Shown here in pieces: positions 1 through 64,000 of a DNA stretch of 64,000 nt (position 1 is its first letter; the number at the start of each line of letters is the position of its first letter). This stretch comes from Planotetraspora mira (GTDB taxonomy: Bacteria; Actinomycetota; Actinomycetes; Streptosporangiales; Streptosporangiaceae). The position numbers were made by a program, and so were the translations under genes. The notes under the pieces are model-generated. The model saw only the letters and a program-made list of their open reading frames with translations, was not told where the DNA came from and did not search any database. The stretch is taken from assembly GCF_016863275.1 (NCBI RefSeq), contig NZ_BOOO01000030.1, positions 124,001 through 188,000 on the forward strand, in the 5' to 3' direction.

Positions 1-54
1 GTCGACGTGTCCGACGATCCGTCCTGGAGCGCCGTCGCGCACTTCCTGACCTGA
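1..54 (+). CDS. C-terminal end of an unidentified protein (partial)
   Basis: Frame 1 is open from the window edge for 17 codons, ending AVAHFLT, and stops at TGA 52-54. The stop falls inside a run of CTGAC pentamers. Nothing can be said about function. The frame points at the convergent cysteine desulfurase gene. It is called a gene end only because it is open, has actinobacterial codon use and sits just before a convergent gene; it could be chance. Confidence 0.4.
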   Translation, partial: VDVSDDPSWSAVAHFLT

Positions 55-95
55 CCCGACCTGACCTGACCTGACCTGGCCTGCCCTGATCTGGG
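46..95. repeat. CTGAC pentanucleotide tandem repeat
   Basis: About ten consecutive 5-bp units (CTGAC, with CCGAC, CTGGC, CTGCC, CTGAT and CTGGG variants) lie between the partial gene at the left edge and the convergent cysteine desulfurase stop. The stop codon of the left gene is inside the repeat. It looks like a slippage-generated microsatellite. Confidence 0.8.
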
Positions 96-101
96 CCCGG
101 C

Positions 102-1271
102 TCAGCCTCCGGAGACCGAGGTGAGCCCGGCGCGGCGGGCGCGCTCCACGACCATGCCGATGACCTCGGCCACCCGCTCCACGTCGGCCACGGTCGAAGT
201 GTGGCCGAGGGAGAACCGCAGCGAGCCGCGGGCGCGGGCGCCGTCCTGCCCCATCGCCAGGAGCACGTGGGACGGCTGCGCCACACCGGCCGAGCAGGCC
301 GATCCGGTCGAGCACTCCACTCCCCTGGCGTCGAGCAGCATGAGCAACGCGTCGCCCTCGCAGCCGGGGAAGGAGAAGTGGGCGTTCCCCGGCAGCCGCT
401 CGGTGGGATGACCGTTCACGATGACGTCGGGGACGGCCTTGCGCACCCGGCAGATCAGGTCGTCGCGCAGGATGGACAGCCGCTCGGCGGTGTCGGCGCG
501 GCGGTCGACGGCCGCGCGCACGGCGGCCGCGAACCCCGCGATGGCGGGGGCGTCCAGCGTGCCCGACCTGACGTCGCGTTCCTGCCCGCCGCCGTGCAGC
601 ACCGGCACCGGGTCGACGCCGCGTGCCAGCAGCAGCGCGCCGACGCCGATGGGACCGCCCACCTTGTGCCCGGAGACCGTCATCGCGTCGACGCCCGACT
701 CGGCGAACGACACGGGGAGTTGGGCGACCGCCTGCACGGCGTCGGTGTGGAACGGGATGCCGTATTCGTGCGCGATCGCGGCGAGCGCCTTGATCGGCTG
801 TACGGTTCCCACCTCGTTGTTGGCCCACATCACGCTCACCAGGGCGACGCCCTCCGGGTCGCGCTCGATGGCGGCGCGAAGCGTGTCGGGGTGCACGCGC
901 CCGTGCTCGTCGACCTCGAGGAGTTCGGCCGTCGCACCGTGGTTTTCGGCCAGCCAATGGGCGGGGTCGAGCGCCGCGTGATGCTCCACCGCACTGACCA
1001 GGACCCTCGGCCGCTTCCTGGCCCAGAACAACCCCTTGATCGCCAGGTTGTCGGCCTCGGTGCCGCCGGCGGTGAAGACGACCTCGCTCGGCCGGGCCCC
1101 CAGCGCGCTCGCGATCGTCTCCCGGGACTCCTCCACGACACGGCGGGTGCGCCGGCCTGTCGCGTGCAGGGAGGAGGCGTTGCCCACCTGCCCCAACTGC
1201 GCGGTCATGGCCTCGAGCGCCTCGGGAAGCATGGGGGTGGTCGAGGCATGGTCCAGATACGCAGTTCCCAC
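102..1271 (-). CDS. Cysteine desulfurase (NifS/IscS family)
   Basis: PLP enzyme expected to take sulfur from L-cysteine as a persulfide for Fe-S cluster assembly or tRNA thiolation. The 389-residue protein opens with YLDHASTTP, the usual family start. It has the His pair at 97-98, Asp177 (HTDAVQ) for the PLP ring nitrogen, the Schiff-base Lys203 in SGHK, and the mobile active-site loop STGSACSAG with the likely nucleophile Cys326. The start is GTG at 1271 behind GGAGGGG. Length is normal for the family. No tRNA thiolase or Fe-S scaffold gene is visible beside it, so its acceptor cannot be inferred here. Confidence 0.93.
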
Positions 1272-1308
1272 GGCCCCTCCAGATTCCTTACCTCAGCCAA
1301 CCAAGCGT

Positions 1309-1340
1309 ATCCGGGGTTCGGCGACGCTCCATCCCCGGAT
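1309..1340. promoter_or_regulatory. Inverted repeat between the divergent desulfurase and TetR genes
   Basis: ATCCGGGG (1309-1316) and CCCCGGAT (1333-1340) form perfect 8-bp arms separated by 16 bp. It lies in the short divergent intergenic region 38 bp before the TetR start, so it is a possible operator. The spacing is long for a single TetR dimer, so this is tentative. Confidence 0.35.
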
Positions 1341-1377
1341 TTGGCTACTTAACCGTCCAGCCGGTACAGTAACGGCC

Positions 1378-1869
1378 ATGAGGAGGGACGAGCTACTCGA
1401 CGCGGCGGAATGCCTGCTGGAGGACCAGGGGTCCCAGGGGCTCACGCTGGCCGCCGTGGCCGAGCGTGCCGGCGTCAGCAAGGGCGGTCTCCTCTATCAC
1501 TTCTCGGGCAAGGAAGCCCTGATCAAGGCCATGATCGAGCGCCTCATCGGCGAATTCGACGCGATGATCGAGGCACAGCACGAGAGCACGTACACAAGGG
1601 CCTATCTGAAGGCGACCTTCGAGGCCATCGAGACCGGCAGGCTCAGACGCTGGGCCGTGGTGACGGGGGCGGCGGGTGATCCGGCGCTCCTCGCACCACT
1701 GCGGGAGGCGATGGCCCGCTGGCACCGGCACGGCCTCGACGACGAGCCTCATCCGCAGACGTCCCAGATCGTACGGCTGGCGTGCGAGGGCGTCTGGGAG
1801 GTCGCCACCCACTGTCCCGCGATCGTCGACTACGGAGCGGTCCGGCAGGGACTTCTCGCCCTGCTCTGA
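1378..1869 (+). CDS. TetR-family transcriptional regulator
   Basis: A 163-residue protein. The N-terminal helix-turn-helix (about residues 5-50) has the TetR signature LTLAAVAERAGVSKGGLLYH followed by F. The C-terminal ligand domain is short and resembles the TetR_C family often found beside MFS pumps. The ATG at 1378 is chosen because the DNA-binding domain begins within a few residues; the frame is open further upstream but that part has no TetR similarity. The next gene on the same strand is an MFS transporter, so local control of efflux is the likely role (inference). The stop overlaps a terminator hairpin, so the two genes are probably not one transcript. Confidence 0.88.
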   Translation: MRRDELLDAAECLLEDQGSQGLTLAAVAERAGVSKGGLLYHFSGKEALIKAMIERLIGEFDAMIEAQHESTYTRAYLKATFEAIETGRLRRWAVVTGAAGDPALLAPLREAMARWHRHGLDDEPHPQTSQIVRLACEGVWEVATHCPAIVDYGAVRQGLLALL

Positions 1870-1890
1870 GCCCCTTTGCCGGGCTCTTTT
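1868..1890 (+). terminator. Intrinsic terminator after the TetR gene
   Basis: GAGCCC (1868-1873), a 7-nt loop and GGGCTC (1881-1886) are followed directly by TTTT. Further T-runs follow in 1891-1916. The stem starts inside the TGA stop codon. Confidence 0.65.
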
Positions 1891-2009
1891 CTGAGCTCTT
1901 TTCTGATCCCTTTTTGGTGGTCGCCCCTTCCGGCAAGTCAACCGGTAAGGGCGACCGGCTTCTGTCTGCCCGCTTCACCCGACTCGGAAACCCTGGAAAG
2001 GAACCCGTG

Positions 2010-3209
2010 ATGACCCGCGCCCTGAGGAAGGCCCGCTACGGTGCCGTCCTCACGTTCGTCCTGGCCGGCCTTATGTGCGGAACGTTCACCGTGCGCCTTC
2101 CCGCGCTGGCGGACCGGCTCCGGTTACCGGAGTCGTCCGTCGGCGTCGCCCTGCTCGCCTGGGGCGTCGGCGCGCTGCTGAGCATGCAGGCGATGCGGGT
2201 GGTCATGGCGAGAGTCGGCAGCCGCGGCGTCCTCAGGATCGCGGCCCCGCTCTGCGCGGTCTCGCTGGTGCTCGTCGCCTTCGCCCCCACCTTCCCGCTC
2301 ATGGTGCTGGCCACCGCCGCCTTCGGAATGGCCTTCGGCGCGGTGGACGTCGCCATGAACGCCCAGGGCTCGGCGGTCGAGCAGGCCTACGGTCACTCGC
2401 TGATGAGCGGCATGCACGCGGGCTGGTGCGTGGGCGCGATCTCGGCGGGGCTCGTCGGCACCGTCGCCATCGCGGCCGATCTGTCGCTCACCGCCCACCT
2501 GACGGTGATCGCACTGATCTCGCTCCCCGTCGTGGCCGTCCTGAGCCGCACCTACGTGGCGGACCCGGCCACCACGCCCGAGCCGGGTCACTCCCGCAAG
2601 AGGCTGCCCGGTGTGATCTACCTTCTCGGTGCGATCACGTTCGGCGCGTTCATGATCGAGGGCATCGTCGCCGACTGGAACGGGCTCTACCTCCTCGACA
2701 CGCTCCGCGCCCCGGAGGCGCTCGCCGCACTCGGCTACCCGGCCTTCGAGGCGGGCATGCTGCTCGGCCGGCTCTCCGGAGACCGGCTCCGCGGCAAGTT
2801 CGGCGCACGCGGGCTGATCCTCTTCTCCGGTGGAGCGACCGCGACCACGTTCCTGCTGGTCGTCGCCGCCCCGTCCGCCCTCGCCGCCGTAGGCGCCATG
2901 ATCTTCGTCGGCATGGCCGTGGCGACGATCTCGCCGATGGCCCTGTCTCTTGCGGGCACGGCGACGGCGAACCCCGGTCCGGCGATCGCCCAGGCGGGGG
3001 CGATGGGCTACGCGGGCCTGCTCCTCGGTCCGGTCGTGATCGGCCTGCTGTCCTCGCTCACCTCGCTGCGGGCCGCCATGGCGACCGCGGTCGTGCTCGG
3101 CCTGTTCGTGGCCGGCGCCGCCCGCTTCCTGCCGAAGCCGCTGCCGGTGGTCCTCGGGACGGAGACGCTGACGGAGTTGGAGGAGGAGCCGATGGCGATC
3201 GCCGCCTGA
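2010..3209 (+). CDS. MFS transporter
   Basis: A 399-residue integral membrane protein with about 12 hydrophobic segments and a hydrophilic loop near the middle (TTPEPGHSRKRLPG), typical of the 6+6 major facilitator fold. The first half contains FGMAFGAVDVAMNAQG and the second starts YLLGAITFGAFMIEG. This pattern is that of the YbjJ/FucP-like branch of poorly characterised MFS proteins. Substrate cannot be assigned. The start is ATG 2010 behind GGAAAGGAA, with a GTG one codon upstream as alternative. The neighbouring TetR gene may regulate it. Confidence 0.87.
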   Translation: MTRALRKARYGAVLTFVLAGLMCGTFTVRLPALADRLRLPESSVGVALLAWGVGALLSMQAMRVVMARVGSRGVLRIAAPLCAVSLVLVAFAPTFPLMVLATAAFGMAFGAVDVAMNAQGSAVEQAYGHSLMSGMHAGWCVGAISAGLVGTVAIAADLSLTAHLTVIALISLPVVAVLSRTYVADPATTPEPGHSRKRLPGVIYLLGAITFGAFMIEGIVADWNGLYLLDTLRAPEALAALGYPAFEAGMLLGRLSGDRLRGKFGARGLILFSGGATATTFLLVVAAPSALAAVGAMIFVGMAVATISPMALSLAGTATANPGPAIAQAGAMGYAGLLLGPVVIGLLSSLTSLRAAMATAVVLGLFVAGAARFLPKPLPVVLGTETLTELEEEPMAIAA

Positions 3210-3256
3210 CCATGGCACGGCGACAGCCGTACGGGATGGGCCCGGAGAAGCGGAAA

Positions 3257-3283
3257 CGGCGCCGCACGTGTCGTGCGGCGCCG
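3257..3283. terminator. Strong hairpin between convergent MFS and etfA genes
   Basis: CGGCGCCGCACG (3257-3268) and its exact complement (3272-3283) are separated by a 3-nt loop: a 12-bp perfect GC stem. It lies between the convergent MFS and etfA ends and can act in both directions. There is no U-tract, which is common for actinobacterial terminators. Confidence 0.65.
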
Positions 3284-3331
3284 CTCCCGTCAGTGCCTGC
3301 GTCTGCTCGCGCTGCTGACTATTCGCGCCGG

Positions 3332-4285
3332 CTACTTGCGCTTCTCGATCTCTTCGGTCAACTGCGGGACGACCTGGAAGAGGTCGCCCACGACGCCGAA
3401 GTCGGCGATCTCGAAGATCGGGGCCTCGGAGTCCTTGTTGATCACGACGATGGTCTTCGAGGTCTGCATGCCCGCCCGGTGCTGGATGGCACCGGAGATG
3501 CCGGCCGCGACGTAGAGCTGCGGCGACACCGTCTTGCCCGTCTGCCCGACCTGGAACTGGTGCGGATACCAGCCCGCGTCGGTGGCGGCACGCGAGGCGC
3601 CGACCGCCGCGCCGAGCGAGTCGGCCAGCTTCTCGATGATCGAGAAGTTCTCGCCGGAGCCGACGCCGCGGCCACCGGAGACCACGATCGCCGCCTCGGT
3701 GAGCTCGGGACGGGCGCCCCTCTCCTGCTTGACCCGCTCGACGACCTTCGCTCCGCGAGCGGCGTCCGACAGGGCGATCTCGACCTTCTCCTCGGCGCCC
3801 GCGCCAGGCTCGGCCACGGGAGCGGTGGAGTTCGGGCGGACCGCCACGATCGGCGTGCCCTTGGTCACGCGGCTGCGCACGTTGACGCCACCGCCGAAGA
3901 TCGACTGGTCGGCCACGAAGCCCTCGCCCAGACCCACCGCGTCGGTGATCACACCGGAGTCGGTCTTGATGGCCAGGCGGCCCGCGATCTCCTTGCCCTC
4001 GGCCGTGGCGGCGACGAGCACCGCGGCCGGCGAGGCCTCGGACACGAGCTTGGCCAGCAACTCGGCCTTCGGAGCCACGACGTAGTCGGCGATCTCCTCG
4101 CTCTCCGCCACGTAGATCTTGCCCGCGCCGTATTCTGCGAGCTTGGCCTTCGCGGCGTCGGTGTAACCGGGGCCGGCCCAGACGGCGGACGGTTCGCCCA
4201 GCGACCGCGCCAGGGTCAGCAGTTCGAGGGTGACCTTCTTGACGTCACCGTCGGCGTGCTCGACGAGCACCAGAATCTCACTCAT
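3332..4285 (-). CDS. etfA: Electron transfer flavoprotein alpha subunit
   Basis: A 317-residue FAD-binding subunit that accepts electrons from acyl-CoA dehydrogenases and passes them to the quinone pool. The N-terminus [13 protein letters not shown] begins the alpha/beta domain I. The C-terminal FAD domain is clear: [20 protein letters not shown], then [34 protein letters not shown] and the terminal [20 protein letters not shown]. Start ATG 4285 has an AGGGGCG ribosome site; the longer reading frame runs into etfB and is rejected. It lies 11 bp after etfB. The fadE28/fadE29 dehydrogenases at 44-46 kb are plausible clients. Confidence 0.96.
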
Positions 4286-4296
4286 CTCGACGCCCC

Positions 4297-5076
4297 TCAG
4301 ACGAACTTCTTCGACGCGAGGAACTCGGCGGCCTTGACGCCGCCGTCGCCCTCGTCCTTGACGACGGTGCCCGCCGCACGGGGCGGCGCGGCCGCGAAGT
4401 CCACGACCTCGCTCCACGCGCTCGCCAGACCGACCTGGTCGGCCGAGATCTCCGCGTCGCCGATGGCGAGCGTCTCGACCGGCTTCTTCTTGGCGGCCAT
4501 GATGCCCTTGAAGGACGGGTACCGCGGCTCGTTGATCTTCTCGACCACGGACACGACGGCGGGCAGCGAGGCCTCCACCTTGTCGTAGCCGTAGTCGGTC
4601 ACCCGCTGGATCGCGATGGCCGATCCGTCCACCTCGACCTTGTTGGCGAGGGTCAGCTGAGGCGTGCCCAGCCGCTCGGCCAGCATCGCGGCGAGCACGC
4701 CGGTGCGGGCGTCGGTCGACTCCGAACCCAGGATCACCAGGTCGAAGCCGATCTTCTTGAGCGTCTCCGCCAGGGCGTAGGAGGTCGACAGGGCGTCCGA
4801 CCCGCGCAGCGCGTCGTCGCTGAGGTGGACGGCCTTGTCGGCGCCCATCGCGAGCGCCTTGCGGATGGTCTCGGTGGCCTTGGCCGGGCCCATGGAAAGG
4901 ACGGTCACCTCACCCCCGTGAGCCTCCTTGAGTCGCAGCGCCTCCTCGACGGCGTACTCGTCGAGCTCGTTGACGACGCCGTCGGCGGCGTCGCGGTCGA
5001 GCGTCTTGTCATCGGACCTCAGCTTGCGCTCGGTCGCCGTGTCGGGGACCTGCTTCACGCAGACGACGATGTTCAT
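4297..5076 (-). CDS. etfB: Electron transfer flavoprotein beta subunit
   Basis: A 259-residue partner of EtfA. MNIVVCVKQVPDTATERKL is the characteristic EtfB start. The AMP-binding segment (VLSMGPAKATETIRKALAMGADKAVHLSD) and the motif DLVILGSESTDARTG are present, as is the region just after it (LAERLGTPQLTLA) that in this family holds the recognition loop for dehydrogenases. ATG 5076 is chosen because the open frame upstream has no EtfB similarity. First gene of the etfBA operon. Confidence 0.96.
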   Translation of the reverse strand: MNIVVCVKQVPDTATERKLRSDDKTLDRDAADGVVNELDEYAVEEALRLKEAHGGEVTVLSMGPAKATETIRKALAMGADKAVHLSDDALRGSDALSTSYALAETLKKIGFDLVILGSESTDARTGVLAAMLAERLGTPQLTLANKVEVDGSAIAIQRVTDYGYDKVEASLPAVVSVVEKINEPRYPSFKGIMAAKKKPVETLAIGDAEISADQVGLASAWSEVVDFAAAPPRAAGTVVKDEGDGGVKAAEFLASKKFV

Positions 5077-5231
5077 GGCCGGTGGCCGACCTCCCCTTTC
5101 CGTACGGCTGACGCCGCGATTTATCGGACGCGCCCGTGGGGGTACGCGCACGTCTTGCAAGACTGCCAGGAGCTCGAAAGCCCGATGACAGCGGGTGGCC
5201 CGGAGTTCTCCCTGGTCCCCAGGCGCCATGT

Positions 5232-5243
5232 TACCCATCGGTA
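5232..5243. promoter_or_regulatory. TACC-N4-GGTA inverted repeat upstream of etfBA
   Basis: TACCCATCGGTA has matching 4-bp outer arms and lies about 155 bp upstream of the etfB start, in the 284-bp region between etfB and the first kinase stop. It could be an operator or part of a promoter. Arms this short arise by chance often, and nothing else convincing is seen in 5077-5360. Confidence 0.25.
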
Positions 5244-5360
5244 GCTTGGTCGCAAACCTCCGGGCACGGGCGACGTGACCGTGCTCATACCCGGAAGTCC
5301 GCTCCCGCCACGATACCGAACTTTATTCCAGAACCTGAAGCCGCCCCCACGCGGCCGCCG

Positions 5361-6701
5361 TCAACTGGCGACGACGAGGGCGATCAGCAGGAACAGGACG
5401 GTGCCTACGGCGAGCAGCAGCGTCGTCGTGCTGAACAGGCTGCTCAGCAGGGCCCAAACGGCCACGACGCCGACGCCGCCCATGACGTCCACGAGCACGC
5501 GGGAGCGCGATCTCGCGAGCAGCCCCAGCCCGGCGTCGGTGACGACCCCGATGCCGTACAGCACGAGCATCAGGAGCGAGACCTCGGGCACGTACTGCCG
5601 GGCCGCCGCCGCGAAGAGCCCGATGACCAGACTCGAACCGATCACCCAGCGGCGGTGCAGCTTCTGGCGATGCCGGGCTCGCACGTCCTCGATCGATCGC
5701 TTCTTCGCGGTGGGCCGCCACTCCTGGGTCCGCGCATCGTTGATCCCGCCGACGGAGGTCACCTCGGCGTCCCGGTGGTCGAGCGGGTGCCGTCCACGCG
5801 GCGGGCCCGGATCGGCGTATCCGTTGAAGGGCGGAAGCTCACTCGAGTACAGCGGGGCGGACTGGGCCGGTCGTCTGCCCGCGCCACGGGACTCGGCCGG
5901 CTCGGCCACCGCGGGGGCGGCCGCTCCGAGACGTGCGGCGAGTTGCGGCGCGGTCGGCCGGGTTTCCGGATCGGTCCGCAGGCACTCCGCGAGCAGCGGG
6001 CCGAGCCAGGAGGGGACACCGGACAGGTCCGGCTCGCGATGGACCACCCGGTAGGCGACCGCCGCCGCCGGTCCGGTCCCGTACGGCTGGCGGCCCGCCG
6101 CGGCGAACGCCAGGGTCGCGGCCCAGGCGAAGACGTCCGCCTCCGGGCCGGCGTCACGCCCCTCCAGCACCTCGGGAGCCAGGTAGCCCGGCGTGCCGAT
6201 CACGGCCCCTGACGCCGTGACCGAGGCGGACTCGAGCGCGCAGGCGATCCCGAAGTCGATCACGTACGGCTCGCCGTCGGCGATGATCACATTGGCCGGT
6301 TTCAGATCCCGGTGGACGACCCCCGCCGCGTGGATCGACCCGAGGGCCTCGGAGAGCCCCCGCGCGAGCCGTACGAGCTCGTCGCCCCGGACCGGCCCGT
6401 CGGACGCGATCACCGTGTTGAGCGGGCGGCCCTGCACGTAGCGGGTGACGATGTAGGGCCGCGGCCCGGTCAGCGAGGCGTCGAGGACCTCGGCGATGTG
6501 AGGCCCGCGCACGCGGCGCATCGTCTCGACCTCGCGGGCGAGCCGGGTGAGCGCGAAGGCGTCGGACGCGACATGGGGATGGAGCACCTTGACCGCGACG
6601 GTGTGCCCCCCGGCGTCGAGCGCCAGGTGCACCTCGCCGAATCCGCCGGAGCCCAGCAAGGAGAGCAGGCGATAGGAGCCGAGGTCTTCCTGCGAACTCA
6701 T
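5361..6701 (-). CDS. Membrane Ser/Thr protein kinase, third of a tandem trio
   Basis: A 446-residue protein. The kinase domain covers about residues 8-265, with Gly-rich loop LGSGGFGEVHLAL, catalytic VAVKVL Lys, VVHRDLKPANVII, IDFGIA (DFG) and GTPGYLAPE (APE), so it should be active. A linker rich in charged residues and Pro follows. The C-terminal 110 residues carry about four hydrophobic segments (starting near WVIGSSLVIGLFAAA) with no PASTA or other sensor domain, so the kinase domain is cytoplasmic and tethered at its C-terminus. Start ATG 6701 has a GGGAG site. It follows the second kinase by 23 bp. Confidence 0.9.
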   Translation of the reverse strand: MSSQEDLGSYRLLSLLGSGGFGEVHLALDAGGHTVAVKVLHPHVASDAFALTRLAREVETMRRVRGPHIAEVLDASLTGPRPYIVTRYVQGRPLNTVIASDGPVRGDELVRLARGLSEALGSIHAAGVVHRDLKPANVIIADGEPYVIDFGIACALESASVTASGAVIGTPGYLAPEVLEGRDAGPEADVFAWAATLAFAAAGRQPYGTGPAAAVAYRVVHREPDLSGVPSWLGPLLAECLRTDPETRPTAPQLAARLGAAAPAVAEPAESRGAGRRPAQSAPLYSSELPPFNGYADPGPPRGRHPLDHRDAEVTSVGGINDARTQEWRPTAKKRSIEDVRARHRQKLHRRWVIGSSLVIGLFAAAARQYVPEVSLLMLVLYGIGVVTDAGLGLLARSRSRVLVDVMGGVGVVAVWALLSSLFSTTTLLLAVGTVLFLLIALVVAS

Positions 6702-6724
6702 CCCGCTCCCTCCGTGCCGGCGCG

Positions 6725-8707
6725 TCAGTTCCAGAAGCTCAGGAACCCGAGCCCGAGCTTGTCCAGGAGATCGCCGAACAGACCGCTCACGATGTTGGCG
6801 ACGGTCTGCTTGCCCTGCCGGGTCAACTCGGTGATGACCTCGTGTGGCGGCCGCCACGGCGTCCAGACGGGGCTGGCGGACATCGCCGTCAGCACGGCGA
6901 AGAACGCCAGTGCGCCCACGGCGATCGTGACGACCATGGCGGCGCCCGGGCTGCGGATGGAGGAGCTCAGCGTCCTCGCGACGGCCTTGCGCGGCGCGCC
7001 GCCTCCGGGCAGGAGGAACAGCCCGGCCACGAAGGCGGCGACGGCGTACGCGGCCGATCGGTCGGTGCTCAGATCCCCGAGGTAATAGAGACCGCCCCAC
7101 GCGCACACGGCGAACATCGCGGCGAGCGGCACCTGGACCACGGTCATGAGCGCGGCCTTGATCAGCGCCCACGGCGCCCCGACCACGGCGAGAAGAGGGT
7201 CGGCGCCGCTGTTGCCCCGGATCGACCGTCGCTCCGCGACACCTTCGAAGAGGTAGTGCGCCACGCGCAGGCACACCGACAGGGCGACGGCGACCAGGGC
7301 CATGGTCACCGGGAGGATGCAGGTCAGAGCCACCAGCGCGACGAGCAGAGACGCCGACACGAGCGGATGGCTGCCCCGATAGGGAGTCTTGTGCTGCTCG
7401 CCCGCCTGCGGCCGGGACTGCGTGGACGCTCCGCCCGCCGCCTGCCCAGGCGGCGGGACGGTCGCCCGCGGGTCCGGATATCCGGCCACTCGCTGGTCGG
7501 GCTGCGGTGGCGGCGGCTGACCGGCCGACGGCCGATAAGCGGCCGGCTGGTACGGCGCGGGCTGGTACGGCGCCGGCTGGTAGGCAGGCGGCTGCTGAGG
7601 CTGCAGTTGGTGAGGCTGCGGCTGCTGAGGCTGCGCCGTTCCGTAGCCGGGCGGGGCCTGGCGCGGCCCGGGCGGCTCGCGGCGCGGGCGCTCCTGCCTG
7701 ACGTAGTTCACCGGAGGGAGCAGGTCGGAGTAACTGTCGTCGGAGGCGTCCGGTCCCTGGCGCCGCTCCGGACGCCCCGGCCAGGTGATGTCGTCGTCGA
7801 GGACCCTCGTGCCGTCGGGGACGCGCCCGTTGCCGCCCGCCCCGAGCACCCGGGTGCCGCCGTCCTGCGCGTTCTCGTGCAGCGCGGTCACGGATGGGTC
7901 GAGCGTCTGGGTGAGCCTGAGCAACGACCCGGCGGACGGCCGGGATCCGACCTCGGTGGCCAGGGCGAGCCTGAGCCAGGCCCGCAACCACGCCGGCGCC
8001 TGGTCGACGTTCGCCTTGCCCTCGAGGATGCGGAAGCAGACCGCCTCGAACGTGCCCGTGCCGAACGGCGGCTTGCCCGTCGCCGCGAAGAACACCGTGG
8101 CCGCCAGGGCGTGCACGTCGGCCGCCTGAGTGATCTCCGAGTCCCGGATGATCTCAGGGGCCAGATATCCGGGCGTGCCGACGAACATCCCCGTCTGCGT
8201 GAGCCGGGTGGCGTTGACCAGGTGCGCGATGCCGAAGTCGATGACAAGCGGCTCGCCGCCGACCAGCATCACGTTCGCGGGCTTCAGGTCGCGATGGATG
8301 ACGTCCGCCGCGTGGATGGACGTGAGCGCCTCGCACAGCCCCCGGGCGAGACGGATGATCTCCCGGTCCGGAAGCGGCCCGTCTTCCTGCACGGCCTGCT
8401 CCAGCGTGCGGCCGGGCGCGTACCTGGTGACGATGTACGGCATGGCGCCGGTCAGGTCGGCGTCGAGGACCTCGGCCACCCGCCCGCTGCGGACGCGGCG
8501 CATGGTCTCGACCTCGCGGGTGAGACGGTCGCGCGCCTTGAGGTCGGAGGCCACATGAGGATGCAGGACCTTGACGGCCACCTCGCGCCCCTCGACGTCC
8601 AGCCCGAGGTGGACGACTCCCATGCCGCCCTCGCCCAGCGGGCGTAACAGCCGGTAGGGACCGATTCGTTCCGGAGCCTCAGTAGCCGACATGTCGTCCC
8701 CCGTCAC
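6725..8707 (-). CDS. Membrane Ser/Thr protein kinase, second of a tandem trio
   Basis: A 660-residue protein. The kinase domain (about 15-275) has LGEGGMGVVHLGL, VAVKVLHP, VIHRDLKPANVML, IDFGIAHL and GTPGYLAPEI, and is clearly paralogous to both neighbours. A Pro/Gln-rich disordered linker follows, with repeated YQPA units (about 365-430). The last 200 residues hold several hydrophobic segments. GTG 8707 overlaps the upstream stop (GTGA), implying translational coupling; ATG 8692, behind GGGGGA, is an equally good start five residues later. No extracellular ligand-binding domain is recognisable. Confidence 0.88.
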   Translation of the reverse strand: MTGDDMSATEAPERIGPYRLLRPLGEGGMGVVHLGLDVEGREVAVKVLHPHVASDLKARDRLTREVETMRRVRSGRVAEVLDADLTGAMPYIVTRYAPGRTLEQAVQEDGPLPDREIIRLARGLCEALTSIHAADVIHRDLKPANVMLVGGEPLVIDFGIAHLVNATRLTQTGMFVGTPGYLAPEIIRDSEITQAADVHALAATVFFAATGKPPFGTGTFEAVCFRILEGKANVDQAPAWLRAWLRLALATEVGSRPSAGSLLRLTQTLDPSVTALHENAQDGGTRVLGAGGNGRVPDGTRVLDDDITWPGRPERRQGPDASDDSYSDLLPPVNYVRQERPRREPPGPRQAPPGYGTAQPQQPQPHQLQPQQPPAYQPAPYQPAPYQPAAYRPSAGQPPPPQPDQRVAGYPDPRATVPPPGQAAGGASTQSRPQAGEQHKTPYRGSHPLVSASLLVALVALTCILPVTMALVAVALSVCLRVAHYLFEGVAERRSIRGNSGADPLLAVVGAPWALIKAALMTVVQVPLAAMFAVCAWGGLYYLGDLSTDRSAAYAVAAFVAGLFLLPGGGAPRKAVARTLSSSIRSPGAAMVVTIAVGALAFFAVLTAMSASPVWTPWRPPHEVITELTRQGKQTVANIVSGLFGDLLDKLGLGFLSFWN

Positions 8708-10830
8708 CGATACCCCGTCCCGTAAAGCTCCGTCAGACGTTCATGCACAGGTTGAACGTCGACGGGACCCCACAAGTGCCCTGCTATTGGTCTACCCATG
8801 ACGCTGGTGAGCGCGACCAGCCCCACCAGGGCCGCGAGGACGCCGGCCCCCCAGGCCAGTTTCACCGCGGCCGCGCCGCCCGGCGCCAGCGAAGCAAGCG
8901 TGCGCCGCATCTGCCGGCCGGGGCCCTGAACTCCGGGCCCGGCGCAGACGATCAGCAAGCCTACGGCGACGCCCCAGCCCCACGCGGCGGATTCGGGCAT
9001 CGACCGCGCCAGCAAGGTGAGCAGCACCATCACGAACGCCCCCGGCACCGCGGCGAGCGGCACGAGCAGTGCGGTGATGCCGATCGACTTGATCAGCGAG
9101 GCCGGCTCGGCCAGCACCCGGACCACGTCCGCGGCGGCGGCGCCCGCGGGCCGGCGGCTGCTCAGGCGCGGCTGCGCGAGGTCGGCGGCCCTCAGCAGGA
9201 TGACCGCGGGCAGGGCGATCAGGCACACCCGCAGCGGCGCGATCACCGCAAGGCCCGTCATGGCGATCAGCAGCATCGTGCTCGCCACGCCGTAGGCCTT
9301 GGATCGCTGCAGCAGCGCGCCGCCCGTCGATGGAGCCACCCGGGCGGACGGCATCGTGCCCGCCGTGCCCGGCACGCCCGCGTGCGGGGTCCCCATGGCG
9401 GGTGACGCCACGTGCGGGGCCGCCCTGAACGGGGGAACCCCGTGGGGTGGCGCGCCGTGAGGGGGCACTTCGTGCGGGGGGACCCGGACGGCCGGCGGGA
9501 ACGACGCCGGGTGCTGCTGCTGGACCCGGGGCGCCCGCTCGTACGCCTCCGCCGGCTTGGAGCCGGGAGCCTGCTCGTAGAAGGCCTGGCTGGGCTTGGC
9601 CGCCTCGCGGAGCTCCTCGGAGGTGACCCTCCTCGTGGGGATGTCCCCCTCGGCCGGAAGCCCGCCCGAGGGGCTGGGACGGCCGGTCGGGCCGGACGGG
9701 AGGCCGGCCTTGCGCAGGTCCTCCCCCGTCACCCGGACGGTGGGGAACGGGTCGCCCTGCTGGGCGGCGGGGCCATCGTCGAGAAGCGACACGAACTCCC
9801 CGACGGGCGCGGCCGCGGCCGCCGGTGGAGTGACGACCGGAGGCACTCCCGGCGAGGACGACGGGGGCTGCGCGGGCGACGGCGGTGACCACCGCGGCCT
9901 TGACGGAACGGAGTGAGCAGAGGGAGTAGGGGCGGTCGCGTGCCCGGGCCGCCCGGAAGGACCGGATACACCTGACGGCCGGCCCTCATCGACCTCCGCC
10001 ACGGTGGAGATCTCGTCGGGAGGGGTGAACCCGGTGCGGCGCGGCGTCAGACGATCGATCCACTGAAGCAGTTCGGCCGCCGCCGGCCGCTTCGCGGGGT
10101 CCCGGTGGAAGGCGGCCCGCAACACGGGCCGGAGCAGTTCGGGCGCGGCCTCCACGTTCGCCTTGCCGGAGGTGATGTTGAAGAAGATCATCTCCAGCGT
10201 GCCCTTGCCGAACGGCGGCTGGCCGGTCGCGGCGTACAGCAGCGTGCCGGCCCAGGCGTGGACGTCGACCTCGGACCCGCCCTCCTGGCCTTCGATGATC
10301 TCGGGCGCCAGGTAGCCGGGGGTGCCGATGAACATCCCGGTCTGCGTGAGCCGGGTGGCGTCGACGGCCTGGGCGATGCCGAAGTCGATCAGCACCGGCT
10401 CCTCGTCGAGCATGAGCACGTTGCCGGGCTTCAGGTCGCGATGGATCACTCCGGCGGCGTGCACGGCGACGAGGGCCTCCGCCACGCCGCGGGCCACCTT
10501 GAGCAGGACGTCGAGCGAGAAAGGGCCGTCCTGCTTGACCATCTCGTCGATGGCCCGGCCGGGGACGTAGCGGGTGACGATGTAGGGCCGCCGCCCGGTC
10601 ACGTCGGCGTCGACGACCTCGGCGATGTGCGAGCCGCGCACCCTGCGCATGGTCTCGACCTCGCGCGACAGCCTTCTGCGCGCGACGTCGTCCCCTGCCA
10701 CCTCTGGGCGCAGGACCTTGACGGCCACCTGCCTGCCGCGGGCGTCGAGGGCGAGGTGAACCACACCCATGCCGCCTTCTCCGAGCCGCTTCAGCAGCCG
10801 GTATGGGCCCAGTCGGTCGTCCTGATTCAT
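8704..10830 (-). CDS. Membrane Ser/Thr protein kinase, first of a tandem trio
   Basis: A 708-residue protein. The kinase domain (about 10-265) has LGEGGMGVVHLAL, Lys38 in VAVKVL, Asp132 in HRDLKPGNV, Asp149 in IDFG and GTPGYLAPE. A long Pro-rich linker contains two related PTxRVTxEELR-type blocks (TVRVTGEDLRKA and TRRVTSEELREA), which look like an internal repeat and contain Thr residues that could be phosphorylated. A run of VPPHEVPPHGAPPHGVPP is also seen. The C-terminal third has several membrane segments. It heads the kinase operon; ATG 10830 begins just before the kinase fold. Confidence 0.9.
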   Translation of the reverse strand: MNQDDRLGPYRLLKRLGEGGMGVVHLALDARGRQVAVKVLRPEVAGDDVARRRLSREVETMRRVRGSHIAEVVDADVTGRRPYIVTRYVPGRAIDEMVKQDGPFSLDVLLKVARGVAEALVAVHAAGVIHRDLKPGNVLMLDEEPVLIDFGIAQAVDATRLTQTGMFIGTPGYLAPEIIEGQEGGSEVDVHAWAGTLLYAATGQPPFGKGTLEMIFFNITSGKANVEAAPELLRPVLRAAFHRDPAKRPAAAELLQWIDRLTPRRTGFTPPDEISTVAEVDEGRPSGVSGPSGRPGHATAPTPSAHSVPSRPRWSPPSPAQPPSSSPGVPPVVTPPAAAAAPVGEFVSLLDDGPAAQQGDPFPTVRVTGEDLRKAGLPSGPTGRPSPSGGLPAEGDIPTRRVTSEELREAAKPSQAFYEQAPGSKPAEAYERAPRVQQQHPASFPPAVRVPPHEVPPHGAPPHGVPPFRAAPHVASPAMGTPHAGVPGTAGTMPSARVAPSTGGALLQRSKAYGVASTMLLIAMTGLAVIAPLRVCLIALPAVILLRAADLAQPRLSSRRPAGAAAADVVRVLAEPASLIKSIGITALLVPLAAVPGAFVMVLLTLLARSMPESAAWGWGVAVGLLIVCAGPGVQGPGRQMRRTLASLAPGGAAAVKLAWGAGVLAALVGLVALTSVMGRPIAGHLWGPVDVQPVHERLTELYGTGYR

Positions 10831-10916
10831 GGCCTAAGCACCATACCGACTAAAACACCGTCCATGAGTGAACCATCGCGCCACATTCCTAGTAAGCACA
10901 ACGCCACAGAATGGTA

Positions 10917-10930
10917 AGTGGTTTCCCACT
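10917..10930. terminator. Small hairpin after the YbaK gene
   Basis: AGTGG (10917-10921) and CCACT (10926-10930) can pair across a 4-nt loop just downstream of the ybaK stop on the minus strand. The stem is short and lacks a T-tract, so terminator function is uncertain. Confidence 0.3.
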
Positions 10931-10935
10931 AATCG

Positions 10936-11460
10936 TCACAGAGTGAGCGCGATGACCTCCGCAGCGGTCGCCTCGACCAGCGCTTCTCCGGAAAGCCCCA
11001 GCTTGGACCGCCGAACGCCGCTCCCGATCACCACGAATGAGCGACGAGTCACATTTTCATCAACGAGGACGGGCCAGTCGGCGGGCAATCCGATGGGCGT
11101 GATGCCCCCGTACTCCATCCCGGTGATCGCCACGGCGTCCGCCTGCGGGGCGAACGACGCCTTGCGGGCGTCCAGGTGCCGGCGGACGACTCCGTTCACG
11201 TCGGCGCGCTGGGTCGCCAGCACCATGACGGCGGCGTACCGCGTCTCGCCGCCCCGCTTGGCCGCCACGATCACGCAGTTGGCCGAGTCCTCCAGGGCGA
11301 CGCCGTAGCGCTCGCAGAACGCGGCCGTGTCCGCCAGTTCCGGATCGATCTCCGCCACGCTGAGCGCCGGGCCCGGCGACTTCGCCTCCGAGATCGCCTT
11401 GGCCACCGGGTCCGCGACCAGGTCGAGCCTGTCCACGGCAGGAGTCCATTCGAGCGGCAT
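10936..11460 (-). CDS. YbaK/EbsC-type aminoacyl-tRNA deacylase
   Basis: A 174-residue single-domain protein of the YbaK/ProX editing family, which hydrolyses mischarged tRNA (often Cys-tRNA-Pro or Ala-tRNA-Pro). Typical features are EDSANCVIVAAK in the central strand, the basic DARKASFAP segment, and GMEYGGITPIGLP followed by VLVDENV, which line the active site. Substrate preference cannot be told. The start lies one base after the stop of the amine oxidase gene, so the two are co-transcribed, although no functional link is obvious. Confidence 0.9.
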   Translation of the reverse strand: MPLEWTPAVDRLDLVADPVAKAISEAKSPGPALSVAEIDPELADTAAFCERYGVALEDSANCVIVAAKRGGETRYAAVMVLATQRADVNGVVRRHLDARKASFAPQADAVAITGMEYGGITPIGLPADWPVLVDENVTRRSFVVIGSGVRRSKLGLSGEALVEATAAEVIALTL

Positions 11461-11461
11461 C

Positions 11462-13027
11462 TCAGCCCTCCTTCAACACGCGCTGGTGCAGGTCCGTGAC
11501 CACCTTACGGGCGGACCCGAGGGCTCCCGCCTGCCAGGCGATGAGGTGGGTGAGCCAGTCCCCGGCGAAGTAGACCCGGCCCGCGGGCTCCTGCAGCAGC
11601 TTGAACTCGGGGCCGTAGGAGGGCCATCCCACCCAGGCGCCCTCGATGTGCGGCTGCCTGCGCCATGCGATGGAGACGCTGCTCAGCATCTCGGTCCGGT
11701 ACTTGTCCCCGTGGATGCGCACGCCGTTCTCGATCGCCCGGCGGTGCCGATCCGCGTGCTTCATCGCCGCGTAGGAGTCCGCTTCGGCATTGAGGTTGTA
11801 GTAGCCCACCACCAGACCGCGAGCACCGTGGAACCCGTACGACGGGTACCAGATGTGCGAGATGTCGAGGTCGGTCTCGGTGATGCCCCCGTAGATGCGG
11901 TCGTCGGTCTCCCACCATCTCCGGCGGTACTCGAATGCGATCTTGCCGGCGGACAACGGCGTGGGTGTCCGCAGCGCGCCGAGCACCTGGGCATCGAGAT
12001 TGCCCGGAATGCGGGCGAGGACGTGCGGCGGCAGAGCCGCGACGCAGTAGTCCGCCGTGATCGATCCGCCACTGTGGACGACGTCGACGCCCTCCGGCGT
12101 GTTCGAGATCTTCGTGACCTGGGTCGAGGTCTTGATCCGGTCGTGTCCGACGGCGTCGGCGAGCTTGCGCACGATGGCGTCCATCCCGCCCACGGGCTGG
12201 AACATCGGCATGGACTGCTCGTAGCCGAAGGGGAAGGCCACCGTGCGGCCGAGACCGTAACGGAGCACCTCGGAGAGGGACGGCACCGGGCCGAGGGGCG
12301 TTCCGGCGTCGATTCCGGGATCTTTCTGGTAACCCCGGCGGTCGGAGGCGTAGTAGACGTGCTCGTCGTTGAGCGCCCCGAACTCCGAGAGGAAGTCGAG
12401 GAGCACCTCCCTGTCCGCCCGGGTCACCGTCCTGTCGAGCGCACCCCTGTCGGTGGCCTTCGCCAGAAGCTCGCTGACGTACCCGTAGGTGTCGGCCCGT
12501 GCCGTGCGGGCCCGGACGGGGGCCTTCATCCCGTGGTTGTAGAGGTAGGCGTTGGGGTTGTCGTTGACGAACACCTCGACGGGAACGCCCAGTTCGCGGC
12601 AGTAGTCGAGGGTGACCATCCACTGGGCGATGCGCCCGGGACCCGCGTTGAAGTAGACGCCGTCGCCGAACCGGGCCTCCTGGGTCTCGCCGTTGAGCTC
12701 AGACACCCGGTCGCCGCCCCTGATGGTGAAACTGCGCCCGCCCACCCGGTCGCGCGCCTCCAGCACCGTGCAGTCGTAGCCGGCCTTACCGAGTTCGTAG
12801 GCCGTCGCCAGGCCCGCCACGCCGCCGCCGAGAATCACGACCTTGGCGGCCGCCCTCCCCTTCAACGCGAAGTCGGAGCGCTGCGGGGGGGCGTAGTCGT
12901 CTTCCTGTCGGTCGGGGGCGAGGCCGAGAGCGCCCATGGCCGCGTACATGGCCCCCGCCCCGCCGGCGACGCCGAGCCCCACCAGCAGGGCCCGCCGTGA
13001 GATCCCGTCACCCTTGGGCATGCTCAT
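11462..13027 (-). CDS. Flavin-containing amine oxidase with twin-arginine signal
   Basis: A 521-residue FAD enzyme of the monoamine oxidase/phytoene desaturase superfamily. The N-terminus has a Tat-type signal (SRRALLVGLGVAGGAGAMYA), so export of the folded flavoprotein is likely. The dinucleotide fold is clear: VVILGGGVAGLATAYEL, then LEARDRVGGRSFT. The C-terminal FAD motif is RVYFAGDWLTHLIAWQAGAL. Substrate (amine or amino acid) is not evident. ATG 13027 or 13021 are both possible. It is followed after one base by the YbaK gene. Confidence 0.88.
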   Translation of the reverse strand: MSMPKGDGISRRALLVGLGVAGGAGAMYAAMGALGLAPDRQEDDYAPPQRSDFALKGRAAAKVVILGGGVAGLATAYELGKAGYDCTVLEARDRVGGRSFTIRGGDRVSELNGETQEARFGDGVYFNAGPGRIAQWMVTLDYCRELGVPVEVFVNDNPNAYLYNHGMKAPVRARTARADTYGYVSELLAKATDRGALDRTVTRADREVLLDFLSEFGALNDEHVYYASDRRGYQKDPGIDAGTPLGPVPSLSEVLRYGLGRTVAFPFGYEQSMPMFQPVGGMDAIVRKLADAVGHDRIKTSTQVTKISNTPEGVDVVHSGGSITADYCVAALPPHVLARIPGNLDAQVLGALRTPTPLSAGKIAFEYRRRWWETDDRIYGGITETDLDISHIWYPSYGFHGARGLVVGYYNLNAEADSYAAMKHADRHRRAIENGVRIHGDKYRTEMLSSVSIAWRRQPHIEGAWVGWPSYGPEFKLLQEPAGRVYFAGDWLTHLIAWQAGALGSARKVVTDLHQRVLKEG

Positions 13028-13072
13028 GCGCGCACTCCGGAGTACCCCGCTTGACCTGGCATTTCATCGGAC

Positions 13073-13177
13073 GCGATCATGCATTTCGCACATCCCGTCC
13101 CACCCGCCACATCGGCAAGCGTGATCATGCAAACCTTCCAGATTCGACCGGCCTCAACGCGTTACGTGATCATGCAC
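13073..13177. repeat. Degenerate TGATCATG array (array E)
   Basis: Three same-orientation cores, GCGATCATGC (13073), GTGATCATGC (13121) and GTGATCATGC (13166), spaced 48 and 45 bp. This is the family seen at 31, 36, 41 and 42 kb, but with shortened units. It fills the gap between the amine oxidase start and the M55 peptidase stop; the last core ends 6 bp from that stop. Confidence 0.8.
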
Positions 13178-13182
13178 CGCGG

Positions 13183-14025
13183 TCAGCCGTACACCCCGCT
13201 GCCGCATGCGATCCGGCCAGCGATGGTGGCGAAGATACCGAAGAGGGACATGATGTCCCAATAATCGTCTGTGGTGAACTCGGTGTGCCTCGGCCCGACC
13301 AACCGGGTCCCGGGGATGATCGCGCAGCCCGCCGCGATGTCGGTGGAGTTCCACTCCACACCCAGCGTGTACGGCGGGCTCACCACGTAGGGGTGGAAGG
13401 CGGACAGCCGGCCGAGCGCGCGGGCGGTGGCCGCGCGGATGCGGGCCTGGGCGACGCTCGGCGGCAGCAGTTCGGCGGAGAACCTGTCGATCCCCTTCTT
13501 CACGGCGACCGTCTCGACGTCACCGAGCAGGTCCCGAGCCTCCTCGCACGCCGCCTCGTCGCCGGTGACGACGACCACGGGCACGCCGAGGGAACCCGCG
13601 AGGCCGGCGACCAGGCGTATCTCCCCGCAGATCTCTCCGTTCAGGTAGACGTCGTGGATCTCCTTGCCCATCCACGTGTGGTTGAGCACCCCATGCTGGA
13701 CACCGGCCCGGGCGTGATATCCGGCGAAGCAGGCCGCGGCGAAGTCGCCTGACAGGCCCTGCCCCATCCGGTGCGGCTTGCCCGGTCCCCTGATCAGCGA
13801 GGCCCGCGGGTCGATCAGATCGATCTTGAGGTTCTTGGTCGACCCGTGCGCGTCGTTGATCAGCACCGTGTCCGCGCCGGCGTCGAAGGCCCCCTCGACG
13901 ACGGCGTTCGCGTCGCCGGTCATCAACTCGCACCCGCGCTCGTAGCCTCGGCCTCCGGCGTGCATCTCCTCGGGATCGGTCAGGCCGGAGACACCCTCCA
14001 TGTCCACCGACACATAGATCTTCAT
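13183..14025 (-). CDS. M55-family D-aminopeptidase (DppA-like)
   Basis: A 280-residue zinc peptidase, about the length of Bacillus DppA (274). The ligands match DppA numbering: Asp8 and Glu10 (VSVDMEG), His60 (INDAHG) and His104 (GYHARAG), with HTWMGKEIHD following for the catalytic region. The family removes N-terminal D-amino acids from short peptides such as D-Ala-D-Ala. ATG 14025 overlaps the stop of the PP-loop gene (ATGA), implying coupled translation. No peptide importer is adjacent. Its partnership with a PP-loop enzyme is the odd feature. Confidence 0.92.
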   Translation of the reverse strand: MKIYVSVDMEGVSGLTDPEEMHAGGRGYERGCELMTGDANAVVEGAFDAGADTVLINDAHGSTKNLKIDLIDPRASLIRGPGKPHRMGQGLSGDFAAACFAGYHARAGVQHGVLNHTWMGKEIHDVYLNGEICGEIRLVAGLAGSLGVPVVVVTGDEAACEEARDLLGDVETVAVKKGIDRFSAELLPPSVAQARIRAATARALGRLSAFHPYVVSPPYTLGVEWNSTDIAAGCAIIPGTRLVGPRHTEFTTDDYWDIMSLFGIFATIAGRIACGSGVYG

Positions 14026-15257
14026 CCCGCCCCCCAGGTCTCCACCCGCCGCGCCTCGTCCTCCGTCATCAGACCGACGTTGTCCACCATGAAGGCGTCC
14101 ACCTGCTTGCGCCACTGCTCGGGGATCTCCTCGATCGCCGGCGCGTAACAGTGCTCCAGCCAGCGCGTTGACTCCTTCGACGCCTGGAGGTATTCGGCGG
14201 CCTTGGCGAAAAGCGTGTTCTCGATGCCGGGCACGTGCGCGATGCCGTACTCGATCATCTCCTGCCCACCGTACGGAGGCGGGTTCTGCCACTTGCGACC
14301 GACCTTGTCGGTCGCGGTGATCGTGGTGTTGAGCGGGCGCCGTTCCACGGCGGCCTGGATCAACTCCTTGTACAGGCACTTGCCGCAGACCCCGCACGCA
14401 CCGCTGTGAGGCCCGAGGAGGCACCAGCGGACCTGGTCGCGAAGCTCGGAACCCAGGGCGATCCGCATGGTCATGGCCTCGCTGATACCCCCGACGGGCA
14501 GCACGATCGGCAAACCCGCCGCCTCGAACAACGTGCCCCACTGCCCACTCGCCGACCACATGGGATTGTCCGGCGTGAATCGATGGACGTAGCGATCGCC
14601 GCCGAGCCAGCGCGAGCCGATCTCGTAGCCCATCGCGATGCCGCCCAGGTCCATCTCGTCCGCGAGCAGGAGCGCTCCGGCGGCCACGGCGTGGTGCTCG
14701 GTGAATCCCGGCCACGGAAACTTGAGCAGGAATTCCAGGTCGGACTCGACGATCGTGACGTCGCGCCCCGTCTCCCGGGCGAGCCGTGCCGTCACATCGG
14801 AGCGGTAGTCGGCCCACCGGTTCGGCACCCGGGGGTGGCTGATCCGCCGGAAATGGATGAAGGGCGCATCGGGGAAGATCGCCGCCACCGCCATCGAGTC
14901 GGCGCCGCCGCTGTAGGAGATCGCCAGCTGCGTCCCCGACCGTTGGTCCGCACCCACCGGGCCCGCTTCGACACCCCACCCGTCATGCAGCGCCGCGGCG
15001 AGCGCAGGCGAGATCGGCCGATCGAAGGTCACCCTCCGCCTGGTCCACGGAGCGGTCACCGTCCACGCGACCACCGCCAGCAAGTCAGGGTGGACGTCCG
15101 GCCCGCGCCCTTCAGAGGGTGGGAGCCGCACCTGACAGGTGTTCGTGCGCAGCTCCAGACGCTGACCGTCCGTGCACGTCCCCGTGAGCTCGTCCTCGGG
15201 GTCGAGCAGGAACGTGAGCCGCCAGACGTCCTCGTCAAAAGTCCACTTCACACGCAT
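14022..15257 (-). CDS. PP-loop ATPase with QueC-like Cys4 site
   Basis: A 411-residue protein. An unassigned N-terminal region of about 105 residues precedes an N-type ATP-pyrophosphatase domain with the PP-loop ISYSGGADSMA (SGGADS at 116-121). The C-terminal half carries Cys279, Cys288, Cys291 and Cys294 (C-x8-C-x2-C-x2-C), the spacing I recall for the zinc site of 7-cyano-7-deazaguanine synthase QueC. The enzyme should adenylate a carboxylate and add a nitrogen nucleophile; its substrate is unknown. It may belong to a DUF6395-like family (not verified). No queuosine pathway genes are nearby. It starts 6 bp after the coiled-coil gene and overlaps the M55 peptidase by 4 nt. Confidence 0.72.
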   Translation of the reverse strand: MRVKWTFDEDVWRLTFLLDPEDELTGTCTDGQRLELRTNTCQVRLPPSEGRGPDVHPDLLAVVAWTVTAPWTRRRVTFDRPISPALAAALHDGWGVEAGPVGADQRSGTQLAISYSGGADSMAVAAIFPDAPFIHFRRISHPRVPNRWADYRSDVTARLARETGRDVTIVESDLEFLLKFPWPGFTEHHAVAAGALLLADEMDLGGIAMGYEIGSRWLGGDRYVHRFTPDNPMWSASGQWGTLFEAAGLPIVLPVGGISEAMTMRIALGSELRDQVRWCLLGPHSGACGVCGKCLYKELIQAAVERRPLNTTITATDKVGRKWQNPPPYGGQEMIEYGIAHVPGIENTLFAKAAEYLQASKESTRWLEHCYAPAIEEIPEQWRKQVDAFMVDNVGLMTEDEARRVETWGAG

Positions 15258-15263
15258 GCGGGC

Positions 15264-15692
15264 CTACCTCACAGGTTCCGCGTCGGGCATTCGGGAAGCC
15301 AGGGTGTCTATGGCCTGCCAGATGCGCACCTCGCTCTGCAGCACATGGTCGATGGCGCCGGCCCCCTCGGTCGCCAGCCGACGGGCCTGCGCCGCGCCAT
15401 CGGAAACGCTCTTCACCTTCTGAAGCGATTCCTTCGTCGCATCCCTCAGCCGCACGACCTCATCGCGCAGCGCCGCGACCTCGTGGCGGAGCAGCTCGAT
15501 CTCCCGCAGGGCATGCTCCGCATCCAGCTTGCGATCGTCCTTGGCCTCCTGGTGGAGCCGCCGGTACTCCTCCCGGAGGCTCCGCACGTCCTGCCGGTGG
15601 TCGGCCTTGGTGATATACCTCGCGTCCAGCCGAGACCGGAATGCCCGGCGCAGTCGGGCCGGAACCAGAACGCGTGCAACGAACCGCATCAT
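15264..15692 (-). CDS. Small coiled-coil protein, function unknown
   Basis: About 142 residues. A basic N-terminus (VARVLVPARLRRAFRSRLD) is followed by a heptad-rich region from about 25 to 100 (for example HALREIELLRHEVAALRDEV), which predicts a long coiled coil. There is no signal peptide. Start ATG 15692 or 15689 is preferred over an in-frame TTG at 15701. It heads the operon with the PP-loop ATPase and M55 peptidase and may act as a scaffold or dimeriser. I do not recognise the family. Confidence 0.68.
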   Translation of the reverse strand: MMRFVARVLVPARLRRAFRSRLDARYITKADHRQDVRSLREEYRRLHQEAKDDRKLDAEHALREIELLRHEVAALRDEVVRLRDATKESLQKVKSVSDGAAQARRLATEGAGAIDHVLQSEVRIWQAIDTLASRMPDAEPVR

Positions 15693-15758
15693 GGGTCGCA
15701 ACGATAGACCTGACGAACCGCGCGCTCACACTTATGGAACGAATCAGGCAGACAGCAA

Positions 15759-16532
15759 TTATCGGCCAGTGAAGGTGGGTCTCCGCTTCTCAGAGAAAGC
15801 GGTCATCCCCTCCTTGGCGTCCTCCGTGGCGAACAGCCCGGAGAACTGGAGCCGCTCGATCTCCAGACCGGTGTCGAGGTCGGTCTCCAGCCCATGGTCG
15901 ACCGCCAGTTTGGCCGCCCTGACAGCCGCGACAGGTCCCTCCGCGAAGGTCGCGGCCAACTCCAGGGCCGCGGTGTAGACCTCGCCGTCCGGCACCACCC
16001 GGTCCACCAGGCCGAGGGACAGGGCCTCCGCCGCGCCCACGTGCCGTCCGGTGAAGATCAGATCCTTGGCCCTCGAAGGACCGATCAACCGCGGCAGGCG
16101 CTGGGTGCCTCCCGCGCCCGGGATGATGCCCAGGGTGATCTCCGGCTGGCCGAGTTTGGCGCTCTCCCCCGCCACGCGGAAGTCGGCGCACAGGGCGAGC
16201 TCGCAACCGCCGCCCAGGGCGTACCCGGTGATGGCGGCGATGACGGGCTTGCCGATCCGGGCCACCGCGGTGAAGCAGTCCTGGAGGACCTTGGAGTGAA
16301 CGGCCATGTCCGCGTAGGACATGACGGCCATCTCCTTGATGTCCGCACCTGCCGCGAACACCCGCTCACCGCCATAGAGGATCACGGCGTGCACGCCGGG
16401 GTCGGCGTCGACGAGCCGGGCAGACTCGGCGATCTCCTCCTGAACCTGCCGGTTCAGGGCGTTCATCTTCGGCCGGTCGAGCCGGATGGTCGCGATCCGG
16501 TCCACGATCTCCACGCTGACGAACTCACCCAT
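15759..16532 (-). CDS. Enoyl-CoA hydratase/isomerase (crotonase family)
   Basis: A 257-residue crotonase. The oxyanion-hole segment is FAAGADIKEM, and the second conserved block is GYALGGGCELALCADFRVA, with a Glu at the usual catalytic position. PEITLGIIPGAGGTQRLPRLIG supplies the second acidic site expected of a true hydratase. The C-terminus FSEKRRPTFTGR is typical of short-chain enoyl-CoA hydratases. Start ATG 16532 has GAGGGTG upstream. It stands alone between the coiled-coil gene and the glycosyltransferase, so its pathway is not defined. Confidence 0.92.
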   Translation of the reverse strand: MGEFVSVEIVDRIATIRLDRPKMNALNRQVQEEIAESARLVDADPGVHAVILYGGERVFAAGADIKEMAVMSYADMAVHSKVLQDCFTAVARIGKPVIAAITGYALGGGCELALCADFRVAGESAKLGQPEITLGIIPGAGGTQRLPRLIGPSRAKDLIFTGRHVGAAEALSLGLVDRVVPDGEVYTAALELAATFAEGPVAAVRAAKLAVDHGLETDLDTGLEIERLQFSGLFATEDAKEGMTAFSEKRRPTFTGR

Positions 16533-16594
16533 GACACCCTCGTCCTTCCGCCCGCCCGGTCCTGTAACAGACGCCGAGACCGTAACACCATAGA

Positions 16595-17929
16595 TCAGCG
16601 GGCCAGCGGGAGCAGGTGCTGGGGCTCGCACGCCTGGGCACGCGAGATGGCTCTGCGGTAGATGCGCTCGTATCCCCGTGCCATCATCGCGACGTCGAAA
16701 CGCCTCACGGCGTGGGCGCGGACGGCGGCGAAGTCCAGCCCGGCCGCCTCCTCGATCGCCGCGGGCAGTTCCTGCAGGGAGTCCCGTACGAATCCGGTGA
16801 CGCCGTCGACCACGATCTCGGGGACCGACCCCCGTCTCAACGCCACCACGGGCGTGCCGCAGGCCATGGCCTCGATCATGATCATGCCGAACGGCTCCTC
16901 CCACTGGAGGGGGAAGATCAGGCAGTGGGCCTTGGACAACAACTCCCGCTTGAGCTCCGCACCGACCTCCCCCAGGTATTCGACGTCGGGACCGAGAAGC
17001 GGCTCGACGTGGGTGTCGAAATAAGCCTGCTCCGCACGCTCGGTCCGTTTGCCGGCCAGCAGGATGCGGCGGCCGGCCGCCCGCGCGGCCTCGATCGCGA
17101 GGTGGGCTCCCTTGTCGGGGTTGAACCGTCCCAGCCACAGGACCCAGTCGTCCTTGCGGTCGCGGTAAGGGAACGTGCTCACGTCGACCGCGTTGTGGAC
17201 CCGGCCGATCCAGTTGAGGTCGGACGCCAGGGCCCGCTGCGCCCACGAGATGGCCACAAGCGAGACCGTCGTCGCCAGCGAGCGATAGAACCGCCCGAAC
17301 TCACCGGTGACCTCGCCATGACAAGTGACGATCGTCGGCACTCCTCTGCCCCGGGCGCCCAGAGGACCGGCCAGCGAATGATCGTGGATCACGTCGGCCT
17401 CGATGTCGTCGAGGAACCGTGCGGCCTGGGCCGCGTGGACCATCTCCGGGATCGCCTCTCCTATGCGCTCCGACGGCGGCTCCTCATAGGTGCGCAGATC
17501 GACGCCTTCACCCGCGCCGATCAGCGTCACCCGATGGCCTCGCAGCGTCAGGCCCCGCGCCAGGTCTGCCGTCATCGACTCGATGCCGCCATAGCCTCTC
17601 GGCGGGATGTCGTACCAGGGGGGTGCCACCATCGCGATGTGGAGCCCGCCCCCGTCGCCGCCCTCTCCACCCGCCGGCTTCGCCGCGTCGATCTTGGCAG
17701 TATCGATCTTGGCAGGATCGATTTTGGCCGCGCCGGTGTGGGCCCTGTCCACCTTTGCTGAGTCGACCGTGGCTGAGTCGACCTTGGCCGTGTCCACCTT
17801 GGCCGTGTCCACCTTGGCCGGGTCGATTGCCGCCGGATCGATTGGGCCCGGGTCCATCAAGCGCATCTGGTCCATCTGGCCCATCTGGTCTATCGGGTCC
17901 ATTGGGTCCATTGGGTCTATCGCGTCCAT
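16595..17929 (-). CDS. GT4-type glycosyltransferase with repetitive N-terminus
   Basis: A 444-residue protein. From about residue 90 it is a GT-B fold glycosyltransferase: HIAMVAPPWYDIPPRGYGG at the N-lobe, LGRFNPDKGAHLAIEAA at the domain junction and EEPFGMIMIEAMACGTPVVA with the E-x7-E-type nucleotide-sugar site. The first 83 residues are a low-complexity tract: about eight MDP/IDP-like tripeptides, then roughly nine A-K-V/I-D-x pentapeptides, placing Asp every 3 and then every 5 residues. ATG 17929 has an ideal GGAGG site 5 nt upstream, so the tract is very probably translated. An upstream GTG at 17965 is weaker. Donor and acceptor are unknown. Confidence 0.85.
   Translation of the reverse strand: MDAIDPMDPMDPIDQMGQMDQMRLMDPGPIDPAAIDPAKVDTAKVDTAKVDSATVDSAKVDRAHTGAAKIDPAKIDTAKIDAAKPAGGEGGDGGGLHIAMVAPPWYDIPPRGYGGIESMTADLARGLTLRGHRVTLIGAGEGVDLRTYEEPPSERIGEAIPEMVHAAQAARFLDDIEADVIHDHSLAGPLGARGRGVPTIVTCHGEVTGEFGRFYRSLATTVSLVAISWAQRALASDLNWIGRVHNAVDVSTFPYRDRKDDWVLWLGRFNPDKGAHLAIEAARAAGRRILLAGKRTERAEQAYFDTHVEPLLGPDVEYLGEVGAELKRELLSKAHCLIFPLQWEEPFGMIMIEAMACGTPVVALRRGSVPEIVVDGVTGFVRDSLQELPAAIEEAAGLDFAAVRAHAVRRFDVAMMARGYERIYRRAISRAQACEPQHLLPLAR
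17681..17929. repeat. In-frame 9-bp then 15-bp tandem repeats in a glycosyltransferase gene
   Basis: Read on the plus strand, units like GTCCATTGG (9 bp, coding MDP/IDP) give way to 15-bp units like GTCCACCTTGGCCGT (coding AKVDT). Both periods are multiples of three, so copy-number changes would keep the reading frame. Confidence 0.8.
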
Positions 17930-18193
17930 CGGGCCTCCAGAATCCGCCCCCGCAGAACGGGTCACCCTCTAAATCAGACCTTTTGCCCCTTTCGTCACAC
18001 TTTGTTCCCGCCTTGCAGCCAAGCCAGGCCCCGGACATGGTCGAAGGAGAGGGGGATCCGAACGATCACGGTCGCCCCCAGGACAGCGTCACCTCACTCG
18101 TCGGCCCTGGCGTCCGCTCTGACCGGGCCGGTGCCCGCAAAGCCGCTATACCCGCCCACTCCCCACTACGCCCACTCCGCGCTAGGCCCGTGA

Positions 18194-19771
18194 TCAAGGC
18201 GCGTTCGGACCACGCGCGCCCGCCGCTGTGTTGTTCATGGCGTCGGCGGGTGCGGCTCGTGCGGGTAATGGTCTGCGGGAGGTGTGCCGAGGTCCCGTCC
18301 GGCTGAACGCCCAGCGGTCCTTACCTTCGGGACGGCGCTCGTAGCGGTGGGGACGGCGATAGCGATCACGGTTGTGGAACTGGCAGGCCGGACCCAGCAT
18401 CCGCAGGTCCGTCATGCCGCCGTCGGTCCAGTTGTCCGCGTGGTCGATCTGGCACACGGTGGCCGGAAGCGGGCAGCCGTCGACCCAGCAAGTGGCATAA
18501 CGGGCGAAGACAGCTCGGCGCTGAGCCCAATTGGCCAGGCGCGCCGTACGACCCATATCCAGAACCTGACCGTCGGCATCCATCACCAGCCGCACCAGCG
18601 TTGAGGTCCGCGCAAGCCGAGCCACATCATCCGGCGACAACAACTGCCCCGTGGCCAGCAGCAATCCCGGCATCGCCCACCCCAGACCGGACAGGCCCGA
18701 TTGCCGCTCCCCGGAGGCGGCCCTTGGTCCAGGTTCACGCCCAGGTCCAGGTCCACGTTCAGGGCAACGTTCACCTGGCGGCGCATCCCCATGGCTGTGT
18801 CCGTTTACGCGACCGTCCTGTTGGTAGCCGGCAGGACCACCAGCGGGATCGGAGGCGGGATCAGGTGGGTGGTCTTTGGGGAGGGATTCCACATTGACCA
18901 GGACGAGCAGCTCAGTGGTGATCTTTTTCTCGAGGAGAGCCATGAGAGCGTCGGCATTGCGAACCCGCAGAGGCCGATCATCATCATCATCGGTCTTCGG
19001 TTTGGCATAGGCGTCCAGCCAGGTCCGGAGCCGGGCCGCCGCCTCTCGGGGAAGGCGGAACTCCCCTGCTATTCCGCCCGAACCGGTCGGACGGACCTGT
19101 AGATACCGGCCCGCATAGTCGGCGTCCCTCTCCTTGTCCGCCTGCCCCGGGTCCAGCATTTCCCGCAGATATCGGCCCGCCTTGGCCACCTCGGCCGGGG
19201 TCGCCCGGTCCGCCAATGAGACGAGGATCGATTCGGCGATCTCCGCCTGCTCATCGGAGAGACCGCTCGTCGCGGCGCAGATCGCACTGACCTGCCCCTC
19301 CGACAGACTGCCCTCGGCGAACCGAACTCGGACCACACGCAGACGAGCCAATTCCGTCGCGAGCTTGACCAGGTGGGACGCTGATCCCGCACTCGTTCCG
19401 CAGGCTCCCTGAAGCCAGGTCCGAGTGCCGGCATGCCCGTGTGCTTTGGCCTCACCCGCACGATGCACCCGGCCCACCCGGGTGGAGATCGCCGAAATCA
19501 ATCGGTCTCGGGCGAAAAGCAACTCCTGCGTTTGCTCCAGACAGGTCGATGGCGAGTCGGGCAGTTCGGCCAGCGCTAACGCGGAAAGCACCTCGACAGC
19601 TCTGACCACAAGATCATCCGACCCTTCAGACCCGGCAGCCGAAGACCGCGCCTCGGACGAGGGGTGCGGGCCAGAGGCGGACGAGCGTGGGGCGGACGAA
19701 CTCGAGGTGGACGAGCGTGAGGCGGAGCGGGGCCGGCGCAGGAAAGACCGCATCGGGAGCATCCGGTGCAT
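18194..19771 (-). CDS. DUF222 / HNH endonuclease-domain protein (13E12-type)
   Basis: A 525-residue protein with an Ala/Ser-rich N-terminus and a DUF222 helical region (about 60-290). A Pro/Gly-rich linker follows, and then a C-terminal HNH motif: CWVDGCPLPATVCQIDHADNW with the later FHN. The zinc-like Cys pair and the His-Asn elements are intact. These proteins are abundant in actinobacteria, often in multiple copies, and are thought to be mobile-element related; activity is rarely shown. The start is uncertain: no good ribosome site precedes ATG 19771 and the frame stays open upstream. Confidence 0.82.
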   Translation of the reverse strand: MHRMLPMRSFLRRPRSASRSSTSSSSAPRSSASGPHPSSEARSSAAGSEGSDDLVVRAVEVLSALALAELPDSPSTCLEQTQELLFARDRLISAISTRVGRVHRAGEAKAHGHAGTRTWLQGACGTSAGSASHLVKLATELARLRVVRVRFAEGSLSEGQVSAICAATSGLSDEQAEIAESILVSLADRATPAEVAKAGRYLREMLDPGQADKERDADYAGRYLQVRPTGSGGIAGEFRLPREAAARLRTWLDAYAKPKTDDDDDRPLRVRNADALMALLEKKITTELLVLVNVESLPKDHPPDPASDPAGGPAGYQQDGRVNGHSHGDAPPGERCPERGPGPGREPGPRAASGERQSGLSGLGWAMPGLLLATGQLLSPDDVARLARTSTLVRLVMDADGQVLDMGRTARLANWAQRRAVFARYATCWVDGCPLPATVCQIDHADNWTDGGMTDLRMLGPACQFHNRDRYRRPHRYERRPEGKDRWAFSRTGPRHTSRRPLPARAAPADAMNNTAAGARGPNAP

Positions 19772-20665
19772 CCGGTGCAGACGCAGGCGCAGGCGGCTCC
19801 GAATCAGTCGAGTCGCAGCCGGGAGAGCCCCGAAAGGACGAGTCGGCGGCAGTCGAATCCGGCCACGGATCAGTCACAGGCGGGGAACTCAATGCCGAAC
19901 TACCGTCGGACGACCACGACCTCGCCCGGGCCGTCACCTCGGCCCACCACTCTGAACCGCACGGCATTTCCCCTGCACCGAATGAAGATGAGGGGTGCCG
20001 CCCTCGTGTTCCGGCCACGCCAACCCCTCTCCATCAAATCGAAAATCTAACCTAATAATCTCACGGAGAGTAGTCATTCCGCTACGATTTTCGAACAGAA
20101 TTTCTATCTGCTGGCCGGCGGCTTGTTCGGGTAGGTCGGTGGGATTCGGCGCACTCGCTACCGTCGACGGACGGCTGTACGCACACGACGACGTGCAGCC
20201 CCATGACGTTCAGATCAATGGAGCGGACTCCGGCCGAGAATTATGGACCGAGTCTAGAGCGGTCGCGATTGACGCCTCGGGGGCCACGGCCGACAACCGC
20301 TCGTCGGATACAAGCGGGACCGCGCATGATCACAAACGCTGCTACGGCCAGCCGACACGTACCCATCGAGGCCGCACGGCAACAGCCGCAGACGCGGCTG
20401 TACTGCATCGACCTCGATGTGCGGGTACTGCGTGCGGTCGAAGGCAGTGAGGCGGGAGGTCGTGCATGATCACGCTGTTGAGGGGGCAGCGCGAAGCGGC
20501 TCATCCGTCACAAACTCACCCCCGTACCGGGTGTGGCGATCTCGCACAACGTCGAGACCGCCACAACCGGCGACGCACCGCCACCCCGCTACCCGCCACC
20601 GGCCAGGCGCCGATCGGCGTCACCCGGCGGCCGCTGACCAACGTGCGGTCAGGATCTGGGCTCCT
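19772..20665. other. 894-bp region without a convincing gene
   Basis: It lies between the DUF222/HNH start and the glgP stop. Short overlapping frames occur on both strands but none has a clear ribosome site or recognisable domain. It holds two cores of the TGATCATG repeat family and an AT-richer stretch near 20035-20105. It may be an eroded insertion or the upstream region of the DUF222 gene. Confidence 0.5.
20325..20473. repeat. Two isolated TGATCATG cores (array F)
   Basis: CATGATCAC at 20325-20333 and 20465-20473, both in reverse orientation and 140 bp apart. The second has the full GTGCATGATCAC core. No 53-bp periodicity remains, so this looks like a decayed array. Confidence 0.6.
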
Positions 20666-23263
20666 CTAACGGAGGGTTCCGTTGGTCATCCCCGCCGGTT
20701 CCTCCGGTGCGGCGACGAGACCGAGCTCCGCGGGCGACGCCATGAGCGGATGGAAGGGCACGACGCGGACGGTGTAGCCGAAGGCCCCCGTGCGGTCCAG
20801 CGGCAGGTCTCCGGTGTAGTACGCCCTGCCGTCGTCGTCGACCGAATCGGCCTTGAGGGTCACGTAGGTGGGCGAGATCAACTCGTCGTGCGGTCCGACA
20901 CGGCCGTAGGCCGCCTGCACCTGGACGTCGTCGGCGGACAACTCACCCAGCGCGATGGTCGCCCGCAACTCCAGTCGCGCCCCGAGCTCGGGAGCGTCCC
21001 CGATCCCCGCGGCCTCGACGTGCTCCACCCGGATCCCGGGCCACGCCTGGGTGAGCCTCAGTTTCCACGCGGCGAACTGACGGGCGTTCTCGTATCCGTC
21101 CGCCACGAGCGCGCGGGCGGAGCTGGCGGCCGGCGTGTACAGACCGACCACGTAGTCGTGCAACATCCGGCCAGCGAGCACCTTGGGCCCGAGCGAGCTG
21201 AGCGTGTGCTTGACCATCTCCAGCCACCGCCGGGGCAGGCCGTCGGCGGCGCGGTCGTAGAAACGGTCGGCGACCTCACGCTCGATGAGGTCGTACAGAG
21301 CCGTCGCCTCCAGCTCGTCGCGCCGCTCGGGGTCGGTGACGCCGTCGGCGCTGGGGATGGCCCATCCGTTGTTGCCGTCGAACCACTCGTCCCACCATCC
21401 GTCGCGGATGGAGAGGTTGAGGCCGCCGTTGAGCGCGGCCTTCATGCCGGACGTGCCGCAGGCCTCCAGCGGCCGCAGCGGGTTGTTCATCCAGACGTCG
21501 GAGCCGGTGACCATGAGCCGGCCGAGGGTCATGTCGTAATCGGGCAGGAAGACGATCCGGTGCCGCACGTCCTCCTGGTCGGCGAACCGGACCATCTGCT
21601 GGATGAACTTCTTGCCGCCCTCGTCGGCGGGGTGGGCCTTGCCCGCGATCACGATCTGGACCGGCTTGTCGGGGTCGAGGAGCAGGCTCTTCAGCCTCTC
21701 CGGGTCCGACAACATCAGTGTGAGCCGCTTGTAGGACGGCACGCGGCGGGCGAACCCGATCGTCAGCGCGTCGGGATCGAGCGCCTCGTCGACCCAGCCC
21801 AGCTCCGCCTCGGCGGCGCCCCGCTGACGCCAGGACTGCTTGATGCGCTTGCGCGCCTCGGTCACCAGGTGGGCCCTGAGCCTGCCCCGGATGGACCAGA
21901 TATCGGCGTCGGAGAGCTTCCGCACGGCATCCCAGCCCTGCGACATGTCGATCAGGGAGGGCAGCTCGTCGCCCGCGAGCTCCATGACCTCGCGGCCGAC
22001 CCAGGTCGGGGCGTGGACGCCGTTGGTGATCGAGCCGATCGGCACCTCCTCGACGTCGAAGCCCGGCCACAGGCCCTTGAACATCTCCCGGCTGACCTCG
22101 CCGTGGAGCTCGGAGACGCCGTTGACCCGCTGGGCGAGCCGCATGCCCATGACGGCCATGTTGAAGACGGCCGGGTCGGAGTCGGGGCCCTCGGGCTCGG
22201 CGCCGAGCTGGAGGATGCGGTCGACGCTCACCGTCGGCCAGGCGTTGGACCCGCCGAACTGCCTGGCGATCATCTCGGTCGGGAACCGGTCGATCCCGGC
22301 GGGGACCGGCGTGTGCGTGGTGAACACGGTGCCGGCCCTGACGGCCTCGAGGGCCTCGTCGAAGGACAGGCGCGCCTCGGTGAGCTCACGGATCCGCTCG
22401 AGGCCGAGGAATCCCGCGTGGCCCTCGTTGGTGTGGAACACCTCGGGCTCCGGGTGCCCGCTGATCCGGCAGTACGCCCGCAGAGCGCGGACGCCGCCCA
22501 CGCCGAGCAGCAACTCCTGCATGAGCCGGTGGTCGCCGCCACCGCCGTAGAGACGGTCGGTCACGTCCCTCGCCGCGGCGTCGTTGTCGGAGATGTCGGA
22601 GTCCAGCAGCAGCAGCGGGACCCTGCCGACCTGGGCCACCCAGATCTGGGCGTGCAGCGTGCGCGAGCCCGGCAGACCGATCCCGACCCGGGCCGGTGTG
22701 CCGTCGGCCTCCTTGAGCAGGGTGAGCGGCAGGCCACCGGGGTCGAGCGACGGGTAGTGCTCCTGCTGCCACCCCTCGGGCGAGAGCGACTGGGAGAAGT
22801 AGCCGTGGCGGTACAGCAGGCCGACGCCGAGGATCGGCACGCCGAGGTCGCTCGCCGCCTTCAGGTGGTCGCCCGCCAGGATGCCCAGACCGCCCGAGTA
22901 CTGCGGGAGGGCGGAGGCGATGCCGTACTCGGGGGAGAAGTAGCCGATGGCGGCGGGGCCGCCTTCCTGCGACTGATACCACCGGGGAGCGGTCATGTAC
23001 TCACGGAGGTCGTCGGCCGCGTCGGCCAGCCGGCGGAGAAAGCGCCGGTCCTGGGCGAGCTCGCGCAGCCGGTCGGCCTCCACGGCGCCGAGAAGGGCGA
23101 CGGGGTCGTGGTCCACTCGCTCCCAGACCTCGGGGTCCACCTCGGCGAACAGGTCCATGGTCTCCGGGTGCCAGGACCAGCGGAGATTCCGGACCAGCTC
23201 GCCCAGCGGCTCGAGCTGCGAGGGAAGGACGGTGCGGACGGTGAACCTGCGGATAGCTCTCAC
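20666..23263 (-). CDS. glgP: Alpha-glucan (maltodextrin) phosphorylase
   Basis: An 865-residue enzyme releasing glucose-1-phosphate from alpha-1,4-glucans. It has the DUF3417 N-terminal segment common in actinobacterial GlgP (LRNLRWSWHPET reads as NLRWSWHPET here). The phosphorylase core follows: PEYGIASALPQYSGGLGILAG at the substrate/PLP side, FHTNEGHAGFLGLERI, and the PLP and phosphate-binding block PLRPLEACGTSGMKAALNG near residue 600. The length fits the long actinobacterial form. It is transcribed divergently from glgE, so synthesis and breakdown of the glucan pool are clustered. Confidence 0.95.
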   Translation of the reverse strand: MRAIRRFTVRTVLPSQLEPLGELVRNLRWSWHPETMDLFAEVDPEVWERVDHDPVALLGAVEADRLRELAQDRRFLRRLADAADDLREYMTAPRWYQSQEGGPAAIGYFSPEYGIASALPQYSGGLGILAGDHLKAASDLGVPILGVGLLYRHGYFSQSLSPEGWQQEHYPSLDPGGLPLTLLKEADGTPARVGIGLPGSRTLHAQIWVAQVGRVPLLLLDSDISDNDAAARDVTDRLYGGGGDHRLMQELLLGVGGVRALRAYCRISGHPEPEVFHTNEGHAGFLGLERIRELTEARLSFDEALEAVRAGTVFTTHTPVPAGIDRFPTEMIARQFGGSNAWPTVSVDRILQLGAEPEGPDSDPAVFNMAVMGMRLAQRVNGVSELHGEVSREMFKGLWPGFDVEEVPIGSITNGVHAPTWVGREVMELAGDELPSLIDMSQGWDAVRKLSDADIWSIRGRLRAHLVTEARKRIKQSWRQRGAAEAELGWVDEALDPDALTIGFARRVPSYKRLTLMLSDPERLKSLLLDPDKPVQIVIAGKAHPADEGGKKFIQQMVRFADQEDVRHRIVFLPDYDMTLGRLMVTGSDVWMNNPLRPLEACGTSGMKAALNGGLNLSIRDGWWDEWFDGNNGWAIPSADGVTDPERRDELEATALYDLIEREVADRFYDRAADGLPRRWLEMVKHTLSSLGPKVLAGRMLHDYVVGLYTPAASSARALVADGYENARQFAAWKLRLTQAWPGIRVEHVEAAGIGDAPELGARLELRATIALGELSADDVQVQAAYGRVGPHDELISPTYVTLKADSVDDDGRAYYTGDLPLDRTGAFGYTVRVVPFHPLMASPAELGLVAAPEEPAGMTNGTLR

Positions 23264-23781
23264 GGGGCCAGACCCTAGTTACTCAGCGCCACGACGCGCG
23301 ACCGAAACACTCTGTCCGATACGGGGATGCCCGCGGGCACGACACTCCCCTGGGTTTCTTGCATAAGCGCTCTCACCACTAGCAAACCCGCTCAAACCTC
23401 ACAAAACTACACTGGCTCAGGTGAATCCCACCGGCGATGCTACGGCCCTCCCACGTGTGCTCGCTCACCACAGAGCGGCCACCCGAACACGCCGTGCAGT
23501 CTTTCCGTCGGCAGGGGTAAGAGGGGACTATTGGGGCACTCCCTCTAGGAGCGAAGGTTCCCCGTGACGGGCTCCTCGACGTGCCGCCTCCGGACGGCAC
23601 GGGCGCGCGACGGCACGACCAGCAGGACACCGCACCACCCCGGCACCACCTGAGCATGATCCGGCGCGGCCAGATCGGCCGCGTCACGTGAACGCTCGGG
23701 CAACCCCGGAAATCGACCTGATTGACCAATTGAGAAGATCTTGAAAATCCGGCGGCACCGGGCGTGCCGTCGCTAACGTGA
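23264..23781. promoter_or_regulatory. Divergent promoter region of glgP and glgE
   Basis: 518 bp between divergent starts, with AT-richer stretches near 23380-23410 and 23715-23750. It must contain both promoters. TTGACC at 23722 is a possible -35 for glgE, but no matching -10 is convincing. No clear operator palindrome was found by eye. Confidence 0.5.
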
Positions 23782-25845
23782 GTGACGATGATCGGAAGAA
23801 TCCCAATCCAGGACATCCACCCCGTCGTCGACTGCGGGCGCAGGCCCGCGAAGGCGGCCGCGGGTGAGACCTTCGAGATCAGCGCCACCGTGTTCCGCGA
23901 GGGACACGACGCCGTGGCCGCCGGGGTCGTGTTGATCGACCCGAGCGGGGCGTCGAGGCGGCTGCTGCGCATGCGGGAGGTCGCTCCGGGCACCGACAAG
24001 TGGAGCGTGGAGGTCACGCTGCCGGCCGAGGGCCTGTGGCAGTTCCGCGTCGAGGCGTGGAGTGATCCCATCGCGACGTGGATGCACGACGCGGAGATCA
24101 AGATCCCGCGCGGCATGGACGCGGACCTCATGTGCGAGGAGGGGGCCCGACTCTTCGAGCGGGCGGCGAGAGCCGTACGGGCCGTCGACTGCAAGGACGA
24201 GGCCGGGGCCGATCCCTGTGGGCACAGGGCCACGCTGCTGGCGATCGCCGAACGTCTACGGGACGACCGCGTCGATCCGCGTGCGCGCTTCACCGTGGCG
24301 CAGTTGCCGGAGACGGTCGCGCTGGTCGCGGCGCATCCGCTGCGGGACCTGGTCTCACGGTCCGGCAGAGGCCGGGTGCAGGTGGACAGGCGTCGGGCGC
24401 TGTTCGGATCCTGGTACGAGTTCTTCCCCCGGTCGGAGGGGGCGGTGGCCGAAAGGGACAGCGACCCCAAGGTCGCTCCCAAATCAGGAAATTTCCGGAC
24501 TGCGGCGAAGCGGCTGCCGGCCGTCGCCCAGATGGGGTTCGACATCGTCTATCTGCCGCCGATCCACCCGATCGGCACGCAGTTCCGCAAGGGACGCAAC
24601 AACACCCTCACCCCGGAGCAGTACGACCCCGGCTCGCCCTGGGCGATCGGCTCCGAGGACGGCGGGCACGACGCAATCCACCCCGACCTCGGGACGTTCG
24701 AGGACTTCGACGAATTCGTGGCCAGGGCGAGGGATCTGGGCATGGAGATCGCCCTGGACCTCGCGCTGCAGTGCTCCCCCGACCACCCCTGGGTGAAGGA
24801 GCATCCCGAATGGTTCAACATCCGGGCCGACGGGACGATCGCGTACGCCGAGAATCCGCCCAAGAAATACCAGGACATCTATCCGCTGAACTTCGACAAG
24901 GACCCCGAGGGGATCTACACCGAGGTCAAGCGGGTGGTACGCCTCTGGATGGATCACGGCGTCCGGATCTTCCGCGTGGACAACCCCCACACCAAGCCGG
25001 TGAGCTTCTGGGAACGACTGCTGGCGGACATCAACGCCACCGACCCCGACGTGCTGTTCCTCGCGGAGGCCTTCACCCGGCCCGCGATGCTGCAGACACT
25101 CGCCAAGGTCGGGTTCCACCAGTCGTACACCTACTTCACGTGGAAGAACTCCAAGACCGACGTGGAGGACTACCTCGGGGAACTCGCCCAGGAGACCTCG
25201 CATTTCCTGCGACCCAACCTGTTCGTCAACACGCCGGACATCCTGCACGAGTACCTGCAACACGGCGGGATGCCCGCCTTCAAGATCAGGGCGGTGCTGG
25301 GGGCGCTGATGGCGCCGACCTGGGGCGTCTACTCTGGCTATGAGCTGGCAGAGAACGTCCCGGTACGGCCCGGCAGCGAGGAATACCTCGATAGCGAGAA
25401 ATATCAGTACAAGGTGCGCGACTGGGCGGCCGCAGAGCGCGAGGGACGGAGTCTTGCCCCGTTCATCACGCAGCTCAATTTGTTGCGAAGAGCTCACCCG
25501 GCACTCCAGGAATTGCGTAACCTACGGTTTCATAGCGTCGACCAGCCGGATCTGATCTGCTTCTCCAAGCGACTGCCCGGCGCCTACGACACGGCCACAC
25601 GACGGCACGGCATAGGCGATGTGGTACTGGCCGTCGTCAATCTGGATCCGTACAACACCCATGAGGCGACTGTCCGGCTGAACATGCCCGCACTCGGTCT
25701 CGACTGGCAGGACCAGTTCGTCGTCCATGATGAACTGTCGGGCGAGTCGTACCACTGGGGGCAGGCCGACTTCGTGCGCCTCGACCCGCACGTCAATCCC
25801 GCACACGTCTTCACGCTCCGCCACGGGTCAGTGCTCCGCCCGTGA
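23782..25845 (+). CDS. glgE: Alpha-1,4-glucan:maltose-1-phosphate maltosyltransferase
   Basis: A 687-residue GH13_3 enzyme extending alpha-1,4-glucan with maltose-1-phosphate. The N-terminal beta-domain (about 1-110) carries [15 protein letters not shown]. The catalytic barrel has [32 protein letters not shown], nucleophile Asp in [14 protein letters not shown], acid/base Glu in [10 protein letters not shown] and the [11 protein letters not shown] region. Start is GTG 23782 or ATG 23788. It is the first gene of the glgE-treS-mak-glgB operon. Confidence 0.96.
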
Positions 25846-25876
25846 GCGCGGCCCTGCACATCCGGGGAGTCCACAG

Positions 25877-27606
<1,730 letters not shown>

Positions 27607-27610
<4 letters not shown>

Positions 27611-28956
27611 CGACTTCACTTCAGGAGCTCCTGGTCGGCTGGATCACCGGACAGCGGTGGTTCGCCGGCAAGGGGCGCGCGATCGATGACCTGGCCGTCG
27701 ACACCCTGACCGAGCTGGATCCGGGCGACCCGGCGCTGGTCCACGCCCTCGTGTCCGTACGGCAGGGCGAGCGGACCACGCAGTACCAGATCCCGCTCGG
27801 CCTGCGGGCGCAGGTGCCCGACCGGCTGAAGCACGTCCTGATCGGGTCGTGCGACTGGCAGGGCCGCCGGATGTGCGCCTATGACGCCGCCCACGACGCG
27901 TCGCTGACGTCCCGGCTGCTGAACGGCATGGACTCCGAGCTGCGGGTGCGGCGGCTCGGGTTCCACCGGGTGCCGGGCACCTCGATCGACACCTCGCAGC
28001 GGAGCCTCGTGCTGACCGCCGAGCAGTCCAACACGTCGCTGGTCTACGGCGACATGTACATCCTCAAGCTGTTCCGCCAGATCACGCCCGGCATCAATCC
28101 CGAGCTCGAGGTGATCACCGCGCTCGCCGGAGCGGGATCGGCCCACGTCGCCAGGCCGTACGGCTGGATCGAGGCGGAGCTGGACGGCGAGGCCACGACT
28201 CTGGCGATCATGCAGGAGTACCTGTCCAACGCCAACGAGGGCTGGACGATGGCGCTCACCAGCGTCCGCGACCTCTACGCCACCGCACAGGGCACGCCGG
28301 CGGAGGACGCGGGCGGGGACTTCGCCGCGGAGGCGTTTCGCCTCGGGACGGCGACCGCGGAGGTCCACGCCGAGCTCGCCGAGGCCTTTCCCACGGGAGT
28401 GATCGAACCTCCCGAGATCAAACGGATGACCGAGCGCTTCCGGCGGCGCCTGGAGAAGGCCGTCGTCGAGGTGCCCGCTCTGGCCGGGCACGCGCACGTG
28501 GCCTACGAGGCGTTCGACCGGCTGGCCGACCTCGACCAGGAGATACCGGTCCAGCGGGTGCACGGCGACTATCACCTCGGCCAGGTCATGCGCACGCCGG
28601 CCGACTGGGTGGTGCTCGACTTCGAGGGCGAGCCGGGCCAGCCCCTCGCCGACCGCCGGGCTCTGGACTCACCGCTGCGCGACGTGGCGGGCATGTTGCG
28701 CTCGTTCGAATACGCGGCCCGGCATCTGCTGGCAGGTCACCCGCGCGCGGATTCGCTGGAGAGACGGGCGCAGGAGTGGGCGGCGCGGAATCGGGCGGCG
28801 TTCCTCGCGGGCTACTCGGAGACCGGTGGCAGGATCCGCGGCCAGGACGCGGTCTTCCTCCGGGCGCTCGAGTTGACCAAGGCCGTGTACGAGGTCGTGT
28901 ACGAGGCGCGTAACCGTCCCTCGTGGTTGCCCATCCCCCTGTCCGCGTTCAGCTGA
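27607..28956 (+). CDS. mak: Maltokinase
   Basis: A 449-residue ATP-dependent kinase making maltose-1-phosphate for GlgE from the maltose produced by TreS. The N-lobe has [10 protein letters not shown], typical of Mak/Pep2. The catalytic loop is [13 protein letters not shown], and the metal-binding motif is [12 protein letters not shown] (the DFE variant of DFG). GTG 27607 overlaps the treS stop (GTGA) with GGAGGA upstream, so the two are translationally coupled and probably form the TreS-Mak complex known from mycobacteria. Confidence 0.95.
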
Positions 28957-29026
28957 GGTCGTCACAGATCTCTGCGTATCTACTGATTTGTTGGGACCTC
29001 GGATGGTTCTAGGACAGGGTAAAGAA

Positions 29027-31174
29027 ATGGACTTGGACCGGCTGGCAGGCGGGGCGCACCACGACCCCCACTCGATCCTCGGCGCGCACCTCGAGCAGGA
29101 CGGCGTGACGATCAGGGCGCTTCGGCCCTTCGCCGAGAAGGTCGAGGCGCTGATCGACGGCCGGCCGCATGAGCTGCACCACACGAGCTTCGGGGTCTTC
29201 GAGGTCTCGCTCCCCGGTGTGGACAAGATCCCCGACTACCGGCTGCGGGTCGCGTATCCGGGTGCCGAGCCGTACGAGACGGGTGACCCGTACCGCCACT
29301 GGCCGACACTGGGCGAGATCGACCTGCACCTCATCGGCGAGGGACGCCACGAGCGGCTGTGGGAGGTGCTGGGCGCGCGCGTCCTACGCCACGAGGACAC
29401 CGACGGCACGGCGTTCGCCGTATGGGCGCCCAACGCCCAGGGTGTGCGGGTGATCGGCGACTTCAACCACTGGAACGGCGGCGGGCACCCGATGCGCTCG
29501 CTCGGCCGTTCGGGCGTGTGGGAGCTGTTCATCCCCGACATCGGGGCCGGCTCCCGCTACAAGTTCCAGATCCTCGGGATGGACGGCGTGTGGCGGGAGA
29601 AGGCCGACCCGATGGCCCGCCGTACCGAGGTGCCCCCGGCGACCGCCTCGATCGTCGAGCAGCCGGACTACGCCTGGCGCGACGAGGAGTGGCTGGCCGA
29701 CCGCGCGGGCCGCGACGCCCTGGCCGAGCCGATGAGCACCTACGAGGTCCACCTCGGCTCGTGGCGTCCGGGCCTGTCCTATCGGGAACTGGCCACCCAG
29801 TTGGTCTCCTATGTGAAGGACATGGGCTTCACGCACGTGGAGTTCCTGCCGGTGGCCGAGCACCCGTTCGGGGGGTCGTGGGGCTACCAGGTGACGTCTT
29901 ACTTCGCCCCGACGTCGCGGTTCGGCTCGCCCGACGACTTCCGCCACCTGGTCGACGAACTGCACCAGGCGGGCATCGGCGTGATCGTCGACTGGGTCCC
30001 CGCGCATTTCCCCATGGACGAGTGGGGGCTCGCGCGCTTCGACGGCACGCCGCTCTACGAGCACGCGGACCCGGCGCGCGGCGAGCACCCCGACTGGGGG
30101 ACCTACGTCTTCGACTTCGGCCGCCGCGAGGTCCGCAACTTCCTGGTCGCCAACGCATTGTTCTGGCTGAGGGAGTTCCACATCGACGGGCTGCGTGTGG
30201 ACGCCGTGGCCTCGATGCTCTACCTGGACTACTCGCGCCGCGAGGGCGAGTGGACGCCCAACATCCATGGCGGCAGGGAGAACCTCGACGCGATCGAGTT
30301 CCTCAAGGAGATGAACGCCGTCTGCTACCGCGAGGTGCCGGGGATCGTGACGATCGCCGAGGAGTCGACGGCCTGGCCCGGTGTGTCACGACCCGTCCAC
30401 CTCGGGGGGTTGGGCTTCGGCTTCAAGTGGAACATGGGCTGGATGCACGACACCCTCAACTACCTCGCGCGTGAGCCGGTCTTCCGGCAGTACCACCACC
30501 ACCAGATGACCTTCTCCCTCATGTACGCGTACTCGGAGAACTTCGTGCTGCCCCTCTCGCACGACGAGGTGGTGCATCTGAAGGGGTCGCTGCTGGGCAA
30601 GATGCCCGGTGACGAATGGCAGCGCTTCGCCAATCTCCGGGCGCTCTACGCGTTCATGTGGGCCCACCCCGGCAAGCAACTGCTGTTCATGGGCGGCGAG
30701 TTCGGCCAGGGCGCGGAGTGGTCGGAGTCGAAGGGGCTCGACTGGTGGGTGCTCGACTTCGACTTCCACAAGGGTGTGCAGCGCCTGGTCCGTGACCTGA
30801 ACCGGGTCTACCGGGAGACGCCCGCCCTGTTCACGCAGGACGCCGCCCCGGACGGCTTCCGCTGGATCGACGCCGACGACGCCTCGGGCAACGTCTTCTC
30901 CTTCCTGCGGTACGGCACGGACGGCTCGATGCTGGCCTGCATCGCCAACTTCTCCGGTGGGGCGCACGAGAACTACCACCTCGGCCTCCCGGTCGGCGGC
31001 CGTTGGGAGGAGATCGTCAACACCGACGCCTACGAGTACGCGGGGAGCGGCGTCGGAAACCTCGGCACCGTGGACGCCGTGGACGTCCCCCACCACGGCC
31101 TGCCGTACTCCGCCCGCCTCCGTGTCCCCCCACTCGGCGCCGTCTGGCTGCGAAAGTCACCCCCCTCCCCGTGA
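29027..31174 (+). CDS. glgB: 1,4-alpha-glucan branching enzyme
   Basis: A 715-residue GH13_9 enzyme adding alpha-1,6 branches. The N1 and CBM48 domains (about 1-230) include [11 protein letters not shown] and [20 protein letters not shown]. The catalytic barrel has [18 protein letters not shown], nucleophile Asp in [19 protein letters not shown], acid/base Glu in [11 protein letters not shown] and [13 protein letters not shown] 29027 is preferred over ATG 29003, as AGGGTAAAG precedes it. Its TGA stop (31172-31174) lies inside the first core of a repeat array, so the last codons abut mobile-looking DNA. Confidence 0.95.
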
Positions 31175-31505
31175 TCATGCACCCACCGCGTGATGCGCCC
31201 ACCGCGTGATCATGCACAGGTTCGGCCGCAGCCCCCGCGACCAGCCCCAACCTTGCTCGTGATCATGCACACTCTCGGGCGAACGCCGTCTGACCAGCGG
31301 AAACTCCGACCGTGATCATGCGCGGATTCGGTGGATAGCGGGCCGACGTGGCGCTTCGCCGTACGTGATCATGCATGACGTAACCGGGTGCATGATCACG
31401 AAGCGTGTCACCCCAGCCAGGGTGCGGTTCACTCGAATCCGTGCATGATCACGGACGCGATAACCCCAGGTCCGGCCACTGATCGACGAATGTGTGCATG
31501 ATCAC
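31171..31505. repeat. Mirrored 53-bp-period TGATCATG array (array A)
   Basis: Forward cores GTGATCATGC begin at 31171, 31206, 31259, 31312 and 31365; the last four are exactly 53 bp apart. The array then flips: reverse cores CATGATCAC begin at 31391, 31444 and 31497, again exactly 53 bp apart. Sequence between cores is only partly conserved. The array fills most of the gap between glgB and the SppA-like gene. The first core contains the glgB stop codon. Confidence 0.95.
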
Positions 31506-31545
31506 CACCAAGGTGGGGGGGCCGCCGTCGCCTATGGTGACATTT

Positions 31546-33237
31546 ATGGACGCGACACAGGCCATCATGGAGACCGTCGACAGGCTTCGGCAACGCCGTA
31601 CCGCGGCACTCGTGCTGGAGCTCGATCTCACCGAGGGGCTGTCCGAGGGACCGCCCGCCGACCCGCTCGGCGCCTTACTGTCCATGCGCAGGGCCCGACT
31701 CACCGACGTGATCTCCGGCCTCAGGCGCGCCCGTACCGATCCCCGGGTCAAGGCCCTGATCGTGAAGATCGGCGGCAACCCTCTGGGCCTGGGCATGGTC
31801 CAGGAGTTACGCGCCGCCGTACTGAAGCTGAGGGCCGCGGGAAAGCTGACCATCGCGTTCGCGGAGACGTTCGGCGAGTTCGGCGCCGGGACCGTTCCGT
31901 ACTACCTGGCCAGCGCGTTCGAGAGGGTGTACCTCCAGCCGTCGGGCGACGTGGGCCTGACCGGCATCGCACTCGAACAGCGCTTCCTGCGGGACGCGCT
32001 CGCCAAGGCCGGGGTGGAGTATCAGCTCGGCCAGCGCCATGAGTACAAGACCGCGGCCAACATGTTCACGCAGAACCGCATGACCGAGGCGCACCGCGAG
32101 TCCACCGCCCGCATCGCGGAGTCGGTGACCGAGCAGATCACGAAGGGCATCGCCGAAGCCCGCTCGCTCGAGCCCCAGCGGGTGCGCGAGCTCATCGACC
32201 AGGGGCCCTTCCTGGGACCGGAGGCGGTGGAGGCCGGCCTGGTGGACGCCCTCAAGTACCGCGACGAGGTGTACGCCGAGGCGGTCAAGGACGGCGCCCA
32301 TCTGCTGTACGTGTCGAGGTATGCCAAGGCGGCGCTGGCCAAGCGGCTGCCCCACCCCGGCGAGAACGTGATCGCGCTGGTCCACGGCACCGGCGCGATC
32401 CGGCTCGGCCGCAGCGGCCGCTCACCGCTCGGTGGCGGCGGCGCCATGGGCTCCGACACGATGTGCGCGGCGCTCCGCTCCGCACGCCGGGACGACAAGG
32501 TCAAGGCCATCGTGTTCCGCGTGGACAGCCCTGGCGGGTCGTACGTCGCCTCGGACGCGATCTGGCGTGAGGTCGTGCTCGCCAGGCAGGCCGGCAAACC
32601 CGTGATCATCTCGATGGGCGACGTCGCCGCCTCGGGCGGGTACTTCGTCGCGATGGGCGCGGACGTCATCGTCGCGCAGCCGGGCACGCTGACCGGCTCG
32701 ATCGGCGTGTTCGGCGGCAAGCCGGTCGTCGGCGAGCTGCTGGGCAAGCTCGGCGTGGTCACCGAGGCGGTCTCCGAAGGCACCAACGCCGGCATGTTCT
32801 CGCCGGTACGGGAGTTCTCCGACGCCCAGTGGGCCCGGGTCAACAGCTGGCTGGACCGGATCTACGACGACTTCGTCGGCAAGGTGGCGCAGGGGCGCGG
32901 CCTGACCAGGGAGCGGGCGCACGAGCTCGCCAGGGGCCGGGTCTGGACGGGGGCCGACGCCCGGGAAGCGGGTCTGGTCGACGAACTCGGCGGCGTCGAG
33001 GACGCGCTGAGCCTCGCTCGCAAGAAGGCCGGGCTACCGAAGGGCACCCAAGTACGGACATATCCGCGCATGCATCCGCTGGAGCGGCTGCGCCCACCGG
33101 AGTCCAGCGAGGACAGGTCCGCCGCGCTCGCCAAGGTCCGGCTGGAGGCGTGGGGCCCGATGGCCCGGCTGGCAGGCGAACTCGGCCTCCCGGCCTACGG
33201 CCCGCTGGTGCTCCCCGGCTGGTGGACGATCCGCTGA
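31546..33237 (+). CDS. sppA: SppA-type protease IV (S49 signal peptide peptidase)
   Basis: A 563-residue protein of the long tandem-domain SppA type. The N-terminal half carries the likely general-base Lys in RHEYKTAANMF. The C-terminal half carries FRVDSPGGSYVASDA and the nucleophile Ser in DVAASGGYFVAMGAD, followed by GTLTGSIGVFGGKP. Unlike Escherichia coli SppA, no N-terminal membrane segment is visible, so it may be soluble or peripheral. ATG 31546 is chosen because GGTGA lies just upstream; in-frame ATG 31534 is an alternative. The promoter must lie within or next to array A. Confidence 0.9.
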   Translation: MDATQAIMETVDRLRQRRTAALVLELDLTEGLSEGPPADPLGALLSMRRARLTDVISGLRRARTDPRVKALIVKIGGNPLGLGMVQELRAAVLKLRAAGKLTIAFAETFGEFGAGTVPYYLASAFERVYLQPSGDVGLTGIALEQRFLRDALAKAGVEYQLGQRHEYKTAANMFTQNRMTEAHRESTARIAESVTEQITKGIAEARSLEPQRVRELIDQGPFLGPEAVEAGLVDALKYRDEVYAEAVKDGAHLLYVSRYAKAALAKRLPHPGENVIALVHGTGAIRLGRSGRSPLGGGGAMGSDTMCAALRSARRDDKVKAIVFRVDSPGGSYVASDAIWREVVLARQAGKPVIISMGDVAASGGYFVAMGADVIVAQPGTLTGSIGVFGGKPVVGELLGKLGVVTEAVSEGTNAGMFSPVREFSDAQWARVNSWLDRIYDDFVGKVAQGRGLTRERAHELARGRVWTGADAREAGLVDELGGVEDALSLARKKAGLPKGTQVRTYPRMHPLERLRPPESSEDRSAALAKVRLEAWGPMARLAGELGLPAYGPLVLPGWWTIR

Positions 33238-33266
33238 CCCCCCGGCTCGATCAGGACGGCGGTGCG

Positions 33267-33797
33267 ATGAAGATCCGAACCGCGCACACCGCGGACCTGG
33301 ACACCGTCACGCTGCGGGAGGCGCGCGCCCTCCTCGACGACGTCTTCGAGGGAGACCTGGGCGATCAGGACTGGGATCACTCCCTGGGCGGCGTCCACGC
33401 CCTGGTCTGGGAGGGAGCGGATCTGGTCGCGCACGGGTCCGTCGTCCAGCGGCGTCTGATGCACGGCGGCCGGGCTCTTCGGGTGGGATACGTCGAGGCC
33501 GTCGGCGTGCGCGCGGACCTGCGCAGGCACGGGTACGGCGCGGCCGTGATGGCCGCGCTGGAACGGGTGGTCCGCGGCGCGTACGACATGGGTGCGCTGA
33601 GCAGCGCGGACGGGGCCCTCGGCTTCTACGCCGCACGCGGCTGGAGGCTCTGGCTCGGGCGGACGTGGGCGCTCACGCCGGACGGGATCCGGCGGACGGA
33701 GGAGGACGACGACGGCGTCCACGTCCTGCCGGTGACGGTCACCCCGGACCTGACGGGCGATCTCACATGTGATTGGCGGGACGGCGACCTCTGGTAG
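33267..33797 (+). CDS. aac(2')-I: Aminoglycoside 2'-N-acetyltransferase, AAC(2')-I family
   Basis: A 176-residue GNAT acetyltransferase. It matches the mycobacterial AAC(2')-I pattern over its whole length: DWDHSLGGVHALVW near the start, VQRRLMHGGRALRVGYVEAVGV, the acetyl-CoA loop RADLRRHGYGAAVM, MGALSSADGALGFYAARGW, and the diagnostic end CDWRDGDLW. Such enzymes acetylate the 2'-amino group of aminoglycosides; in mycobacteria they are chromosomal and may have a housekeeping role. It sits 29 bp after sppA and is not in a mobile-element setting. Phenotype cannot be inferred from sequence alone. Confidence 0.9.
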   Translation: MKIRTAHTADLDTVTLREARALLDDVFEGDLGDQDWDHSLGGVHALVWEGADLVAHGSVVQRRLMHGGRALRVGYVEAVGVRADLRRHGYGAAVMAALERVVRGAYDMGALSSADGALGFYAARGWRLWLGRTWALTPDGIRRTEEDDDGVHVLPVTVTPDLTGDLTCDWRDGDLW

Positions 33798-33930
33798 CCC
33801 TGCCGCCTCGGCCTCCGCCCGGCGTGGGATCACCTTCGTGGTGGTGAAATGCCTCGCCGGCTGCCGGACATGTGCCGGGTGTCAGCTTCCGCGCGAGACG
33901 CCGTGACTCGGCGTACGCCAAAGGAGAGAG

Positions 33931-34485
33931 ATGCCGCCCCCTGATGAGAAACGGCGCCGTTTCGAGGCGATCTACGCGGCCAACCACGACCCGGTGCTCG
34001 GGTACGTGTTACGCCGCACCGCCAACCCCCACGACGCCGCCGACGTCCTCGCCGAGACGTTCCTGACCGCCTGGCGGCGGCTCGACGACCTGCCGCCGGA
34101 CGAGCAGACCAGGCCATGGTTGTACGGCGTGGCCCGGCGCGTGCTCGCCAATCACCGAAGGGGCGAACGCCGGCGACTCGCGCTCGGCGACCGGCTCCGG
34201 GCCGACCTCGCCGACGAGCATGTCGGCGAGGTGCCGGCGGACCTTCGCCCGGTCGCGGAGGCGCTGGCCGCCCTGCCCGAACGCGACAGGGAACTTCTGA
34301 CGCTGGTCGGCTGGGAAAACCTGGACGCGGGCCAGATCGCCACCGTGCTCGGCTGCTCGCGCAACGCCGTACGGATCCGGTTGCACCGTGCGCGCCGCCG
34401 CTTCACCCGCGAGTTGGAAAGCCGCGGCGCCCTGTTCGAAATGCCGATGCCCGAGGTCCGGGTGGCGAACGGAGACCACACATGA
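33931..34485 (+). CDS. ECF-type RNA polymerase sigma factor
   Basis: A 184-residue sigma-70 family protein with region 2 (about 10-75: FEAIYAANHDPVLGYVLRRT, AADVLAETFLTAWRRLDDLP, PWLYGVARRVLANHRR) and region 4 (about 105-160: ALAALPERDRELLTLVGWENL, IATVLGCSRNAVRIRLHRARRR reads as a helix-turn-helix). There is no region 3, as expected for ECF factors. Its stop overlaps the start of a membrane protein gene (ATGA), the usual arrangement for a sigma/anti-sigma pair. GGAGAGAG precedes the ATG. Confidence 0.92.
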   Translation: MPPPDEKRRRFEAIYAANHDPVLGYVLRRTANPHDAADVLAETFLTAWRRLDDLPPDEQTRPWLYGVARRVLANHRRGERRRLALGDRLRADLADEHVGEVPADLRPVAEALAALPERDRELLTLVGWENLDAGQIATVLGCSRNAVRIRLHRARRRFTRELESRGALFEMPMPEVRVANGDHT

Positions 34486-35342
34486 ATCCCGAACTGCTGA
34501 TCAGAAAGGTCGCTTCGGTGACCGACGAGGAGGCCGCCACCATGGTCAGCCCTCTGACCAGGGCGGATCTGGCTGAACGGATCATGGCCACCACCGCCGA
34601 GGAGGCGCCGCACGCGGTGAGGCCCCGGCGCGCGCGGGCCGGGCGGCTGCTCCTCTCCGTCGCGGTGGTGGGAGCGACGGCGACCGCGGCGGTCGTCGCA
34701 CTCTCCTCAGCGGACCCGGGCCAGCAGATCGGACCTGTGCAGGTCGGACCACCCAGCGCCCAAGCCGCTCCGCTGTCCTTCAAACGGGAGGGTGACTACC
34801 TGATCGTCACGGTGCAGAACCCGGTCGCCGATCCGGCCCGCTACCAGCAGGAGTTCGCCGAACGCGGGCTGAACGTCCGGCTGAGCATGGCGCCCTCGTC
34901 CCCGCAGAAGGCAGGCTCCCTGATCTTCATGGAGGAGGACGGCACCGGCGGCGTGGACACAATCACCGCCGAGGGGGCGTGCGGGCCCTACGCCTGCGCC
35001 GTGGGCGTCAAGATCCCGGTGTCCTACAAGGGACATCTCAGTGTCGTCTTCGGGCGGGTCGCGCTGCCGGGCGAGCAGTACGACACCGGCCCGGGGGACG
35101 TACCGGGCGAGGGGGTCGGGCTCAGCGACGTGGAGGGGCGCACCGTGGCGGACGTCCTCGCCGAGGCCGCCAGACGGAACATCACCCGGATCGAGTACCG
35201 CTACGAGGAGGACGGCTCCGACCAGCCGTACCCGAACGGGATCCCGGCCGACAAGGTCGAGCAAGACTGGTACGTCCACAACGCGCTCGCGGGCAGCGAC
35301 GGCCAAGTGATCATGTTCGTCGGCCCCGACCCACAGGGTTAG
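34482..35342 (+). CDS. Putative anti-sigma/membrane protein paired with the ECF factor
   Basis: A 286-residue protein. A short cytoplasmic N-terminus (about 1-50) is followed by one membrane segment (LLLSVAVVGATATAAVVAL) and an extracytoplasmic domain of about 215 residues that I do not recognise. There is no zinc-binding HxxxCxxC motif, so it is not a ZAS-type anti-sigma factor. The role is inferred from ATGA translational coupling to the sigma gene. Its TAG stop shares 4 nt with the convergent flavin reductase stop. Confidence 0.7.
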   Translation: MNPELLIRKVASVTDEEAATMVSPLTRADLAERIMATTAEEAPHAVRPRRARAGRLLLSVAVVGATATAAVVALSSADPGQQIGPVQVGPPSAQAAPLSFKREGDYLIVTVQNPVADPARYQQEFAERGLNVRLSMAPSSPQKAGSLIFMEEDGTGGVDTITAEGACGPYACAVGVKIPVSYKGHLSVVFGRVALPGEQYDTGPGDVPGEGVGLSDVEGRTVADVLAEAARRNITRIEYRYEEDGSDQPYPNGIPADKVEQDWYVHNALAGSDGQVIMFVGPDPQG

Positions 35343-35836
35343 GCCTCCGGGGTGGGCTTGATGCCCGGCACGGGCCGGTAGCGGCCGCGAAGCCGTACCA
35401 GCGGGGCCTTCGAGACGTCGACATAGGCGACGCCGAGGACCTGGCCGATGAAGAGCGTGTGGTCGCCCGCCGGGACGACCCGCGTGGTCTCGACCTCGAG
35501 TGCGGTGACTCCACCATCGATGACCAGGGCTTCGCTGTGGTCCCCGCGATGGTGGGGAGTGCTCGCGAGAAGCAGTCGGGCGCTGGGCCGTCCGGGGGTG
35601 GCGAACCTCGACGCGATCGCCTGCTGGCCGTCGGCGAGGAGGCTGGCCGCCCACCGGTCGTTGCGGAGCAGCACCTCGGTCAGGTAGCTGCTGGAGTCGA
35701 GGCTGACCAGGACGAGAGGCGGTTCGAGGGACACCGAAAGGAGCGTGGCCACGGTGGTGCCGAGGTCGTCGCGGCCGTCCTTGACCGTGACCACCCCCAC
35801 CCCCGCGGGCACCTGCCCCATGGCCTCGGTGAACAC
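35339..35836 (-). CDS. Flavin reductase-like FMN-binding protein
   Basis: A 165-residue single-domain protein with the split-barrel flavin reductase fold: VPAGVGVVTVKDG at the start, TTVATLLSVSLEPPLVLVSLD for flavin binding, and DHTLFIGQVLGVAY before the C-terminal PLVRLRGRYRPV. Such proteins supply reduced FMN to two-component monooxygenases or act as stand-alone oxidoreductases. No monooxygenase is adjacent. The start is GTG 35836 (ATG 35821 possible). Array B begins 21 bp upstream of the start. Confidence 0.85.
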   Translation of the reverse strand: MFTEAMGQVPAGVGVVTVKDGRDDLGTTVATLLSVSLEPPLVLVSLDSSSYLTEVLLRNDRWAASLLADGQQAIASRFATPGRPSARLLLASTPHHRGDHSEALVIDGGVTALEVETTRVVPAGDHTLFIGQVLGVAYVDVSKAPLVRLRGRYRPVPGIKPTPEA

Positions 35837-35856
35837 GCCCCCCGCCCCTTCCCGTC

Positions 35857-36153
35857 GTGATCATGCACAGGTTCGGGCGGATGCCCTCCCACCTGCGCGA
35901 ACCCATGCCGTGATCATGCACATGTTCGCAGACTTGTCCCCCGGCCTGCGTATTTCCAGTCCGTGATCATGCGCAGGTTCTGTGACGTACGGCCTGGCCT
36001 GCGATTTCAGTGTTCGTGATCATGCACGGTCGGCCGTGCATGATCACGAACGTTACTTCCCCAGGCCGGCGACCCCATTGACGAATCCGCGCATGATCAC
36101 GAAATGCGTTCACGCAGGTCACGCCGCCTTTCCGCGAACCTGTGCATGATCAC
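35857..36153. repeat. Mirrored 53-bp-period TGATCATG array (array B)
   Basis: Forward cores GTGATCATGC begin at 35857, 35910, 35963 and 36016, all exactly 53 bp apart. Reverse cores CATGATCAC begin at 36039, 36092 and 36145, also exactly 53 bp apart. The flip point (36016-36047) is a nearly perfect 32-bp palindrome. Most units also carry CAGGTTCG after the core and ACCTGCG about 30 bp further on. It occupies the region between the flavin reductase start and the osmolyte-binding protein stop. Confidence 0.95.
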
Positions 36154-36187
36154 GCGGAAAGGGGCGGGAAAACGGGGGTCGGTGCGG

Positions 36188-37102
36188 TTAGAGGAGGCCG
36201 TTCTGGGTCAGCCAGTCCTTGGCGACCACGGGCGGGTCGTCCTTGTCCACGGAGATCCGCTTCATCAGGGACAACAAGGTTTCCGTGGTGAGCTTGCCCG
36301 AGACCGCGTTGAGCGTCGAGGTGACGGTGTCGTCGACCCCGGCCTTGTAGACGAGGGGCGTGACGTTGTCGGAGCCGAACGCGTTCTTGGTGTCCTGCAG
36401 CGAGACCAGGTCGTTCAGCACGATCTTGGGGTCGGTGGTGAACACGTTGCCCACCTGGATCGTGCCGCTCTTGATCGCGTCAGCGGTGGTGTCACCCGTC
36501 GGCTTCCACTCCTTGAACTCCATGCCGTAGACGTCCTTGAAGTTCTGCTCCTGCCGCTCCTTGAACTCCGGCGGCCCGCCGACGATGTAGTTCTTGGACA
36601 CCTTGGCCAAGTCCTCGATCGTGGTGAGCTTGTCCTTGGTCGCCGTCTCCTTGGTGACCGTCAGGGAGTTGTTGTCCTGGGCCTCGGAGGGGTCGAGGAC
36701 CCCGAGCTCGGCCGGAAGCTTGGCCTGCAGCCCGGCGACGATCTCGTCCTTGGTCTTCGCGGTGCTCGTCTTGTCGACGAAGGCCAGCAGCGAGCCGATG
36801 TACTCGGGCACGACCGTCAGGCCGCCACTCTTGACCTGGTCGTAGACGACCTCACGAGTGCCGATGTTGGGCTTCTCCTCGACGGTGACGCCCTTGGCCT
36901 GGAGAGCCTGCGCGTAGATCGAGCCGAGCAGGATGCTCTCGGGGAAGTTGAACGAGCCGACGACGACCTTGGCCGACGTTCCGGCCGAGCTCGCCGGCGC
37001 GTTCGACGGCGTGGCAGAGGTCAGCGGATCGGAACCTCCACACGCGGATAGGGTCAGCGCCGCGGTCACGGCGACCACGGCGGCGGTGAGGATGCGTTTC
37101 AT
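36188..37102 (-). CDS. Glycine betaine/choline-type ABC substrate-binding lipoprotein
   Basis: A 304-residue OpuAC/OpuBC-like binding protein. The signal ends in a lipobox (LTLSACGG), so it is a lipoprotein on the outer face of the membrane. After a Ser/Thr/Pro linker comes the family start VVVGSFNFPESILLGSIYAQ, then NIGTREVVYDQVKSGGLTVVPEYIGSLL, and later VGNVFTTDPKIVLNDLVSLQD. These are hallmarks of quaternary-amine (betaine, choline, carnitine) binders. ATG 37102 has AAGGGA upstream; the in-frame GTG 37117 is weaker. Last gene of a four-gene importer operon. Confidence 0.92.
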   Translation of the reverse strand: MKRILTAAVVAVTAALTLSACGGSDPLTSATPSNAPASSAGTSAKVVVGSFNFPESILLGSIYAQALQAKGVTVEEKPNIGTREVVYDQVKSGGLTVVPEYIGSLLAFVDKTSTAKTKDEIVAGLQAKLPAELGVLDPSEAQDNNSLTVTKETATKDKLTTIEDLAKVSKNYIVGGPPEFKERQEQNFKDVYGMEFKEWKPTGDTTADAIKSGTIQVGNVFTTDPKIVLNDLVSLQDTKNAFGSDNVTPLVYKAGVDDTVTSTLNAVSGKLTTETLLSLMKRISVDKDDPPVVAKDWLTQNGLL

Positions 37103-37138
37103 CAATAATCCCTTCACAATCGGGAGGTAATAGGGAGA

Positions 37139-37801
37139 TTAGCGGACCTGTCGCACTCCTGGGGAGACGACCACCCGGTTGAGCAGCGTGAAGCCCAACT
37201 GGACGGCCAGCGCGAGGAGCGCGATGAGTACCGCTCCCCCGATCACGTCCGAATATGTCTTGGTCGCGAGCCCGTCGATGATGAACCGCCCGAGCCCGCC
37301 CAGACCGACGAAGGCCGCCACAGTGGCGGTGGACACCACCTGGATCGCCGACAGCCGGAGACCGAGCAGGATCAGCGGCAGCGCGCTGGGCGTCAGCACC
37401 TGGAAAAGGACCTGGCGCCCACGCAGGCCCATGCCGTACGCCGCGTCGCGCAGGTCGGCGTCGACCCCCCGCACACCCTCGTAGGTGTTGACGAGGATCG
37501 GGGGGACGGCCAGGACGACCAGGGGAATCAGGACCGGCAGAACGGTCCCCACCCCGATCAGCAGCACGACCAGCACGAGGAGTCCGAGCGTGGGCAGCGC
37601 GCGGGCGGCGTTCGCGGAGACCACGACGACGAAGGCGCCGCGGCCGGTGTGACCGATCAGCAGACCCAGTGGAACGGCGATCACCGCCGCGATGAGGAAC
37701 GCCGCGGCTGAGAACTCGAGGTGCTCGAGGATGCGCGCGGGAATCCCGTCGGGGCCGGACCAGTTGGCGGCGTCACCGAAGAAGTCGATCAGCCAGTTCA
37801 C
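37139..37801 (-). CDS. OpuC-type ABC permease (second permease)
   Basis: A 220-residue permease with about five membrane segments. The BPD permease EAA region reads DADLRDAAYGMGLRGRQVLFQV, followed by VSTATVAAFVGLGGLGRFI, which is typical of the OpuCB/OpuCD family. GTG 37801 overlaps the preceding permease stop (GTGA). It forms the membrane channel with its neighbour and is specific for compatible solutes by family. Confidence 0.92.
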   Translation of the reverse strand: MNWLIDFFGDAANWSGPDGIPARILEHLEFSAAAFLIAAVIAVPLGLLIGHTGRGAFVVVVSANAARALPTLGLLVLVVLLIGVGTVLPVLIPLVVLAVPPILVNTYEGVRGVDADLRDAAYGMGLRGRQVLFQVLTPSALPLILLGLRLSAIQVVSTATVAAFVGLGGLGRFIIDGLATKTYSDVIGGAVLIALLALAVQLGFTLLNRVVVSPGVRQVR

Positions 37802-38475
37802 GCCGTCCTCCTCCTCGCCCGCGACCACGGGGTGAGCAACCGCTGCGCGAGCACGAGCAGACCGTCGGACAGTACGGCGAGCAGCACGATGAGCACGATC
37901 CCCACGACGATCGGCGTGTAGAACTGCCGCTGCCATCCGTCGATGAAGAGGTTGCCCAGACCACCCTGGCCGATCAGCGCGCCCACGCTCACCAGGCTGA
38001 TGCTGGAGACCGTCGCCACCCGCAGGCCTCCGAGGACCACGGGCACGGCGACCGGCAACTCGACCTGAAGGAGGCGGCGCAGCGGCCGGAAGCCCATCGC
38101 CACGGCCGACTGCCGCACGTGCTCCGGCACGGAGCCCAGCCCGTCGACCACGGCGGGGATCAGCACCGCCAGTGTGAAGAAGGTCAGCGGGATGATCACC
38201 GTCGACTGGGTGAGCCCGGTGACGGACAGGAATATGGAGAACAACACGAGCGACGGCAGGGAGTAGACGACGTTCATCAGCCCGGCCGTCGGCTGGTAGA
38301 GCCAGCGCCACCGCGCGCACGCGACCCCGAGCGGCAGCGCGATGAGCAGCCCGAAGACCACCGGCAGCAACGCCATCACAACGTGGCTCTCCAGAAGCGT
38401 CTTGATGGCCGATGGGCCGCCGTTGTCCCAGTTTCTGGCGATCCAGTCCCAGCGGACCAGCGGCTCGTCGTTCAT
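37798..38475 (-). CDS. OpuC-type ABC permease (first permease)
   Basis: A 225-residue permease with about six membrane segments. The EAA loop is PEHVRQSAVAMGFRPLRRLLQ, followed by ISLVSVGALIGQGGLGNLF, a conserved block of the OpuC family. It is paralogous to the next gene. ATG 38475 overlaps the ATPase stop (ATGA), and its own stop overlaps the next gene, so the three are tightly coupled. Confidence 0.92.
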   Translation of the reverse strand: MNDEPLVRWDWIARNWDNGGPSAIKTLLESHVVMALLPVVFGLLIALPLGVACARWRWLYQPTAGLMNVVYSLPSLVLFSIFLSVTGLTQSTVIIPLTFFTLAVLIPAVVDGLGSVPEHVRQSAVAMGFRPLRRLLQVELPVAVPVVLGGLRVATVSSISLVSVGALIGQGGLGNLFIDGWQRQFYTPIVVGIVLIVLLAVLSDGLLVLAQRLLTPWSRARRRTA

Positions 38476-39548
38476 GACTCCGCCCGCTTCGGATCGGTCA
38501 CCGGGGCCTCTCCGTCAGGCTCGCGAGCCTGCTCGTCCGGCCCCGTGGCGTGCTGGGCGAGGACCTCGTCCAGCGCGTCCCTCGTCGCCACCCCGATCAC
38601 GCGGCCGTCGCCGTCCACGGCGATCGCCGTGCCGTTCGGCGAGAGCAGCGCCGCGTCCAGCGCCGCGCGCAGCGAGTCCCGCTCGGGGTCGAAGGTTCCG
38701 TACGGCAGGAGCCCGCCATTCGATCGCCATCCGAGAGGCCGGGTGTCCTCGTCCACCACGAGGTCGGCGGGAGTGGAGCCGAGCCGTACCCCCTTGGCGG
38801 GCACGAACGACAGCCGCCGGATGCCGCGGTCCTTGCCGAGGAACTCGCGGACGAAGTCGTCGGCCGGCTCGCTCAGCAGCGTGGCCGGACCGGCCATCTG
38901 GGCCAGGTGTCCGCCGACGCGGAGGACGGCGACCGTGTCCCCCAGCTTGATCGCCTCATCGATGTCGTGGGTGACGAACACGATCGTCTTGTGCAGTTCC
39001 GACTGGAGGTGGAGCAACTCCTCCTGAAGGCTCGCCCTGACGATGGGGTCGACGGCGCTGAACGGCTCGTCCATGAGCAGCACGGGCGGATCGGCGGCCA
39101 GGGCGCGTGCGACCCCGACACGCTGCTGCTGGCCTCCGGACAGCTGGAAGGGATAACGCCCGGCCAGCCTGGAGTCCAGGCCGACCAACTCCAACAGCTC
39201 CATCGCCCGCGCGCGGGCCTTCTTCTTGTCCCAGCCCAGCAGGTACGGCACGGTCGCCACGTTGTCGACGATCTTGCGGTGCGGGAAGAGCCCCGCCTGC
39301 TGGATGACGTAGCCGATGCCACGGCGCAACGTCGGCGGATCGATCGCGCGGACGTCCTGGTCGTCGAGCAGGATCCGGCCCGAGGTGGCGTCGATCATGC
39401 GATTGATCATTCGGAGCGAGGTGGTCTTCCCGCATCCGGAAGGGCCGACGAAGACCGTGATCGCGCCCGTGGGCGCCTGGAGGCTGAGGTCGTCCACCGC
39501 CACCGTTCCATCGGGGTAGCGCTTGGTCACGCCTTCAAATGTGATCAC
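38472..39548 (-). CDS. OpuC/ProV-type ABC ATPase with CBS-like C-terminus
   Basis: A 358-residue ATPase. Walker A is [17 protein letters not shown], the Q-loop follows in [12 protein letters not shown], the signature is [15 protein letters not shown], Walker B is [14 protein letters not shown] and the H-loop is FVTHDIDEA. Residues after about 270 ([21 protein letters not shown]) look like a single CBS module, which in OpuA senses ionic strength. The start is GTG 39548 with GAGG upstream. It is the first gene of the osmolyte importer operon. Confidence 0.93.
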
Positions 39549-39871
39549 ACGTACCTCGTCCCTCGACAGCAAGCGATCACGACAACAGGCCGGGCGACAT
39601 CGGTGTTCCCGGGATCGACTCCCGTGGGCCTTCTCGGCCGCCGCGCTCACCGTGTGCCGCCCGGTCACATGACGTGCCCGTCAGCCTACGGGGCACTCGT
39701 CCGATCTGTCCCGTCCAGTCGATGATTCACCGACATGATCAATATGAGAATTCCAACACCGGAATATCTATCAATAGGGCATCTATTAGTGCGCTCGACC
39801 ACGTTGTCTTGGCATGATTACTCTCAAGAATCCCTCCAGCCCCTCCACTACGAATCAGAGGAGAGCCGGTC
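39549..39871. promoter_or_regulatory. Divergent intergenic region of the osmolyte importer and sigma-like gene
   Basis: 323 bp with a distinctly AT-rich stretch (about 39731-39800), which probably contains promoters for both directions. CTATCAATAG (39772-39781) is close to palindromic. AGAGGAGAG before 39872 is the ribosome site of the sigma-like gene. No other element is recognised. Confidence 0.45.
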
Positions 39872-41110
39872 GTGTCCTCATCGCTCACCGGTCAGCGCTC
39901 GCGGAGCGAACTGATCGCCGAGCTCTACGAGCGTCACGCCGCCGGGCTGTTCGCGTACTGCCACGACCAGTTGGGCGAGTCGACATCCGCGGGCGACGCA
40001 CTGGTCGCGGTGTTCACCGGCGTCCCGACGGTCGAACCACCACCCCGTGCCGCCCTGTACGCCCTGGCTCGTCGCGAGATCTACCGCAGGGACGTCAGCT
40101 ACGCCCTGCCTTCCGTCGACTCCGTCGCCGACCCCGCCACCGCGCTGATCGAGCGGGTCTTCCGTGACATCCGGCCCCACCAGCGCGAGGTGCTGCTGCT
40201 GTCGGCCGTCTGCGGGCTGAACACCCCCGAGATCGCCGTCGTCCTCGACGTCGCCGCCGACACCGCGGAGGAGCTCACGTTCGGGGCGCAGCGGCGCTTC
40301 GTCCAGACTCTCGAGACCGCGACGGCGGCCGCCCGTTCCGCCCCGTACGTCGCTGCGGACGTGGCGGAGGTCTACGACGCGATCGGGGTCGCCCCGGTCG
40401 CGGACATCCTCGCCCGCCTGCCGTGGCGCCGCCCGGTCGCCGCGATACGCGGCCGGGTGTTGTCGTCTCTGATCCTCGAAGAGTCGGGCGTGGGCGACGG
40501 CCCCCTCAAACTGTCCGCCAAGAAGTTGTGGCCCACGACTCCCACCTGGCCGTTGCCCCTGAGCAACCCGGACCAGGCGACGGACACCGTCCTGGTGCAG
40601 ACCGACCCGACCCCGGCATCGGAGGCGCCGGAGCCGAGGCGCAAGGCCAAGCACGAGGCCATGACCCAGCCCATGCCCAAGGTGCGAGGGTCGATCCTCA
40701 ACGCTCTCGGCGACAGCCGTACGCGCCGGAGGAGGGCACCCGAGCCGGCGCCGGAGGCTTCCGCCCCGGTGCAGGCCGATGCGACCTTCGACGCCTTCCG
40801 CCCGGTCGAGCCGGAGCGCGCGCAGGACACCGAGATCTCGACGCCGGTGGCCGAGGCTCTGGTGGGCACGCCACCGGCGCCCCCCGCTCCCACCGAAACG
40901 GACCTGCCGCAAAACGAGCCGGCGGCGACCGTAGAGGTCGAGACGCCGGAGCAGCAGGCGGCAAAGCCCGGGGCTCGCCTCAAGAAGCGCAAGAAGGCCA
41001 AGTCGGGCGAGCGCCACTACGACTGGTTGTGGGAGCTCGTGGGCTTCCTGATCTGCCTGGCCATCGCCTTGATCGTGTTCTTCAGCGTCCCCACGATCGT
41101 CACCCACTAA
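39872..41110 (+). CDS. Sigma-70-like protein with C-terminal membrane anchor
   Basis: A 412-residue protein. About residues 10-75 resemble ECF sigma region 2 (ELIAELYERHAAGLFAYCHDQ), and about 90-145 resemble region 4 (IRPHQREVLLLSAVCGLNTPEIA followed by VAADTAEEL). Both are degenerate in the DNA-contact positions. A long Pro/Glu/Ala-rich linker (about 225-375), a basic patch (KKRKKAKSGERHYDW) and one terminal membrane helix (LVGFLICLAIALIVFFSV) follow. It may be a membrane-held sigma factor released by proteolysis, or a sigma-derived regulator that no longer binds promoters. The start is GTG 39872 behind AGAGGAGAG. Confidence 0.75.
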   Translation: MSSSLTGQRSRSELIAELYERHAAGLFAYCHDQLGESTSAGDALVAVFTGVPTVEPPPRAALYALARREIYRRDVSYALPSVDSVADPATALIERVFRDIRPHQREVLLLSAVCGLNTPEIAVVLDVAADTAEELTFGAQRRFVQTLETATAAARSAPYVAADVAEVYDAIGVAPVADILARLPWRRPVAAIRGRVLSSLILEESGVGDGPLKLSAKKLWPTTPTWPLPLSNPDQATDTVLVQTDPTPASEAPEPRRKAKHEAMTQPMPKVRGSILNALGDSRTRRRRAPEPAPEASAPVQADATFDAFRPVEPERAQDTEISTPVAEALVGTPPAPPAPTETDLPQNEPAATVEVETPEQQAAKPGARLKKRKKAKSGERHYDWLWELVGFLICLAIALIVFFSVPTIVTH

Positions 41111-41144
41111 GCCCGCCGCGATCCAACCCCGCCGCCCCCCGCGC

Positions 41145-41315
41145 GTGATCATGCACAGGTTCGGAGAGTTGCCCGCCGACCTGCGCAAACCCCGCGCGTG
41201 ATCATGCGCAGGTTCGTGATCATATTGCATGACCTGCGCAAACACTCGCCGTGATCATGCGCAGATTCGCGATCAAGGCCTCTCACCTGCGACGACGATG
41301 TTCGTGATCATGCAC
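41145..41315. repeat. 53-bp-period TGATCATG array, left arm (array C)
   Basis: Forward cores GTGATCATGC begin at 41145, 41198, 41251 and 41304, exactly 53 bp apart, plus an extra GTGATCAT at 41216. Unit order and sequence match the reverse complement of array D on the other side of ltp2; the first unit differs at only 2 of about 62 positions. It lies between the sigma-like gene and the ltp2 stop, which are convergent. Confidence 0.95.
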
Positions 41316-41340
41316 GGATGGGGCTTTTCGCGGCACCGCC

Positions 41341-42513
41341 TCACCCTTGCGACAGGATGAGGCCACTCGTGGGAACCCCCGTACCGGCCGTGACGAGGAC
41401 GTTCTGTACGCCTGCGACCTGATTGACAGCAGTCCCCCGGATTTGCCGTACGGCTTCCGCTATGCCATTCATGCCGTGAATGTAGGCCTCGCCGAGTTGA
41501 CCTCCATGCGGATTGACGGGCAGATGACCGTCGATCTCGATGCCGCCGTCCTGAATGAAGTCCTTCGCCTCACCGTGGCCGCAGAATCCGAGTTCCTCGA
41601 GCTGATTAAGAACAAATGGCGTGAAATGATCATAAATGATGGCCGTCTGAATTTCTGATGGAGAAAGCCCGGATTTCTCCCACAATTTACGGCCAACTAC
41701 GCCCATTTCCGGAAGACCACTCATGTCGTCTCGGTAATAGCTCGTCATCATCATCTGCCCCGAGCCCGACCCCTGGGCGGCCGCAGCGATCACCGCGGGT
41801 GAGCGACGAAGATCCCTGGCGCGCTCGGTGGTGGTGACCACCAAGGCCACGGCGCCGTCGCTCTCCTGGCAGCAGTCCAGCAGATGCAGCGGATCGACGA
41901 TCCACTTCGACGCCTGATGCTCGGCCAAAGTGATCGGACGCCCATAGAACCAGGCCGCCGGGTTCGTCGAAGCATGCCGCCGCATGGCCACCGCCACCCG
42001 GCCGAAGTCTTCGGACGTAACGCCATATTGGTGCATATACCGGCGCGCGAACATGGCAACCCAGGCCGCAGGCGTTATCAGCCCGTACGGCACATGCCAG
42101 CTCATTTCGAGCCCCTGAGAGGACGGCTCGCCACTGAGCCTCGCATTGGGCTGGCCGAAACGCCGGCCCGACCGTTCGTTGAACGCGCGATAACAGACCA
42201 CGACCTCGGCGGCCCCCGTCGCGACCGCCATTGCGGCATGCAGAACCGTGCCGCAGGCGGCGCCACCGCCGTAATGCACTCGGGAGAAAAAGGACAGATC
42301 GCCAATGCCCACCTCGCGGGCGACGGCGATCTCGTCGTTGGAGTCCTGCGTGTAGGTGACCATGCCGTCCACATCGGACGGCGAGAGCCCCGCGTCGTCG
42401 AGCGCGGCGAACACCGCTTCGGCGGCGAGTTGCAACTCCGAGCGCCCGGACTCCTTGGAGAACTCCGTCGCGCCGATGCCCGCGACAGCCGTACGGCCGG
42501 ACAGGGAGCTCAT
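41341..42513 (-). CDS. ltp2: Thiolase-like aldolase Ltp2 (steroid side-chain cleavage)
   Basis: A 390-residue SCP2-thiolase-type protein. In mycobacteria Ltp2 partners ChsH2 in the retro-aldol release of propionyl-CoA from the C17 steroid side chain. Seen here: VAGIGATEFSKESGRSELQL, VHYGGGAACGTVLHAAMAVA, HVPYGLITPAAWVAMFARRY, and the C-terminal GHGEAKDFIQDGG, NPHGGQLGEAYIHGMNGI. The genes upstream are chsH1 and chsH2, in the mycobacterial igr order. Parts of the gene (about 41440-41720) look AT-richer than its neighbours, and it is bracketed by inverted repeat arrays C and D, so its local history may differ from the rest of the operon. Confidence 0.9.
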   Translation of the reverse strand: MSSLSGRTAVAGIGATEFSKESGRSELQLAAEAVFAALDDAGLSPSDVDGMVTYTQDSNDEIAVAREVGIGDLSFFSRVHYGGGAACGTVLHAAMAVATGAAEVVVCYRAFNERSGRRFGQPNARLSGEPSSQGLEMSWHVPYGLITPAAWVAMFARRYMHQYGVTSEDFGRVAVAMRRHASTNPAAWFYGRPITLAEHQASKWIVDPLHLLDCCQESDGAVALVVTTTERARDLRRSPAVIAAAAQGSGSGQMMMTSYYRDDMSGLPEMGVVGRKLWEKSGLSPSEIQTAIIYDHFTPFVLNQLEELGFCGHGEAKDFIQDGGIEIDGHLPVNPHGGQLGEAYIHGMNGIAEAVRQIRGTAVNQVAGVQNVLVTAGTGVPTSGLILSQG

Positions 42514-42529
42514 GGACTCACCCCTTCTG

Positions 42530-42697
42530 CATGATCACGAAAACGGTCGGTGCAGGTCAATGACGTTGATCGCGAAAGTGCGCATGATCACGGCGAGCGT
42601 TGCCGCAGGTCACGAGACATGATCACGAACTTGTGCATGATCACGCGCGGGGTTTGGCCAGGTCGGCGGGCAACTCTCCGAACCTGTGCATGATCAC
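42530..42697. repeat. 53-bp-period TGATCATG array, right arm (array D)
   Basis: Reverse cores CATGATCAC begin at 42530, 42583, 42636 and 42689, exactly 53 bp apart, with an extra core at 42618. Read in reverse complement, its units align in order with array C. The array starts 16 bp upstream of ltp2 and runs into the 3' end of chsH1, whose last codons it encodes. Confidence 0.95.
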
Positions 42698-43066
42698 GGC
42701 GGAGGCGGTGACGTGGGGGCCGAGGCTGACCGCGCCTGTCACCTCGATGACGGCCTCGTCCTCCTCGACGGTCGCCACGGTGCCGGAGAAGGTCAGGGTG
42801 TCGCCCGCGTAGGCCGGCACGCCGAGTTTCACCTTGATGCCGCGGAACAGGACCTCGGGGCCGGCCCAGTCGCTGACGTACCTCTCGACCAGGCCGACCG
42901 TCGTGAGGATGTTCAGAAAGATGTCCTTCGACCCCTGCGCCTTCGCGATGGCCGGGTCGTGGTGGACCGGCGTGAAGTCCCTCGTCGCGAGAGCGGTCGA
43001 GATCACGACCGTGGGCGTCAACTCGATCGTGAGGGGCGGCAGCACGCTTCCGGCGACGACCTGCAT
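42641..43066 (-). CDS. chsH1: MaoC-like steroid enoyl-CoA hydratase subunit ChsH1
   Basis: A 141-residue hot-dog protein that in mycobacteria pairs with ChsH2 to hydrate the steroid side-chain enoyl-CoA. The hydratase motif is ALATRDFTPVHHDPAIAKAQ, then GSKDIFLNILTTVGLVERYV. ATG 43066 has GGAGGAGG upstream and overlaps the chsH2 stop. The family core ends near GPHVTASA. The remaining residues, VIMHRFGELPADLAKPRA, are encoded by the TGATCATG repeat array, so the C-terminus has been rewritten and is slightly longer than the about 129-residue mycobacterial protein. Confidence 0.9.
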   Translation of the reverse strand: MQVVAGSVLPPLTIELTPTVVISTALATRDFTPVHHDPAIAKAQGSKDIFLNILTTVGLVERYVSDWAGPEVLFRGIKVKLGVPAYAGDTLTFSGTVATVEEDEAVIEVTGAVSLGPHVTASAVIMHRFGELPADLAKPRA

Positions 43067-43980
43067 CACACCTCCTCCTGAGTCGGGACCCACATCGGCA
43101 GGGTCAGCTCGTCGTCCATCTCCTGATACGTCACCCGCACAGGCATGCCGACATACACGTCCTCGATGGGGTATTGCACGATATTTCCGACCATCCGTAC
43201 CCCCTCGGGAAGCTCCACCACGGCCACCACGAACGGCGTCTCCCGCCCGGGCACGGCCGGATGGTGGTGCACCACGTAGCTGTAGACCGTCCCCGTGCCG
43301 CCCGCCACGATGTGCGTCCGCTCGGCCGACCGGCACGAAGGGCAGACCGGTCCCGGCGGGTGCCTCAGCTCTCCGCACGCGCCGCACTTCTGGATCCGCA
43401 GCTCACCCTGCCGCACGCCGTCCCAGAAGAACCGGGTGTCGCCGTTCACGGCCGGCGTCAGCGGGTACGGCTCCCGGCTCACCTTCTCGATCGGCCGGAA
43501 CTTCAGCAGCCGGAACATCATCTCGGCCACCGGTTCGTCGCCCGAGTACCAGGTCACGTTCCAGGTGACGAAGTAGCCCTCTCCGAGCGCGGTCCGCTTG
43601 GGGCCCACGGTGTCCAGCAGGCGGGTGCTCGAGGTCAGCTTCTCCCCCATCGCGAGATACCGGTGGTAGGTGTGCTCGCAGTTGGTCGCCACCACGCCCG
43701 TGTACCCGGCCTCGTCGAGCGCCTCGAAGACGTCGTCCACCGGTCTCCGCAGCTCCGCGGCCGGTTCCCGCCTCAGCCCCTCCATCGACCACACCTGGAT
43801 CATCGCCGGAGGGGCGACGGCCTCCGGGCCGGTGTAGAGGGGATTGCGGTCCCCCATCGCCTCGGTCCAGTGGCTGATCATGGTGTCGTTCACGGGGTGG
43901 GGCGCCGCGAGGCGCGGACCCTCCCCCGCCGCGACCGCCTTGTCCACGAGCGCCATCAGATGGTCCCGCAGATCGGTCAT
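43066..43980 (-). CDS. chsH2: Steroid enoyl-CoA hydratase ChsH2 with DUF35 domain
   Basis: A 304-residue two-part protein. The N-terminal MaoC-like half (about 1-165) has HPVNDTMISHWTEAMGDRNP and GYFVTWNVTWYSGDEPVAEM. The C-terminal DUF35 half has the rubredoxin-like zinc ribbon CGACGELRHPPGPVCPSC and an OB fold (TGTVYSYVVHHHPAVPG). In mycobacteria the first half pairs with ChsH1 and the DUF35 half binds Ltp2. ATG 43980 has GAGGAGA upstream. It lies 87 bp after fadE29 and overlaps chsH1. Confidence 0.93.
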   Translation of the reverse strand: MTDLRDHLMALVDKAVAAGEGPRLAAPHPVNDTMISHWTEAMGDRNPLYTGPEAVAPPAMIQVWSMEGLRREPAAELRRPVDDVFEALDEAGYTGVVATNCEHTYHRYLAMGEKLTSSTRLLDTVGPKRTALGEGYFVTWNVTWYSGDEPVAEMMFRLLKFRPIEKVSREPYPLTPAVNGDTRFFWDGVRQGELRIQKCGACGELRHPPGPVCPSCRSAERTHIVAGGTGTVYSYVVHHHPAVPGRETPFVVAVVELPEGVRMVGNIVQYPIEDVYVGMPVRVTYQEMDDELTLPMWVPTQEEV

Positions 43981-44067
43981 CGCATCTCCTCGTCCCTTCG
44001 AAAGCAGGCCCATCCCGGCAGGTCTCACCCCGCCACATTCATCCCCACAGGTTTCACCCCGGCAGGC

Positions 44068-45240
44068 TCATCGCGGCGGCTTCGGAAGCTGGAGACCCAG
44101 CATGGCGATGAGCTCGCGCTGCACCTCGTTGACGCCGCCCCCGAACGTGAGGACGATCGCCCCCTTGACGCCGCGGTCGACCCGCTCGATCAGGTCCCGC
44201 GTCTCCTCGTCTCCGGGGTCGCCGAAGCGGGCCAGGGTGTCGCCCACGATCCGGCCCACGTCCTGCATGCGCTCAGAACCGTAGATCTTGGTGGCGGACG
44301 CGTCGGGCGCGCCCAGCCAGCCGAGGTCCATGTTCGCGGCGACCTGCCAGTTCAGCAGTTCGTTCGTCCGGAAGTACGCGTAGACCTGGGCGATCGCCCG
44401 CCGCACCGCAGGGTTGTCGTACAGCGGCCTGCCGTCCCGGCCCGGTTTGTTCTTCGCCCACGCCACGAACCTGACGTGGGTGTGCGCGATGTTGCCGGCG
44501 GGCCCGAGGGTCACCCGTTCGTGGTTGAGCTGGTTGACGATGAGGTCCCAGCCCTTGTTCTCCGTGCCGACGACCATGGTCGCCGGGACGCGGACGTCGG
44601 AGTAGTACGTCGAGTTCGTGTGGTGGCGCCCGTCCATCGTGACGATCGGCGTCCAGGAGAAGCCGGGGTCCGCGCAGTCCACGATCATCATGCTGATCCC
44701 GCGGTGCTTGCTCGCCTTCGGGTCGGTGCGGGCGGCCAGCCATATGTACTGGGCGTGGTGCGCCCCCGATGTGAAGATCTTCTGCCCGTTCACGACGTAG
44801 TCGTCGCCGTCCCTGACGGCCGTCGTCCGCAACGACGCGAGGTCCGTGCCCGCGCCCGGCTCGCTGTAGCCGATCGCGAAGTGGCAGTCCCCCGCGAGGA
44901 TGCGCGGCAGGAAGAAGTCCTTCTGCTCGGGGGTGCCGTACTGCATCAGCGTCGGCCCGACGGTCTGCAGCGTGATGATCGGGTAGGGCACCTCGGCCCT
45001 GGCGATCTCGTTGGCGAAGATCTGCTGCTCCAGCGGCCCGTACCCGCCGCCGCCGTACTCCTTGGGCCAGCCGAGCCCGAGCTTGCCGTCCCGTCCCAGC
45101 CTGCGGCAGTGCTCCATGTACGCCTGGCCGAACGGATCCTGGGCCAGCTTCGCCCGGTCCTCGGCCGTGAGGCAGGCCGCGAAGTACTCCCTGAGCTCGT
45201 CTCTGAGCCGCCGCTGCTCCGGGGTCAGTTCGATGTACAT
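44068..45240 (-). CDS. fadE29: Acyl-CoA dehydrogenase FadE29-like (ChsE2)
   Basis: A 390-residue acyl-CoA dehydrogenase subunit. It begins MYIELTPEQRRLRDELREYF and has LGLGWPKEYGGGGY, the FAD/substrate strand IGYSEPGAGTDLASLRTTA, NGQKIFTSGAHHAQYIWLAAR and GNIAHTHVRFVAWAK. In mycobacteria FadE28 and FadE29 form an alpha2beta2 enzyme that oxidises the three-carbon steroid side-chain CoA ester. ATG 45240 shares one base with the fadE28 stop. Electrons would pass to EtfAB. Confidence 0.9.
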   Translation of the reverse strand: MYIELTPEQRRLRDELREYFAACLTAEDRAKLAQDPFGQAYMEHCRRLGRDGKLGLGWPKEYGGGGYGPLEQQIFANEIARAEVPYPIITLQTVGPTLMQYGTPEQKDFFLPRILAGDCHFAIGYSEPGAGTDLASLRTTAVRDGDDYVVNGQKIFTSGAHHAQYIWLAARTDPKASKHRGISMMIVDCADPGFSWTPIVTMDGRHHTNSTYYSDVRVPATMVVGTENKGWDLIVNQLNHERVTLGPAGNIAHTHVRFVAWAKNKPGRDGRPLYDNPAVRRAIAQVYAYFRTNELLNWQVAANMDLGWLGAPDASATKIYGSERMQDVGRIVGDTLARFGDPGDEETRDLIERVDRGVKGAIVLTFGGGVNEVQRELIAMLGLQLPKPPR

Positions 45241-46310
45241 CAGACCAGCGCTCCGATCAGGTCGAGCTGGGCCTCCGAGCCGCCGAGGAGGTGGGCGGCG
45301 TTCTTGCCCCAGGCGAAGTAGCGGTGCAGCGGATAGGTCACGTCGAGGCCGATGCCTCCGTGCAGGTGCTGGCAGGTGTAGAGGGCCTTGAGGGCGGAAT
45401 CGGTGGTGTGGAAGGCGGCGATCGCCAGGTCCTCCTCCGCGGGCAGCCCCTGGGCCAGTCGCCAGGCTCCCGACCACACGGCCACGTCGAGCGCCCTGCC
45501 CGCGATGTAGACGTCGGCGATCTGCATGGTCACGGCCTGGAACTCGGCCAGCACCCGGTCGAACTGGCGGCGCGTCCTGATGTAGTCGGTCGTCAGCTTG
45601 AGCGCCCCCGCCAGCACGCCGGACGCGGTCGCGGTGACGCCGGCGAGCGCGTGCAGCCGGAGCGACTCCCACGCCGCGCCGTCGGCCTCGCCGACCGCCT
45701 CTCCGGGAGCGCCGTCCATGGTGATCACCGAGCCCGGCTCGCCCGTCGACAGCGTCACCTCCTGTACGGCCACGGCCCTCGGCTCGACGAGGAAGAGACC
45801 GACCCCCGCCCCTTCGACCCGGGCGGGGACGAGGATCCCCGACGCCGCCGCGGCGTGGGAGACGACGGTCGTGCGCCCAGTGATCCTTCCGCCGGCGGCC
45901 GTGACCGTCGGCGGTTCCCCCGGATCCGCGCCCGGCTCCCTGAAGGCGAACGTGAGCACCGACTCTCCCTCGGCCAGCGGCGCGAGGGCCTCCTTCTGCG
46001 CGGCCGTGCCGTACCGCGAGACGGTCAGAGCGGCGACGAGGCTGGGCAGGACGGGGACGGGCGCGACCCGGGCGCCGGTCTCCCTGAGGATCACCGCCAT
46101 CTCGACCGCGCCGAGGCCCGCGCCTCCGGCCTCCTCGGGAAGACACGCACCCAGCAGGCCGGCCTGCGCCATCGCCTTCCACGTCTTCGCGTCGTACGGC
46201 AGGCCGCTCTTTTCATGGGCCTCGATCCGCGCCTGCGCGGCCTCCCGATCGAGCACGTCGGACGCAAGCGTGCGCAGCTCTGCCTGGGTCTCGTCCACAT
46301 TGAAGTCCAC
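45240..46310 (-). CDS. fadE28: Acyl-CoA dehydrogenase FadE28-like (ChsE1)
   Basis: A 356-residue acyl-CoA dehydrogenase partner. It begins VDFNVDETQAELRTLASDVL and has LLGACLPEEAGGAGLGAVEM. The flavin half is reduced (LTFAFREPGADPG, TTVVSHAAAASG), as is usual for the lighter chain of heteromeric steroid dehydrogenases, and it ends with YTCQHLHGGIGLDVTYPLHR. GTG 46310 behind GGAGGG is preferred over the open frame to 46481. It is the first gene of the igr-type operon. In mycobacteria cyp125 precedes it; here a KstR-like gene diverges instead. Confidence 0.88.
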   Translation of the reverse strand: MDFNVDETQAELRTLASDVLDREAAQARIEAHEKSGLPYDAKTWKAMAQAGLLGACLPEEAGGAGLGAVEMAVILRETGARVAPVPVLPSLVAALTVSRYGTAAQKEALAPLAEGESVLTFAFREPGADPGEPPTVTAAGGRITGRTTVVSHAAAASGILVPARVEGAGVGLFLVEPRAVAVQEVTLSTGEPGSVITMDGAPGEAVGEADGAAWESLRLHALAGVTATASGVLAGALKLTTDYIRTRRQFDRVLAEFQAVTMQIADVYIAGRALDVAVWSGAWRLAQGLPAEEDLAIAAFHTTDSALKALYTCQHLHGGIGLDVTYPLHRYFAWGKNAAHLLGGSEAQLDLIGALV

Positions 46311-46414
46311 TGGCCCTCCAGAAGGGCGAACTCGGTCCCGATTTCCGCGCCGTCCCCGGGGCATCGCCGTACGCCCCGGACCCGCCTCCTCGCATACCTG
46401 ACAGAACCGAAAAC

Positions 46415-46428
46415 TAGAACACATTCTA
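46415..46428. promoter_or_regulatory. KstR-type operator upstream of fadE28
   Basis: TAGAACACATTCTA matches the mycobacterial KstR consensus TnnAACnnGTTnnA at every defined position except one (A instead of G). It lies about 105 bp upstream of the fadE28 start and about 190 bp upstream of the divergent kstR-like gene, so it could serve both. Confidence 0.75.
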
Positions 46429-46618
46429 ATCTGTGTCCATAGGGTGATCCCCGGATCGGCTCCCACATCCCCTTGAAACATGAAAAGACATGCAAGGGGC
46501 CCGGTATTTGTGACTGGCGAGTAACCACCGGGTCAGACCGGGAATCAGATAACGTGTTCCTATGCGTATCTCGCCTGTCGGCGCGGACGCCCCGGGGCCA
46601 CATTCCGAGGGGGCATCC

Positions 46619-47224
46619 GTGGTGGACAGCCATCCGATCTCTCCCACTCCCACACCGGGAGTGCGGACGCGGAGCCAGCACCAAAGGCGCAAGCGCATCG
46701 TCCAGGCGGCGGCCGCGCTCGCCTCACGGGGCGGCGTCGAGGCCATGCAGATGCGCACCGTCGCCGAGCGTGCGGGCGTCGCCCTCGGGACCCTCTACCG
46801 CTACTTCCCCTCCAAGATGGATCTCGTCGTCGCCGTGGTCGGCGAGGAGATCGACACGCTGGAGTCGAGTATCGAGCGCCGCCCGCCCAGCGCCGCCACA
46901 CCCGCGGGCCGGGCCGTCGACATCCTGATGCGGGCCACCCGGGGGCTGATGCGCGAGCCGGAGCTCGCCGACGCCCTGATCCGCTCGCTGATCATGGCCG
47001 AGGTGGACATACCGTTCGGCGACCGGATGGCCGGGCTGTTGCTGCGGGTCGCGGGAGACGGGCTGACGATGGAGGGCGCGACCGAGGAGCAGTTCGCGCT
47101 GGCCGGGTCGTTGTCCGGCGTCTGGGTGCAGGAGTTGCTCGAGATGCTCCGCGGCCGCCGGACCTACGAGCAGGTCCAGCGCAGGATCGAGATCGCCGCC
47201 GGGCGGCTCTTCTCCGACTTCTGA
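46619..47224 (+). CDS. kstR: KstR-like TetR-family regulator of steroid catabolism
   Basis: About 201 residues. The DNA-binding region (QRRKRIVQAAAALASRGGVE, MQMRTVAERAGVALGTLYRY, FPSKMDLVVAV) is very close to mycobacterial KstR, which represses cholesterol-degradation genes and is released by steroid CoA thioesters. GTG 46619, with GAGGGGG 6 nt upstream, gives a KstR-like length; an in-frame ATG at 46562 has no ribosome site. It is divergent from the igr-type operon with a KstR-type palindrome between them, consistent with local control and autoregulation. Confidence 0.82.
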   Translation: MVDSHPISPTPTPGVRTRSQHQRRKRIVQAAAALASRGGVEAMQMRTVAERAGVALGTLYRYFPSKMDLVVAVVGEEIDTLESSIERRPPSAATPAGRAVDILMRATRGLMREPELADALIRSLIMAEVDIPFGDRMAGLLLRVAGDGLTMEGATEEQFALAGSLSGVWVQELLEMLRGRRTYEQVQRRIEIAAGRLFSDF

Positions 47225-47241
47225 CCGCTCGGCCGGACGCG

Positions 47242-47598
47242 TCATCCCACCGCGATGAAGTACTTCGTGGCCGGCTCCAGCGTCAGCCAGTCACCCACGA
47301 AGCCTTTCGGCACCACGAAACCGTCGCCGGGACCGAAATCGATCCGCCCGCCGGCCGTGTCCGCCACGGCGACCCGCCCGGTGAGGATGGAGCAGATCTC
47401 CGTGTAGGGCCACGGATCCAGCCGTACGGTGCCGGGTTCACCGGTCCAGTAGCCCACCCGGACCGAGTCCGTCGCCGTGTCGAAGCAGCCGAACTCCGCC
47501 TCGGCCCATGACGGCGACGCCGAGGCGTAGTCGCTCAGCGGCGGCACGTAGGGAGCCCGGCCGGTCGCGCCCAGCACCGTTATCGCGGAAATGTCCAT
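47242..47598 (-). CDS. Small cupin-domain protein
   Basis: A 118-residue single cupin. The barrel region runs from VGYWTGEPGTVRLDPWPYTEICSILTGRVAV to FGPGDGFVVPKGFVGDW, of the cupin_3 (RmlC-like, DUF861) type. The usual metal-binding His positions are largely replaced (Thr-Glu-Ile-Cys), so it may bind a ligand rather than be an enzyme. It has an excellent GGAGGG ribosome site. It is the last gene of the operon running from 56.8 kb, 39 bp after the agmatinase-like gene. Confidence 0.82.
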   Translation of the reverse strand: MDISAITVLGATGRAPYVPPLSDYASASPSWAEAEFGCFDTATDSVRVGYWTGEPGTVRLDPWPYTEICSILTGRVAVADTAGGRIDFGPGDGFVVPKGFVGDWLTLEPATKYFIAVG

Positions 47599-47637
47599 GG
47601 AACCCTCCTAGAGTCGTGGCTCGGATGAAGGTGACGC

Positions 47638-48612
47638 TCAGCCGCCGGAGTCCGGCCGGGAGTTCAGCGCCAGCAACGACAGCAGCGTGTAGGCGACGTT
47701 CGCCGCCGCGATGCCGGTGATCTCGGCATGGTCGTAGGACGGCGAGACCTCGACGACATCGGCGCCGACGATCTCCATGCCGGCCAGCCCGCGCAGGATG
47801 ACCAGGAGCTCACGCGAGCTCAGGCCGCCGACCTCCGGCGTGCCCGTCCCCGGCGCGTGCGCGGGATCCAGCACGTCGATGTCGATCGAGACGTAGACGG
47901 GGCCGTCGCCGAGGCGCGCACGCACCCCGCGAGCGACGTCCGCGGCGCCGCGACCCTCGACGTCGTCGGCCGTGAAGACCTGGAAGCCGAGTTGTTCGTC
48001 CTGTTGGAGATCGAGCGAGCTGTACAGGGGGCCGCGGATGCCCACGTGCGCGCAGCGCCGCTCGTCGAGCAGGCCCTCCTCGGCCGCGCGCCGGAACGGC
48101 GTGCCGTGCGTGTACGGCTCGCCGAAGTAGGTCTCCCACGTGTCCAGATGCGCGTCGAAGTGCAGGACGGCAACGGGCCCGTGCCGCCGGGCGAGAGCGC
48201 GCAACATCGCCAGGGCGATCGTGTGGTCGCCGCCGAGGGCCACGACCTTGGTGCCCCGGCCCAGCAGGTCACTCGCCGCCAGGTCGATCGCCTCGATCGC
48301 CGCCTTGATGTCGAAGGGATTGCAGACCACGTCGCCCGCGTCGACGACCTGCTGCTCGGCGAACGGCTCGGCCCGCAACGCGGGATCGAAGGGGCGCAGA
48401 AGCCGCGAGGACTGCCGGATGTGCCCCGGCCCGAACCGCGCACCCGGGCGGTAGCTGACCCCGCTGTCGAACGGCACGCCCAGCAGGGCGACGTCGGCGT
48501 GGGAGACCTGGTCGAGGCGTGGCAGCCTCGCGAACGTCGACTCGCCGCCGTATCGCGGGACGAGAGAGGCGTCGACCGGACCGATCGGGCCGTCGTCGGT
48601 GTGCTCAGGCAT
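47638..48612 (-). CDS. Agmatinase-like ureohydrolase
   Basis: A 324-residue arginase/agmatinase-family enzyme. All dinuclear manganese motifs are present: [28 protein letters not shown] and [44 protein letters not shown] is typical of the agmatinase and guanidinobutyrase branch. The family removes urea from a guanidino substrate; the exact substrate (agmatine, guanidinobutyrate, guanidine derivative) is not resolvable by eye. It lies downstream of a dimethylformamidase-like gene and an ABC importer in the same transcription unit. Confidence 0.9.
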
Positions 48613-48671
48613 GCTCAGGGTCCTTCGGGTACGCGGTTCGGGCAGGGAACTGGCGGCGGCCGTCTCGGCCG

Positions 48672-50276
48672 CTATCCGCCGAGCCGGTCGAGGGCGTTAC
48701 GGGTGATCTTCTCGGTGAAGAAGTCGCCCGCGACGAGGCCGTTGACCCACTCGGTGGTCCCGGCGTTGAAGACGGTGCCGCCATTGCGGGTGAACGTCGC
48801 CATCATCCCGGATCCGTACTGCCAGGACGGATCGGCGGGATCACCGGTCCGTCCCGTCAGCTCGCGCAGGCCCTGGCTCTCCGACGCGCCGCCGCTGCCG
48901 AGCGGCATGGTGCCCGACCAGCGGTCCTCCTCCGCGAGAACCGCCGGGCACATGGCGATGATCTCCAGATTCTCCGGCGCTCCGTCGACGAAGGTCGGGT
49001 ACGGCTGGCCCTGCCGGAAGGTGTATTCGACCGAGTCGAGCTCGAATGCCGCGATGGTGACGGGCGCGGCGCCGATGACGTCGCCGTAGTACAGATCGGT
49101 GCCGTCGAACGCCCAGTGGTTCGGCCGGTAGACGGTGAATCCGCCGGAGGACCTCGGCGCCGCGTTGCCGTACCGGGCGTAGACGCCCGACGAGCCGGTC
49201 AGGCCCATCGTCTCGGCGGCAGGCCGGCCGATCGGCGGATAGTCCCAGGCCGTGGTCACCAGATGGGCGTCCGCGGTCTCCGTCACAGGGTCGGCGGCCG
49301 GGTCGCGGTAGCAGATCTGCGTGCCGCCGTCGTCGGTGATGCGCACCTGCCAGAAGAAGTTGCCGCCGAACCGCGCCACGTTCCCGCCACTGTCGACGAG
49401 GCGGTCGACGGCGTCGCGCATCCGCCACGACCAGTACTCGTCGTGGCCGACAAGGATCACGCAACGGTGACCGGCGAGCACGTCGGGGTCCGCGTCGAGG
49501 TCGTGCTGGGTGAGGTAGTCGAGCTCGTAGCCGGCCTCCTCCGCCCACACCACGAACGGACGCTCGTACGTCGCCCAGAACGCGTCGGCGTGATGGCGGG
49601 AGTAGCCGTTGTACCGCGCCCACTCGTAGGCCTCGTACCGAGGCTGCCAGAAGGGCGGCGGGGTGAACGAGTTCGACTCCCGGGGCGCCCCCGGAGGCTT
49701 GCGCAACATGCCGCGCGCGATCGGCCTGCGTGCGGAGACGACCGGCGCGCCGATGTCGTTGCGGGGATCGTCGCCGATGCCGCGGTACTGGTTCGCACCG
49801 CCCCAGTCGTTGTAGGCCATCATCGTGCTGGTCGACAACACGAGCGCGAGGGGCTTCTTGGGCCCGTCGGCGTCCGGCTTGACGACGAAGAAGTGCTCGC
49901 GCTCGAACACGGTGCCGTCCGCACGCGTGGTGCGCACCAGCACGAGATAGAAGCCGCTCGACCACGAGGCGTCCACGTCGATCGTGGCGAGGACCGGCCA
50001 GCCGCATCCGGTGGCATAACAGTCCGGCGCCGTCGAGGCGTGTTTTCCGGGGACCCCCTCCAGCAGCAACACCGTGCGCGGCCGCGCTCCGTCCCGGACG
50101 ACCTCGATGTCGAAGGTCTCAGCCGTAGTCGAGCCGTGCAGCCGCACCTGGTCCCCCCGGTGATAGCTGAACCGGTCCGCGTAGCACCACACTTCCGCGT
50201 GGGCGGGGTCATCGGTGGGGAACTCCGACGACCAGCCGACAGGTGACCAGGCGTATTCCGGGCGTAGTTGGGTCAC
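48672..50276 (-). CDS. N,N-dimethylformamidase large-subunit-like protein
   Basis: A 534-residue protein. The N-terminal part is a beta-rich region with [27 protein letters not shown]. The C-terminal part has [56 protein letters not shown] and [21 protein letters not shown], which are characteristic of the DMFase beta-subunit family. The known enzyme is an iron amidohydrolase that also needs a small subunit, which I do not see nearby. GTG 50276 overlaps the TetR stop; the longer frame upstream is a shadow of that gene. The substrate is probably an N-substituted amide (inference). Confidence 0.8.
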
Positions 50277-51004
50277 GGCGCTACTTCCTTCTCTTTCACT
50301 TTCTCTTTCGCCTTCGGCTTGTCCGCCGGCGAATCTTCCGGCGTGGCCTCGGCGCGGATGCGGTCGACGATCTCCGAGGCGCCGCGCTGGCACGCGTCGA
50401 GCGTCTCCGGCCGCGCGAGGTACATCCGGGTGAGCAAGCGGCTCGCCTGCCAGGCCGTCCGGTCGGGGCGCGGGCGTGGCGCTCCTCCGTGGATCCGGAT
50501 GACCGCGAGGGTGCCTCCGGTGAGCGTCCACTGGGCGAACTCCGGCTCGACCGCGACGAACTCGCCCTCCTGTACGGCGCTGCGGACGAGGCGGCGGATC
50601 CCCCGGTGCAGTTCGTCGAGCTTGGCCCGCCAGCGTCCGAAGTCGCCGAGCAGCACGTCGTCGGCGTGCAGCCCCAGCAGGTTGTAGGGGCAGCTGAGGA
50701 TGTGCCGGGCGTCGAGGAACAGGTGGGCCATGAGCCGCTCCGCCGGTGAACCCTCCTGGCGCACGAGCGCCTTCAAAGTCGCCGCCGGCACCTCGATGCT
50801 GACCCGGAGCAGGCTGTCGAGGATCTCCTGCTTGGACCCGAAGTGATGGAACAACGAGGGCTGTTGCACGCCGACTGCGGCAGCGATCTCCCGAGTGGTC
50901 GTCGCGGCGTATCCCTTGTCGGCGAACAGCGTGGCGGCCTCTCTGAGGATCCGGTGCCGGGTCTCCAGTTGCTCGGCCGAGCGGTTGGGCTCACGTGCTG
51001 CCAT
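50273..51004 (-). CDS. TetR-family regulator inside the importer operon
   Basis: A 243-residue protein. The helix-turn-helix (about 15-60) reads HRILREAATLFADKGYAATT, EIAAAVGVQQPSLFHHFGSK. The C-terminal domain is of unassigned TetR type, and a Lys/Glu-rich tail (KPKAKEKVKEKEV) ends the protein. ATG 51004 overlaps the ATPase gene end by 14 bp, and its stop overlaps the dimethylformamidase-like start (GTGA). It probably regulates its own operon; a 16-bp palindrome upstream of the first gene is a candidate operator. Confidence 0.85.
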   Translation of the reverse strand: MAAREPNRSAEQLETRHRILREAATLFADKGYAATTTREIAAAVGVQQPSLFHHFGSKQEILDSLLRVSIEVPAATLKALVRQEGSPAERLMAHLFLDARHILSCPYNLLGLHADDVLLGDFGRWRAKLDELHRGIRRLVRSAVQEGEFVAVEPEFAQWTLTGGTLAVIRIHGGAPRPRPDRTAWQASRLLTRMYLARPETLDACQRGASEIVDRIRAEATPEDSPADKPKAKEKVKEKEVAP

Positions 51005-53042
51005 CGGGGCTGACCTCCAGGGGGAAGTGACAGGCCACGCTCTGCAGTCCGGGTCCGAGGGGCCGCAGTGGCGGCTCGGACGACGCACAGACGTCGGCCG
51101 CGTAGGGGCATCGCGTCCGGAACCGGCAGCCGCTCGGCGGGTTGGTCGCGCTCGCGATCTCACCGCCGAGTACCTGATTGCGTCGGGCCCGCTCGCGCGG
51201 GGGGTCCGCCACCGGCACCGTGTCGATCAGCGCCCGAGTGTACGGATGCGCCGGGCGCCCGTAAACGATCTCGGCGGGCCCGACCTCGACGAGCTTGCCG
51301 AGGTACATCACACCGATCACGTCGGAGATGTAGCGGACGACGGACAGGTCGTGCGAGATGACCACATAGCTGATCGCCGTCTGTCGCTGCAGGTCGCGCA
51401 TCAGGTTCAGGATCTGCGCCTGGATCGAGACGTCCAGAGCGGACACCGGCTCGTCGGCGACGACGAGTTCGGGCCGCAGCGCGAGGGCCCTGGCCAGTCC
51501 GAGCCGTTGCCGCTGACCGCCGGAGAACTCATGGGGGTAGCGGCGCACCGCTCCGCGCGCCATCCCGACCTGACCCAGCAACTCCTCCACGCGTGCCCGC
51601 CTTGCGGTCCTGTCCTCGGAGCGCTGGACGCGCATCGGCTCGGCCAGGATGGAGCCCGCCCGCATCCGCGGGTCCATGGCGGCGTATGAGTCCTGGAACA
51701 TGAACTGGATTCCGCGCAGGAGCCGCTTGCGCCGCGCACCACGCAGGCCGGCGAGATCGTCGCCGTGATACAGCACCCGTCCGGACGTGGGCCGCTCCAG
51801 GCCGGCCAGGATGCGGCCGATCGTGGTCTTGCCGCAGCCGGACTCGCCGACGAGGCCGAAGGTCTGCCCTGCCCGGATGCTCAGGCTGACACCGGCGACG
51901 GCGCTGACGCTTCCGACCCTGCGCTGGAGCACGCCGCGGTTCACCGGGAACTCCTTGTGCAGGTCGACGAGTTCCACCACGACCGGCGCCTCATCGGACG
52001 GCCGGCCGGCCGCGGGCTCGGCCACGGCCGCGCGCGGGGCCGCGCCGACGTGCTCGAGCGGGACGAAGCAGTGGTAGGCATGACCGCCCGCCTCGACGGT
52101 CACGGCGGGGAACTCCGCGCGGCACCGGTCGGTCGCCCGGACGCACCGTGGGGCGAAGGCGCAGCCGGTGATGGGCGAGGACAGGTCGGGCGGCTGCCCT
52201 GGAATCGTCCGCAACGGCTCGCCGGTGTTCACGGCCCTCTCCGGCAGCGCGTCGAACAGCGCGGCCGTGTACGGATGTCTCTCCCGCCCGTACAACTCGT
52301 CGGTCGCCGCCGTCTCCACGATCCGCCCGCCGTACATGACCGCGACCCGGTCGGCGTAGCCGGCGACGACGCCGAGATCGTGGGTCACGAGGACGACGCC
52401 CATGTCGAGCTCGCGCCGCAGCCGGTCGATGACACCGAGGATCTGCTTCTGGATGGTGACGTCGAGAGCAGTCGTCGGCTCGTCGGCGATGAGCAGCTTC
52501 GGCTCGCAGGCCAGCGCGATCGCGATCATGACCCGCTGCCGCATGCCCCCGGACAACTGATGGGGGTAGTCGTGGACGCGCCGGGCCGCGGCCGGCATGC
52601 CGACCTGGTCGAGCACCTCGACCGCACGCGCGGCCGCCTGGCGCCGGGAGACCCGCCGGTGCAGCCGTACGGCCTCGGCGACCTGGTCACCGATCGCCAT
52701 GGTCGGATTGAGCGACGACATCGGGTCCTGGAAGACCATGCCGATCTCACCGCCACGAACCCGGCGCAACCCGCTTTCCGACAGGGGGACCAGGTCGCGG
52801 CCGTCGAGCATGATCCGCCCGCCCGTGATGCGCCCGCCGTGTGGCAGCAACCTCATCACCGACAGGGCCGTCAGCGTCTTGCCGCTGCCGGACTCGCCCA
52901 CGATCCCGAGGACCTCGCCGCGGTCGACGTGCAGGTCGACGCCATTGACGACGTGCACGGTCGTGTCCCCGGACCGGATCTGGGTGTGCAGGTCCTCGAT
53001 GCGCAGCAGCCCCGCGGGGGCGGCGGAGACGTTCTGGGTCAT
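50991..53042 (-). CDS. Dipeptide/oligopeptide-type ABC ATPase, fused DppD-DppF
   Basis: A 683-residue fusion of two ATPases. The first has Walker [12 protein letters not shown], signature LSGGMRQRV and Walker [13 protein letters not shown]. The second has [20 protein letters not shown] and [12 protein letters not shown]. Each is followed by an oligopeptide-transporter C-terminal domain with a Cys-containing motif ([15 protein letters not shown] and [15 protein letters not shown]), which in related proteins holds an Fe-S cluster. ATG 53042, 6 bp after the permease. Confidence 0.95.
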
Positions 53043-53048
53043 GGCGGG

Positions 53049-53975
53049 TCAGCCCCTAACCGTCCGCAGCCGGGACTCGAAGGAGTCGCGGACCGCGTCG
53101 CCGATGAAGTTGAAGGCCACGACCGTCAGCACGATCGCGAGGCCCGGCGGATAGATCAGCCACCAGTAGCCGGAGTAGCTGTAGTTGACACCGTCGGAGA
53201 GCATCCCGCCCCAGTCGGCGGCCGGCGGGGGGACGCCGAGCCCGAGGTAACTCATGGCGGCGACCGCGAGGATCGCATCCGCGATCTGGAAGGTCACATT
53301 GACCGCGATCGTGCCGATCGCGTTCGGCAGCACATGCTGGAAGAGGTTGTACGGTCCGCCCGCGCCCATGCCGCGAGCCGCCTGGACGTACTCCCTGATC
53401 TTGAGAGTAAGCGTCTCCCCGCGGATCAGCCTGGCGGGGATGAGCCAGGAGACCACCGCGATGACGATGATGAGCACCGGCTTGGACGGCCGGAAGATCG
53501 TCGCCATCAGCAGGAGGAAGAACAGCGTCGGGATGGACAGCAGGATGTCGGTGACCCGCATCATCAGGCCGTCGACCACGCCTCCGACGTAGCCGGCGAT
53601 GGCGCCGTAGACGCTGCCGAACAAGGTGGCGATCAGCGCGGCGGCCAGGCCGACCTCAAGCGAGGTCTGACCGCCCGCCATGAGCCGCCCCAGTTCGTCG
53701 TATCCCACGCTGTCGGTGCCGACGGGGTGCCCGGCCCCGGGGGGCAGGGTCACCTGGTCGAGATTCGTGTGCACCTGGTCGGTGTGGTAGACCAGCGGCC
53801 CCACGAAACAGAACAGGACGATCAGCACCACCAGCACGAGGCCGAGGACCGCCAGCCTGTTCTGCACGAAGACCTTGAGCGCGGCCCTGATCGGCGAGGC
53901 GGCCGCGCGGCCCTCCTGCGCCGGGGCGGCGGGGAGGCCGGGTCGGGGCGGCATCTCCGCCTCGGTGAGGGTCAT
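53049..53975 (-). CDS. Dipeptide/oligopeptide-type ABC permease (DppC-like)
   Basis: A 308-residue permease with a cytoplasmic N-terminus of about 35 residues and about six membrane segments. The extracytoplasmic loop contains GHPVGTDSVGYDELGRLMAG, the classic DppC/OppC GTDxxGRD-like signature, with SVYGAIAGYVGG following. The EAA loop is IREYVQAARGMGAGGPYNLF. Pairs with the upstream DppB-like permease. Confidence 0.94.
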   Translation of the reverse strand: MTLTEAEMPPRPGLPAAPAQEGRAAASPIRAALKVFVQNRLAVLGLVLVVLIVLFCFVGPLVYHTDQVHTNLDQVTLPPGAGHPVGTDSVGYDELGRLMAGGQTSLEVGLAAALIATLFGSVYGAIAGYVGGVVDGLMMRVTDILLSIPTLFFLLLMATIFRPSKPVLIIVIAVVSWLIPARLIRGETLTLKIREYVQAARGMGAGGPYNLFQHVLPNAIGTIAVNVTFQIADAILAVAAMSYLGLGVPPPAADWGGMLSDGVNYSYSGYWWLIYPPGLAIVLTVVAFNFIGDAVRDSFESRLRTVRG

Positions 53976-53999
53976 CGGTGTCTCCTCATTGCTGGCCGG

Positions 54000-54947
54000 C
54001 TATCGGGCGGATCGGATGCGGGGGTCGACGACCGCGTACAACAGGTCGGCGAGCAGCGACCCCAGCGCGGTCGCCACGCCGACCACGACGGTGGTGCCGA
54101 GCAGGATCGGGTAGTCCTGGGTCTGCGCCGCGCTCCAGAACAGCAGGCCCATTCCGGGGAAGTTGAAGACCGACTCGACCACCAGGGCCCCGCTCACGAC
54201 GACCGGGATGGTGAGCCCGATCATCGTGATGATCGGCAGGAGCGAGTTCCGCAGGACATGGTGGACCACGACGAGGTTCGTCGAGGCTCCCTTGGCTCGG
54301 GCGGTCCGGACGTAGTCCTGGGTCAGCGCCTCGATCGCCGACGACCGGGTGTACCGGGTGAACAACGCGACGGTCACCAGGGTGAGGGTGAGCACCGGCA
54401 GCACCAGCCCGGACGGGTGCGTGAGCACGTCGAGGAAGTCTCCCTGGGGCGCCTGGGGCGGCAGCGCCCCGAGGTCGATCGAGAAGACGATCACCAGCAG
54501 GATCGACAACCAGAACAGCGGCATCGAGTAGAAGACGAACGCGACACCGGTGACGGCGTAGTCGGTGAGCCGGTTGCGCCTCACCGCCTGGGCCAGCCCG
54601 AGCGGCACGGCGACGACCAGGGCGATCAGGTTCGCGATGCCGACGAGCAGGACCGTCTTGGGCAGCCGGTCGGCGATCAGGGCGGCCACGCTCTGGTTCA
54701 GCTTGTAGGAGTACCCGAGGTTTCCCGTGGCCAGATGCCCCAGCCACACCACGTACTGCGCCACCAGCGGACGGTCGTACCCGTTCGCGTGGTCGAACGC
54801 CGCGATCGCCGCCGGCGTGGCCCTGGGGCCGAGGATCGCCCGGGCCGGGCCGCCGGGCAACAGCCTGGTGAAAACGAACACCACGATGGTCACGCCGAGG
54901 ACGACGAGCACGCTCTGCCACAGGCGCCGGACGATGAACTTGCTCAC
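54000..54947 (-). CDS. Dipeptide/oligopeptide-type ABC permease (DppB-like)
   Basis: A 315-residue permease. It starts MSKFIVRRLWQSVLVVLGVT, a typical DppB N-terminal helix, with LLPGGPARAILGPRATPAA as the conserved early loop. LGYSYKLNQSVAALIADRLP and the EAA loop QDYVRTARAKGASTNLVVV follow, with about six membrane segments. It starts 4 bp after the binding-protein stop. Confidence 0.94.
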   Translation of the reverse strand: MSKFIVRRLWQSVLVVLGVTIVVFVFTRLLPGGPARAILGPRATPAAIAAFDHANGYDRPLVAQYVVWLGHLATGNLGYSYKLNQSVAALIADRLPKTVLLVGIANLIALVVAVPLGLAQAVRRNRLTDYAVTGVAFVFYSMPLFWLSILLVIVFSIDLGALPPQAPQGDFLDVLTHPSGLVLPVLTLTLVTVALFTRYTRSSAIEALTQDYVRTARAKGASTNLVVVHHVLRNSLLPIITMIGLTIPVVVSGALVVESVFNFPGMGLLFWSAAQTQDYPILLGTTVVVGVATALGSLLADLLYAVVDPRIRSAR

Positions 54948-54951
54948 GTCG

Positions 54952-56820
54952 TCATCCCTGCTTCACGAAGTACCACTTCTCCGGGGTGAGCGAAAGGCCG
55001 TCGGACGGCTGCGGGATCGCGCCGCCGAGACTGCTCTTGATGGCCGACACCTGGCTCGCTTCGGTCGGCATGAAGAGCATCGGCAACTGCTGGGCGGTGT
55101 AGTCCTCCCAATCGGCGAACACGGACGGGTCGTTCTCGGTCGTCGTGGCCTTGACCTTCTCGTCCATGGTCTTGTCGCTGTAGCTGCCCCAGTTGCCGAC
55201 CGCGCCGGTGGAGAAGGCCACCTCGCCGCTCGGGTAGTTGTCCGGCGCGAACTCCCAGCCGGTGCCCCAGTAGGCCATCTGCCAGGAGCACGCCGCCTCC
55301 GACGGCTTGCACGGCGTGGTGACGCCGAAGATGTCGCTGGTGGGCGTCTGCGAGAGGTTGAGTTCGATGCCCACCTGGCTCAGCGCCGACTTGAAGGCGC
55401 GCATCTCCTGGTCGACCTCCGGGACGCCGGAGGCGTAGACGAGATCGAAACTGAGCTTCTGCCCGGCCGTGACGCCCGCGCCGCAGTGCCCGCTACCGGT
55501 GCCGGGAGAGGCGCAGGTCGACACGCCTCCGGAGGTCACGTTCCAGCCGTTGGCCCGCAGCAGGTCCGCGGCGTGCTTCGGGTCGTACGGATACAGCGGC
55601 GTCTTGCCGGCGTCGCTGAGGTAGGGAGAGTCGGGCTTGGTGGGCACCGGGCCGTTGTCCGGCCCTCCGTTGCCGTGCAGGATCGCGTTGATGTACTGCG
55701 GCTGGTCGATCAGGCTCTGCATCGCCTGCCGGACGTACAACTGCGAGAACAGCGCGCCCACCTTGGGGTTGTGGAAGTTCATGGGCATCACGTTCATCGA
55801 CCAGAGGTACCAGGGGTCCACGGTGTAGCCCGTGGCCTGCAGCGCCTTCTCCTGGCCGTGATCGGTCGCCGGGATGTAGCCGTAGGTCAGCTGTCCGGCG
55901 CGCAGGGCGTTGAACTCGGCGGCGGCCGACGTGAACGGCTGCTCGACGAACTTGGCCAGGTGTGGCTTGTTCGCCCCCGAGTAGCTCGCGTTGGGGACGA
56001 ACTCCGCGTACCCGTCGGGCCGGAACGCCGACAGCTTCCACGGCCCGTCGACCACCTGCCATAGCGGGTCGGAGGCGTACGACTGCAACTTGCTCGCCTG
56101 GCCGTCGAGGAACTTGTAGACGGCCCGCGCGGACGAGGTCTGCTGGTCGTAGTCACCGACGGCGCCCGCGGCGGAGGTCTTGTCCCAGGCGTGCTGCGGC
56201 ATCGGGGTGATCTGGCTGAGCTCGTTGAACGTGAACCACGTCGGGTCGACCGGGGCGTCCAGGGTCAGGACGATCTCGTTCGGCTTCGGCGCATCGACCG
56301 ACTTCACGTCGTCGGGGAAGAACCCGGGGACGTATTCGCCGTAGTTCGCCGAGTTGGCCCGCAGCATGTTGATCCAGAAGGTGACGTCCCTGCTGGTCAC
56401 CGGCTTGCCGTCCGACCAGTTGTACGGCTTCAGTGTGATGTCGACGACGGTGTTGCCCTTGGTGTACTTGGGCGGCTCGGCCAGGCTCAGATCGTCATTC
56501 TCGACGATCTTGTCGCCGTCGCCGAACCAGTACAGCGGCCGCCACATCAGGTACTGGAACTGGTTGATGTTCGAGGTGCTGAAGTACTGCAGGGCATCCA
56601 GCGGAAAGATGTAGTTCGGAGGGGTTCCTGGCGCTTCGGCCCATGTGGCCGTGCCCCCCTCCTGCGGTGCGCCGGTCGCCGGAGCGTTCACACCGGCCGA
56701 GGGGGCGCCGCCCCCGGTACAGGCGGCGAGAAGCCAGCTCATGACGAGCACGGACGCGATTGCCAGCGATCGGCGACGTAACGGGATTCTGCTCCGCGAC
56801 GACGGCACGGTCTCCCGCAT
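54952..56820 (-). CDS. Extracellular solute-binding lipoprotein, family 5
   Basis: A 622-residue peptide/nickel-type binding protein. The signal SLAIASVLVMSWLLAACTGG ends in a lipobox Cys, so it is membrane-anchored outside the cell. A Gly/Ala/Pro linker precedes the SBP_bac_5 fold (SDGKPVTSRDVTFWINMLRA, VDPTWFTFNELSQITPMPQH). It is the first gene of the operon. The ligand is unknown; its linkage to amide- and guanidino-hydrolysing genes suggests a nitrogenous compound rather than general peptides (inference). Confidence 0.93.
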   Translation of the reverse strand: MRETVPSSRSRIPLRRRSLAIASVLVMSWLLAACTGGGAPSAGVNAPATGAPQEGGTATWAEAPGTPPNYIFPLDALQYFSTSNINQFQYLMWRPLYWFGDGDKIVENDDLSLAEPPKYTKGNTVVDITLKPYNWSDGKPVTSRDVTFWINMLRANSANYGEYVPGFFPDDVKSVDAPKPNEIVLTLDAPVDPTWFTFNELSQITPMPQHAWDKTSAAGAVGDYDQQTSSARAVYKFLDGQASKLQSYASDPLWQVVDGPWKLSAFRPDGYAEFVPNASYSGANKPHLAKFVEQPFTSAAAEFNALRAGQLTYGYIPATDHGQEKALQATGYTVDPWYLWSMNVMPMNFHNPKVGALFSQLYVRQAMQSLIDQPQYINAILHGNGGPDNGPVPTKPDSPYLSDAGKTPLYPYDPKHAADLLRANGWNVTSGGVSTCASPGTGSGHCGAGVTAGQKLSFDLVYASGVPEVDQEMRAFKSALSQVGIELNLSQTPTSDIFGVTTPCKPSEAACSWQMAYWGTGWEFAPDNYPSGEVAFSTGAVGNWGSYSDKTMDEKVKATTTENDPSVFADWEDYTAQQLPMLFMPTEASQVSAIKSSLGGAIPQPSDGLSLTPEKWYFVKQG

Positions 56821-56912
56821 GGGACCACCTCATGTCTCTTCAGCAGGTGTCGACCAAGGGTCATCGGGCGGAGCCAACCGCCTCCACCCGAGGCCGTGGA
56901 GCAGAGAGTAGA

Positions 56913-56928
56913 CCTATCAATTGATAGG
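56913..56928. promoter_or_regulatory. 16-bp perfect palindrome upstream of the importer operon
   Basis: CCTATCAATTGATAGG is fully symmetric and lies 93 bp upstream of the binding-protein start. It is a good candidate site for the TetR regulator encoded within the operon. Confidence 0.6.
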
Positions 56929-57089
56929 GCACAAGGTATCGGCCATCCCTTTTTGCCCGACCCATTTCCGACTGGTTACGCGACCCCACACTACGTTTCA
57001 CCTGCATTTCCATCACCTGGACGGCACCCTGATCACGTCTTCGCGGTGATTCGGTCCCCGCCGATACATCACGGACTTCCCCTCCGGAG

Positions 57090-57103
57090 TAGAACGCGTT
57101 ACA
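57090..57103. promoter_or_regulatory. Perfect KstR-consensus operator upstream of fadA5
   Basis: TAGAACGCGTTACA matches TnnAACnnGTTnnA at all eight defined positions. It lies 37 bp upstream of the fadA5 start codon, a position suitable for repression. Confidence 0.82.
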
Positions 57104-57116
57104 TTCCACTGGAATG
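57102..57116. promoter_or_regulatory. 15-bp palindrome next to the KstR site of fadA5
   Basis: CATTCCACTGGAATG has perfect 7-bp arms around a single base. It overlaps the end of the KstR motif by two bases and ends 24 bp before the fadA5 start. It could be a second operator (for example for the FadR-type gene downstream) or a hairpin in the leader. Confidence 0.5.
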
Positions 57117-57125
57117 ATGTTCTGA

Positions 57126-58301
<1,176 letters not shown>

Positions 58302-58382
58302 GACGTCGTCTCCGGAGAAACCCGGGAATCCACAGGAGGTCGGGACTCCGGTCGGGATCTACGGGAGGACTTCCCGTCATAC

Positions 58383-58409
58383 ACTCTTAGACATCGGATG
58401 TCTAAGAGT
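58383..58409. promoter_or_regulatory. 27-bp palindrome upstream of the FadR-type gene
   Basis: ACTCTTAGACATC and its exact complement flank a single G: 13-bp perfect arms. It ends 51 bp before the chosen GTG start of the FadR-type regulator, so it is probably an autoregulatory operator in the promoter or leader. An in-frame ATG at 58398 lies inside it but has no ribosome site. Confidence 0.7.
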
Positions 58410-58460
58410 CCACGCACGCTGGGATCGCCCCCGCTGACAGGACTCCAAGGAGTGCATGGC

Positions 58461-59132
58461 GTGGCAGTCACCGACGCGGCGATCGACAGCATCAAGGACA
58501 TGATCATTTCGGGCGAGCTGGCCCCCGGCGACCGGCTGCCCAAGGAGGCCGACCTGGCCGAGCGCCTCGGCCTGTCCCGCAACTCGCTCCGCGAGGCCGT
58601 CCGGGCGCTCGCCCTGATCAACGTCCTCGACGTACGGCAGGGCGACGGCACCTATGTCACGAGCCTGGAACCCCATCTGCTGCTGGATGCGCTGTCGTTC
58701 GTGGTCGACTTCCACCTGGACGACACGGTCCTGCAGTTCTTCCAGGTGAGAAGGATCCTGGAGCCGGCGGCCACGGCGATGGCGGCGACCCAGATGGGCG
58801 GCGAGGACATCGAGGACCTGCGCAAGATCCTCGACTCCCTTCCGGCGGAGCCGAGCGTCGAGCAGCTCGTGGCCAACGACCTGGAGTTCCACCAGCGGAT
58901 CGCGGCTGGCTCAGGCAACGCCGTCCTGGCCTCGCTGATCGAGAGCCTGTCGGGGCCGACCACCCGGGCGCGGGTGTGGCGCGGTCTCACCCAGGAGGGC
59001 GCCCTGGGCAAGACGCGCGAGCAACACGTGGCCATCTACGAGGCGATCGCCTCGCACCAGCCCGACATCGCGATGGCCTGGGCGACCGTCCACGTGGCCG
59101 GGGTCGAGGAGTGGCTCCGCCAGGCCCTGTGA
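58461..59132 (+). CDS. FadR-type GntR regulator (FCD domain)
   Basis: About 223 residues. The winged helix (about 1-70) has PGDRLPKEADLAERLGLSRN followed by SLREAVRAL, the GntR/FadR signature. The FCD all-helical ligand domain (about 80-220) has Asp and His residues (NDLEFHQRI, TREQHVAIYEAI, WATVHVAGVEEW) positioned to bind a metal. GTG 58461 with AAGGAG upstream is preferred to ATG 58398, which sits within a palindrome without a ribosome site. The ligand is unknown; sugar acids or fatty acyl-CoA are common in this family. Confidence 0.85.
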   Translation: MAVTDAAIDSIKDMIISGELAPGDRLPKEADLAERLGLSRNSLREAVRALALINVLDVRQGDGTYVTSLEPHLLLDALSFVVDFHLDDTVLQFFQVRRILEPAATAMAATQMGGEDIEDLRKILDSLPAEPSVEQLVANDLEFHQRIAAGSGNAVLASLIESLSGPTTRARVWRGLTQEGALGKTREQHVAIYEAIASHQPDIAMAWATVHVAGVEEWLRQAL

Positions 59133-59140
59133 GCCCTTCC

Positions 59141-60175
59141 TCACCGGGAGGGGCGCTGCCGGCCCGCGATGCTGTTCCGCTGGACCCACGCGGGGTAGAG
59201 CGCGGGGATCCGGCTCACCTCGTCGAGCTGAGCGAGATCCTCTTCGGTGAGGGACAGATCGGCCGCCGCGACGTTGTCGGCGAGCTGCTCGGGCCTGCGG
59301 ACGCCCACGATGACCGAGGTGACGGAGGGCCGCGCCAGGACCCACGCGAGCGCGACGCGTGCGGCGCTGACCTCGTGGCGCGCGGCGACCGTCTTGAGCA
59401 CGTCGATGACGTCGTAGGCGTGCGTCCGGTCGATCGGGGGGAAGTCGGGGTAGCCCTGCTGCGCGTGCCGCGAGCCCGGGTCGGACGCGCCGGCACGGTC
59501 GAACTTCCCGGACAGGAACCCCCCGGCGAGCGGCGCCCACACCATCAGGCCCAGCTCGTGCTCCTCGATCATGGGCAGCAGTTCGTGCTCGAGGTCCCGC
59601 CCGACCAGCGAGTAGTACGCCTGCACCGAGACGAATCCCGCCAGATCACGCAACGCCGAGACGCCGAGCGCCTTCGCCACCTGCCACGCGGCGAGGTTCG
59701 AACATCCTATGTATCGGATCTTGCCCTGCCGTACGGCGTCGTTCAGTGCACCCAGCGTCTCCTCTATCGGCGTCAGCGGGTCGACGTTGTGGAGCTGGTA
59801 CAGGTCGATGTGATCGGTCTGCAGCCGGCGCAGGCTGTCCTCCAGGGCCCGAGCCGTGTGGAGACGCGACAGGCCGATCTCGTTGACCCCCGGTCCCACG
59901 CGTGCGGCCAGCTTGGTCGCCAGGACGACCTCGTCCCGGCGGCCCTTGAGCGCCCGGCCGAGCATGATCTCGGATTCACCGGCCGAGTAGACGTCCGCGG
60001 TGTCGACGAAGTTCACCCCGGCGTCGAGGGCGGCGCCGACGATGCGGTCGGCCTCATCCTGCTCGAGGTGCCCCAGCATGCTGTACAGAGCATGGTCGGC
60101 ACCTCCGAAGGTCATCGCACCCAGGCAGATCTCCGACACGAGCACGCCAGTACGGCCCAATAGGCGATATTTCAT
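59141..60175 (-). CDS. Aldo/keto reductase
   Basis: A 344-residue NADP-dependent aldo/keto reductase. It starts MKYRLLGRTGVLVSEICLGA followed by MTFGG, and has NFVDTADVYSAGESEIMLG (catalytic Asp and Tyr), LATKLAARVGPG (Lys), and HIDLYQLHNVDPLTPIEETL (His). VTSVIVGVRRPEQLADNV is the cofactor-binding end. It is similar to the YhdN/general stress AKR group. ATG 60175 has GGGGGAA upstream. It is convergent with the FadR-type gene (8-bp gap) and divergent from the AraC gene. Confidence 0.92.
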   Translation of the reverse strand: MKYRLLGRTGVLVSEICLGAMTFGGADHALYSMLGHLEQDEADRIVGAALDAGVNFVDTADVYSAGESEIMLGRALKGRRDEVVLATKLAARVGPGVNEIGLSRLHTARALEDSLRRLQTDHIDLYQLHNVDPLTPIEETLGALNDAVRQGKIRYIGCSNLAAWQVAKALGVSALRDLAGFVSVQAYYSLVGRDLEHELLPMIEEHELGLMVWAPLAGGFLSGKFDRAGASDPGSRHAQQGYPDFPPIDRTHAYDVIDVLKTVAARHEVSAARVALAWVLARPSVTSVIVGVRRPEQLADNVAAADLSLTEEDLAQLDEVSRIPALYPAWVQRNSIAGRQRPSR

Positions 60176-60281
60176 AATTTCCCCCGTCTTTACGAGCTTG
60201 CCCTTGAACCCTAGAGACGGAAATCCGGACAATCCATGCGAGAAAGTCCGATTTGTCTGATCGATCGTCCGGAGTTCCCCC

Positions 60282-61241
60282 TTGGATGCCCTGTCCCACG
60301 TCCTGTCCCTGCTGAACGTCGAGAGCGCCGCGCCCTCCCGCTTCGAGGCCGGGGGCCCCTGGGCGCTGAGGTTCCCGGGGGGCTACCGGTACGCGAAGTT
60401 CGGCGTGGTGCTGGCGGGCTCCTGCTGGATCTCGCCGAAGGACGCCGCGCCGGCACTGCTGCGGCAGGGGGACTGCTGGATGGTCACCAGCGGCGGGCCG
60501 TACGTCATGTCCAGCGACCTGGAGACGCGGGCCGTCGACGCCGTGCCGGTGTTCCTGGCGGCCGAGAGCATCGACCGCGTCCGGTACGGGGACGCGACCG
60601 TCGACACCGTCCTGTTCGGCGGAGCCCTCACCTTCGACGAGCACAACGCCAGGCTGCTCCTCGACGTGCTGCCGTCGCTGGTGCACGTCCCCGCGTCGTC
60701 CAATCAGGCGGAAGTCCTGCACATGGCGATGCGGCTGCTCGACCAGGAGACGGCCACGCCCGCGCTCGGCTCCGCGTTCATGACCGAACGCATCGTCCAC
60801 ATGGTTTTCGTGCAGGCCCTGCGCACCTACGCCGCCACGATGGCGGCGGACGGCGAGTCGCCGGGCGGCTGGCTCAGCGCTCTGCTCGATCCCCAGATCG
60901 GGGGCGCGCTGCGGCTGATGCACGAGGACGCCGCGCGCAAGTGGACGGTCGACGACCTCGCCACCACCGTGGGCATGTCACGGTCGACCTTCGCGGAGAG
61001 GTTCAAGGCCGTCGTCGGCTCCACCCCGCTCGACTACCTCATGCGCTGGCGCATGCACGCGGCCAGTCGGGAGTTGCGCGAGACCGACCGGACCGTGCAC
61101 GCGATCGCCGGCAACTGGGGCTACGGCTCGGAGAGCTCCTTCAGCAACGCGTTCAAACGGGTCATGGGCACCTCGCCCCGGGCCTACCGGAGCAGGGACG
61201 CGTCCAGGTCGTCGATGTCGGGCAGTCCGTACCACTCCTGA
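60282..61241 (+). CDS. AraC-family transcriptional regulator (cupin_6 type)
   Basis: A 319-residue protein. The N-terminal cupin_6 ligand domain (about 15-190) includes GYRYAKFGVVLAGSCWI and LLRQGDCWMVTSG. The C-terminal double helix-turn-helix (about 210-305) has WTVDDLATTVGMSRSTFAER and NWGYGSESSFSNAFKRVMGT. TTG 60282 is the apparent start, with GGAG about 8 nt upstream. The end of the gene runs 58 bp into the convergent amidohydrolase gene. It probably regulates the flanking aldo/keto reductase or the deoxysugar genes (inference). Confidence 0.87.
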   Translation: MDALSHVLSLLNVESAAPSRFEAGGPWALRFPGGYRYAKFGVVLAGSCWISPKDAAPALLRQGDCWMVTSGGPYVMSSDLETRAVDAVPVFLAAESIDRVRYGDATVDTVLFGGALTFDEHNARLLLDVLPSLVHVPASSNQAEVLHMAMRLLDQETATPALGSAFMTERIVHMVFVQALRTYAATMAADGESPGGWLSALLDPQIGGALRLMHEDAARKWTVDDLATTVGMSRSTFAERFKAVVGSTPLDYLMRWRMHAASRELRETDRTVHAIAGNWGYGSESSFSNAFKRVMGTSPRAYRSRDASRSSMSGSPYHS

Positions 61242-62056
61242 GCGGTGCCGCCGAAGACCCGCGCACGCTCCGCCTCGGACAGACCCGACGTGAGCTCACC
61301 CGCAAGCTCGACCACCTGCGCGTACGACGCGGCGAGCTCGCACACCGGCCAGTCGGAGCCGAACATCACCCGGTCGGGGCCGAAGGAGTCCAGGATGCGG
61401 GCCGCGTAAGGCGCGATCTGCGGGGTCTCCCAGTCCGTCCACGACGCCTCGGTCACCAGCCCGGAGAGCTTGCACGCGACGTTCGGCAGCTTGGCCAGCT
61501 CGGCGAGCCCGCTCGCCCACGGCTCGATCTCACCGGTGGAGACAGGCGGCTTGGCCCCGTGGTCAAGCACGAAACGCAGGCCGGGCATGTCCCGCACGAC
61601 GGACAGGGCCGCCGGGATCTGCGGCAGCAGCACCAGCAGGTCGTAGGCCAGTCCCGCCTCGGCGACCGCGCGCAGCCCCGCGCGGACGTCGGAACGGGCG
61701 ATCCACTCGGGGTCCGCCTCGTCCTGCACCTGATGGCGGATGCCGACGAGCAGCTCTCCCCCGGCCGATCCGCGCAGTCGCTCCACCTGATCGGTCACGC
61801 CGGTGGTGAGGTCCACCCACCCGACGACACCGGCGATCAGCCCGTCCGACCCTTCGGCTGTGCCGAGGAACTCGACCGTCTCGCCGAAGTCGGAGACGGT
61901 CTGCACGAGGACCGTCCCGCTCACCCCGGCGGCGGCCGTCTCCCGCCTGAGATCCTCCAGCCCGTACGGCTTGCGCACCGGCGCGAGGGCGTCCCCGGAC
62001 ATCCAGGGGTAGGTCCGGCGGGACGGGTCCCAGAGATGGTGATGCGCGTCGATCAC
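61184..62056 (-). CDS. Amidohydrolase-2 family lactonase (L-fuconolactonase-like)
   Basis: A 290-residue metal-dependent hydrolase of the COG3618 group. It starts VIDAHHHLWDPSRRTYPWMS, the expected beta-1 metal motif, with WVDLTTGVTDQVERL, GIRHQVQDE, FVLDHGAKPP, ACKLSGLVTEASW and the terminal metal Asp in MFGSDWPV. The family includes L-fuconolactone and L-rhamnonolactone hydrolases. GTG 62056 has AAGGAG upstream. It is the last gene of a four-gene oxidative deoxysugar operon. Confidence 0.88.
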   Translation of the reverse strand: MIDAHHHLWDPSRRTYPWMSGDALAPVRKPYGLEDLRRETAAAGVSGTVLVQTVSDFGETVEFLGTAEGSDGLIAGVVGWVDLTTGVTDQVERLRGSAGGELLVGIRHQVQDEADPEWIARSDVRAGLRAVAEAGLAYDLLVLLPQIPAALSVVRDMPGLRFVLDHGAKPPVSTGEIEPWASGLAELAKLPNVACKLSGLVTEASWTDWETPQIAPYAARILDSFGPDRVMFGSDWPVCELAASYAQVVELAGELTSGLSEAERARVFGGTAQEWYGLPDIDDLDASLLR

Positions 62057-62100
62057 GACACGTCTCCTTGTCGTCGTGCGCGGCTGGATCAGACGGACGG

Positions 62101-63015
62101 TCAGACGGAGAGGAGGTCCGGCCAGAGGTCGTCGGGGACGGACAGGTCGGTCAGGGCCATGTTCTGCTCGACCTCCGCGGCCGAGCGCATGCCGACGACG
62201 ACCGAGGCCACCGCCGGGTGCCTGAGCGGGAACGCCAGGGCCGCCTGCGGCAGCGTGACCTCGTGCCGTTCGCACACCCGGGCCATGGCCCTGGCCCGCT
62301 CCAGCAGCTCCGCGGGAGCGGGCGCGTAGTCGTAGGTGCCGGCGGGGTCGTGGGTGGCGAGCAGCCCGCTGTTGAACACTCCCCCGACGAAGACGGACAC
62401 ACCGCGATCCAGGCACAGCGGCAGGAGTTCCTCCTCGCCCGACCGGTCGAGCAGCGAGTAGCGCCCGGCCAGCAGCACCACGTCGATGTCGGTCTCCCTG
62501 ACGAGGTCGCCGAGCATCCGCGTCTGGTTCATCCCTGCGCCGATCGCCTTGACGACGCCCTGGGCACGCAACTCGGCCAGCGCGGGATAGGCCTCGGAGA
62601 GGGCTTCCTTGTAATGGGCGTCCGGGTCGTGGAGGAGGGCGATGTCGACCGAGTCGAGGCCGAGCCGCTCCAGGGATTCCTCGAGCGAGCGCCGCACGCC
62701 GTCGCGGGAGAAGTCCCAGACACGTGTGTGGGTCGCGGGCACGTCGAAGCCCTGGTCGTCACGCCCACCGGCCGAGCTCGGCTCGAGCAGACGGCCCACC
62801 TTCGTGGAGACGACGTAGTCCTCCCGCGGCCGGTCCCGCAGCGCCGCGCCGATCCGCCGTTCCGACAGGCCCAGGCCGTAATGGGGGGCGGTGTCGAAGT
62901 AGCGGATGCCGGCATCCCACGCGGCGTCGATCGCGGCGGACGCCTCCTCGTCCGAGAGGGCCGAGTAGAGGTTGCCGAGCGGGGCGGAGCCGAATCCGTA
63001 GGGGGTGACGTTCAT
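62101..63015 (-). CDS. Aldo/keto reductase, sugar dehydrogenase type
   Basis: A 304-residue protein of the D-threo-aldose/L-fucose dehydrogenase and pyridoxal dehydrogenase AKR group. It starts TPYGFGSAPLGNLYSALSDE and has GIRYFDTAPHYGLGLSERRI (Asp, Tyr), VSTKVGRLLEP (Lys), and DIALLHDPDAHY (His). It ends VASVVVGMRSAAEVEQN. It probably oxidises the sugar at C1 to the lactone. ATG 63015 overlaps the mutarotase stop (ATGA). Confidence 0.9.
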   Translation of the reverse strand: MNVTPYGFGSAPLGNLYSALSDEEASAAIDAAWDAGIRYFDTAPHYGLGLSERRIGAALRDRPREDYVVSTKVGRLLEPSSAGGRDDQGFDVPATHTRVWDFSRDGVRRSLEESLERLGLDSVDIALLHDPDAHYKEALSEAYPALAELRAQGVVKAIGAGMNQTRMLGDLVRETDIDVVLLAGRYSLLDRSGEEELLPLCLDRGVSVFVGGVFNSGLLATHDPAGTYDYAPAPAELLERARAMARVCERHEVTLPQAALAFPLRHPAVASVVVGMRSAAEVEQNMALTDLSVPDDLWPDLLSV

Positions 63016-63317
63016 GGGAGCTCCCACACCATGCGAAGGCCGGTCGCGGCCGGGTCGAAGTCGGCGTCGAGCAGCGGGTTGATCCGGGCCTGCCACGCCT
63101 GGTCGGCGGGGCTGTCCCGGAGGAAGCGCTGCAGGCTCTCATAGTCGTCGACCTCCACGTAGTGGAACAGGTCGAGTCCGTCGCGCCAAATCCGCCAGGT
63201 GTGCACGCCGCCCTCTCGCAGGGCGGCGTCCAGATCCTCCGGGATCACCGCGTGGACCTTCTCGTACTCGTCGACGGCATCCGCCTTGAGCCGGGTGCGC
63301 AGAGCGATCCTCTGCAT
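63012..63317 (-). CDS. L-rhamnose/L-fucose mutarotase-type protein
   Basis: A 101-residue RhaM/DUF718-family protein. MQRIALRTRLKADAVDEYEK and GVHTWRIWRDGLDLFHYVEV contain the usual Tyr, His and Trp residues of the anomerase active site. ATG 63317 has AGGGAG upstream. It interconverts sugar anomers for the dehydrogenases that flank it. Confidence 0.9.
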   Translation of the reverse strand: MQRIALRTRLKADAVDEYEKVHAVIPEDLDAALREGGVHTWRIWRDGLDLFHYVEVDDYESLQRFLRDSPADQAWQARINPLLDADFDPAATGLRMVWELP

Positions 63318-63342
63318 GGGCGAACTCCCTGCTAGCTCGATG

Positions 63343-64000
63343 TCAGTTCGATCGAGGCCGGAGCCGCAGGCCCTGCATGCCACCGTCGACGGCGATGGCC
63401 GTACCGGTGGTGGCGGAGCCGAGCGGGCTGGCCAGGTAGGCGATGGCGTGGGCGATCTCCTGCGCGCTCACGAGCCGCCCCATCGGCTGGCGCTGCTCGA
63501 GTGCGGCGCGCTCGGCCACCGGGTCGGTCGCGGCGTCGAGCAGCCGGCCCACCCACGGGGTGTCCGCCGTGCCCGGGTTGACGCAGTTGACCCGGATGCC
63601 GTCTTCAACATGATCCGCCGCCATCGCGAGGGTCAACGATAGTACGGCCCCCTTGCTGGCGCTGTAGAGGGCGCGATTCGGCAACCCCGCCGTCGCGGCG
63701 ATGGAGCACGTGTTGACGATGGCCGCATGACTCGACTGCCGCAGGTACGGCAGAGCCGCCCTGGCCACCCGGACCATGCCCACGACGTTGATGTCCAGGA
63801 CCCGCAGCCACTCGTCGTCGGGGTTGTCCGCGATCGTGCCCGCAGCCCCGATTCCGGCGTTGTTGACGACGATGTCGAGCCCGCCGAAGTGCTCGGCCGC
63901 CGCGGCCACCGCCGTACGGACGGAGGCGTCGTCGGTGACGTCGGCCTTGAGCCCGAGGAACGGCTCCCCCGGGGGGTTGACGTCGAGGCAGGCCACGCGG
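63343..64000 (-). CDS. Short-chain dehydrogenase (5' end beyond the window)
   Basis: At least 217 residues of a classical SDR are present. VVNNAGIGAAGT follows the missing cofactor motif. The catalytic Ser and the YxxxK pair are seen in NTCSIAATAGLPNRALYSASK. VNCVNPGTADTPWVGRLL and the end [18 protein letters not shown] are typical. The N-terminal Rossmann segment lies outside the window. Context suggests an L-fuconate or L-rhamnonate-type sugar-acid dehydrogenase, by analogy to known oxidative deoxysugar pathways. Confidence 0.88.
   Translation of the reverse strand, partial: RVACLDVNPPGEPFLGLKADVTDDASVRTAVAAAAEHFGGLDIVVNNAGIGAAGTIADNPDDEWLRVLDINVVGMVRVARAALPYLRQSSHAAIVNTCSIAATAGLPNRALYSASKGAVLSLTLAMAADHVEDGIRVNCVNPGTADTPWVGRLLDAATDPVAERAALEQRQPMGRLVSAQEIAHAIAYLASPLGSATTGTAIAVDGGMQGLRLRPRSN

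Follow-up and report, generated by a model that had tools for sequence, protein, structure and literature searches.

The stretch of DNA analysed as a whole (the window) comprised 64,000 nucleotides of the Planotetraspora mira genome (G000). Within it, two repeat arrays, C and D, faced each other across ltp2, each located at the 3' end of another gene:

39872..41110, plus strand: sigma-70 region 4-like gene (weak match, below the Pfam cut-off), with array C behind it
41144..41315, plus strand: array C, four cores at a 53-bp period, starting 33 nt past the end of the preceding plus-strand gene
41341..42513, minus strand: ltp2, a thiolase-family gene (Pfam Thiolase_N and Thiolase_C_1), between arms C and D
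42527..42698, minus strand: array D, four cores at a 53-bp period, overlapping the maoC 3' end
42641..43066, minus strand: maoC-like gene, with array D at its 3' end

Array C had plus-strand cores (CGTGATCATGC[A/G]C) at 41144, 41197, 41250, and 41303, and array D had minus-strand cores, one of them ending in G, at 42527, 42580, 42633, and 42686; every spacing in both arrays was 53 bp, and TGATCATGC occurred 28 times in the window versus 0.36 expected. The two arms (41144-41314 and 42528-42698) were 171 nt long, displayed 87% complementarity, and were separated by a gap of 1213 nt, in agreement with the earlier note, which had described oppositely oriented arrays homologous unit by unit on either side of ltp2; its further observations were borne out as well, since the first units were nearly identical (C1/D1 differed at 2/53 positions; the likeness was 83% for C2/D2 and 77% for C3/D3) and the second units of both arrays harbored the same extra core CGTGATCAT. 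C scored 129.5 against D, and its score with the right arm of any of 19 other pairs did not exceed 88.0; the own partner beat the best stranger in 7/20 array pairs and did not in 13/20. A bracketing score, comparing the 330 nt upstream with the 330 nt downstream of a gene, was applied to 830 genes of 650-1300 nt (simple gene calls of our own in stretches of three Planotetraspora genomes): ltp2 had the highest score (115.5), and the only other gene above 16.0 was an AbiEi/MTES_1575 nuclease gene (47.0; see below).

The outermost D core (first D unit, window 42641-42698) was translated in frame, forming the C terminus of MaoC, and the TGA in the second D core (42633-42645) served as the maoC stop codon. 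C and D faced each other because their upstream genes pointed towards each other across ltp2. In the congener G001, arm D had additional cores at its outer end (L085:2841-2945), separated by short spacers rich in CCCAAGG, apparently a new local amplification; the core layout of this locus (L085) was a mirror image of that of the Planotetraspora locus L004.

The earlier note had proposed that ltp2 was inserted into an array center, or that the arms allowed the segment to invert or be exchanged, and had called for relatives to be compared for arms without ltp2 or ltp2 without arms. maoC was located directly upstream of ltp2 in 75/80 loci (74/79 outside Planotetraspora), and arrays were present at 1/80 of these ltp2 loci (Planotetraspora L004 only; 12 others had one isolated core). 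The gene pair lacking arrays outside the genus, the arms came to a pre-existing maoC-ltp2 pair, and insertion of ltp2 was not supported; of the linkages to be compared, ltp2 without arms was found outside the genus, and the arrangement was the same in all five Planotetraspora species examined. Inversion was likewise not supported, with ltp2 lying in identical orientation between facing cores in 5/5 species. Exchange gained some support: the outer units C1/D1 were 96% alike in G000 and 92% alike in G004, while the inner units followed orthology between species, a pattern suggestive of exchange between the two arms. The ltp2 locus of the congener G002 retained one core per side; its D-side core had the inner flank of the innermost G000 core and the outer flank of the outermost one, as if whole units between cores had dropped out.

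A dispersed repeat family at gene 3' ends

Further members of the same family were identified in the window, and the earlier note's remark that the arms of arrays A and B nearly meet was correct, their inner core starts being 24 and 21 bp apart:

13072..13177, plus strand: three cores in a short run, at spacings of 48 and 45 bp, with 2 mismatches in the first core
20322..20474, minus strand: two cores, 140 bp apart
31170..31506, cores on both strands: array A, five plus and three minus cores, arms almost meeting
35856..36154, cores on both strands: array B, four plus and three minus cores, arms almost meeting

The 12-mer core CGTGATCATGCA had 684 exact copies in the 9.03-Mb P. mira genome (0 for a reversed control), 940, 242, 612, and 751 copies in four congeners, and 0-6 copies in 36 other genomes. 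Across 1.22 Mb of the own genome, same-strand neighbor cores were exactly 53 bp apart in 169/184 cases, and 56/72 core runs had 3-6 cores, none being longer than 6. The consensus of 182 units was composed of the core (positions 1-13), TTCG (17-20), and GACCTG (35-40), with the remainder freer. A single-unit RNA hairpin was rejected, since the 30 column pairs that scored highest in these 182 units showed no base-pairing pattern and Rfam gave no match at gathering scores within the window. The information content had no peak at 10.6 bp. Paired cores with a spacing of about 53 bp occurred in 8/150 genomes of the family and 7/296 of the class, single chance-like pairs being counted; these paired-core genomes included G078, G182, G241, and G300, and the sequence behind the core varied from genome to genome.

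The gene context was determined for 56 arms of at least three cores, again with simple gene calls of our own: (i) one arm (1/56) lay wholly inside a called gene; (ii) 37/56 lay behind a co-directed gene, 34 of these 37 within 60 bp of the gene end; (iii) in eight arms the core's own TGA was used as the gene stop; and (iv) solo arms lay behind a co-directed gene in 16/19 cases. Array loci occupied 12/155 convergent, 21/493 tandem, and 3/178 divergent gaps. The leader from stop codon to first core contained 58% C and 16% G (22 segments), compared to 36% and 34% after 1023 genes. The same 3'-end rule was obeyed by 34/56 outer cores of G300, G182, and G241 together (14/20, 13/24, and 7/12, respectively, in stretches chosen around arrays), compared to 4/56 on the other strand (2, 1, and 1) and 231/8000 random positions.

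Cores remained intact while spacers diverged, and the inner cores were separated by 13 bp in 5/20 array pairs. Eleven of the 12 arrays of G000:C1 were also present in G003, and fresh copying was therefore not seen; array G000:C1:60117-60492 was missing in both G003 and G002, where the corresponding sites held >1 kb of other sequence, and a similar array was present in G004, making gain with replacement possible.

Two other origins or identities were considered. For a phage origin, three viral-contig pattern matches proved on reading to be unrelated repetitive DNA, and no nuclease relative was confirmed among 38 pattern matches checked. The S. coelicolor ArgR box table has entries with 10-mers resembling the core, including CCGTGATCATGCACCC near SCO5864 (PMC5839063), which is perhaps a stray core; the ArgR box was set aside as the identity of the core because the core tracks the nuclease.

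The nuclease gene framed by facing arms

Besides C and D, 0.78 Mb of the own genome contained one pair of gene-spaced facing arms (G000:C30:191789-193171), and it held the following gene:

G000:C30:191949-193025 (L105:3949-5025): nuclease gene of 358 codons, AbiEi plus Vsr-type domains, 4 kb past the window end

The cassette idea of the earlier note thus failed for ltp2 and held for this gene, about 25 kb away on the same contig and between the same arms. The G000 nuclease matched Pfam AbiEi_1 and the MTES_1575 REase domain at scores above the cut-off; MTES_1575 is described as a Vsr-fold domain and received its name in work on conflict systems (PMC3710099). Three proteins were scanned: the MTES_1575 score was above the Pfam cut-off of 38.2 in G000 (40.7) and below it in G241 (34.0) and G300 (21.1), while AbiEi_1 was matched in G000 and G241 and AbiEi_4 in G241, and the G300 protein had no AbiEi match at E <= 0.01. 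Profile matches to solved structures (PDB) had E values of 1.7 and 3.9 and were not significant. The conserved E, D, and EYDG residues of the nuclease domain were present in 9/9 aligned proteins; identity to the G241 protein was 34%, and that between G241 and G300 was 45%.

A three-protein profile search of 16 genomes gave nine strong matches (E <= 2.1e-94), one close nuclease each in G000, G001, G003, G004, G136, G182, G241, G300, and G390, which belonged to four families. Facing cores stood on both sides of all nine, those of G136 having one mismatch; the G300 and G241 nucleases, from two other families, were enclosed by arms that faced each other and comprised four and three cores. With all 90 sites of G300 listed, 27 facing neighbor sites were found, 24 of them <150 bp apart and two >19 kb apart, and the sole gene-sized facing interval held the nuclease.

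Close nuclease copies numbered one per genome and occupied the same place across Planotetraspora and in G136; neither several mobile copies nor target duplications (the latter sought by eye only), as of an insertion sequence, were found. The neighbors of the nuclease, where an AbiE type IV toxin-antitoxin system would have its AbiEii (DUF1814) toxin gene, are by reading presumably a P450-like gene and a GDP-mannose dehydratase-like gene. Cassette positions (L224-L232, L255-L265) looked stable within lineages: by our assignment of the neighbors, the site ran from P450 to dehydratase in Planotetraspora and G136, before a relA-like gene in G241, G180, G380, and G453, and before a clpX-like gene in G182 and G033.

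The nuclease had no match in G002 in the profile search, while the other four Planotetraspora genomes had one. The place occupied by the nuclease gene in the congeners, and in G136 of another genus, was a junction located within a contig in G002 and contained one decayed unit with two mutated cores. Exact cores (GTGATCATGC) at the 12 array sites of G000:C1 numbered 75 in G000, 66 in G003, and 18 in G002, with 11/12 sites occupied in G003 and 9/12 in G002; genome-wide, G002 had 242 exact cores versus 612-940 in four congeners, a comparison that concerns one lineage. G002 is a natural knock-out, with the gene absent and the arrays eroded.

The repeat sequence tracked the enzyme. The main core of G136 was GTGATCTTGCA (50 copies versus 28 of GTGATCATGCA), which stood on both sides of the nuclease cassette, and three congeners had one copy of GTGATCTTGCA each. 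G155, a congener of G136, had no nuclease match and no close facing pairs; G197, a congener of G241, had only weak nuclease matches and no close facing pairs; and G390, a congener of G300, had both nuclease and repeats, with a different tail. Co-occurrence had one exception: G078 had 824 cores, yet no matching nuclease was found (L184, L234), its sole nuclease-family match (E 1.2e-38) being flanked by other arms in an assembly that was 98% complete. Its partner nuclease may be missing, diverged, or unassembled.

A class survey with nine proteins at E <= 1e-55, scoring six candidates per genome, gave 58 places in 44/394 genomes. Of 52 further places, 12 were examined: eight had long inverted arms around the gene, with differing arm cores (GTTGATCATGCA, GCTGATCATGCA, TGATCAAGCA, or unrelated), and four had none, among them L260 with only a 21-nt pair. 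The weaker paralogs did not contain the Planotetraspora core, but most had facing arms of other sequence. Bracketing scores exceeded 16.0 at 32/39 superfamily loci, compared to 2/830 Planotetraspora genes, one of the two being the nuclease; the 39 loci were 27/30 profile-search loci (the short matches L237, L242, and L248 being left out) plus 12 survey loci, with orthologs included and thus not independent. As a control near arrays of other genera, five non-nuclease genes of 174 exceeded 16 and the 99th percentile was 27.8, a value exceeded by 26/39 superfamily loci. Seven of the 39 lacked bracketing above 16.0, and five of these (G008, G007, G056, G116, and G086) fell within the tree group that also holds the arrayed enzymes. 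In the protein tree, TGATCATGCA-type facing cores on both sides were found in 13/39 rows, all in one group of 22 (13/22 inside the group, support 91/93, and 0/17 outside); the TGATCATGCA label required 5 changes on the tree versus a mean of 11.2 for shuffled labels.

Arm copies of nine weaker paralogs were counted in stretches of the own genome and of two other genomes (own/other/other): (i) 2/0/0, 0/0/0, and 0/0/0 for G300b, G300c, and G300d, with no further copy of the G300c and G300d arms in the 127 kb examined; (ii) 4/0/0, 1/0/0, and 3/1/0 for G241b, G241c, and G241d; and (iii) 15/0/0, 4/2/0, and 2/0/2 for G182b, G182c, and G182d, the last having as many copies in one foreign genome as in its own. 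In G182 (L211-L217), a second repeat family (CAGAATGCTGG...CAGCATTCTG) was located between the arms of several arrays and matched the arms of paralog L243. The arms of the sister paralogs c, L244 (G300) and L245 (G390), shared the hairpin sequence CAGAGAAGTGGGGCACCT.

Interpretation of the arrays

C and D are probably ordinary copies of the dispersed 3'-end repeat family of a two-part nuclease-plus-repeat system, facing each other across ltp2 by chance. Part one of the system would be the single-copy AbiEi plus Vsr-type nuclease (MTES_1575) gene with arms of its own repeat facing each other around it, and part two would be tens to hundreds of dispersed repeat copies, mostly right behind stop codons. 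We infer that the N-terminal DNA-binding part of the nuclease would recognize the core, that the enzyme would cut or nick at arrays, and that repair or copying would thereby add, exchange, spread, and maintain units; core and tail would therefore be kept alike inside each genome and drift from one genome to another. Intact cores with diverging spacers also fit plain selection for binding sites.

Alternatively, the arrays could be selected 3'-end sites kept for a host function (termination, 3' RNA processing, or chromosome organization) and used, with no copying, by a domesticated DNA-binding enzyme. This explanation accords with arrays that follow stop codons after a leader rich in C and poor in G, are oriented along transcription, keep their cores intact and their spacers free, have a 53-bp period of about five helical turns, never exceed 6 cores per run, and share positions among several species; we nevertheless consider it unlikely, because repeat and tail differ between genomes and are alike within each, units are exchanged between arms and tandem copies, the nuclease domain has conserved E, D, and EYDG residues in 9/9 proteins, and the paralogs have their own repeats. 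The arrays might instead mark the host chromosome, with the nuclease attacking array-less DNA or cells that lose arrays (self-recognition or addiction): an AbiEi Pfam match, a Vsr-type domain named in a conflict-systems study (PMC3710099), and the patchy distribution (44/394 genomes at E <= 1e-55) point this way, but G002 without the gene still keeps eroding arrays, and arrays are located at gene ends rather than evenly spread, so that we give this reading a small probability.

An ltp2 cassette, with the gene inserted between the arms or the segment inverting, would account for the strongest bracketing among 830 genes and for arms homologous unit by unit, but it is hardly credible when maoC adjoins ltp2 in 74/79 loci outside the genus where arms are absent, 5/5 species have one orientation, and each arm is simply behind the end of a gene. 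Mycobacterial-type MIRUs are tandem units of varying number beside stop codons, and the arrays could likewise be plain minisatellites without a partner enzyme, their unit number too varying between species and the bracketing of the nuclease being coincidental; this is very improbable against the bracketing of 9/9 close nuclease relatives, the nuclease in the sole gene-sized facing interval of 90 G300 sites, the erosion of repeats where the gene is absent, and the matched core change in G136.

The two-part nuclease-plus-repeat system may extend beyond one pair. It is about an even call whether actinomycetes possess a second, RAYT-unrelated solution, in which each gene of an AbiEi plus Vsr-type nuclease superfamily is framed by, and co-evolves with, 3'-end repeats that it spreads and maintains, with several such pairs per genome and one family nested in another's arrays. 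To our knowledge, REPIN-RAYT is the only known case of dispersed extragenic repeats with a dedicated enzyme; here, several actinomycete families have an enzyme with domains unrelated to those of RAYT that is found together with repeat families, is framed by them, and changes in step with them. Should this hold, repeat-plus-enzyme systems arose more than once, the reason why compact genomes keep repeat populations for so long can be tested independently (a natural knock-out, G002, comes with the system), and there are hints where to seek the enzymes of repeats now listed as orphans.

Comparison with known systems

A search of the open-access literature found neither the arrays nor the pairing of such an enzyme with repeats reported. 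MIRUs share with the arrays tandem units, variable unit number, and a position beside stop codons, but the arrays here have inverted arms and a partner gene, and we know of no framing enzyme for MIRUs.

EDxHD homing endonucleases have the Vsr fold. The nuclease had a weak profile match (E 1.7) to 3r3p, a mobile intron protein according to its entry, which we take to be I-Bth0305I. The EDxHD homing endonuclease I-Bth0305I recognizes a target of nearly 60 bp (PMC3943268), comparable to the 53-bp unit here, and may resemble the nuclease in class; it differs in having one site instead of repeat arrays, and the sequence link is not significant. Inverted repeats of 23 bp are the binding sites of AbiEi proteins, and in one case the two repeats of a pair are separated by 13 bp (PMC7319586); similarities to the AbiEi antitoxins here are the AbiEi_1 domain match and the 13 bp between inner cores in 5/20 array pairs, and they differ in that AbiEi is here joined to a nuclease domain and faces hundreds of dispersed sites. 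Inverted-repeat binding by AbiEi and the ~60-bp recognition by EDxHD enzymes may serve as leads for the mechanism and are not tests of it.

CGTC-tagged REPs are likewise REP-like dispersed repeats, described as apparently without a dedicated transposase (PMC3733652), and their sequence differs from that of the arrays here. The REPIN-RAYT system (PMC3116915, PMC3733652, PMC8049555) has (i) a single-copy enzyme framed by its own repeats, each paralog having its own repeat; (ii) dispersed extragenic inverted pairs downstream of genes, with repeat ends supplying stop codons; and (iii) vertical inheritance, with repeats more numerous where the enzyme is kept. The system here shares a nuclease framed by its own repeat (9/9 close relatives and 32/39 superfamily loci), dispersed extragenic copies downstream of genes and often in inverted pairs, and fewer repeats where the nuclease is lost (G002), G078 being a counter-example. 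It differs in its enzyme, an AbiEi plus Vsr-type nuclease versus the Y1/HuH transposase RAYT, and in its repeats, which have a core without the GTAG tag and, in Planotetraspora, tandem fixed-period arms of mostly 3-5 cores. A search of 24 genomes for Y1_Tnp (PF01797) gave matches in G001 (4), G136 (3), and six other relatives, and none in 9/11 array genomes (G000, G002, G003, G004, G078, G182, G241, G300, and G390), so a RAYT/Y1 transposase was rejected as the array partner. With the RAYT enzyme not found in these nine, the system is therefore not a REPIN-RAYT, though it works like one.
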